NCBI RefSeq assembly: GCF_965363235.1
Contig: NC_134839.1
Span: forward strand, 61,967,560 to 62,031,559
DNA: 64,000 nucleotides
From: Mytilus galloprovincialis
Lineage: Eukaryota; Mollusca; Bivalvia; Mytilida; Mytilidae
Direction of reading: 5' to 3'
The notes beneath the pieces were generated by a model. It worked only from the letters and a program-made list of their open reading frames with translations. It searched no databases and was not told where the DNA came from. Below are positions 1 to 64,000 of the stretch, in pieces. Position numbers and translations under genes: made by a program. Numbering within the stretch: the first letter of the stretch is position 1; the number at the start of each line of letters is the position of its first letter.

Positions 1-199
1 AATCAGTCAGGATAATAAAATATGTAACTTGTTTTTGTCAATTATATTGAACAATATGCCCTATGAACATGATGAATTGCCCATAAGGTGATATACAGTT
101 AATCTACTATAAAAGAATCTGGGACGATTCATCTTTTAATAATTTGAACAAATATGTCCTAGCCTTTATGTTACTTTTTTTCTCGTAAATTCAATTACA

Positions 200-3100
200 A
201 TGGATTTTATACAATTTTTAGGTAGAGCAGAGAAAATGGAATCTATTTTGATGGAGTTTCAGGATTTGAATACCAAGTTAGAAATACATCCGGGTTTAAT
301 ACGCCTAAATCTGAACATAATGAACGCTCTTGATATGCATGTGATTCAAGAGGCAAAGCAAAATATTGAAAAACTGTTAATTAAAGAACATCCGATTGTC
401 GAAAACGTTCAGAAAAATATCATTGCTATACTCAAGACTAAAATACCGAGAGAACGACGAGAAGCCAGATTTGATCTTGAAAATATAAGAATGAAGTCTC
501 CAGACAATTTAAACGTACTAGCCGATTTGGAGTGCATTTATACAGAGCTAGATAGGAGTAAGGAAGCAGAGGTTTGCAAACAAAAATATCAACAAATTCT
601 TTCTGGTACCTCCAAGAACAACATACGTTGCAAGCAATTATGTTTGCTTGAACAAGGGTATGCAATTTTGATAGAGCGAACACTGATCAACCAAAGTACA
701 GTGGAATTAAGGATAACTGATTTACACAAAATTCTTAGCACTGAACTTGAAAGAAGTCAGGGACGAAGAAAAGAGTGTTTTGAAAGAGGACTCCATCACC
801 AAATCCAAGTCTTACGTAATGTCCGAATTGCGAATGAAGACGAGATAGCAGACAGACATCTAGTTCGAAAAGGATCTAGTCTTCAAAAATTTAAATTAGC
901 TGAGTCATTAGATGCATCTTTTCCAAATAAAATATGGAATTACTACTATGCTAAGGCATTAAACCAGTATTATGACTCTTTGGAAACTGTACTTAAACGT
1001 ACAGATCATGGGAAAGATACAATAAACAAACGACAAATATTTGAAGATGACTTAACAAAAGAAATGAAAAAGGTAACATTAAAAGCAATTGAAAACTTTT
1101 GGATGATATCTCAAATTCAAATTAACAATTCCATAATTAGAACATTTGTTGCAAGGTCTTATGCCTACATCGGGCACATTCTTATGAAACGTGGTGATAT
1201 GGTTCATTCTTCTGGAAACTCGTTTAACTTAAATACAAATAAAAGCTTTAAACGTTATACAAATAATCCAGTTGAGGCTGCAGAAATGGCTTATAGGCTT
1301 AAAAAGAATGATATGACTGTTTTGACGAGATATGGAAGGACTCTGTGGAATAAATCAAAGAGTTTTGATGACATAAAAGAAAAATTAGTATTACTTCACA
1401 TGGCAAATGATATTCTAACATGTTCAATCGATGTGGAAAACACCGGAAATTGGTTTGCCTTCTCGACTAGAATGCATGTAAGGAAACAAATATCCGACAT
1501 CAGAGCGAAAAGACATATTGAGTTAGCTAGGAAATATCTGTTGGATGCGTTACAAGATGGAGAAGCAATTTTCAAATCACAAAATACACAAAAAGATTTA
1601 ACTATCCTTGCAGAAATTTGCCAGAAACTCGCAAAGTTTCCGCACACCCATAAGTATGGGCACAATTTTGTTCACACAGAAGGTCTTTTACATCAAGCTT
1701 TAGACTATTTGTTATATGCGTCGTATTTAGGAGATCGACCAGATTTTCACTTTGCCAACAGAAAGGCATCATGTCTCTTCGATCTCGGTGAATACGCTCA
1801 TGCCATTGAATGGGCGAATAAAGCTTGGTTGCTGTGTTCACCTTCAACTCAGATGTCGTTTTACATACTATGTAGTTATATGGTGACTATGTTTGAAGAT
1901 GATTTGCAGATACCCTTTGATCAGTTCGTAAAAGAATTTTTGTACGCTCTAATATATGGTAAAAGAAAATACCAGGATATAGTTAAGAGCATAGAAAAAC
2001 TGTATAAGAATAACAAAAAAGGACTCTTGGTATTAATAAAAGCAATTATCGTAGAACCGAAAACAACACTTAGAACGACAGAAAAGAATATTCTTAGCGA
2101 ATGCATAAATATTTGGACAAATATTGCAGAAACGGGAGATTTAGAAGAGTTTTCAAAATTAGAAACCATTTTAAAAGATATGATACCACGACAAGAAAAT
2201 GAGTATGTACTCTCAGAAACATTTCATCAAACATCGTGTATACCTCCAGTTAAGGTTATAAAGGCATGCTCCAGAGAGTTTGAGTATGATTTTTTCATAT
2301 CTCATAGTCATAAAGACGAAGACTGGGTGACTAAAAGTCTACTCAGAAATCTAGAGAGCCAATTTGATGAACAAGATGTAGCGTTTAAAGGTAATGTACA
2401 ATGATGGCAAGTATTTTATTTCCAGGAGAATAAAGTATAACATTTCATTTTTTATTCTTTTCTTCCTTGTAGATATTTAAACAATAATAAACTGAGTCAT
2501 TTCATTTAACGAACTTTTATTAATATGGTAAAAATAAATAAGTAAGTGAAAACCAATGAATAAAATGATATATAACGTATTAAAATTGATATATATTTAT
2601 ACATAAGTACATTTCTTATTACAAATACCGTCTAGGAGTTTTAGGCTTGCATTGTTACAGAAAGCTATGAGTTATGTAGCATGGTGTGATAATTGCTATC
2701 CCATCAGACTCAACAAAAATGTACGACTTATGTGAGAGCTATCACTGGACATTTACTAGTCGAGAGAAGCTAAATGTAACTGTTGACTATGTATTTGATG
2801 GTGTATGGTACCGCTGGTGGTGTATATAACCAGGTCGGGATCTACTGACCAATATAAACGTGGAATTCAAGCATTTTAATAAATATAGATAAAAACAAAA
2901 ATAATACAAAACAAATTAAAAATATAAATAAAGTAAAACATATATTTTTGATTTTTTCTTTAATATTAATTGCAAAAACAATATATATATTTTGATACAC
3001 TTTTTCTTATGTAAAAAAATAAATATTAGTAATTTTTGATTTTAGTTTATTATGCTTAAGAGTGTTTTAAGGATTTTATTCCAGGCATAGATGACCTTAG

Positions 3101-4869
3101 CCGTATTTGGCACAACTTTTTGGAATTTTAGATCCTCAATGCTCTTCGACTTTGTACGTGTTTGTCTTTATAAATATTTTGATATGAGCGTCACTGATGA
3201 GTCTTATGTAGACGAAACGCGCGTCTGGCGTACTTAATTATAATCCTGGTACCTTTGATAACTATTTACTTCAAATCTTAATCATTTTAATATAATGACT
3301 GACCTAATAATTTTAAGGACAATTCTATTGTCTTATGCAGAATGCGGAAACTGATATAGTAGTACATTGATGTTATGGTAACGTGCCTTTTTTTGTCAAC
3401 GCAATCATGGGAATGACTAAATATAGTAACGGTTAGAAAGTATTGTTTAATATTGTATAAATATATGTCCTAAATATTATAGATACTTTGATAGTCATAA
3501 AACTTGCATTTTGTTTTTTAACGATTCCGAAGTTTTTCAACGGAAAATTTATCGTCTTTTGGTCATCATTGTTTGTGCTTTATGTGTCCCTGATATAGGC
3601 TAATCCAAAAAAAAAGCTTCGAACGCATTACATTTAAACAGTGTTAATTTCATTTGTTTTCATAAATATTGAGCTAATGATACACTCAGGGACTTATATA
3701 ACAGTCAACTAGATAATGAAAGTAACAGCAACTCCTGCATATGCATAAGTTTGTTTTCAGAAGATGTATAACATCCAAAATTAAATTATTTTTCATTAGT
3801 TAGAACTTAAATTCATACAAGTACAACTTAAACATTTCAGACTTGAAAACAAAAAATCAGCAATTACTATTTACAATATAACTAATCAAGGGAATACGGT
3901 TACAAAAGTCACTAGCCAGGAGGACAAACAAAAAACATTTGATTGTTTTTTATAAATGAACAAAGATTCTTTGGGACTGATTTTCGTGTACACCACAAAA
4001 GTTCGAAGAATTAGACTGAATAATGACGAGTGATAAAAGATGAGGTTTTTACGTTCTTTTAAAAAAAAAATACATACAAGTATAAATATAGTAGATATTC
4101 ATATGCACATTGCAATTGTTATATTGGCGGGAAAAAGTTTCCCTTTTGTTACGTTTTGCTTCTTCCTGTTTTAAGGCTTTACTTGATAAAGTTTGTAAAA
4201 GAACGTCTAACCACTTTTTAACTACTGTTCGTTTTCAAAGTGAATGTATGTAATTTCTTTGAGAAAAATTTTACTCTACTAGTAAGTGTTGAAACTAGGT
4301 ATCACCGAAATAAATTTAGCTACAATCTTTGGATAGAAAAGTTACTTAGAATTTAAATAAATGAAACCAAATTTTGGTAATAAATCAAGATCTTCATGGA
4401 TATCAGAAATAAATTAAAATGTACAGTATATTTGTGTAATTACATAAGCGCTTGAAGTCTCAGTATGACTGAAAATTGACATTAAGAAACTCTTCTCGTA
4501 TCAGAGTTCGTATTATTTACATGATGTCACTTTTTCATTGCAGGTTGCATTGCCGACAGAGATTTCATACCTGGTACTTCTATACTGGATAATATCATCG
4601 GTGCTATCAAGAAAAGTAACAAAGTTCTCCTTATTCTAACGGATCACTTTGTGTCTAGTAATTGGTGTCAGTACGAGGCAGATCGAGCCGTAATTAAATC
4701 ATTAAATCTAGATTCGAAAGACAGTAATTGCGTTATACCAATTGTTTTAGAAGAGTGTACTATACCAGAGAAAATTGACCATCTAAACTTCATAGATATG
4801 ACAATAAAAAGGGATTTCGTGCAGGAAATGATGAGATTAAAGAAAGTTTTGTTGCCAGAGGATAAATGA
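200..4869 (+). CDS. TTC22-like TPR protein with C-terminal TIR domain, paralogue 1 (2 coding exons)
   Basis: Exons 200-2390 and 4544-4869 are joined across a GTAATG donor and a TTGCAG acceptor in phase 1, giving 838 aa. Residues up to about 690 are helical and TPR-like. The pieces KIPRERREAR, LADLECIYTELDR, LEQGYAILIE and NWFAFSTRM match the layout I know from TTC22. A TIR domain follows (about 695-838): box 1 YDFFISHSHKD, BB loop RDFIPG (736-741) and SSNWCQYE, with Glu775 at the position of the catalytic Glu of SARM1-type TIR NADases. There is no signal peptide or membrane segment, so it should be cytosolic. A role in immune or cell-death signalling is inferred from the family. Start: ATG 200 has a good context, but a pyrimidine-rich tract ending in AG at 220-221 could be a splice acceptor, which would make ATG 236 the start and leave a 5' exon outside the window. 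Its closest relative lies 7.6 kb downstream on the same strand. Confidence 0.9.
3068..3268 (+). repeat. Hammerhead-bearing dispersed repeat (retrozyme-like), copy 1, 5' truncated
   Basis: It starts near GGATTTTATTCCAGG and ends near CCTGGTACCTTTGATAAC. It matches the last 200 bases of the units at 10049-10390 and 32506-32910. The ribozyme lies at 3188-3231. The copy sits in the intron of TIR gene 1 in the sense direction. Confidence 0.85.
3188..3231 (+). ncRNA. Type I hammerhead ribozyme, complete core
   Basis: The core CTGATGA is at 3194-3200. Stem II is GTCT/AGAC (3201-3204 with 3210-3213) around loop TATGT. GAAA is at 3214-3217. Then comes the minimal stem III segment CGCGCGTC, with predicted cleavage after C3225. 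Stem I pairs GCGTCA (3188-3193) with TGGCGT (3226-3231), including two G-U wobbles. All the invariant hammerhead positions are present. The short GAAACGCGCGTC form is the one known from schistosome satellites and animal retrozymes. Activity is inferred, not shown. Confidence 0.85.
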
Positions 4870-6104
4870 AACATGCAAACATAGAAATGTATATTTGTTT
4901 ACTCAATAACTGATCAGAACTTATCATAATCATATGCCATGAAATAACTAATGTTTTGTTATAGTCAAATTTGTTTGTTTAAACTCTGAAAATTCTTTGA
5001 AATGTTTTTGTTTGTCTTTAATATTCAACTGTACAAATGAATGAAAACTTCAAAAATTTTATTAACAATTAATCAAATGGTGAAGCGTGTATACAATCGA
5101 ATTAATTCTTGCTGTTGAATATAATCTGTTTTCTGTTGGTTTTTTTTATCTCCATGAAAATAAAACGGAACCATATATCTATTGCTTTTTCAGTGATCCG
5201 TCTATCCTTCCGTTTTTGTCTTCGTTACTTATAACATAGAGAGCCTATTGATTACGACACAAATGTCACTGTTACTAAAAGAAGGATGTGATATAATAAC
5301 TTGACTAAACCCTGCCAGATTTAAATGACATTTATACCGTGGAAAGATACTGTGGAGAAAATGCCCATTTAATGTTTCTTTTACTAAACAAAAGTTTATA
5401 AAAGAAAATGGTTACCGGATTGTTACACGAGTTTACCTTGCTTGATTTCAATGAAACCTGTTACTGGGTACATTAATTTTGAAGAAACCAAATTCTTTCG
5501 TTCCATGCATATGAATTCATATTTCAAGGTATGATCTTGAAATATCATGTGTACATATATTTCTGTCCGTACGTGTCTTTCCATATAATGAGCACAATGA
5601 TCTAAAATGAATCAAATTCGAGGTAAGGTTCATCCAACTGATCATTTTGGCTTGTTTTTACTATTTCGTCGTTAATTTAAAACGAAATAAGCTACTAAAA
5701 TACTCTTAAAACAAATTATTTGACAGAAATCCTACTCATCATTTGGTTTTAGGTGATCCGTCGCCATACTGAAAATAATATTCTATAAATTTTGTTTTTT
5801 CTAAAACAAATCGCCATACTGAAAATAATATTCTATAAATTTTGTTTTTTCTAAAACAAATATGTTTGGGGTAAAATGGTTTTCGGAAGGTACCATTATT
5901 ATCCTTTGCTTGTTCAGATTGAATCTCATTCAAAGGGACGAAATAAAAAGGTATAGATTATGGGGTAAATATGAAAAAGATCAAAATCACTGTAACAAAA
6001 TACTGAATATTGAAATGTTTTCGGGATGGTATCCCACTATGAGCTGTAACATATCTATACATATATGTTGTTATTTATTTTTTTCATCATGTTGAAAATA
6101 CTCT
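4870..6104. other. Intergenic stretch after TIR gene 1
   Basis: This stretch should contain the 3' UTR of TIR gene 1. I see no coding signal. The only structure noticed is the perfect 50-bp duplication at 5761-5860. Confidence 0.6.
5761..5860. repeat. Perfect 50-bp tandem duplication
   Basis: Two identical 50-base units (5761-5810 and 5811-5860) both begin TCGCCATACTG. The absence of differences suggests a recent duplication. Confidence 0.95.
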
Positions 6105-6945
6105 TTAAAAGAGGGACGAAAGATACCAAAGGGACAGTCAAACTCATAAATCTAAAACAAACTGACAACGCCATGGCTAAAAATGAAAAAGACAAACAGA
6201 AAAACAATAGTACACATGACACAACATAGAAAACTAAAGAATAAACAACACGAACACCACCAAAAACTAGGGGTGATCTCAGGTGCTCCGGAAGGGTAAG
6301 CAGATCCTTCTCCACATGTGGCACCCGTCGTGTTGCTTATGTGATTACAAATCCGGTAAATAGTCTAATTCGGTAGGTCACATTCATGAAAGGGAAGGGG
6401 ATTGTAGTTACGACGTAAGGAACATATCCGATATCATTTGTGAAACGGTTATTCCATAACGGTCAACCAACTCGTGATGGCGTCCGTAAAATTTACGAAG
6501 AGAAATTTCAACTTCACCATTTGGAACTCTTGGTTTAATAGCTTCCTTGTGAGCAGTAACCCTCTATCAAGAAAATCATGATAGGAAATGCAAGCACGGG
6601 AATATCGTATCAATTGGGAGATATATATACCCCGTATGCAGGTGCTGCTGGAATGTTGCTACTTAGAAATGGAAAGTTCACAATTGGAAAGCTGAAATCA
6701 TCTCTTTTGTCGTAAAGTTTTGTTTTCAACCGACCCTCATTGTCAATTTCTAGATGTAAGTCAAGATATGAAGCCGACTTAACTGTATCTGTAGTATCCT
6801 TTATCTCCAATTCGATGGGATAGATGCGTTCCACATAGTCACCAAAATTATAGTTATTAGTTTTAGATATATAGTATTTCAATATCGTTGGATTTTTATA
6901 TTTGTATATATTTTGTGTAATGTGTCTCATAAGCCAAATTGATAT
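6105..6945 (-). mobile_element. Retroelement 3' end (reverse transcriptase C-terminus plus 3' UTR)
   Basis: Read on the minus strand, the element has the end of a reverse transcriptase reading frame (about 6930 down to 6420). This is followed by a 3' UTR that ends near 6105 in a tail typical of mussel copies (ATGGCGTTGTCAGTTTGTTT and TTTCGTCCCTCTTTT). Tail-only relatives occur at 7375-7545, 28995-29095 and 41145-41300. It is 5' truncated, as is usual for copies made by target-primed reverse transcription. Confidence 0.75.
6610..6930 (-). pseudogene. Reverse transcriptase C-terminal fragment, non-LTR or Penelope-like
   Basis: An open stretch of about 106 codons contains SASYLDLHLEID and KLYDKRDDFSF, followed by FPFLSSNIPAAPAYGVYIS. 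The FLD-type motif followed by a TKLYDK-type motif resembles the region after the catalytic core in Penelope-like and related reverse transcriptases. I know this protein piece from many bivalve gene models. The catalytic domain and any endonuclease are missing, so the copy is dead. Family assignment between Penelope-like and LINE is uncertain. Confidence 0.7.
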
Positions 6946-7374
6946 GGCTGGGTATTAATTGTTCTATATATGTTTCAATGTTTCAATGTTTTGTGATTCC
7001 TTGTTTACTCCTTGGTGTTGATTGTTATTGTCTTATTGTCTAATATGCATGTGAATAAATATGTGACACAATAATAAAATTGTTTATTATTATTATACGG
7101 GTGATTAATTATCAAGTTTAAATTATCAAGTTAAAATTATATGTCAGTTAGTTATGCGTCAGTCTCTAATTGAATATATATATGTAGTTATTTGATCATT
7201 TGTTTATAGAAACAAAAGTCTATACAACAAAAGGAAACCGGTAAAAAACTGGTTTCAAAAGTTAATTTGATTGAGGGGTGTAGGTTTGAATTTCGAACAG
7301 CGGTATAATATTGCTGCCTTTATTTATTTGATGATACTTTTAAAGATTACGTTTAACGTATGAGGAATTGAGAT

Positions 7375-7545
7375 CCCTCTATTATGGGGAAAGGGGGGTT
7401 CGTGTTGCTCAATCTTTAGCTTTCTTGTGTTTTGTGTTTTGTGTTTTGTGTACTGTTGTTCTGGGGTTTGTTTTTTTTGTCATGGCGTTGTCAGTTTATT
7501 TTGAACGAGTTTGACTTTCCTTGTCATTTTCGCCTCTCTTTTCAA
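7375..7545 (+). mobile_element. 3' tail of the same retroelement family, opposite orientation
   Basis: GGGTTCGTGTTGCT near 7396, GTCATGGCGTTGTCAGTTTA near 7480 and CGCCTCTCTTTT at the end match the tail of the element at 6105-6945 in reverse. A short TGTGTTTTG repeat has expanded inside it (about 7428-7451). Confidence 0.6.
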
Positions 7546-9430
7546 TGAATGGATACAACGTTGATTGTTTTTGTATTTTTACAAAGTATTTAAAAACATT
7601 ATGTTGTATTCATTCATTGAAAAGTCGATTGTTTGATTAATTGACTGATTGATTGATTGATTGAATGAATGATGCCGCATCAGCACAAAAATGCCATATC
7701 CCGGCGAATCAAAGTCATGAAAATAAATGACCTTACTATACAATATACTTAAACTCTCTGCACCCCATTCATCAAATGTACAATGGAAAAATAAAGGCAA
7801 CAGTAGTATAAAGGCAACCAGAACATAGCGATTGCCTTTTTTTAGACTTTTAATTTGAAAATTCCGATGGTAAAATAACTACATAGTGACATTTCTTTTT
7901 ATAGAAAACTGATACACATGTCATCTGTCGCATACGAACATCATAAAACTACTGTTGTCTCCAACACAAAAGCAGAACTTTCCATTCTGTACGACAAGAC
8001 GTATGTGTGCTATAGATACAAATATAGACCTGTCAACTTTCGAAAATAATCTCTCTCAGAAAAGTCATATAGTCACACTTATTAAATATGGTGTTAAAAG
8101 GGAAAATGAAATATCAATAACACAGATCCGCAAAATCTAAGCCCTCGTGAAATAACCTTTACTCGTGTTCACCATTTTGGATATGCACCTCTTCAGCGGG
8201 CCATAATTGTATAGTGTTTGATAAAAAGATATTCAAATTGGAAAAATATTATAGTGGAATAAAACACATTCTATTACCTCAATTGTTGTAAACTTAAAGG
8301 TCAGAGGTAGCTACATTTATTCGGTCGATAAGTCCTGAGATGTTTCTCCCAGATTACAAATCTCACAAGTCTATGTCAAGGATAAAGGATCGATCAAGAG
8401 TATGATTAACAGTACCGTTAGGGTCACGATGAGAAGCAACTCACTATCTTGTTGCAATACATATGCATACAAAGTATCAAGTTAGTTTTAAAAGATAACA
8501 AGCAATATGTGGTCAACAACAAGCGAGGGGGAAACTTAAAAAAGGACTCAAGAAACAAAGTACCAATCTCGGAGATTTCGAACTGAGCAATTAATGATTT
8601 TTATCAATTTATTTTGTTTTCCAGAAGTCAATCAAATTTGAGTTTTTCAACAAATACAAACATATTCTGTGTGTTAAAATATATTATATAACTAAGATGC
8701 AAAGTGTGATTGAAGGTATATAAATTGGATATACGTATTGGACATTAGAATGTGGTGTGTACATTGAATTATGTGATATGTAGGGACACAAGACATTGGT
8801 ATATTTTATGTGCAGTTAGAAACTCATCAGTGCCAGTGGAGACATCAGGCTCATGATTTTGTCTAGTGTAGATTTATAGAAAATTTGTGTAGCAAGTTGA
8901 TTTTCTTCAGAAGTTTATGATTAAAAAACAAATCATGTTAACCATTACATGAATAAACCCTATGAATCGGTCTATCCAAACCAATAGATAAACAAACAAT
9001 TGATTTAAGTGAACGTTTAGAATACTCTTTTATTCGAAATCAGTATTTTGAATGTCCTTGAAATCTTTCAACGTTCCACTTTTTATTGATGATAACGAAA
9101 ATAGTCCAAAGGAACTTTTTCTGTTGATGGGCTTTATGTCGAGAGCTTTATTATTTTGTCAGATTTATTGGATATTCCCCCTTTTGAATTTAGCTTGAAA
9201 TTTGGTATTTCTGTAAATAATTTTATACATCCTCAATAATTGGTCTGTAGTATAAAAATGTATACATTTGTTTTAATAAATAGTCCTCCTCCTTCATTAT
9301 GCCGATCTCTTCTTTCCACATTTGTTTTCAATTATTACAATAAGCAAATATTACGTAATAAGTTATAATTATAACTGAATCGATAAGATAGGATATTTTT
9401 AGAATGAGATTTTCTGAAAATATGAGTTCG
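7546..9430. other. Intergenic stretch, nothing recognised
   Basis: This is AT-rich sequence with a short GATTGATT run near 7645-7665. No convincing exon, RNA gene or repeat of the window's families was found by eye. Confidence 0.5.
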
Positions 9431-9440
9431 ACCTACCAAC

Positions 9441-9528
9441 ATATATAAACATTCCTGTGTTGATCAGCTGATTCGTTTCTGACAGACTTCATTTGCAACC
9501 GATAAACATGAGCCACAACAAATCATTG
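9441..9528 (+). promoter_or_regulatory. Candidate TATA promoter and short first exon
   Basis: ATATATAAAC at 9441-9450 looks like a TATA box. About 65 bases further on is an ATG (9508) followed by seven codons and a strong donor (GTAAGT at 9529). A matching acceptor, TTTTAG at 12380-12385, lies 83 bases before the start codon of TIR gene 2. Splicing these would create a 5' UTR with a short upstream ORF. This is inference from signals only, and no transcript evidence is available. Confidence 0.3.
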
Positions 9529-10048
9529 GTAAGTAAACTATAGGAACTAATTAAGAAACTGATAAAGGAAATAATATAAAAGCCTTAATTCAAAATGATT
9601 TACCGAAATATTACTTATAAACGATATGAATTTTATACATGTTTTCGTCTCATGTCACGACATGTCAGAAAGTGTTTTTTTCAAAGCCTTCACATGTCAA
9701 AATTTACTACATATACAATAACCACGTTGGTTGGTTTTGCCTTTGGTTTTGCAATTGTAAAATACTAAGAAGGAACGTTAGTATTTTCTTGGCCATATTG
9801 TGAACCATGTACTTTTATTATTTTTAAAAAGTTCACTCTTTTAAAAATAGAAACCAGAAGCATAACATAGTATTATACAAGTAACCAAAATATTTGAAGA
9901 ATATGTGCTATTAGGTGCATATAATTACTGGTTAATGCTGCAATGCATCCTCTTTATCCTTGTTCTCATCGTACAGCAATTACAAAGATATAATCAAATT
10001 AAACCTCAAATTCGTTGGAAATAATTTCTTAATATATTATGCTATGTT

Positions 10049-10390
10049 ACTGGGTCGATGCCACCGGGTCGATGCAACTATATAGCTACTGTATACTGTA
10101 TCACCAGCCCAGTAGTCAGCACTTGTGTGTTGACATGAATATCAATTATATGGTCATTCAATAAATTTCCTGTTGTCAAAACTGTAAATTTTTCGAAAAA
10201 CTAACTATTTTCTTATCCCAGGAAAAGATAACCTTAGCCGTATTTGACACAACCTTTTGGAATTTTGGGCCCTTAATGCTCTTAAACTTTTTACTTGTTT
10301 GGCTTTATAACTATTTTGATCTGAACGTCACTGGTGAGTGTTATGTAGACGAAACGCGCGTCTGGTGTATTAAATTATAATCCTGGTACG
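10049..10390 (+). repeat. Hammerhead-bearing repeat (retrozyme-like), copy 2, near full unit
   Basis: It begins ACTGGGTCGATGCCAC, has the shared middle CACCAGCCCAGTAGTCAGCA and GACATGAATATCAATTATAT, and ends AATTATAATCCTGGTAC. Compared with the 32.5-kb copy, the segment around 10070-10105 is diverged. It contains a decayed hammerhead at 10325-10368. Confidence 0.85.
10325..10368 (+). ncRNA. Hammerhead ribozyme, mutated core
   Basis: The core reads CTGGTGA (10331-10337) instead of CTGATGA, and stem II has a mismatch (GTGT against AGAC). GAAA (10351-10354), the stem III segment and the cleavage site (after C10362) are kept. Stem I still pairs (ACGTCA with TGGTGT). The core change should abolish or strongly reduce cleavage. 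Confidence 0.75.
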
Positions 10391-10590
10391 CTGTGGGGAA
10401 AAAATATATATAGTTATTTACAAATGAAATTACGCATAGGTAAAATGTCCAGTCCTCTCGCTATTGATTCAATCGTTTTTGCCAAATCAAAATTTCAAAA
10501 TTATGGTATAGTTTCTCTGTCAGGACAAAAGCATCCTTTAACATATTGAAGATTCTCCTTTATAAGATTTTGTTTTCTGACAACATAAAA

Positions 10591-10730
10591 AAGATGTGGT
10601 ATAATCGCCAATGAGACAACTCTCCACAAGAGACAAACATGACACAGAAATTAACAACTATAGGTCATCGTACGGTCTTCAACAATGAGCAAAGCTCATA
10701 CCGCATAGTCATCTATGTTGTCTGTTTAGG
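10591..10730 (+). repeat. Dispersed mussel repeat R1 (CAATGAGACAACTCTCCA family)
   Basis: The segment AAGATGTGGTATAATCGCC followed by AATGAGACAACTCTCCAC and AACAATGAGCAAAGC is shared, with differences, by copies at 14785, 15328 (minus), 23318, 27595, 38107, 51574, 52650 (minus) and 53085. It has no coding capacity. I know it as very abundant in mussel DNA, but its class is unclear. Confidence 0.75.
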
Positions 10731-12379
10731 AGCCTCCCAATTCTATTCAATTGTTATCATTGACCCAAATAAAAGTTGAATTTTATGAGTTAATGTTAAA
10801 TTCTAAAAAGTGATTAAAACGTGAATAGAGGGATTTAAAGGAGTATTGTAATGAAACAGAGCCCACCAAACAAAACAAAACAAAAAAAAACAAACATCTA
10901 GAGTTCAACATAATTATGGTATAAATTAATACATCAGTTGATATACGAGTGTGTATATAATACATGTACCTGTATGTCAAGTTCTAAATTGCCGAGTCTT
11001 TAATTTTAAAAGCCGTAAAATTTATCAACAGGCTGTAATCACTTTTCTTGAGATGTTTGTCATTTAGACCACAAATAAAGAGATGATTTTATGATTTACA
11101 TGATTTTATTTCCGAAAACAATATTACCAATTTTTAACATGTTAGGTAGCTCTTTACAAGCAATATTTATACATCTGAAAAATGTCGCCGGTAATTTGCA
11201 GCGATAACGTCAGAAAAGTCTGCCAGCAACGTCGTGCACTTTAACGCTAACGTTGAGGTTACAAAGGGGTGGACGCAATTTTTAGGATAAATCGCGTTTA
11301 GCATAGAAACCAGCACGGTGACATATAATTTTTAATTGAGATTTGGAGAAAGCATGACAATTAAAATGCAGTTTATGCAGAAAAATGATAAAAATGACAT
11401 TTTCAGAAACACTTTATTTCCATGTTTTTGGGATTAAAAAAATACCACTTTGCGCATCTGCTCCGCAATGTCAAGCAAGGCTTGAATAATTATATAGTCA
11501 TTCGTGTAGGGATTTATTTTTTCCTTACTGTCACTTATCACAGCTTCAAATTGAACCCGATCTAAATAGTTTACGACGAAGAATATTTGCTCCAAAAATT
11601 TTATAACATTGCCTCCCTTTTTACAAAATTGCACAAATCCCCAATTTTCATCCTCAATTTTCTCGAAAACGAGCACGGTGACCTATGTTTTATTTTGTGT
11701 TTTATTTTATAACTCGCCAAGGCTACAACATATTTCAAAACTATAAAAATGACGTTATATCGAGAAACTGTATCGGATGCCCTTAAGTCCTCTTTGAATT
11801 ATTCACCAAAGTTTATTCACTTGCATCACCGGGGTCTAGATAAGACCACACATAGACATTTATAAAAATGTAAATATGAACCTAGAAATCCAGAATTAAA
11901 GATACCAGAATTTTATCTAATTCTGTATGTGCATGCCCAGTGAAGTTGAAATCATACATGTATGCCTAATCCAAAAACCCCCATCTCCAGATGATTAAAG
12001 TATTGAATAATAGACTTTTACGAGTAGTGATTTATGATGCGCAATGCGATGATCGTATATTTGGCTGGATGAGATATAGAAATACAAAGTCAAAAAATTT
12101 CGAACAAATTCGGAGTAAGCAAAAAAGGCAGACGCCAAAGTGTCGAGAAAGGACAGTGAATAGAAAGAACACTTTGATGCTTGTGCACAACGTGTCTTTC
12201 CATTTCACCGTATTTCCAATCTTCAAATCAAACCACCTGTTGTACTGAATTGTTGTCTCTAACAGTGTTTTCACTACCGTGACAGCAATCAACATGATTA
12301 ATGTATTCATGGTAATAAATTTATGTTTATTTAATGAAATGATTGGTTACTAGTAACAGTTTTATACTACTTTTACATG
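10731..12379. other. Upstream region of TIR gene 2, nothing recognised
   Basis: No exon or known repeat could be supported. Short open frames on either strand (for example near 11434-11676 and 12032-12310) show no family features and are probably chance. Confidence 0.45.
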
Positions 12380-12467
12380 TTTTAGGAGAATAATAAAAAG
12401 ATGAAATAGAACAGGCTGTCCACTTCCATATCTTCTTAAAAAGCTTATCAGATACTAGTACTCAAAT

Positions 12468-15400
12468 ATGACTGAGGAAGTTAAGCAACCGACAAACAAT
12501 CAATCAAATATGATTGAAGAGCAAATTACGCCGGGATTGATAGGACTGAACTTAAATATTATGCATGCCTTAGATATGCATATGATTGAAGATGCAAAGC
12601 ATAATATCTACAAATTGATTAAAAATGAACATTCTGTTCTAATCAATGTTCACAAAAACATGGTTGCATTATTCAAAATGAAAATACCAAGAGAAAGACG
12701 GGAGGCAAGACTTGAGTTAGAACAAATATTGGAAAAGTTCCCCGATCATCTTAATGCTTTGGCAGATTTAGAGCACATCTATAGAGAATTGCATAGATTT
12801 ACAGACGCCGAGTATTGTCGTAAAACAATTGAACACAATCTAGATGGCAAAAATCGGAATTCCCTACAAAATAAGAGAATATGTTTGCTTGAGCAAGGGT
12901 ATGCAATATTGATTGAGCGAACGTTGATCAATGAAAGCACAGTTGAACTGAGAATTACAGACTTGCATGAGATGCTTAATACTGAGTACGAAAGAAGCGA
13001 AGGTAACAGGAGAGAATGTTTAGAGCGCAGTCTTCATCATCAAATGCAAGTTTTGCGCAATGTACAAAACGCAAATGAAGATGAGAAGGTAGATGGTCAT
13101 TTACTCCGAAAGGGTTCTAGTCTTCAAAAATTTGACTTGGCGGAGAAACTTTCCGCCAAACCCTTTCCCCACATAGTTTGGGTTTTTTACTTTGCAAAAG
13201 CATTAAATCAATATTATGACTCTTTAGAAAATATTTCTAAATTAAAAGATGGTATGGAAGACGAAATGATAGCAGTGACATTAAAGGCAATTAAAAAATT
13301 TTGGTATATAACACAAGAACCTTTCAGGGTAGACATGAAAACCTTTGTAGCAAGATCTTATGCATATATAGGACATATATTAATGAAACGAAAGAGGCTC
13401 ATTAATTCAAATTCAACTATTCCTGAATTGCTGGAAATTCCTGAACTCAAGAAGCTATTGAACGATCCTTTAAAAGCCTCCAAAAAAGCTTATGAACTTA
13501 TGCCCAACGATGTGTCAGTACTAAATAGATTTGGGAGAGCACTATGGAATTGCGTCGACCAAACATTGAGCACGAAAACGAAACTTCAGCAACTTTATCA
13601 ATCTGAAAAAATTCTTTCAGCCTCTATCTCCAAAGATGGACAGAGAAACTGGTTTGCCTATTCTTCTAGGATGGTTGTGAGAAAAGATATTGCTAACTTG
13701 GAAAGAAATGATAAAATTGCCGAAGAATACTTACAGAAAGCAAAATCAGATGGACATATATGCTTCAAATCAAAAACCACAAGAAAAGATATGACTATTT
13801 TGGCTGAAGTATGTCAGAAATTAGCAAAGTTTCCTGATATCGGTTCAAACCAATGCGGTCCAGAATTCGTACGCGATGCCAATTATTTGTACCAATCGTT
13901 AGACTACTTGTTTTATTCTACATACTTAGGTGATCCTCCAGAATATCACTGGACACATAGAACAGCCTCCTGTCTCTTTGATCTTGGCGAGTATGAACAA
14001 GCTATTGAATGGCAGAGAAAAGCCTGGTTTCTCTCCAAAACCTCTACCTCATATGCGTTTTATATGTTGTGCATTTATATGCTGACTATATTTTGGCAAA
14101 ACAAGATGTGGCAGAAAGGTGATAATTCAATTTTTAGAGAATTTTTATACATTTTGATATACGGCAAAACCAAATATAAGGATATAACAAAAAATCTAAA
14201 GGGATTATACCAATTTAAACGAAAAGAAATCCTTCGATTTTTTAAAGAAGCTTTGAAACTAAAGCCGATGAGGGTAGACGAGAAAAATATACTAGAAGTA
14301 TGTTTGGGTGATTTTATTACTTTTTCAGAGAATCATAGAGATCTCTGTCTAGAATTTAGACAGCTTATGGCTAAGCTTCAAGACATTATTCCTGAAAAAG
14401 AGGTCGAGTATGTATTGTCAGAAATATTTAAGAATCCCTCTATAAAGCCACTGGCGAGAGGATTGAAAGCCTTCTCAAAGTCATTCAGATATGATTTTTT
14501 CGTATCACATAGCCATTTGGATGGTAGCTGGGTAGACAAGACTTTTCTCCGACATTTAGAGAGCAAGTTTGACGAGAGCGACGTTGCTTTTAGAGGTAAT
14601 TTCTTATTATTTTAATTTGAATAGAAACAGTTAAACTGTTTTACCAATTCAAACATTTGATTTCTCCATCACAATGATGTTGTTTACTTGCCAACTCAAT
14701 ATCCGCGCCGGGGATGGGATCTTTGAAAGAATTATTATGCATCTCTTATACAAATCACAAATGTTTCAGTCTATTGAATAACAAAATATGGAATATGTTG
14801 TAGAATTACCAATGAGACAACTTTTCACAACAGACCAAATGACACAAAAGTTAACTACTATATGTCACCGTACACACATGAGCAAAGTACAGATCTGAGA
14901 GATACCGCAGTTAATGACAGCTAGTTCAAAGCTAATAGCAACTAATAAAAAGACTACATCTAAGACTAAAATGTCAATCAATACACATACAACATCCAAT
15001 GGATTTAATGTTTTAAAAGACGTTTTAAACAGTCAGAGAAAAACATATTGTGCAATTTCAAGATATAGGTATCGACAGATGGAAGAGCCATGAATGTGCA
15101 TAAGTATATCTCAATAATATATAGTTTAATTTACTGATAAAAAAATCAATAGTAATACTTATAAAAACAATATTCAAATATCTAATCTAATCTATTGAAT
15201 TGGAATAAGTTTATTTAACGGGTCGCTAAGTTTGCTCGGTTGATTATAAGTTTCCGGGCTTGGATAGATAAGTATACATTGCTTTTGGCCTGTTTGAAAT
15301 GTTTTACTCTAGTCATTGTGTGGTCATTTATAGCTGTATGTTGTGAGCCAATGCTTCGTGTTGAAGGCCGTACTTTGACTTTTTATATTTGTTAACTGTT

Positions 15401-15927
15401 ATCACTGGACTTGGATGGAGAGTTGTCTCATTGGAACTCATACGGCATCTTTCTTATTCATATTGAATGTTATTTCAACTCCTTTGAATACCACTTTGGT
15501 TCTAATTGTTAGCCCATTCAACTATATATATCGTTTGTAATTCCAATGTTAACATAATATGTAGTGTGTGTATTATATTTACTAAAACTGTCTTTTATGA
15601 ATTTCAGGTTGTATTGCTGATAGGGATTTCACACCTGGCATTTCTGTCCTAGACAATATTTTAGCGGCCATTGGTGAAAGTAATAAGGTGATTCTCGTGA
15701 TATCAGAAAGTTTTGTGTCAAGTAACTGGTGTCAGTATGAAGCAGATCAAGCAGTCATTCGATCTCTGAAATCTAAAGACGACAACTGCGTTATTCCTGT
15801 TTTGTTAGAAGATTGTGATATACCAGATAAAATTGCTCATTTGAATTATGTAAATTTATCAAACGACACTGATTTTAAACGAGAATTTAGACGATTGAAA
15901 TTGGCCCTAATGCAAGACGACAAGTAG
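12468..15927 (+). CDS. TTC22-like TPR protein with C-terminal TIR domain, paralogue 2 (2 coding exons)
   Basis: Exons 12468-14595 and 15608-15927 are joined in phase 1 (donor GTAATT, acceptor TTTCAG), giving 815 aa. The N-terminal TPR-rich region contains KIPRERREARLELEQIL, LADLEHIYRELHRF, LEQGYAILIERTLINES and SYAYIGHILMKR, which are shared with paralogue 1 and laid out like TTC22. The TIR domain (about 673-815) has YDFFVSHSHLD, BB loop RDFTPG and SSNWCQYE, with Glu754 at the SARM1 catalytic position. The protein is cytosolic by prediction. Homology to paralogue 1 begins at PGLIGLNLNIM, so the first 20 residues are specific. The start is the first ATG after a TTTTAG acceptor at 12380-12385. 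The stop is followed by an AT-rich 3' UTR. An immune or cell-death adaptor or enzyme role is inferred. Confidence 0.92.
14785..14905 (+). repeat. R1 repeat copy in the TIR gene 2 intron
   Basis: ACCAATGAGACAACTTTTCAC, then AACTACTATATGTCACCGTAC and ATGAGCAAAG match R1. It lies in the 1012-bp intron 14596-15607. Confidence 0.65.
15328..15456 (-). repeat. R1 repeat copy, reverse orientation, in the TIR gene 2 intron
   Basis: The reverse complement reads CCAATGAGACAACTCTCCAT and GTACGGCCTTCAACACGAAG. Together with the forward copy at 14785 it makes an inverted pair inside one short intron. Confidence 0.7.
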
Positions 15928-16031
15928 ATGACGTGTACATGTAAAGCTAGCAGATTTTTAGTGTATGATGTAGATTCTTTTTTTCTAAAGTCTTTATAAA
16001 TTATAATGTTTACAATTTTTTTTACATATTC

Positions 16032-16322
16032 TTAAGGTGGTACCTAACACTACAGGGAGATAACTCTGTAAAATCAGCCGAACGTTTTAATTACGTTGTG
16101 TTGGTTAGGGAATATAAAGCTTCTCAATGATCAAAATTAGTGTTAGTCAAACTGCTATGATCTGCTATGTAATCAGTGTAATTTTTCTGATAAATTGGTT
16201 GGTTCAAATTTTTTGAAATTTTTATATTTCTGTCAAAGGGTCAAAGTAAATACTTTGTCAAAAATTTTTGAAAATTAAACGAGCCAAATTAATTTTAGTG
16301 AAGGTGTTGGTTACCACCTTAA
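16032..16322. mobile_element. TTAA-bounded MITE (GGTGGTACC termini)
   Basis: TTAA (16032-16035) followed by GGTGGTACCTAACAC is mirrored at the right end by GTGTTGGTTACCACC then TTAA (16319-16322). The element is about 290 bp and non-coding. TTAA target duplication is a piggyBac-type habit, but the family is inferred. It lies 105 bases after the stop of TIR gene 2. Confidence 0.7.
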
Positions 16323-16482
16323 TAATCTTTGCCGGTGATAAATTTATTTTTCAATTTTATCGATTTAATTATTGTTGTTTGCCTATAACGTCCAGTGACA
16401 ATTATATATGTCATGCATATTCAGAACGAAAACAACAAATAATACAAAAGGTAAGTTCTTCAAGGTAGGGCTCGACCGGTAT

Positions 16483-17400
16483 CATACCTGTCAACTGACC
16501 CGTATTCTGCGGGTGTGACCCGAGATTTTCACTATTCTGAGGTATCACCCGTAACACCCGCCGGGTCATTGAAATAACCCGGGAATTCCGAAAATGACCC
16601 GACGTATTTCTTAGCCTTGAGATTGATTTCATAAGTAATATTCCTTTGAAATACCGACAAATTCGTAATTCTTCCATGAACAGGAAGTTCATCTAGCTAT
16701 GTAAACTGTCAAATTAAGTGACCCATTAAGTGCATGGCTTCACTTGTTAATTAACACCAATTAACTTAGCTTTAGGTCGTAAATAATTACAAACTGAACT
16801 AGAGTTACTTCCCCTTATTTGTCACCATTCAAAATTATTCCTTATATTTACGTTTTATTGGTGAAAAAAATTAAATCATAAAAATATAAAATTCAAATAC
16901 ATATTGAAAAATAACTTTTCATTATTTTTATACCTTTATACAATTTTTTTTTAAAAGTTGAAAATTATTTTTTACATTTATACTTCCTTTAACTGTATTA
17001 CTATATTTTATCATAGTCTAATTTCCTTGTTAAATGAAAATATTATGGTAAAAGACTACAGCAGTCAATAGTCTCAAACAATAAAGAATTACATTAAATT
17101 CTAGTGTTTGACGATGGTAGTATTTTTTTCTCAAAAAGTAAAGCACATAACACATAAGACTGAGTTACACAAAATTATAAAAATCTTTAAAAGTGCAATG
17201 AAATAATATTTAATAAGATTTATAATGACTTAACAAAGTGAACATGCATTGATGTTTTGGTATCTTTGATACATTATAAGAAAATGTACCATAAATACTG
17301 AAATTCAGCTCGAAAAAGTTCGTACGCGTTATGACCTGAGATTTGATTCTTCAATGCAGGTCATGACCTGCATTTTCATCGTCACAGGTTGACAGGTATG
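16483..17400. mobile_element. Non-autonomous DNA transposon with CATACCTGTCAAC ends
   Basis: The terminal inverted repeats are CATACCTGTCAAC at the left (16483) and its complement GTTGACAGGTATG at the right (ending 17400). Direct repeats CGGTAT flank both sides (16477-16482 and 17401-17406), suggesting a 6-bp target duplication. Inside the left end are several short GACCCG/CGGGTC motifs. No transposase reading frame is visible. Confidence 0.7.
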
Positions 17401-17424
17401 CGGTATGCAGGGTGGATAGTTTGG

Positions 17425-17535
17425 CAGGTGACATCCCATTAGTCCGACAACCATTATTCCGACAGCCCAATACTCTGACAGCCCATTACTCCGACGGTTC
17501 ATTATTCCAACAGCCCATTATTCCGACAATACATC
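17425..17535. repeat. Degenerate ~16-bp tandem repeat
   Basis: About six imperfect units of CCCATTATTCCGACAG follow directly after the preceding transposon, with single-base differences between units. Confidence 0.75.
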
Positions 17536-18590
17536 TGTAATAAATGTAGCGGTTAATTTTTCTTTAAAAGAGCAACTCCGTTCTCGATAACATTTGTGGT
17601 TGTCCGTTTAGTTTCGTTTATTCTTCTCTTACGGGATTTGTGTCACATGCTTATTGCAAATACTGAATCATTATCCTCGTTCCCCTTTTTATTCTTCAAA
17701 AGTCATACTCATGTCCGTCCGTCCGTTTCCGTCAAAAAGTTGGTTTCTGTTCTCTAACATTAGTTTGCGTCAACCAAATGTTATGAAGCACTTACACGAT
17801 GCTTATTACCACACAACACAGATCCATTTTGAATTTTAGTGGCGCCTCTGTAATCGCTTTACAGTTATGCCCCTTTACAAATGAGGAAAATGCTACATTT
17901 GTCGTCTCCGTTCTCCAACTGAAGTATAACTTGTCTCAACTATTTTTTTTAAAATACAAACACATTACCTATTACCCCAAAACTCAGATCAAGTACAAAT
18001 TTGGGTAGTATCAATTTTATCGTTCTTCAGTAATCTCCCTTTATAACTTTATAAGGTAGGCAAGCAGGGGCATCATATGTGCCCAATGGACACATTCCCT
18101 ATTTATTGTTTTAAGGGTCCGGGTATTTTTATCATTCTTATTTTTCGGCGCGGGTTTCCTTTGTCCTTGTTAGCTGTTCTAGTCCACGGTTTTGTTTATT
18201 TCTCTTGATTTACCCGATTTTTATCAGATCTTCGATTTCCTCATTTTTGAATCAACTGACTGAGGCTCCACCACCATTTACTAAATAAATAGATCTATCA
18301 GAGTTGGACAACCATACCTGCCCTCTTTGATCGCAGCACTTTTCAACCGCAAAGGTGAGCAACTCCGGCTTTTCAAAAGACACCTACCGTGCGTTTGATG
18401 AATTGTTCGGGTACATGAATCCACGAAATATAAAGACAGTTCACGTGCAGTCTTCATAACGATTACTCAGACATAGACATGACACTTGATATATTATGAA
18501 GTGGTACTGATCTTATTACATGTATATCACGAGCCAATTAAACAATTCAATTTTATAATGCAGTTGGAGCAGGGTCGGGGAGGACACGTT
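17536..18590. other. Intergenic stretch, nothing recognised
   Basis: AT-rich sequence without a supported exon. Pieces near 18060-18180 look like decayed repeat but could not be matched within the window. Confidence 0.4.
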
Positions 18591-18597
18591 TGAGATT

Positions 18598-20060
18598 CAA
18601 AGTCAATAGACCATGACTAGGGGGCGGGGCCGAATAATCTCCATGGAAATGAGGTGTGCTAATGTTTATACAACTGCATACCAATTATCATTAACCTACG
18701 ATAAGTGGTTCCCCATAAACTGACCTAATCACAAACTAATATATGAAAACTAAGCAAAAGTTTCAAAGTCAATAGACCATAACTGAGGGGGCGGGGTCAA
18801 ATAATCTCCATTGTAATGAGATGTGCCAATACTTATACGAGGGGGGGCAAGGGGTTTAGCTGTTATGCTGTTATGGGGCATTTTAATTCTTTGTTATCTG
18901 TTATTCTGAAAATCTATTTGCTGTTAGCTGTTATTGTCTTATTCTTTGTTAGCTGTTATTGGGCTTTTAGTTTTTTTGTTATCTGTTATTGTGATAATGT
19001 ATTCGATGTTAACTGTTATTGAAAATTGGAGTGTTAGCATTTTTTGACAGCCAAAATTCGGTAGAAATTGAAGATCATTGGACATTGGGGTCTACCACTA
19101 CTAATATGTTGGTCCTGTATTCAGAGAAGGATTCCATTAACATATACCCATCACAGAAGTGAGGTCCAGGACAATTCCAGTATATCTGATGATTATCCTT
19201 GTAATACATTCCATTTTTTTGGGAACATTTATTTAGAATTATCTTGTTTTTTTTTGTATGAGGATAATGTTCCTTGTTTCCCGTACATGACAAAAAGGAA
19301 AACATATGGCCAGGAATATCTGACAAGCATGTGTGAGTTTTTGATTTCACTCCCGGTTTCTTATTTCTTATTTATTACTGTTGATGTAAATGTCTTTTGG
19401 TTTTATGAGCTCATGTCAATAGACATAAACAATTCACAAAAATTCCTTGCAAACTTGTGAAAGGATTTTTGAGATATTATCAGAAAACTGAAAAAAAAAC
19501 ACCATTTTTATTGAATAAAACCCCATTACTCAGATACTTAAAATCTAAAATTTGTAAAAAAAAAAACAATAGGGACCTCACATCAATAGATATAAACAAT
19601 TTCCCAACGTTTTATGTAAATTGGTAAAAGAGTGTTTGAGATAATGTTCTACATGTTGATGACGGACGGACAAGAATATACCAAATATATAACCTAGATA
19701 CATAATTCTAAAAACCATGTTCATAGAAAATGGAATTCATTACAAAGGATTATACCAGTAAGATAAGAAATACTGGATTTGTCAAGGACCCGACTTATTT
19801 TAATATTCCATTTACTGTTATCTGTTTTTGTCCATTTTAATTCCTTGTTATCTGTTATAAGCCAAATCAATTTGCTGTTTTGCTGTTATTGGGACCCCCC
19901 TTGCCCCCCCCCCCCCTCTTATACAACTTCATACAAAATATCTTTGACTTACCACTAGTGGTTCACCATAAACTAGACCTAATCAGAAACAAATACATTG
20001 TTGACGCCGCCGACGTCGGAAACAGCAAACCTATGTTTCGCTTTTTGACTCCGTCAAGCG
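18598..20060 (+). repeat. 166-bp tandem repeat (two units), second unit split by an insertion
   Basis: CAAAGTCAATAGACCAT recurs at 18598 and 18764 (period 166) with GGGGCGGGG and AATCTCCAT following. The second unit stops at CTTATAC (18832) and resumes after a 1.08-kb insertion with CTTATACAACTTCATACAAA and GGTTCACCATAAACTAGACC. Confidence 0.75.
18840..19917. mobile_element. DNA element with AGGGGGGGCAAGGGG ends, inserted in the 166-bp repeat
   Basis: The left end AGGGGGGGCAAGGGG is matched in inverse at the right end. The flanks are CTTATACG (18832-18839) and CTTATACA (19918-19925), an 8-bp target duplication with one difference, as in hAT-type insertions. The inner edges carry many copies of GCTGTTAT. 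An open stretch at 19068-19460 shows no known protein features. Confidence 0.7.
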
Positions 20061-20647
20061 AGACAAAAACGGAAGCCAATATTCTAGCAAGTTGTCGACG
20101 GACAACAAGATACACATAAACAATCACAAGTACCACAGGGATAGCAAGTAGTCCCTTTGAATTCTCCCTCATAAATTCGTCCGAATTTAAAACATTTCTA
20201 ATCTATCTACATGGCGAAATAAGAGGCAAGACAAAATGTAGGTTTGGTTTGCTCGCAGTAACTTCGATGTAACAAAGGAAAAAACTAAAATTCTAGTAAA
20301 TGATTATATTTTAGAAGAGTTAAAGTTTTGGTATTTTGAGTGCGAGTCATTTAGAACGTGTTGTTACTTTGAAGTTACCGCTGTGAGCACCTCGATACAA
20401 ATTATCAAAGTATCAGACTTATATACCCCACCCATATTCCCGCCTATGAAATGCTCGTGCAGTACTCACTAAAGACGTATATAGATACTATCCAACCAGT
20501 TCTTCAAACTTGTTTTACAAACTTGTTCTACAAACCACAGTTTATACTAAAGATAGAAATAGATAGGGGTAAAACCCAAATATAACGGAATAGAAATAAA
20601 TAATTGTGGGAGAGGGTTCTGATGAAGTGAGTGTAAAATAATAAGAT

Positions 20648-20785
20648 AGTTAAACCAAAGATGTGGATGGTCCGGGGGTTGGAACCCCCCTTTTTTGACA
20701 GATCAATGCATTTAAATGGGGACATATAGTTGGAACCCCTCTTTGTGCTGGGTTGGAAACACCCCCCTTTAAAATGGCCCTGACT
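20648..20785. repeat. Short repeat rich in GTTGGAACCCC
   Basis: GTTGGAACCCCCC, GTTGGAACCCCTC and GGTTGGAAACACCCCC occur within 130 bp around a central ATGCATTTAAATGGGGACAT. I know this as a common bivalve dispersed repeat. No coding capacity. Confidence 0.5.
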
Positions 20786-21009
20786 ATCATGCATTTTCTA
20801 CTTCGGAATCCTCTGGACGTTTCAGGGCTGTAGATCTATATGTATTAGAATGATCAAAAGCCCCTTTACTTTTCCTAAAATAGATTGTAGGCAGTGATCC
20901 CCCGATTATGCAAATTTTATGGCAACGACCAATTGATGGAAATCTTAGAAACGTTGTTGGGCGTACTACATGTGACATCTTAAAAAAAGCAGTCAATGGT
21001 ACCATGTAA

Positions 21010-21253
21010 AGCAATTTTGACCAGACAAACTGCGAGTACACTCAGATCTACACTTGTGGTCTTTTTGTTGTTTGGATGTACAAGTACCCGTCCACGTCAA
21101 GTTTGTGTTTTTGTTAGATGTATTTCTATTTGTATCCAAGATTGGTGTCGAGTGCACCCGACCGAGCGGGGTTCGAACTTACAACTTCAGTGTTGATTGG
21201 CCAGTGATTGCAGTAGTTACTACTTAGACCACTCGGCCACTAAGGTCCCTAAG
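21010..21253 (-). repeat. tRNA-derived SINE
   Basis: On the minus strand, a tRNA-like head (about 21247 down to 21155) has an A box TGGCCGAGTGG and a B box GTTCGAACCCC. A non-tRNA body and tail follow, down to about 21010. The spacing and A box resemble Leu/Ser-type tRNAs with a long variable arm. The missing clean acceptor stem and the extended body argue against a working tRNA gene. Confidence 0.65.
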
Positions 21254-21847
21254 CTCTACTTCTAATAGATTATGTCTTGTTGATAAATCTCCTATAAGTT
21301 GTAGTTGTCTTGCAAATATTCTAGAAAATAAAATAATAGAAGATATAGGTTTTTTTCAGAAAATGGGGCGGAATGAAGGAAAATTGAAATTCAGTATTTA
21401 AACATAATAAAATTATTTATATATCATGAAATTATAGTTATTTATGTCAGGACAGCTTTCGAAATCAGATAAAATTTTACATTATGTTAAGCCCTTCCTA
21501 AGATACCACCGTAAAACTGAACATTTTTTCACACTTCCGTGTTTTAGTCAATCCCAGACAAGGTCAATTTATTCGTCCGACCTTCACCTTATAAATCGAA
21601 AGGGAAAGTACAAAAAAAATAAAAGGATAGTCATCACATCACGTATATAATTTGTAGACTAATCCTATTGCTAAGTTATTTTACAACTTAACAGCTTTAA
21701 CCGAAAAGTGTATTTAACATTGTGTTTGATACTAGTGTTGGTGTAAATACAGTTATTATAGATAACCTGAGTTCAGTAAGTTGATACCTCCAGTTGCGTC
21801 AGTTCCAAGAAATTTCTCCAAAAGAGGACAGTAAACAAAAAAAAAGC

Positions 21848-34358
<12,511 letters not shown>

Positions 34359-36546
34359 TAGTTTTTTAAAGAATATAGGATGATAACAGGGAAAAGTTTG
34401 ACCAGCAAATAGCAATGCTTCTTATAGCATAATATGCTTACTTTAATTATAATTAAAAAATTATATTTGCAATACAGTCAATCTAATACTAGTTATGACT
34501 GAAAATGACATTTGTTCCACTTAGCAGCAAAAATTGTTATTTAATTTTAAATATTTCATATTTTATATTTGAATATAATGTTTAGTAAAAACTAAGGTAC
34601 TCCTGTTTATGACAGAGTGCTCAAAATCTTTTTTTCCCCATAATTGAAAGAAATCTGTAGGTCCTTACTATTGTATCTTTTAAACAGTACCAAAAATGGG
34701 TCTGTCCTTTGGAAAAGTTTAGACCACCACTTTTGAGAACTCTATTATTATGATTCATATCAAATCCACCAAAAAAATGCTTAACATATGCTTAAGATGT
34801 ACATGCTAATCTATGATTAAAGGGGAGTCACCATTATGATATAAGATTTCACATTAAATTTATCATACAAGTTAGTCTCTTTATCAAAGTGTTATGGTTA
34901 ACACCTGGAAATCAACGATTTATCATATTAAAGAATTTAACTAGAATGGAACTTATATATCTGTTAATCACTCACTTATCAATCTAATGAAAAGATGCAT
35001 TCTGAGAGTACCTTAGATTTTAACTATGATAGCTATTTTATGCATTTTTATAGCATAGAGCTTATATTTTCAAAGCTTTCTGTTATTATAGAGTTAGTCT
35101 TAAAGTCTAAGATTTCAGTTTGAAAAAAAAAAAACTATTGTTCTAAGCGATAAAGGTGCTTTGCTGATTTTTAATTAACCTGATTTTAAAATTTACCTAA
35201 AAGATGTAAAAAAAAAAATGATTATCAGAATGAGAAATATTAATGAAAAAGATTTGTGTTATGTTCTAATTTATCTTAGATGTTGATTTATTGTTTTTTT
35301 AGATTTTATTTTGCCATAATATTGTTTTATCAATTTGCTTCTATATGCTTAATTTATTAATCACCCAGACAAATTATATTTATTTTTCATCTACCCCAGG
35401 TAAATATGTTCATTGTTATTTATTTTGCAAGTCATGCATTCCTTCTTTTATTTATTTGACATATCAATATATATCATTTGCTTGCTTTAGGAAAGGGAAA
35501 AGGTTGATATCACAAAGAGAGTACTTTGTTTTTGTCATCTGTTACTCTTTCAGTTATTCTTCAAACCATAGGCAGATTAGGATTATTTTTTCTCAGATTT
35601 TTCATAAATGAAACTTACTTATTTTTTCAATGATTACTATAAGGCGTATCTAGTTTGTATCAATGGTAAATCCAGTAGTTTTTTGTTGACATTATTCAAA
35701 CTTCGCATTTATACCCAAATGGAGAATTTTTCAAAGAAGTAGGAAAAATATTACACTTTAGAATTTTCCAATCTTTATGGGGCTGAAGGCTATTCATTGA
35801 AATAGCATCGTTTGATACAGTTAAATAAGATTCTAGTTGTATTATTTATAAATGCCTTTTTTTTATTTTAGTTACAAGAATTATTTTATTTTGGGAAGTT
35901 AATCATAACACCATATAACAAGGAAATTCATATCTTTGATTTTAATGCCTTCAAATTTACCAAAAAACTGTTTTGTATTGATAGGGAATTCTTTTAATTT
36001 ATGATTATTAATTACCAGTTTTTAGCATACTATTTTTTGAGTGAATGTTTGAATATAGAAATCTTTAAATTTGAAATCCTTGTTTATTCCCTTGTCTTGG
36101 CTTTTAGGATAAGAAATAAGAATTTTTAAGCTCTAGTCAGAAAAAATGTCATATTTAAACCTTGACAGTTACCTTGTTGGCTTTACGCTAAATGTCTCAC
36201 CAAGAATGTCAATCTAGTAGCAGAGTATTTATTATTTTCACATTAAAGTTTTTTTCATTTGAATATACATGTTATATTTGTTGTTGGACATTAAGCAGCC
36301 GTTTGTTTAGCAATGAAACAATCAGTTACAACATTGCACAACTCTGATAGCTGTTGATTCTCCCTTACATTTTTTATTTGATTGTAACATATATTTTTGT
36401 AATTGGATCTGCTCTGCATCTCCAGTAAAACTGCAATTGCAACTCTTCAAACAATGTACTGTTATTCCATCATTAAAACTTAAAATATACCATAGACCCT
36501 TTTTGGGACTTACAGAAATCAGTAAGTCAGACCAAATGTGTAATAC
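34359..36546. other. 3' flank of the uridine phosphorylase gene
   Basis: AT-rich sequence after the UPP stop, expected to begin with its 3' UTR. No exon, RNA gene or repeat family could be supported. Confidence 0.5.
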
Positions 36547-36625
36547 AGGCATCAGACCACCAATTTGAAATCCCTATCTATTCCATAGCACTATTTTGTG
36601 TCAGAGTAGGGCTACTTTTACATAG
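36547..36625. repeat. Fragment of the GGTGTCAGACCACCAAT element
   Basis: CAGACCACCAATTTGAAATC and ACTATTTTGTGTCAGAGTAG match, in order or inverse, the edges of the element at 42975-43686. Only one end is left. Confidence 0.6.
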
Positions 36626-36984
36626 GGGCATAAACAGTTGTTCGGGTTTGTGATTTTGAAACAAGGACAAAACATATCTCTGTGATAACAATTTATTACA
36701 ATTTTTCTTTATATAACATATAATAAAGAGGTGTGATGTTTTACTTTACATGAATTCTTGATTGTTAATTTGTCTCTTTGTGCTGTTTTACATTAGTTCT
36801 ATTTTTATCACCTTAAGGAATGTTTAAATGAATGTGGAGTGTTTTGTTGTTGTTAATTTTCTGGGTTAATATATGATTACTATATATTAAGACTGATGAA
36901 GATGTTACTTAATACTATTTTATTTTCAGTGAATCTCTATCTTTCAAAATGTAATGCGTGGTACATGTGTTTTGTATACTCTCT

Positions 36985-37905
36985 TTAGCTCACCTGGCCC
37001 AAAGGGCGAGTGAGCTTTTCTCATCACTTGGCAGGGGCGGATGCAGGAATTTTCGAAAGGGGGGGTGCTAACCCAGGGCAAAGGGGGGGTGCAAGGGGTG
37101 CAAAACATATGTCCCGATACAAATGCATTGATCGGCAAAAATAAAGGGGGGGTGCGCACCCCCGGAACCCCCCCCTGGATCCGCCACTGCTTGGAATCTG
37201 TCGTCTGCCGTTGTTAACTTTTACAAAAATCTCCTCCTCTGAAACTAATGGGCCGAATTTCACCAAACTTGGCCACAATCATCATTGAAGTATCTTGTTT
37301 AAAAATGTGTCCAGTGACCCAGCCAACCAACCAAGATGGCCGCCATGGCTAAAAATAGAACAAAGGGGTAAAATGTAGATTTTGGCTTATAACTCTGAAA
37401 CCAAAGCATTTAGAGCAAATCTGATAATGTGTTAAATTGTTTATCAAGTCAATATCTATCTGCCCTGAAATTATCAGACAAATTGGACAACTGGTTGTTG
37501 GGTTGCTGCCCCCCAATGGGTCATTTTTTGTTATTATCTTGAATACTATTATAGATAGAGATAAACTGTAAACAGCAATAATGTTCAGCAAAGTAAGATC
37601 TACAAATAAGTTAACATGACCAAAATGGTATGTTGACCTTTTAAGGAGTTATTGCCCTTTATAGTCAATTTTTAACAATTTTCATTAATTTGGTAAATTT
37701 TTGTAAATTTTTACAAAATAATTTCCTCTGTTACTAATGGGCAAAGTTATAGATAGAGATAATTGTAAGTAGCAAGAAAATTCAGTAAAGTAAGAACTTC
37801 AAGCACATCACCATCACCAAAACACAATTTTGTCATGAATCCATCTGTGTCCATTGTTTTAATATGCACATAGACCAAGGTGAGTGACACAGCCTCTAGT
37901 TACTT
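36985..37905 (+). repeat. Dispersed repeat starting TTAGCTCACCTGGCC
   Basis: It begins TTTAGCTCACCTGGCCCAAAG, continues AACCAAGATGGCCGCCATGG and ends near AGACCAAGGTGAGTGACAC. A second copy starts at 63511 and leaves the window, with the same block order. The copy here is interrupted by a small element at 37032-37189. It is non-coding. Confidence 0.85.
37032..37189. mobile_element. Short element with 5-bp target duplication (CAGNGGCGGAT family), copy 1
   Basis: The ends CAGGGGCGGATGCAGG and the inverse of CAGTGGCGGATCCAGG are flanked by CTTGG on both sides (37027-37031 and 37190-37194). It is inserted within the CTCACCTGGCC repeat, which reads through cleanly once the element is set aside. 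Confidence 0.85.
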
Positions 37906-38106
37906 TGTTTGATTATTATTTCTTGTATCCATTAGTGGAGAGTGTGTAATTGAAAAATACAATAACACCTACACATAACAGTAAATCTGCAACAAGTAAA
38001 AGAATATACCTTTAACATGCAGATTGATATTTATTAACATATTTTAAAGATATAAATTAATCACATTTAGATATTTGTTTCTACTTAAAATTCTTACTTA
38101 GATATA

Positions 38107-38330
38107 GAAAGATGTGGTATGAGTGCCAATGAGACAACTCTCCATCCAAGTAACAATTTATAAAAGTAAACCATTATACAGCCTTCAACAAGGAGCCTTG
38201 GCTCTCACCGAACAGCAAGCTATAAAGGACCCCAAAAATAACTGATGTAAAATCATCCAAATGGGAAAACCAATATATAATTATAAAATTGTCAATGCCA
38301 ACTTGCCAAGTGAACACTGGAGTACAAAAA
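38107..38330 (+). repeat. R1-related repeat copy
   Basis: AAAGATGTGGTATGAGTGCC, AATGAGACAACTCTCCATCC, ACAAGGAGCCTTGGCTCTCA and GCAAGCTATAAAGGACCCC follow the subfamily seen in reverse at 15328 and 52650. Confidence 0.75.
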
Positions 38331-39930
38331 GCGTTCTATATTTCTGCTTATATAACATCAGGCTTAACCACCTGCTCTTATTAAATATGTATTTTATATA
38401 GATGTTAACATTTTTATATTAATTCCAATTGTTATACTTGTTAATTGATTATTAATTTATTCATTATATTCTCTGTGATTTACTTTAATAAGGATTAAAA
38501 AATCCATGTAGCCAATATTTACATGCAAGACCAAAGATTTATACATTCTGACCAGAATATAAAGTACAATTTCTCCCTACCTCATTTTTTGTTATGATGT
38601 CAATTAAACACTGAAAAGTTTAATGAAATTATAACAAATGTTTAAAACGAATCAAATTTTACATATGTTTAAATTATTTCAATACACAATTGACAAATAT
38701 ATCATATTTTCTTAAGTCAGAATCAGTGATTACGTAATAAGATGCTAAAACATTTATAGCATAATTTTCTTGTAACTTTAATGTGTTCAAAAATTGAAAT
38801 TATTACAATTTAAAATGTTTGTACTTTTTACACTTTTTATGTATTTTTGTAACTTGTTTGTTGCACTATGTGTCCCTGTTTGCATGTAGGCTAAATAAAT
38901 ATTTTAAAACATCTGCTTCATACATTTTTACTTGTCCTGCCTAAAGGACCATCAAACTATGACAAAATTTATCTAGAGTTGTGATATGATGGAGTAAAAA
39001 ATCTAAAATGACAATTCTGTCTGGGGAAAATGCTAAAGGGAGATCAGTAACAATCTATAGTAAACACATAATTATTAGAATTATTTTTGGAAAAATTTAT
39101 GGAACAAACGGTTAATTGCTGATATGAACAATTTGTATAAGTTTTGTAAGAAATGCTTGTCAAATAATAATGTTTACAAACATGTGACCCAATCTTAATG
39201 GTAAATGATCATCCAAAAATAAAATTCCTACACCATTTCGAATATTATTATGTAGACTACATGAAGGGAAAGTATTAAACATTCTATCATCTCCAATAAG
39301 CTTCATCAAGTTTGAAGCTTGAATACAAAACATGATTAGTTGAGACAGAGACATATAATAATGGTATTATATGTCTCTGGTTAAGAGTATCATAAACAAT
39401 TGTGAAAAGGACTTGATTAGGACAGTTAAAATGGAGTATGGTGAACTTTTCCTGAAATAGTTGAATCCTTTGGTTTAGCATACTGACATGAATCATTATT
39501 AGTCATAGAGGAACATTTAGTAGTTGGTGTTTTAGCAATTGGATTCTTCTTTTGATGCTGATTTTTGATACAATAAGCTCAATGCAGCAATGTGCAGTCA
39601 ATTTTTGCAATTTGAAAATGTCAATTTTGGAATAACAAAATTTAGTTTGCAAGTTTTTAATTCGTCTTGAGATGTTTGTTTTCAAGCCACTCCAAACATC
39701 ACTTTTAATTGGCCCTTTTAAAATTCAATGTAGTAAAATAAAGTCTTAATGGAAGTTAAAAATGCAAATTAAAGTAACACGTTTTCCCCAATTCAAAAAC
39801 TTTTAAAAAGATAGTTTGAATGATTGCAGATCAAGTTTTCTCTTTATTGATCCAATACAGAGTATTACATTAGAAAACACCTATATGAATTGTCTCCCTT
39901 TAGCAATTGATTTGAATGATTTTAGATCAA
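38331..39930. other. Intergenic stretch, nothing recognised
   Basis: AT-rich sequence. AATAAA at 38894-38899, after GTTGCACTATGTGTCCCTG, could be a poly(A) signal, possibly of a long UPP 3' UTR. That is a weak guess. No exon is supported. Confidence 0.35.
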
Positions 39931-39935
39931 GTTTT

Positions 39936-40527
39936 TATACTGCCGCAAAAATTTTTTTTGCGTCGTATAATGGTATCATGTTGTCTGCGTCGTCCGAAGA
40001 CGCATTTTGTTTCCGGACAATAACTTTTGTTTTAGGTAATGAATCTCTATAATTTTTTACCAGAAGGTTCAATACGACTAAAGGAATGTTGGGATTAATT
40101 TTGAGGGTTATGGTCCCAATAGTTTAGGAATATGGGGCCAAAAAGGGGGCCGAAAATAAGCATTTTTGTAGTTTTCAAACAATAACTTGTGTTTAAGTGT
40201 ATGAATCTCTTTGAAATTATACCACAAGTTTCCATATCATGAAGGGATGGTTAGTATTGACTTTCGGGGTTATAGCTCAACATTTTTTTAGAATTGGGGG
40301 CAAAAGGACCAAAAAAGGGGAAAAACTATGTTTTTCTGGTCAATGGACAATTAAGACAATTTAAAAGCAGTGTAAGAGAGGTAATTCAAAAACATTCAAC
40401 ATACAATTTTGGGTATGTTCTGATTTTCCTCCCTTACACTTGTAAATTATGTCCATGCTTGCCCCAAATGTTCAGGCTTTGACCTCTGCGGTCGTATAAA
40501 TCTGCGCCCTGCGGAGCACCTGATTTC
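39936..40527 (+). repeat. Shorter copy of the 24545-type element
   Basis: TACTGCCGCAAAAATTTTTT and GCGTCGTATAATGGTATCAT at the left, and GACCTCTGCGGTCGTATAA with TGCGCCCTGCGGAGCACC at the right, mark the ends. The inner blocks GGAATGTTGGGATTAATTTT and GGGGCCAAAAAGGG match 24545-25612. The downstream tandem units are missing. Confidence 0.7.
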
Positions 40528-41144
40528 CTTTATGATCCAATACAGAGTATTTTTTTTTAGTAAAACCCCTATGTGAATTATCTCCCTTTAGCTAGGGAAC
40601 CCCATAGATGAAATATATTTTGAATTTTTCTGACTCAGAACTATGCCATATTATTTTCAGTTTAACCAGATCAGTGTATACATTTCCAAATTCCTCCTGC
40701 CCAAAAATCAGATGGTTATCCCCTTACCAAGACTTAATTCTGCCACCAAAACACATATAACAGTTCATCAAAATGTAACAGGATGTTTTGGCATTGCTTA
40801 TTTTGGACTTCAACTTGGCTTCATACATGTCCAAAAATAGGTCTCAGGTATTGTTTGCTAGCTGAGCTTTTTGAGTGCATAAAGCATAATTGGTGATGTT
40901 TAGATTGTTTTTACAATAGCCAACAGATTTAAGATAATAGTCAACCAAAATAACTGCTGCCTAAAAGTGAATGTTAACAGCACAATATTAACTGCTAAGC
41001 ACTACACAAATGCAGATAGTCAAGCCAGCCAATGATTCAGTTCCAATCCTTGCATAAAATGTTAAGAATTAAAACATAATTAAACACCTGCCTTCAAAGC
41101 ACTGCACAGAATGAAGACTGAACAATGTACAAATATCAAGGAAA

Positions 41145-41300
41145 AATGTAGGGGTGAACTTAGATGCTCTGAAAGGTTGAGCAAGTTCTGCTCCACTTGT
41201 GGCAACCATGAAATTATGAGAAGAACAAATCTGGTGATAAGTTGCATTTGAGGAAATTACAGTCTTGAACTTGGAAAGGGGGGCAGGATTGTGGCTAAAC
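41145..41300 (-). mobile_element. Decayed 3' UTR fragment of the 6105-type retroelement
   Basis: On the minus strand, the block around GCCACAAGTGGAGCAGAAC and the CTTTCAGAGCATCTAAG region correspond to the 3' UTR block of the element at 6105-6945 (near 6290-6330), with many differences. Confidence 0.5.
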
Positions 41301-42379
41301 AAAACATAGAAGTGGCACATACCTGTATATTATATTGTAACTATCAGCAAATTATATCACAAAAACTCATTTGAATAAATGACTCATTTTTTTCATGAAG
41401 AATTTCTTAATGAATTAGGATTGCTTCCTTGTATGATCAAATTTGTATACCAAGAAAATGTAGCTGCAATTTTTTGTAAAAGTTTTTCAAAATCGTGTCA
41501 TTGAGATTAGTTCTGAACAAACCCTTCCATTCATTTCCTAGGTATAAGTAGATATATAGTTGTGAATCTCTTGTATTATATATACAGCATATAATGTGAC
41601 AGATATCATAACAGACAAATGAAAACAACATTAATAATTTAAAAAAAAAATTATAGTTACTTTTGAAAATATGTTTTTTCTTCATTATCATATAGCATAG
41701 CTGGGACTATTATACTATGATCAACTACAGTCCAGAGTATAGACTGTCCCTGCTTTCCCTTCTGCAATATACAGGGAAGTAGTGCCCTCTACTGTCAGGC
41801 GTCAAATAGTGATTTCCAGATACTGTAAGCATCAAATTGGTTAAAATTTTACCATAATAATACAATGTATCAATAGGTTATTATATCATAAGTATCTGAA
41901 ACTAATCAAATGTCAGTATTTATTTTTGAATCGGTTAAACCACAGTTGTAAATGCATCAGCATTGTGTCAAACCAATTAATCTCTATTTTTTTCAATGTG
42001 GTATTTCCACTGAATCTAGTTCTAGATGCAATAAATCAGATCATTTTGACATTTGCACCTAATTAACATTCAAAGGTTAGTAGACATGTATTAAAGAAAT
42101 TCCATTGTATGTGTTCTTTAATTAAGAGGGAATGGCAATAACTTTTTTAAATTTTCCATTTAAAAGTTAAAACTCAGTGAAAGTGTTACTCTTTTGGGTG
42201 TTACTACATTTATCTGACCAAACATATTTAATTGTCCATTAAAGAAATGTCTTCATAATGAAAGGTACAAAAGGGGCAGATAGAGAAAGTGTTTCAGATG
42301 TGAGGAAGTTATTGGAAAAGCAAGATGTGTTTATTACGATTGCATTGCTTCTAAAAAAATAATAAAGGTGATGAGCAGT

Positions 42380-42604
42380 GAGGGCCCTCATGGGGTTTTT
42401 GATTATGTGATTACTTGGCCGTTTTTTTAATGATTATTTGATTATTAAGCCAAATATTTCATGATTATTTGATTACCTAGGACTGTATTTTTAGTTTATG
42501 ATTATTTGATTACTAAAGATAAGCAAATATTTAATGATTATGTGATTATATTGGCAAAAAAATGGTGATTATGTGATTACTAGGACCCCCCCATGAGGGG
42601 CCTC
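42380..42604. mobile_element. MITE filled with GATTATTTGATTA repeats
   Basis: The ends GAGGGCCCTCATGGGG and the inverse GAGGCCCCTCATGGGG are flanked by AGCAGT on both sides (42374-42379 and 42605-42610). The interior is made almost wholly of variants of TGATTATTTGATTAC, about eight of them. Confidence 0.75.
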
Positions 42605-42729
42605 AGCAGTCCCCCCCAAAAAAAATCTGTATACTAATGTACCAGAAGATGGAAAATATCCAAATATCTATGGTTCTGTATTTTGTTAATTGATATATTG
42701 TTGATATATAGAGTCTTTTTTTTCTTCGC

Positions 42730-42882
42730 TGTGAATACCCCTGTCACTCTAATATAATTATAATCAATTTAACTATTGTCAGTTTATTGTCTCAATTTTG
42801 TATGCCATAACCATATGATAACCATTTAATGTAAATGTGTTCGTGCTAATAAATATTGTCTATTGTCTATTGTCTATATGAC
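42730..42882 (+). mobile_element. Possible LINE 3' tail
   Basis: GTTCGTGCTAATAAATATTG is followed by three copies of TCTATTG, a microsatellite-type end typical of some LINEs. The coding part is absent, and this rests on the tail alone. Confidence 0.35.
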
Positions 42883-42974
42883 AAGGTATATATTTTCGAT
42901 AAACAAAATATATGAAAAGGGTGGGTACTTGATACCTCAGCTGCTCACCCCTACCAAAAAAAACATTGAAGTAA

Positions 42975-43686
42975 GGTGTCAGACCACCAATAACTCCCTC
43001 CAATTTAGAACGTATGTAAAAGTAGCCCTACTCTGACACAAAATAGTGCTTTTGATGTCCTCGTTTACTTAGGCAGCAACCATTTGATTTTCTGGGGGGG
43101 GGGGGCTATGGATTTTTTTCTGGACAAACTTTTTTTTCCGCCTTTGGCGAAAAACAATCTATTTTTTTGGCGAGAAGTCAAAAACAATTTTTTTCTTTCA
43201 ATTTTAGCATTACATATAGTGGCATCTGAGGGTGAAACACACATTTTTTTTTTCTCAGGATCAAAAAATCCATAGCCCCCCCCCCCCCCCAGAAAATCAA
43301 ATGGTTGCTGCCTTAAACTAACCAACAAATTTGCAGAAATGAAACTTTTGGTGAAGGAGAAATATATCTAGACCATTTTGAGCCAAAATTTACTTGTCTA
43401 TGAGTTTGCATTAAAAATTGAGGATTAATGCGCTACATAGTATACTAATTTAAGATTTCCAGAAAACCAGGGATTATTTTTGGAGTATCTCTGTTCAAAG
43501 GTCAGTTATTTTGTTAGACGGCTTTAAAGGTATGGTGAAAATTGGCATGTAGAAAGCTGATTCATGTACAATTCAGGATATACCTGGTTTCTATGAAGTT
43601 AAACTTAAGGTAAAATATTTAGAAAGCTGTGAAAATTGCAAAATTTGGTTGAACAGACAGGGATTTTTAATTGGTGGTCTGACACC
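42975..43686. mobile_element. Harbinger-like MITE with GGTGTCAGACCACCAA ends
   Basis: GGTGTCAGACCACCAAT at the left and the inverse ATTGGTGGTCTGACACC at the right are flanked by TAA (42972-42974 and 43687-43689). It contains a second element at 43072-43312. A partial relative is at 36547-36625. Confidence 0.75.
43072..43312. mobile_element. Palindromic MITE nested in the previous element
   Basis: GGCAGCAACCATTTGATTTT at the left is mirrored at the right, continuing through a run of G/C and CTATGGATTTTT. TTA stands on both sides (43069-43071 and 43313-43315), a Harbinger-like duplication. The open frames over it on both strands are caused by the palindrome. Confidence 0.85.
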
Positions 43687-44133
43687 TAAAAATAAATTTG
43701 TATTTCCCGCTTTTAAAAGTTCATCAAACTAAAACATTCAAATAATCTTGATCACTCAAGCGTCTGATTGGTTTAAAGCCCCAGGCACATGGAACTGTTT
43801 TGAAATTGTATACGATGTTATGAGCCACAATTGACGAAGTTTTTTTCATATTTTCGGAAGATTTAGTTTAATTTTGTCAGTTGTTTTATTTCTTAGTCCA
43901 GAAATCGGCAACAAGCAAATCTAATACACGAATACCTATACAGGTAAATCGTGCACAGGTGAGTTGAAACAGGTAAAGATTGGAAAAAATCGCGCTTCCG
44001 TAAAAATGTCAGCAGGTTGACTCACAAGCAATGATGAATTATTGCATAATCATGGGATTTATCCAGAAAACTGGTTATAGAATAAATGCAAGCTGAAGCA
44101 AATTATACTTTTCATTCTATTGTTTTAAAACAT

Positions 44134-45960
44134 ACTAGAACACACCCGCGAAATCGGGGGGAAATAGAGAGAATGTAAACTGTAAAAAAATTATTTATAA
44201 CTGGAGAATTCCAGGAGAGGTATCAATGTATCAAAAGTCAAAGGTACTTGGAGACTGGGCACATTTTTTTTACCCTCCCCTTTTTTCTAAATACCGATTT
44301 TTATTCTTTCTGTTTTTCTGTTTACGATGAACATACAAATATTTATACTATAATTACTATATAAAACGGTCACTGATATATTAAAAGTCACCCCAGTAAA
44401 CTATTGGAATTTATAGTAAATTATAGCAAATTTATACAATTTATTCATAGTACATTTGTATATATGTATTCAGTATACAGAAATATTTCAGTGACCGCCA
44501 TGGATAGAAAACTATTGGAATTGATAATATATATAAATAGCAAATACCCTTTATCTATAGTATATGTATGATTTTGTATGTAATAATTGTTCTGTCCCAA
44601 TTAAGTATGTTTAATTTCAAAACAGACATAATGGGCAAAGGAAGTCATCTATATTTCTCAAAAAGTCAGTCCGATGACGGAAACAATATATGGACGCCTA
44701 TATTTTCGTTTTGCTCCCAAAATAACCCAAACTGAAATACTTTAAGCAAGGATGATAAATGCTAGAACACACCCGCGAAATCGCAGGCATCCAGAGTGTG
44801 GTTGAAAGTATGTAAGTGTTGTAGGATGAATTTTTGTAAAAAAAATAATGACTGAAAGGTAATAAAAGTTATACCTACTTGGGGACAGGACAATTGTTTT
44901 TCAACCCCTTCTCTTTTTTTCCCAAAATTTCCATTTTTTTGTTTTCTATTTATTTCAATATGAACATACGTCTAGAAGGTTATGAACATTCATCACTATA
45001 AATAAAGTGTGTTTGTTATTTACTATCAATTCTCAGTTAACTAATCAATCAACGGTAGTCATTGATATATTATATAGACCCTCTCTTTTTAATATACTTA
45101 GTGACCTGATGAATTTTTGTAAAAGATTTGAATTTCAGAAAAGGTATCAAAAGTTCTAGGTACTTTGGGACAATACAATTGTTTTTCTAGCCCGACTCCT
45201 AATTTTTTTCCTTCAAAATTCCTATATTTTTTTATTATTATTGATTTCAATAATGTTAGCGTTTACATTACTATAAATAAAATGTATTTTCTTTTTACTA
45301 TCAACTCTCAATTTACTAATCGATCCACGGTGGTCATTGACATATTATATAGACCCCCTCTATTTAATAAACTCAGTGACCACCGTGGATAGTAAACTTG
45401 AAAATGATAGCAGATAGCAAATACACGTTATTCATAGTCTTTGGTATGTACTATACAGAAAAAACGCAAACCGGATGTCTAGTCTGACTTAAAATTTCGT
45501 CCAAAGACGGAAAAATACCTGGACGCAGTTTTTTTCGTTTTTTTCCCCCAAAATAACCCAAACTGAATAATCATAAGAATGGCTGACAAATGTGACAATA
45601 TATGATACCTATAGGACACAGAGGCATGATGATTAATTTCTGTGTAAGGAAGAGAAGCGACACACAAAATGAGGGCTTCTCGTTTAATAGTATAGATTCA
45701 TTGTCTTTGGTATGTACTAAACAGAAAAAACGCAAACCAGATGTCTAGTCTGACTTAAAATTTCGTCCAATGACGGAAAAATATCTGGATGCAGTTTTTT
45801 TCGTGTTTTTCCAAAAATAACCAAAACTGAATAATCATAAGAATGAATGACAAATGCGACAATATATGATACCTATAGGACACAGAGGCATGATGATTAA
45901 TTAATTGTGTAAGGAAGAGAAGCGACACACAAAATGAGGTCTTCTCGTTTAATAGTATAG
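44134..45960 (-). mobile_element. Cluster of Helitron-like elements, reverse orientation
   Basis: Read on the minus strand, 3' ends of the form hairpin plus TGTGTTCTAG occur at 44134 and 44762. 5' ends of the form TCTATACTATTAAACGAGAAG occur at about 45688, with a diverged one at 45960. The block GCGTCCAGGTATTTTTCCG and its variants recurs near 44680, 45510 and 45780. The pattern suggests two or three partial copies joined head to tail. No Rep/helicase coding is seen. Confidence 0.65.
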
Positions 45961-46069
45961 GTATGGGTCAAGCTGAATTCCAAAATTCTGTTGACCACTA
46001 AAAGTAAAACTGCTGAAGTTAAAATTAGAAATCCCCATGAAATAATCAGCATGAACCAAAATTTGGAAA

Positions 46070-46620
46070 TACTAGGTTGAGGGTGGTAAAAGGGGGGGGT
46101 ACTGAACATAGAAACATGTGAAATAAAAATTGCAAAAACGTTTCACAAAGGAAAAAAAGCAGGAAAAAGGAAGCAGGAGAAAAAAAATCGTAATTATTAA
46201 GGAAAACAGTACCAGAAGTTATTACTAAGCAATTCTTGGAGATCATGCAGCCATTATTAATGCCATAATGGACAATGAAGACTTTGTGGCCACCTTTTAG
46301 CGACTGCTACTTGCATCTTATTTGAAAAAATTGTCAGTATTCAAAGTAATTTGATACACATCAATTTCTATTAGATAACACAAGTTTCGTAAGGTATTAT
46401 AACACTCTGACTTTTTTATCAAATGCAGGACATGCACAATTAAGAAATTAATTTTTAAGAGCACCGACACGAATCACGGAAAAGAAGTAAGTGAAAACAC
46501 TATGCACTCAAATTGAGGAAAACACTAGAAAATGAGAAATAAAAAGTCAAAACACAAAAATATGTTAAATAAAAAGGCTGAGGATGTTGCACGAAAATAA
46601 CCCTTTACCACCCTAGGCTT
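46070..46620. mobile_element. Possible MITE with CTAGGGTGGTAAAGGG-like ends
   Basis: GAGGGTGGTAAAAGGGG near 46079 and CCCTTTACCACCCTAGG near 46601 are inverse to each other. Boundaries and target duplication are unclear. Confidence 0.35.
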
Positions 46621-46913
46621 TTCATGGCAGTGTTTGCTGCTTTGTCATTCAATATTTTATGTTTAAGGGACTGAATGTGTAAACTGAAAGGGGTGGTCTT
46701 TAAAATTTTTGGGTGTGAAAGGGGGTGTCTAATTTTGCGATACTTAAGAAAAAGGGGGGGGGGGTGAAATATTGGTGACCAACTTCTCTTACTTTTAGCT
46801 CTAATTCCACTACAGAACAGAAGCAAAATTACATTGAATACATTTTTTTTTTGTCGGGGGAGGTCTTAAAACTTTTACTATCTTCAAGACAGGGACATGT
46901 CAGAGAAGCACAC

Positions 46914-47072
46914 AATTTTGGAGCTGTGACGAATCATTCATCACAGTCAGATTTCATAATTATAGCTAAAAAATTGGGGAAATGTGATATTTTTAGTTGT
47001 ATTTTATAGTATAATAGAGCTATAATTTTGAAATCTGACTGTGATGAAAGATTCATCACAGCTCCAAAATTT
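46914..47072. repeat. Inverted-repeat element upstream of the contactin-like gene
   Basis: AATTTTGGAGCTGTGACGAA and CACAGTCAGATTTCATAATT at the left are mirrored at the right with a few differences, leaving about 50 bases between arms. It ends 145 bases before the ATG at 47218. Probably a foldback MITE. Confidence 0.8.
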
Positions 47073-47217
47073 TGATGTTTGTTCGTTTGTAATTCACTCA
47101 AAGAATTTATTTTCCCAACAGTGTTTCTGAATGAACAGTATACATATTGTACATGAAAATAACATAGAAAGTTTTACATTTTTTAATGGATAAGTTTTTT
47201 TACTATAGAGAATTAGA

Positions 47218-50200
47218 ATGATCCCATACAGCATGTACAGCCTGGTGATACTATTGGTAACAACTGTCTTATCCCAAGATCCTAGATACAGTAAGTAAAA
47301 TTCCCATAATGCATATATTACAACACATCTGATAGATATAGACAGGTTTTTTATGAGCCACAACTTCTGTAAGGCCACACCAATTTAATTTCTTGTACTA
47401 CAGATTTTTGCACTCCAAAAATTGGGGTGAGCGAGTGATTTGAAAATTTTAACAAAAAATAATTTAATTTGCAAATCGTATTTGTTTGGACGATTTCAGA
47501 GGGGCGGGCGGGGATGAAAATCTATCAATTAATTTTAATTGGCCTAACAGTCACACATTTACTTTTTAAAACAGTTTATTATTCAAAATAAGTGGACCCC
47601 TCTTTTAGAATTAGAAAAGTTGTTTAAAATATGATGTATTTCTCCTCTTTTTAAGTAAAAAATTATAAGCTGTCAAAGGTTTTGTATAGTAGCACTATAC
47701 AAATACTTGGTATTTCTCTTTTCTTTTCTACAACAGTAAAATGACCCCTTGTCTGAGGGAGGGTTGTTCCCATCCTGATAATAACAAACACATTTACACA
47801 GGGCTTTGATCCAGACCAAACAGCAAGCTTAGCTATTAGGGACCGCAAAATTATAAGTGTACACAATTCGAACAGGAAAACCAACGATCTAATATATCCA
47901 AATGGGAAAATACCAATGGATCACATCAACAAACGATAATTGCTGAACGACAGGCTCCTGAATCAATCAGGACAGGTGCATAAACTTGCAGTGGCTATGG
48001 ATAGTTTTGTTTCGCCAGCATACAATATAATTGCAGTTGAAGGCAAATCCTTCAGAAGTTCTTTGTACTTTATTCTAACAAGGAACATTTTTTGATAGGG
48101 AATATAAGTAAGGGGGAAACAAACCAATGTTTTGTTCTGTGCAGGTATTTTAGCTGTTATATAATTTATATTGAAGCACTCCCACTTGGGATAAATTGGT
48201 TTCATGCTGAAACAAATAATCTAACAGATATTTGCAGTGTGGTGGGGTGCTTATAGGTTTAAAATCCTTATATACAGGTTAGAATGTGATTTTAAAAACA
48301 AATGTTGATATCTTTTTATAACATTTACAAAAAAAAACAGTATGGGAAATGGATATGATTTCATTTCTGGATGCCTGAAGCGAGAATGTAAAAAAAATTT
48401 AAAAAAATCTGTTTTGAAAAAAATAGGTGCGGGCGGGTCTGTCAAACAAGGAATTAAATTGGTGTGGCCTAAGTACAAAATTGCAAAACTTGATTTTAAT
48501 TATGCCCCACCTACAATAGTAGAGGGGCATTATGTTTTCTGGTCTTTGGCTCCGTTCGTTAGTTTGTTCGGCCGTCCATTCGTTCGTCCGTCCATTCGTC
48601 TGTGCGTCCGTTCAGGTTAAAGTTTTTGGTCAAGGTAGTTTTTGATGAAGCTGAAGTCCAATCAACTTGAAACTTAGTACACTTGTTGCTTATGATCTTT
48701 CTAATTTTAAAGCCAAATTAGACTTTTGACCCCAATTTCACAGTTCACTAAGCATAGAAAATGAAAGTGGGAGTTTCAGGTTAAGGTTTTTGGTCAAGGT
48801 AGTTTTTGATGAAATTGAAGTCCAATCAACTTGAAACTTAGTACATATGTTCCCTATAGAATAATCTTTCTAATTTTAATGCCAAATTAGATTATTACCC
48901 AATTTCACAGTCCATGGAACATGGAAAAGGATAGTGCGAGTGGGCATCCGTGTACTTTGGACACATTCTTGTTTTTATCTAATTCAATTGAATACTTGTT
49001 TAAAAATTGTGATAATCATTTATATTTGTATACTTCCTAAATATATATGTAAAATCCTGTATTTATTTACATGTACATGTACATGTAGAACAATTTATTG
49101 TTTGATGCACTTATGCAACTAGATAAACATCCAGAAATTGTTAAAGATACTTTTGTTATTTTAAGGGAGTAATGGCAATTAAATTCTTTTATTCTTATTG
49201 TCTGAATTTAACATTAAATTCTTGAAATCTCCTGATAAACTTGTAAATTTTCTTTTCTGATGTGGAGCTTCTTCCATGGTTGTTATGTGTGAAGTCATGA
49301 TGTCATAAATCTAAATTTAACAAGATTTTATAATGACCACCAATATACATAATATGAATAGAAACATAATGTCAATATATGTAATAATAGAAACAAGGCG
49401 TCAGATACTTAAGATTACCTTTGAAACATGTGATCGTCATATCTAATGAAAACAGTAAAATGCTACACCATATGTAATATATATACATATACAATGTACT
49501 CAACCATTTTACAATACATTCTTATTTTTTAGATTGTCCAAGTGATTGGGTGTCCACTGATAACACATGTTACAAGTTTGTCTTCTCACCTAAACTGACC
49601 TATGAAAAGGCAAGGAAGTCATGTGCTGTAAGTCTAAATAGATAACTTTTTGATTTGTTTCATTTCTAACTTATAATGTTTACATCAAATATCAGTTTAA
49701 AGTTACTTACTGTCTTCCCTGGAAGGCAAAACAAAATGACTGAGCTCGTTACTTCTAAAACACTTAATTTCCTCTTTTCCAAAAAAACATTTAATATCAA
49801 ATCATAAGCATTGATGCTTCTCATAATTCAAAATTTATAATGATGCTACACTGTACATGTATTAATAGAAGCACTTACATCAATCATTATCAAAAGAAGT
49901 TGATGTAAAAAGCTTAACTTCATTTTTCGTAAGGAGAATTATCTAACTTTGTGTTTTCCCTGACAAAGCAGTGTAAGAGACTATATATAAAAGGCAGTAG
50001 AGAAAAAGAAATAAGCTGCTTTGAGGACCACCTCTAATTAATCGTTTAAGGGCATACGATACAGTTTTGATCCCGTATTTACAGTTTGATGAAAATTTCT
50101 ATATAGGCTATTTTTTGCCTGATTAAATCAACTATGTAATAAAAAATATGCCTTCATATGCTTCTTTTTGAGTTAAATGAAGTTGAAATTTTGTATATTT

Positions 50201-53200
50201 GCTAAAAATTCGGATTTCTGGCCGAAATTTCCCTTTCGAAAGAAACCCATAACTTTTTTGTTTTAAAAGATAAACACAAATTGTTCTTTGTTAAATAATT
50301 TGTAATTTCTGTATTTTATAAGTATCATAAAAATTTATGCATTTTTTATTTGAAAATAAGTCATATTTATCAAATGGTCATGAATTGAGGGAAAAAAATA
50401 TAATTTTTTGCTGTTTATTTATCAAAATTAAAAAAATTGCACTATTTGCAGTTTTATAAAATTTAGTCCACATTATCTCCCTGCAAAATAAAACAAAATG
50501 TCGTTTTAAAAAATAAGGGTCCATGCACTCGTTTTGAAGTTAAATCAGTTTGAACGATAAAAATCAGTCGAAAAATGCATCTTTTCCCGATATGTCATAG
50601 TTTGACGTCGCGAAAATAACATTTTACGTTAGCAACGTCATTACCTCCCTTATAACTATATCGTTTGCCCTTAAGTCGGTTTTATTGATCTTTATAACTT
50701 AAAGATAGTTTAAAATTATGAAAATATGTTAGGTAAGAAGCAGGCCACTGCAGCTGATCTTGACTTAGGTTTCAGCTTTCCCCATTGATTTCTTTTGATA
50801 AATACTGAAAATGGTTAATACTACTGATAGACTTGAGAAAATGGTTAATACTACTGATAGACTTGAGAAAATGGTTAATACTACTGATAGACTTGAGAAA
50901 ATGGTTAATACTACTGATAGACTTGAGAAAATGGTTAATACTACTGATAGACTTAAGAAAATAGTTAATACTACTGATAGACTTAAGAAAATGGTTAATA
51001 CTACTGATAGACTTAAGAAAATGGTTAATACTACTGAAAGGCTTAAAAAAAATGGTTAATACTACTGATAGACTTAGATATAGGCAAACACCTGGAACTG
51101 ATGTAATGATGCTGATGAAGTTGAAGGGAACTGTCAGATCAGTTTTCCTCACTTTAAATTTTCCGTGCTTGGAGATACTGCAGTGTTCTCCCCAGGGCCT
51201 TTTAGCATCATGGTTATGCTATAATCTTAAATGTGGTGCTATCTGAAGTTGTTTTCGTAAAGATTATGTTATGGATGTGATGCTATAATTTTTAGAAACA
51301 AGATGATATATGAGTTAATTATGGTCTTTGAACTATGAAATTCACTCAAATAATCAGTTTTCCACACTTTTAGTTGTCATGCTTGAAGATATGGATTTGA
51401 TAATTGGTATATAGTTTTATCATGACAAGTTACAGATCAATTTGATTTTTGTTTTAATCTGATGATTTTTTGCAGAGTTATGGTCCTTGGACAGAAATTC
51501 ACTTAAATAGTTTTCCACACTTCTTTTCATCATGCTTAAAGATATTGAATTGAAATTTGTTATAAATAAAAAAAGAAGATGTGTATGATTACCAATGAGA
51601 CCATCTCCACAAAAGACCAAATGACACAAAAATTAACAACTATACATTGTAGGTCACTGTATGGCCTTCAACAATGAGCAAAGCCCATACTGCATAGTAG
51701 TTTAAACCATATAGTTTACACCATGAGTTTTCATCAATAATTGTCCTTAAACTGACAAAAATTAACATCAGATGGGACTTGAGGACTTTTCTTAAACCTC
51801 ATTGGCATTTCCAGAGGCGGATTTAGGGGGGGCCAAGGGGCCCGGGCCCCCCCTTTTTGGGAAAAAAATTGGTTGCTTATATAGGGAATCACTGAAGCGT
51901 GACAGGAGCGGGCCCCTTCTTAGGTCAGTCAGTGGGCCCCCACTTATGAAAATTTCTGGATCCGCCACTGATTTCTACCTGTAGAAAAGCTTGAAAACTT
52001 CTGGAGCCGACTGTGTGAGGGCTGTTTAGGCAGTCAAGTCTTTAAAAAATTTCATCATCATTGATTTGATTTCAGATATGGAAAAAGGGTTCTTAAGCCT
52101 TCATATTTATTTACCGTCCTCACATATCATTGATATTGTACTTATATTACATAAAATAACTGTATAAAATCTATTTTAAATATATGTTTATTTTGCAGGA
52201 TATGTTTGCCTCACTGATAAGTATTACAGATATAACAGAACACAATTTTGTTGAGAATCATCTGATCAATCATGACTTTTATAGGTATGCTATTCAAAAA
52301 TTTGTAAAAAATTGGTGTATCTAGTCTTGGCAGATGTCTAAAAAAGTTATATTTTATAAAACTTGCACCACAGCATTGTTTGAACTCATTAATCATGTAG
52401 ATACATCTATCAATCAGATTTGACAACTTCTGCGACATGTTTTTCACTAATTTAGTTTTGTCAGATATTATTTATAATGATATTTTTTTAGTTTGATATT
52501 TTAGAGTTGTACTGTGTAAGTGTTGTTCAGGTCTTTTAGTCATAAAATCAGAGAACATAATTACTGCATGAAACATCAAACCCAGTACTTTGGTTGCTAG
52601 ATTTCCGAATCTGAGTAAGGTATTCCTGTTTGCATGGTTGTACATTAGTCATTTTTTGGGCCCTTTATAGTTTGCTGTTAGTTGTTAGCCAAGGCTCCAT
52701 TTAAAGGCTGTACTTTGACATTTTGAACTTTAAAGTTTTACAATTTGTGACTTGGATGGAGAGTTGTCTCATTGGCAGTCATACCACATCTCCTTATATC
52801 TTTATATGGTATATGATAATTATTCTCTAAATATTTCTGTCTGGAATCAAACAATTTGGTTTGAAGATAAATATTCATTTGTACAATGAAAATGATTTTT
52901 CATTAGAAGTAAATTGGGCCATTTTCTTTTATTTGATTTCAAAATTTGATTGGGGTTCCAAAAAAAAAATAGACACAAGTCCTATGCCATTTCTTTTACT
53001 ATTGAAATCTACACATTTGTCTGACATTTTTTGCCTGAAACTACTCAAACACTAGCAATTAAACTTCATGGAGTTTTTTCATGTGTAACTTTAAACAATG
53101 AGCAAAATCTGTACCATATAATAATTAAGCTATAAAAGGTCCAGAAATAACAAAATATAAAACAATTCAAGAGATAATCAAGACCAATAGCCTGATTTAT

Positions 53201-56200
53201 TGGGGAAAAACAAATATGTCAGCCAGCAACCAACAACAACTACTGAATTACAGGCTCCTGACATCAAAAACAAATATGTCAGCCAGCAACCAACAACAAC
53301 TACTGAATTACAGGCTCCTGACATCAAAAACAAATATGTCAGCCAGCAACCAACAACAACTACTGAATTACAGGCTCCTGACATCAAAAACAAATATGTC
53401 AGCCAGCAACCAACAACAACTACTGAATTACAGGCTCCTGACATCAAAAACAAATATGTCAGCCAGCAACCAACAACAACTACTGAATTACAGGCTCCTG
53501 ACATCAAAAACAAATATGTCAGCCAGCAACCAACAACAACTACTGAATTACAGGCTCCTGACATCAAACTAAAGTTAGTTTAAGACAGTTACCTTTAATA
53601 TTGTTAACCATCTTGTTTTGTCATACAATTGCATAAATTTTGTTTAAAACACTACTCTTACTCATGATCTTCATTTAATATATATTTTAGAAATAGTTGG
53701 TATACAAGAGGAATACGAGACTTTACTGGTACAAACAGCTGGTACTGGGACGGAGAGACAACACCTATACCCTACAATCAACAGTACTGGTTACCTAATG
53801 CTCAAAAGACTCCTGGTGTTGTTATTGTTTACAGTTACTTAAGTAAGTTTACTTGTCCTCTGTTTAGGGAGTTCTAACTTCATGGGAGTCAAGACTTACG
53901 TAATGCTTCATTGATTTTAATTTAGAAGTAACTTTCATGGGATAACTTTCAGGATTTTCATGCTTCCATGTCAGCATAAAGAGTTCATATTAAGAAACAA
54001 AGGGTGGATTTCAGGAGTCTTCATCCATGAACTTTTTTTTTAATCTTATTTGTTTTTGAATTAAGATTGTTCATTTTTCTGGATAATTTATTGATGAACT
54101 TCGACTTATCATAAAAAGATATGTGAGGGAACATGTAAATATCAAGTAAACACTCAACTTCTTATTCCCAACTGTAGTAATTTAAAGATTTTTTTTTTTT
54201 TATTATCAGTAATAACACAGGGCTCTCTAAATCTGCTTTTACTGCTCTGCTAATTCATATTGTCTTATAGAGTGAATTGGAAGTAAGGAGGTTTGCTGCT
54301 TATGTTTTTGACTTTTTGTCATAAATTTGAAATCTTCTAATATGATATATTGTTACATTTAAACCTCTGATATTATCATATAGTAACATTTAAAATTTTG
54401 TCATCTAATATGTACTTTTCTTTTCATAATTTTAATAAATATAGCTAAAAACTATTTTTCAAAACCATGTAAAATCCTTATTTTTTTATTTTTTTTAAAA
54501 GAAAAAAGGGTACTTAAATGTTAAATGTATCTCGAAAACAAGGACACCTACCTTTTTCTGCTTATTTAGTCAGATGTTATTTAAGGTAACACGATACCGA
54601 ATTACATATCTCCTGATTTCCAAACTTTTCGACATACATGTTCTTTGAATCAAGATACATCGGAATATGTAATAAAAAATGGGAGTCACCATTTTTTTTT
54701 TTTTTGTAATTTTGCTGACAAATTTACTTAGATATCTAATAGGGGAAATGCCTTTTTTTCATCTTAAAACACGAAAAACACACTAACACCGAATACCCAT
54801 GCTAGCGTAAATTAACACGAATATAAAATTTAAATGATTTCAAGATCTAGCTTTTTCTCAGTCTCTTTCTGCCGTTTGAATAATAAAAAATCAGTCGTTT
54901 GTATGTTTCGAGAGAAAAATTATAAGGGAATCAGGGACCATGAAACCAGTCTGACTACAGCCAGCCCCAACTATCAACTTGCATTTATAGAAGCAAGTGG
55001 ATACTAGGGTCTGGATTTACTCGGACTGTAACGGGACCTGAATTTTCTTATTTTATTTCTGCCGAATCGAGTCCCCATGTATATTGCAGCCTTCATTAAC
55101 TTTCTCAGGCCTCATTTCGATTGTGCTGTCCGTCTTGTGTAGACCAGGTTTATACAATTACAAAGCTAGCACTTTATTTTTAAAATGTTTCCGAAACTAT
55201 ACCGGATTTACTCTGTACAGACCAATGAATTTCAGAGACTGTTTACACTTGGAAAACAGGAAAAGTTATTCAGCAAAATAACCACTTTTTTCCATCCATA
55301 CAAACAAGCAATTTCCTATATGATTTTCAACGTCTGCTTGTATTGTGCTTTTCCCCAAATTATATCCCTATTCTCATCCTAATAAATTTCAATTTTGTCC
55401 GAGTGGTGTTGTTGATAACCATTTTAAAATGAATTAATAGTTGTACAATTCCCCGGTTTTTTTTTCACACATCATTCTAAGCTTCTATAAATTAGATTTC
55501 TACTTTCAAAACAAAATTTCATGGGGATACGGCGTGAATCATGAATAAGTACTTATTGCAAAAATAAACCAAGAATAAAAATAAAGTGATAAAACTCAGT
55601 CTGTTATGCATAAGAACATATATACATAAATCGTGCAGATGCTTAAATATGAAAAAAAAACAGTAATACCCTTTCCTCCATGGATTTTTTTTTTAACATA
55701 CTTGATTCGCATAGGATTTTTTCAATATAAAAAAAATCATCAAGTTTAAAGTCTTGATGCATTGGGAAAACAAATATTTCATCAATAAAATTCCAGTCGT
55801 ATATTCTCATGAATATTCTTTTTAAATTAGATACAAATTTTTATTAAGTCTGATACAGATTTTTCGTAGGAGAATGTTTTAACTGCGGCACTACACAGAC
55901 GTCAAAAGGCGTCATTATGGAGTAAAGGGGGTGGCGTCAAAGGCATCATTATGGAGGAAAGGGTTAAAGATTAACAATGAGCAGAATGATTGCCGGAAAA
56001 CAATAAAACAATCTATGTCAAATAACCGCTACGTATTGCATCAAAACTCTCGGCACTCTGCATCTAGGGAAAGTTTCCATTTAAAATGTCACATAGTTAC
56101 CACAAAAAAAGAGATTGTTATTATTTAATCACTTTGTGATTGCAGAACCCGCTGCATTGGCTTGTACATATGTGTGAACGTTATTCGATAACATTAGGAA

Positions 56201-59200
56201 CGATAACTCGTGGCGTAAGGTCATTCGGTATCATGTTATCTTAAAAAACATCAATTTATAAGTTATTTTAAAAAAGCTTGTTATTTTGGTAACAGTGCAT
56301 GAAAATATTTTAGTCATATAGTATGACTTTTCTCGGACTTCCAATTTTCTATTTGACATTGATATTTTATACAAGTTTTGAAACAGTTTTTGTTGTTATT
56401 TGATTTTGAAAAAATGTATAAAGAATTGAATGAATAAATTATTTTCATTTGTTTCAGCGAGTGAATATGGTTGGAGTTTAGCTGGAAAGAACAAAGTATT
56501 ACCATACATTTGTGAAATACCAAGAACCTTTGCTTATAGACTGACTATGGAAAGGCGAACTTTTGGTGAGTTTGAAAAAAATGTTAAAAATATTAAAAGA
56601 GGTGAGAATGGAAATTGGGAATGTGTCAAAGAGACAACAACCCGACCATAGACGGTAATAGAAGACTAACGAAGGCCAGATGACAGGCGCAAAAATGCGG
56701 CAGGGTAAAACATGTTTATGAGATCTCAACCCTCCCCTATACCTCTAGCCAATGTAGAAAAGTAAACTCATAATAATAAGTATGTAAGACAGATTAGAAA
56801 AGAAAAATTGTAGCAAGTTTTTGTAACTTTGATTTTGATCCATAAAATTGGCACCATGTTTTTTGTCAAAATTTTCTTAAATATCGACCGTGTTTACTAA
56901 AGATCATGTTTTTCAATTAGCGGAATCAAATATCATTCCAAAAATCAACTACTGTCCTACCTTTTATTGTGTTTGCACTGTATAATCCTGACCTTCATGT
57001 AATCCAAGATTATTTTGTATGGTGGAATCCAACATTGTTATTACCGGAAGTGTTTCCTTGGAGTTCCACGTGCTCTCCATTTTCTTGTGTCTCTCTGAGC
57101 TTTTCGTCATTTTTACGTTAAAAGCGCGGGAAATTGTATCATCAATGACAATGATATTACCGAAGAGTAACGAATGTTATGGAATAAGGGACCCTCATAG
57201 AAACCAAGATGGCGGTTATACAATGTAAATAATCTTGAAAAATGTGAAGGTCAGGATTATACAGTGCAAACACAATAAAAGGTAGGACAGTAGTGGATAT
57301 TTGGACAGGAATTTACTTCTGCTAAATGAAAAACATCATCTTGAGTAAACACGGCTGATATTTAAATTTTTTTGACAAAAAACATGGTGGCAATTTTACA
57401 GGACGGTGACTATAAGTTTGAGTCTTTTTGTTAGTTGATCAGTATAAATACCAGTCAATCATCAACATGACTTTTCCACACATTGTCTTGTAGCATTTGT
57501 TAAATCCCTGATCATCTGGTATGGATTTTGTTTCAATTTGAAATAAAGCCCCATAAAATTATTTTTAGGTCTTTGGGATAGTGACAAATAAAAAGAGAAA
57601 AAGGCTAAAATTTTAGAAAAAATTTCTTGTAAATAATAATTCTGTAACTCAAAGGCATTGAAATTATCCTGTGAATTCAAGAGACAAAGGTGAAGTTACA
57701 TAAATCAAGTTTTCTTAATCTTGAATATATGCTCTGTTGCTCAAATGGTTAAATTGGTCAATTTTTAACATTAATTTTAGTTTCATTCCACACTTAAAGG
57801 CCCATAAGTAATTTTGACCTAAATTAACTGTTGAACCTTAGGTATTTCTATAATATTGTTATGTTATATCACATGTAATAATATACCTTTTTTTGTAGAA
57901 TATGGTGTAGCATATCAAAATCTTACCAATGTAAAAAGAGGACCAATTTTTCAAGCACAGCCTAAAAATGTAATGGTAGTATCTCGTACTCCAATTGCTC
58001 ATATGGAGTGCCGTGCCATGTGTAATCCTGCTTGTCAATATAAATGGTACAGAGGATTAAACTTTACAGAAGAGGTAAGGTATAGAAAATAAAAACTGGT
58101 AAGTGTCTTTATTAAATATCAGCTGTATTTGTATCGGGCTAAGAAACAGTCCGGATCAATACAACCTTCAGCGAGCTATTTCTACTATTTCAACCCTAGT
58201 ACAAATACAGCTGATATTTAAAGACACTTAAGGGGGCTCGCGGGTCTAAATATTTTTTCTATTTAATATAGGATTTCTCTATATTTTTCTATAAATGAAT
58301 TTTATCTTATACTTAATAGAAAAATGAAATATAGAAAAATGAAATAAAAAAATGTGGTCACCATTCATTTACGCTCACAATCTGCCTTTGAAAGAAGCAT
58401 ACATTTATCATGTTAATGTCCTTTTTTCTGTTGAACTAATAGGAGAAATAGCGGTAATATCGAAATAAAAAAAGAACTAAATTACAGAAATGGCTTAAAT
58501 TTTATAATTATTTAGTTTATGTACAGCTTATTCGAAAACAACAATAAAAAATATAGGTCACCGATGAGTTAAAAAAGATATTTCAATTTTAATGCAAAAA
58601 AAATGGCATTTTTGCACCAAAGGGAGATAATTTGGAGCTTTTTCAATGATATCTACATTTTAAAAGTCACCTGCGGCCGACACGAATTGATTTTTTGGAA
58701 TGATTTTTGTACCATATGATAAAGTAACAACTACTTAAGGTAATACATAAAATTTGTAATGAAAAATTAATGTTAATTTTTTTTTCTGAAAATCTTATAC
58801 CCGCGAGCCTCAATAACAGTTATTGATTGTCTTTATCCTGTTATTAAATATGTACATTTTCCCCAATCCACATTGTTGAATTTGTTTATGAAAGAAATTG
58901 ACATGACCTAAACATGGACTGCAATGAGAACCCCAAATTAATTGTGACACTAATAGTAATTTGACATAACTGTTCGCTCGCAACAGAAGCAGGATATCAG
59001 GAGACTAAATACGTCATGTATATGTTTATCTCTCCCTGTTATCTGTACAGCTGTATAAGTAAAGGAGAAAGGGTGATTGCAGGATAAAAATGATTGTATT
59101 ATAACCTGAGAGCACAACATTTTAGTAAGAAGAAAAGTATTGCAATTAGTTACTGATGGCCATTTAAATACAATTTCTGACAAAATGCTATGGAAATGTC

Positions 59201-62200
59201 AGATTCTTGGTTAATTTTCATATTCAATAAGGAAACTAATTTCAGAAGTGTGCATTTCAAACCATCTTTGAGATTTCAACAGCATCTTTTTTTCATGAAT
59301 TATGAGACTTTAATGGAAAAAATAGTTAGATTTGCCATTTCTGCACACTTATTCAAGTCAGTGGCAGATCCAGAACTTTTCCTAAGGGGGGCCCGCTGAC
59401 TGATCTAAGGGGGACCCCCCCCCTGGATCCGCCTATGCAAGTTTGTCTCAACTAAATTTTATCAAACTTATACACAATGCATATTATTACCCACCACAAT
59501 CGAGATTGAATTTCTGAGGCATCACTTTCATGAAATCTACAGTTTTCATCCTTTTTGTAATTAGATTTGGATGATGTCCCTAATTCAATGTTTTCAAGTT
59601 ATGTCCCTTTTCAACACAAAATAAACCAAATTAAAACCCAAGTGACAATTTCTGATTTTACAGTATATATGTGCAAGGTTAGTAAAAATTGTGATTTCTT
59701 TGATTGAAGGTGACAGTTAAAACAGACAATAGATACACAATGACCAATGGAAAGCTATCAATACAGGATCCTGTTGAGGAAAAGGATGCATATACTTACC
59801 AGTGTCAAGTTTCTAATAACATAGGAACAGTCATTAGTAACCCAGTCCAATTGGCTTTTGGAAGTAAGCTTTAGAATGTTCATTAATGTTACCAGAAATT
59901 TAATGAAATGATCATTTTTTTTTTCAGATATATAGATGTACATTGTGTACACACTAGATAGATAACATAACCTATATTTTACAAATATTTTTTTTTAAAG
60001 GGGCACTAGCTACAAGATATATAAAAAATCTAAAGTATGATTTTTATATAAAAAATCTAAAGTATGATTTTTTTGTTCAATCATTAATGAGAGTAAAATA
60101 GTGAAATACTAATTTGCTTTTATCAGCTAAAATTGTTCAATTTTGTCAAATTAAGCTAATATATATTGATAATGAATTATTCACTTGCAAGTGAATAACT
60201 CGACCTCATTAAATCCGTATTCATGTGAACTCCAATTTAACCCCGTAAAAGAGATAGAATACGCATGCATTGCCCGTGTATGGTTATTTAATGGAAAAGA
60301 ATGTCAACATTGAAAGTGAAACAAAGGTAAATAATTTGATTGACTAATTTGATCCACAAAAAATCTTTCTTTTTTTTAAAGGTAAAAACGACGATAAACA
60401 TAAATTTATAATTTATAAAACAAAATTTAACAGACCTATAAAAATTTAATTGCACCAGCTGCTTAATCTATTTTTAACTGTGTTTATGTTTACATCGCTT
60501 ATATGGTCATAGAAGGTCAACTCAATAGTTAATTAGATGGTGCCTTAGCTAAAATTCTTACAAAATGAAGCTACATCATATTGAGACCATATCCTGTAAA
60601 TTGTTTATTTTATACTTTTGATAGTTTGGAAAAATGTTTTACATTGTAATAAACAATATATTAGAATTTGAGTCAAATCTGTGAACATGAATTTGGCAGC
60701 TAATGCCCCTTTTATGTTTCTGGATGTTTAATTGAATTTAAATTTTTTAACAGATATCTAAACATTCATTGGCAACATCTTATAGAATGTATCAGTAGGC
60801 CAGTAAAATTCCACTAAACAGACTTTAGATTTGACACACTGGGTTGGGTTAATATCCAGATGAAGAATATAAAGATATAAGAACTTGTATATGGACAATG
60901 ATTTTTTGTATGTAATGAATAATATTACTGCATATCATGGAAATAATTTTCTTACATTTTGCTGCAAGTTTGTTTTGATTTCTTTTTTGGCACAAAATGA
61001 ATTTTGAAGGACAACCTGAATTGGAAAAATTAATCTTTATTCAATAATCTAGCTATTAACCCATACTAAAGAGATATATTGCCTTCTCCTGGGGAGAATA
61101 ATTCTCTTACTAACCATTTGTATTTGTACAAAACCTAAATGTACCTTTTTATACTTCATAGCTCTTGGAGAATTTTCCAATGTACAAGATGCACCAGTAT
61201 ATACAAATGCATATAATGGAGTTGCATTACACTGTAGTGCTATCAAAGCTGATCCAGGTAAAATTATTTATACTATTAAACGAGAAGACCTCATTTTGTG
61301 TGTCGCTTCTCTTCCTTCCACCATAATTTTATCATCATGTCTCTGTGTTCTATATGTAAAATGCATAGTCGCATTTGTTATCCATTCTTATGATTATTCA
61401 GATTGTGTTATTTTTGGAGAAAAACGAAAAAAAGGGGCCGAATATTGATTCCGTCATCAGGCTGACTTATAGTCATAGATAAACTTCCGGTTTGAAACAC
61501 GCACAAGTACAACCAATCGTATGATAGATAACAAAAATGAAAAAATAAATAAGCCAATCAGAGCGTTCTCCATATCATGGTGTTTAGATCGCCAGAACCA
61601 CAACTATTATACCTCGTTAGAGAGGACAATTATTTTTCGCGTTTATCTACATGTAAATTACAATTATAATACTTCAATAGATAGAGACTCTCTGTATTCT
61701 GTCTGCAGTTTTCTTTGAAATATATTACTATTTAAGGGGTCATACCAGTTGAATATATATTAAAATAAGTAAAACATGTGGAAACAAGAATGTGTCCATA
61801 GTACACGGATGCCACATCGGCACTATATTTACTAAGTTTCAAGTTGATTGGACTTCAACTTCATCAAAAACCTCCTCGACCAAAAACTTTAACTTGAAGC
61901 GGGATAGATGGACGGACGAACGAACGGACGCACAGACTAGAAAACATAATGACCATAAATGAATCATAAAAATTTATTGTTGAAAGTGAAAGTAGTGATT
62001 TGGCAAAAATGAAAGTAGGTTAGAGATTAGAGGGAGGCAGGACCTTTTTCGGGACGTCAGGGTCATGTGTTTTTAAGCCCAGGATTTGGGGATTGTTCCT
62101 TGCGGGATTTGGGAATATATTTTTCGATTTCGGGATATAAATTTCTTTAAATTCTGCATCTTGGATTTCATGTTTTTAAGCCCGGGATTTCGGAATCAGG

Positions 62201-63336
62201 ACCCCTCCGACCACCCTCAAATTGGCCTTAGTCAGTCTTAGATACATAATATCTTTACAAAAAAAAACCCTAGCAGTTTACAAGCTGTATATGCCCGCAA
62301 TTTCGCGGTTGTGTTCTAGTTAGTATTTATAAGTGAAATACAATTACTCAAATTACATTGAATGTTCAAATTATTATAAGTCTATGTTAGATTAGAGTAA
62401 AATATGTTTTTCAGTATCACAATGAATCATAGCTTTTAAAACAATACAAAAAGGAATTATGTCTTTTTGCTCAAAATATTATGTATAAGCATTCTTTTCA
62501 TGACTCAGGATATTGCCAAAACTTTGAAACAGATCAATTTACACTGATTTTTAGAACTGGAAACTGAAAGCACATGCTTCAATAAAAAGATTGTTTAATA
62601 TCATTGTGTATTTTTGCCTATGCATTGTTTCGCATTTACCTCTTTCTAGTCCACTTTGTAGTGCTATGATTACATGATTGTCAAATTAACTGAATGTAGT
62701 TCAATCAGAAAAGATTTAACTTATTTGTGACAAATTATTTTCACATTATCTTTTCGACTCACAAAAGTCTTGAAAAATAATAACTTGTGAAATTGTAGGT
62801 TAAAACCAATTATGATAACTTAGAATATAGACTATATTTGGGACCATAAAGGCCATTTATAATTTGTTTTATGAAATGCATCAAAAAACATATAAATCAT
62901 AAATAATTATCATAACAGAGACACTACAATGCTACAGATTTACCAGGCGTTGGTTCACTTTGTTTGTAATTTATAATTATAAAAATTGATCATTAAGCTC
63001 AATTAAAGATACTATCTATCTTTTATATAGTTTCATGGAAATGGAGAATAAAACATGATGGATATTTGTATTAATTAGACAGCATCTGTTTATTACTTAC
63101 AGCTGCAACTTACATGTGGCTAAGAGGAAGTCCACCAAGGGAGATAATTACTGAAACAACACCATATATCTTCATGTCTGCCAATGGTAGATTGTATTTC
63201 TCGGAGGTGACATTGATTGATACTTCAGACTATTACTGCCAGGTGTCATTGACCAGTTTGACGACCTCTTCTCTAGGAAACTCTCAAGCCCCTAGTAGAG
63301 TCAGCAGAGTTATCAAATTGGTTGTTATGCAAAAAG
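47218..63336 (+). CDS. CNTN: Contactin-like adhesion protein, first 9 coding exons (partial, continues beyond window)
   Basis: Exons: 47218-47290, 49533-49627, 52199-52284, 53691-53842, 56458-56565, 57899-58074, 59710-59863, 61162-61257 and 63103-63336. Phases agree throughout, giving 391 residues so far. In order they encode a signal peptide (MIPYSMYSLVILLV…), a C-type lectin-like domain (about 26-155), Ig1 (about 186-281, Cys209 and Cys262, Trp221) and Ig2 (about 283-391, Cys306 and Cys359, Trp319). The block GPIFQAQPKN before Ig1 and the NGRLYF/YYC pattern of Ig2 fit contactin. An N-terminal lectin-like domain is known from insect contactin. The lectin domain keeps Cys26, 37, 55 and 154 but lacks the second disulfide and the EPN/WND calcium residues, so sugar binding is unlikely. 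Further Ig and FNIII domains and a GPI anchor are expected downstream. TTTTTTTACTATAG just before the ATG suggests a 5' UTR intron. Confidence 0.85.
47373..48469. mobile_element. Harbinger-like element B in contactin intron 1
   Basis: GGCCACACCAATTTAATTTC and its inverse at the right are flanked by TAA (47370-47372 and 48470-48472). Its inner blocks are collinear with element A at 29566-31826. It includes an R1-like block (about 47800-47995). Confidence 0.8.
48505..48975 (+). repeat. Dispersed repeat with two ~175-bp internal units, contactin intron 1
   Basis: GGTCAAGGTAGTTTTTGATG, AAGTCCAATCAACTTGAAAC and GCCAAATTAGA recur twice. The element begins near GCCCCACCTACAATAGTAG and ends near GGACACATTCTTG. 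A partial reverse copy is at 61786-61955. Confidence 0.8.
50046..50674. mobile_element. TTAA-bounded MITE in contactin intron 2
   Basis: TTAAGGGCATACGATACAG at the left and the inverse of TTAAGGGCAAACGATATAG at the right, both starting with TTAA. It is about 630 bp, AT-rich and non-coding. Confidence 0.8.
50811..51080. repeat. 30-bp minisatellite, nine units, contactin intron 2
   Basis: The unit ATGGTTAATACTACTGATAG plus ten bases is repeated nine times. The first five units carry GACTTGAGAAA, later ones GACTTAAGAAA, and the last are the most changed. Because 30 is divisible by 3, open frames appear on both strands and do not mean coding. Confidence 0.95.
51574..51705 (+). repeat. R1 repeat copy in contactin intron 2
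   Basis: GATTACCAATGAGACCATCT, TTAACAACTATACATTGTAG and CAACAATGAGCAAAGCCCAT match R1. Confidence 0.75.
51812..51970. mobile_element. Short element with 5-bp target duplication, copy 2, contactin intron 2
   Basis: CAGAGGCGGATTTAGGGG and the inverse of CAGTGGCGGATCCAG mark the ends. ATTTC flanks both sides (51807-51811 and 51971-51975). It is 159 bp, GC-rich and non-coding. Confidence 0.85.
52650..52795 (-). repeat. R1-related repeat, reverse orientation, contactin intron 3
   Basis: The reverse complement contains GCCAATGAGACAACTCTCCA, AAAGTACAGCCT and GGAGCCTTGGCTAAC, the subfamily also seen at 38107. Confidence 0.7.
53085..53207 (+). repeat. 3' portion of an R1 repeat leading into the 60-bp array
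   Basis: TTTAAACAATGAGCAAAATC, GCTATAAAAGGTCCAGAAAT, AAAACAATTCAAGAGATAAT and GCCTGATTTATTGGGG follow R1 order and run straight into the minisatellite. Confidence 0.7.
53208..53568. repeat. 60-bp minisatellite, six identical units, contactin intron 3
   Basis: Six copies of a 60-base unit containing AACAAATATGTCAGCCAGC and ACTGAATTACAGGCTCCTGA show no differences between them. The unit corresponds to an internal R1 segment (compare 27800-27850), so the array grew inside an R1 copy. Open frames on both strands are a result of the 60-base period. Confidence 0.95.
54581..56244. mobile_element. TTAA-bounded element, 1.66 kb, contactin intron 4
   Basis: TTAAGGTAACACGATACCGA at the left is matched by the inverse of TTAAGATAACATGATACCGA at the right, including TTAA at both edges. 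No transposase reading frame is recognised inside. Confidence 0.75.
56575..56770 (-). mobile_element. Retroelement 3' UTR fragment (22424 type), contactin intron 5
   Basis: Read in reverse, it has TTCTACATTGGCTAGAGGTA, GGGGAGGGTTGAGATCTCAT and TTGACACATTCCCAATTTCC, matching 22915-23260 with the middle part missing. It begins about 10 bases after the exon 5 donor at 56566. Confidence 0.7.
56846..57393. mobile_element. Large foldback element in contactin intron 5
   Basis: The whole stretch is a long imperfect inverted repeat. The outer arms share ACCATGTTTTTTGTCAAAA, with CGTGTTTACT further in. The inner arms share CTACTGTCCTACCTTTTATT and GCACTGTATAATCCTGACC almost perfectly. The centre (about 57010-57235) is single copy. 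Confidence 0.8.
58098..58230. mobile_element. Small foldback MITE next to contactin exon 6
   Basis: TAAGTGTCTTTATTAAATATC and CAGCTGTATTTGTA at the left are mirrored at the right by TACAAATACAGCTGATATTT and AAAGACACTTA. It begins about 23 bases after the exon 6 donor at 58075. Confidence 0.85.
58228..58816. mobile_element. MITE with GGCTCGCGGGT ends abutting the foldback element
   Basis: TTAAGGGGGCTCGCGGGTCT at the left and the inverse of TTATTGAGGCTCGCGGGTAT at the right. The left TTAA overlaps the end of the neighbouring foldback, so it may have used that element as target. The right TTAA is degraded. Confidence 0.65.
59359..59437. mobile_element. Short element with 5-bp target duplication, copy 3, contactin intron 6
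   Basis: CAGTGGCAGATCCAGAACTT and the inverse of CATAGGCGGATCCAGGGG mark the ends. CAAGT flanks both sides (59354-59358 and 59438-59442). At 79 bp it is a shortened relative of the element at 51812. Confidence 0.85.
59998..60711. mobile_element. MITE with AAGGGGCAYTAGCT ends, contactin intron 7
   Basis: AAGGGGCACTAGCTAC at the left and the inverse of AAGGGGCATTAGCTGCC at the right are flanked by TTA (59995-59997 and 60712-60714). A 25-base AAAAAATCTAAAGTATGATT unit is duplicated near the left end. Confidence 0.7.
61267..62319 (+). mobile_element. Helitron-like element, contactin intron 8
   Basis: The left end TTTATACTATTAAACGAGAAG is close to the TCTATACTATT end seen in the 44-46 kb cluster. 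The right end has hairpin CCGCAATTTCGCGG followed by TTGTGTTCTAG. The element sits between A (61266) and T (62320), as Helitrons do, and makes no target duplication. A fragment of the 48505-type repeat (61786-61955, reverse) lies inside. The left edge is 9 bases after the exon 8 donor. Confidence 0.75.
61786..61955 (-). repeat. Fragment of the 48505-type repeat inside the Helitron-like element
   Basis: The reverse complement contains AAGTCCAATCAACTTGAAAC and AGTACACGG-type ends shared with 48505-48975. It may be cargo picked up by the Helitron or a later insertion. Confidence 0.7.
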
Positions 63337-63429
63337 GTAAAAATTAATTTCTTAGTTATGACTTCTGCTTTTAATTGTATAATCAAAATCTGGAAGACAA
63401 ATAAACAATTTTTAAAAAATGATAAATAA

Positions 63430-63510
63430 CCTGGTATGTTTAACCCAGCCATATTTTTGCGCCTGTCCCAATTCAGGAGCCTCTGGCCTTTTGAGTCTTG
63501 TATTATTTTT
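63430..63510 (+). mobile_element. Fragment of the 22424-type retroelement 3' UTR, contactin intron 9
   Basis: TTGCGCCTGTCCCAATTCAG and GAGCCTCTGGCCTTTTGAGT match 22985-23030. It joins directly to the next repeat. Confidence 0.65.
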
Positions 63511-64000
63511 AGCTCACCTGGCCCACAGGGCCAAGTGAGATTTTCTCATCAAATGGTGTCCGTAGTCCGTTGTTAACTTTTACAAAAATCTTCTCCTCTG
63601 AAACTACTGGGCCAAATTTAACCAAACTTGGCCAAAATCATCATTGGGGTATCTAGTTTAAAAAATGTGGCCGGGTCACGGCCAACCGACCAAGATGGCC
63701 GCCATGGCTAAAAATAGAACATAGGGGTAAAATGGAGGTTTTGGCTTATAACTCTGAAACCAAAACATTTAGAGCAAATCTGACATGGGGTAGAATTGTT
63801 TATAAAGTGCAGATCTATCTGCTCTGAAATTTTCAGATGAATCGGACAACCGGTTGTTGGGTTGTTGCCCTTAATTGGTAATTTTTAAAACAATTTTGTC
63901 GTTTTTGGTTATTATCTTGAATGCTATTATAGATAGAGATAAACTGTAAACAGCAATAATGTTCAGCAAAGTAAGATCTTCATATAAGTCAACATGACCA
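63511..64000 (+). repeat. Second copy of the TTAGCTCACCTGGCC repeat, cut by the window end
   Basis: TTAGCTCACCTGGCCCACAG, AACTTTTACAAAAATCTTCT, GACCAAGATGGCCGCCATGG and AATGTTCAGCAAAGTAAGAT keep the order seen at 36985-37620. This copy lacks the small insertion. Confidence 0.9.

Follow-up and report, generated by a model that had tools for sequence, protein, structure and literature searches.

A type I hammerhead ribozyme in a TIR gene intron of Mytilus galloprovincialis lies in a truncated copy of an abundant, retrozyme-like repeat with a common 3' end

The window considered here is the whole stretch of DNA that was analyzed, 64,000 nucleotides from the 1.38 Gb genome of M. galloprovincialis (G000:C2:61967560-62031559). 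Near its start is a TIR gene with the following parts:

143-2390, forward strand: open frame that includes coding exon 1 of the TIR gene (read stop to stop from 143, with the donor GT at 2391)
2391-4543, forward strand: phase-1 GT-AG intron of 2,153 nt that interrupts the TIR domain (splice sites from sequence)
4544-4869, forward strand: second coding exon, encoding most of the TIR domain (Pfam TIR_2 at 51 bits and TIR at 47.4 bits, both above cut-off)

For the first exon, in which the start of the TIR domain was placed by eye, the sole Pfam hit is a weak one to TPR_1 (16.9 bits, below cut-off). The gene (143-4869) and its neighbor at 12459-15927 are adjacent paralogues, each having an extended N-terminal region with weak TPR matches and an intron-interrupted TIR domain, and the intron of the neighbor occupies the same position in that domain. 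A hammerhead ribozyme starts 797 nt into the intron of the first gene, in sense orientation. The preliminary description had placed this ribozyme on the sense strand of an intron in a TIR gene, and both the Pfam matches of exon 2 and the splice sites read from the sequence agree with that placement. In the matching intron of the paralogue, a repeat search gives no significant match; of the two introns compared, only that of the first gene contains the repeat described below.

The ribozyme can be divided into the parts expected of its class:

3188-3231, forward strand: type I hammerhead ribozyme, predicted cut at 3225/3226 (RF00163 fit, motif pattern, genome count, core check)
3188-3193 / 3226-3231, forward strand: stem I, six pairs, two of them G-U (sequence reading, RF00163 alignment, pair check)
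3194-3200, forward strand: core CTGATGA (sequence reading, core check)
3201-3204 / 3210-3213 (span 3201-3213), forward strand: stem II, four pairs and a 5-nt loop (sequence reading, pair check)
3214-3216, forward strand: core GAA (sequence reading, core check)
3217-3224, forward strand: stem III ACGCGCGT, palindromic, two pairs (A3217-T3224 and C3218-G3223) around GCGC (sequence, Rfam alignment)
3225, forward strand: C17 (sequence reading)

The three stems surround CUGANGA, GAA and C17, and stem I is open, the arrangement that defines type I. The core, the six stem I pairs and the four stem II pairs are located where they were originally proposed. A minimal stem III is also present as proposed, but the GAAACGCGCGTC reading of it gives way to a better one, two pairs with a GCGC tetraloop; this form of helix III is known from invertebrate hammerheads (PMC7229834). 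The covariance model RF00163 (Rfam Hammerhead_1), suggested earlier as a check on the fold, does not reject it: model positions 1-45 of 45 are aligned, with a score of 33.0 bits and an E value of 1.5e-6 in 401 bases searched. This is 1 bit short of the gathering score of 34 bits, which is why a curated-threshold Rfam scan of the whole window lists no hammerhead. Genome-wide, 29 of the 37 RF00163 matches listed reach the gathering score, and the best among those listed has 42.4 bits. A pattern search for CTGATGA-N4..26-GAAACGCG gives a single hit in the window, and 100 shuffles give none. By its anatomy, 3188-3231 is a real type I hammerhead despite its score of 1 bit under the threshold.

The ribozyme is part of a repeat, of which the window contains three copies. 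In what follows, phase 1 is the base after the ribozyme cut.

3068-3269, forward strand: 5'-truncated retrozyme copy, phase 195 to 44, with the canonical 3' end (phase 41) at 3266 (unit alignment)
3226-3266, forward strand: 41-nt tail from the cut to the 3' end common to copies (alignments, tail counts)
10098-10389, forward strand: second copy, between two TIR genes, with a broken core (CTGGTGA) (alignment, core check)
32507-32911, forward strand: third copy, 405 nt, phase 342 to 41 (alignment, core check)

The intronic copy, 3068-3269, is 202 nt long, is 94% identical to a unit from one of the arrays, represents ~56% of that unit and has a single ribozyme. The third copy consists of the 3' part of one ribozyme, an approximately full unit, a second and decayed ribozyme, and then the tail. 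It is located in sense between two exon-like stretches resembling uridine phosphorylase; these have weak matches (E values of 0.13 and 0.0022, both below cut-off) to successive portions of Pfam PNP_UDP_1.

The repeat is dispersed, as had been claimed: the exact 44-mer of the ribozyme is found 6,680 times in the 1.38 Gb genome, 3,148 times on one strand and 3,532 times on the other, and the pattern read backwards is found 0 times. The unit is ~355 bp long with one type I hammerhead, and copies occur both singly and in head-to-tail arrays. In 18 stretches of at least 700 nt, 39 of 44 cut-to-cut intervals measure 351-368 bp, the remainder being 174, 308, 312, 312 and 588. A unit of ~350-390 bp with one type I hammerhead and the presence of thousands of copies, single and tandem (6,680 exact ribozymes and 11,083 exact tails), are both expected of a mussel non-LTR retrozyme, and both are found here; no LTR, primer-binding site or polypurine tract stands out in the 355-bp unit. 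Of 20 copies selected solely through the 3' tail, seven have an intact core. Given 6,680 identical ribozymes in the genome, an intact ribozyme in some intron is to be expected. The preliminary description was right about the relationship to retrozymes, but gave too much weight to the intactness of the intronic ribozyme.

Units within an array resemble one another more than they resemble units elsewhere. After removal of duplicates by position, mean unit identity is 0.956 within arrays versus 0.929 between arrays, and 26 of 39 units, with one tie, are nearest to their own array (15 arrays with at least two units). There are exceptions: the units of L074 resemble units elsewhere more closely than one another, and in L007 no unit of the three has its nearest relative in the same array. 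One array (L002/L003, G000:C4:30850216-30853732) mixes 355-bp and 312-bp units, and it may be that a shortened unit was amplified together with full ones. Long satellite-like arrays with ~357-bp spacing are located at G000:C1:28984477-28989161, 29329469-29333433 and 29639662-29642559; the first two look like duplicates of one another, judged by spacing.

The ends of the copies were mapped by aligning a natural unit, taken as a circle, to 88 loci and the three window stretches. Blocks were dropped if they scored below 120, came within 40 nt of the end of a locus or repeated flanks already represented; locus L001, which repeats the window copy, was dropped as well. The 87 blocks retained include a few low-identity pieces. 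Many of the loci sampled (L009-L038 and L069-L168) come from contig C1. In 66 of the 87 blocks, the 3' end falls at phase 36-49, and the commonest position is phase 41, i.e. ~41 nt past the cleavage site. These 66 blocks are between 89 and 1,441 nt in length, and the 3' end is therefore common to single and tandem copies. Loci found through the tail show the same pattern: 15 of 20 stop within a few bases of the common 3' end and five continue into the unit, as judged by eye. Only isolated loci among the first 100 entries of the list of 11,083 places went into this set of 20, a choice that leans it toward single copies. In the whole genome, the exact 23-mer at phase 16-38 occurs 11,083 times and, with three more bases to phase 41, 7,519 times; extension by 11 nt downstream to phase 49 leaves 2,347 occurrences, and extension by 11 nt upstream leaves 5,516, though mutation influences all of these counts, so that they do not measure the exact fraction of copies ending there. 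A tail borrowed from another abundant element was considered and rejected: the retrozyme is present upstream in 19 of the 20 tail-picked loci, the other stopping at the tail, and no partner element was therefore found. In two places, copies seem to adjoin at this end. At L107 (G000:C1:14901046-14901337), one copy reaches the common 3' end and a second begins ~4 nt on, inside the ribozyme, as if one insertion had occurred directly behind another. At L167 (G000:C1:4535406-4535593), an inverted-tail word comes immediately past the common 3' end, as would be seen if two copies met tail to tail.

The 5' ends, by contrast with this fixed 3' end, are variable and spread, with no sharp start. They were studied in 60 loci chosen among the first 100 entries of a list of 4,156 places; sites already sampled, or having a neighbor one unit upstream, were excluded. 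Three of the 60 (two segmental duplicates and one join) did not enter the hazard count, and no 5' end is in view for 21 of the other 57. The frequency of 5' ends inside the ribozyme corresponds to a hazard ratio of 1.88 (one-sided p 0.059), which is only suggestive of an excess. Target-site duplications are mentioned for retrozymes "when present" (PMC7229834). In a constrained search, five of 66 copies score at least 7, against 0.59 expected from re-paired flanks, and an unconstrained search gives no excess (5.09 vs 4.93). The best candidate at 3068-3269 is 4 nt long, and overall duplications at the copies are only weakly supported. A fixed 3' end combined with variable 5' truncation, as expected of LINE-like target-primed insertion, is what the copies display.

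This combination favors reverse transcription from a fixed site, perhaps on circular RNA. It has been proposed that a primed circle is copied to tandem cDNA by an enzyme from LINEs or, preferably, from Penelope-like elements (PMC7229834); a fixed start site is what the present data would add to that proposal. Tentatively, and with slightly more doubt than confidence, we suggest that insertion occurs by reverse transcription starting at a single fixed position, 41 nt downstream from the cut, the cut being equivalent to the ligation junction of the circle. Synthesis would cover anything from part of a turn to several turns around the circular RNA, and a single step could thereby yield both single truncated copies, among them that of the TIR intron, and tandem arrays. 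We infer that circular RNA is the template and that new copies are begun at the fixed 3' site. Judged from the sequences, there is a moderate case that the arrays represent several turns of one circle. Local duplication would likewise increase identity within arrays, but it leaves the common end of single copies unexplained. No statement of a common 3' end was found in the available portions of PMC7229834 and PMC7761336, and literature searches, which mostly covered papers outside subscription, returned no title on the subject. If the model is correct, the fixed start is a mark of the element whose enzyme starts there. Metazoan retrozymes are described as having no conserved motif from which the mobilizing autonomous retrotransposon could be deduced (PMC7761336), and a fixed start of reverse transcription would supply such a handle, one to look for in the 3' termini of autonomous mussel elements. 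Ribozymes like this one are already known; the useful part of the finding is the common 3' end.

The copies might instead have spread in the manner of ordinary SINEs, from a pol III promoter, and not via circles. Words resembling an A box and a B box match at 13 of 16 positions, eight of 66 copies cluster at 397-428 nt, and it has been remarked that metazoan retrozymes could count as a novel SINE family (PMC7761336). However, the pol III boxes of a tRNA-type SINE are not found above chance, since 28 of 400 block-shuffled units score as well, and ARAGORN detects no tRNA in the array locus L026. Together with the spread of the 5' ends, these results give no support to pol III initiation at the A box next to the cut, and that reading was rejected. 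The 3' junctions examined have no consistent poly(A) or poly(T), and retrozymes are described as lacking promoters (PMC7761336). Spread as ordinary SINEs is thus improbable.

For the intronic copy, other explanations concern what the ribozyme does. It could have been retained to tune expression or splicing of the TIR gene by cutting the intron, as has been proposed for amniote intronic hammerheads; its sense orientation, its intact core and its position 797 nt into the intron would suit this role, and conserved intronic hammerheads provide a precedent (PMC6155905). Such a role is very unlikely for a sequence with 6,680 identical genomic copies, particularly as the matching intron of the paralogue lacks a significant repeat match and the ribozyme in the other sense copy between exon-like stretches, 32507-32911, has decayed. 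Action in trans, in which retrozyme RNAs or circles would dock via the palindromic stem III in the manner of a double hammerhead and cut the TIR transcript, seems just as remote. Weak helix III prevents many type I motifs from cleaving as monomers, but not as dimers (PMC7761336), and retrozyme circular RNAs are abundant in mussel tissues, as seen on northern blots (PMC7229834). Two 44-mers cofold in the double-hammerhead pattern at -29.5 kcal/mol, versus 2 x -9.2 kcal/mol for the separate molecules, but 121 of 500 shuffles gain as much, as does the reverse complement, and dimer folding was rejected as a special property of this sequence. A cloned mussel repeat, moreover, cleaves in vitro, with a kobs of ~0.1 per min (PMC7229834). 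A more substantial possibility, though still a doubtful one, is that 3188-3231 is dead in its context, misfolded by intron RNA and pure debris; this differs from the explanation preferred below solely in the activity of the copy. Energy folding of the 44-mer gives -5.7 kcal/mol for the ribozyme fold versus -9.2 kcal/mol for the best fold, a comparison with no active-hammerhead reference. The stem I pairs have probabilities of at most 0.03 with flanks and 0.0 with 200 or 401 nt of context. Energy folding omits tertiary contacts, metal ions and co-transcriptional folding, however, and these low values thus ignore what could stabilize the ribozyme.

The best explanation, and a highly probable one, is that 3068-3269 is a 5'-truncated genomic copy of the abundant mussel-type non-LTR retrozyme that sits in the TIR intron most likely as a passive passenger. 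It builds on features observed directly, namely the anatomy of the ribozyme, the family as defined by repeat structure, the copy number, the truncation and the common 3' end. With thousands of copies inserted by chance, a location in a TIR intron is to be expected. One ribozyme makes one cut, and a monomer or circle requires two. With one ribozyme and ~56% of the unit, this copy is unable alone to release or circularize a small RNA, contrary to what had been suggested for it. In arrays, the ribozymes would divide a multimeric transcript into monomers, which could then be closed into circles by a tRNA ligase, as published for M. galloprovincialis. The lone ribozyme of 3068-3269, if active, could cut the intron of some nascent TIR transcripts at most once, and slowly. 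Slow cleavage of part of the nascent introns by 3188-3231 is possible, an effect on the TIR gene is unlikely, and the gene probably goes without regulation by this copy.

Type I hammerheads in short repeats or introns are known from several other animals. The SMalpha SINE-like elements of Schistosoma mansoni have one in a short repeat, 335 bp for the copy named in the source, and stem III is extremely short in related schistosome candidates, as here; the host is different, and the likeness is one of description only (PMC8490949). Salamander and axolotl retrozymes and newt satellite repeats also contain type I hammerheads, in repeats of 330-350 bp, and these are weak as single motifs and much better as dimers (PMC7229834). 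The amniote RECK and CTCL hammerheads resemble 3188-3231 in being type I ribozymes in introns and have been suggested to derive from retroelements; they are conserved single loci, however, whereas 3188-3231 is one of thousands of repeat copies (PMC6155905). The closest counterpart is the non-LTR retrozyme of M. galloprovincialis, for which ~5000 type I hammerheads in 350-390 bp repeats have been reported (Cervera and de la Pena 2020, PMC7229834). In that system, the monomer from construct DRtz_Mg353 is circularized by RtcB, most of the usual loop contacts are absent from the ribozymes, and cleavage is slower than that of a coral ribozyme (PMC7229834). Shared with the repeat described here are the type I hammerhead, the 350-390 bp repeats, the thousands of copies, the low GC content, the tandem copies and the two-pair helix III with its tetraloop. 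The copy at 3068-3269 differs in being truncated, with one ribozyme, and the 3' end at phase 41 is a feature additional to the accessible part of the published account. On the basis of size, ribozyme type and copy number, membership in the published M. galloprovincialis retrozyme family is strongly indicated.
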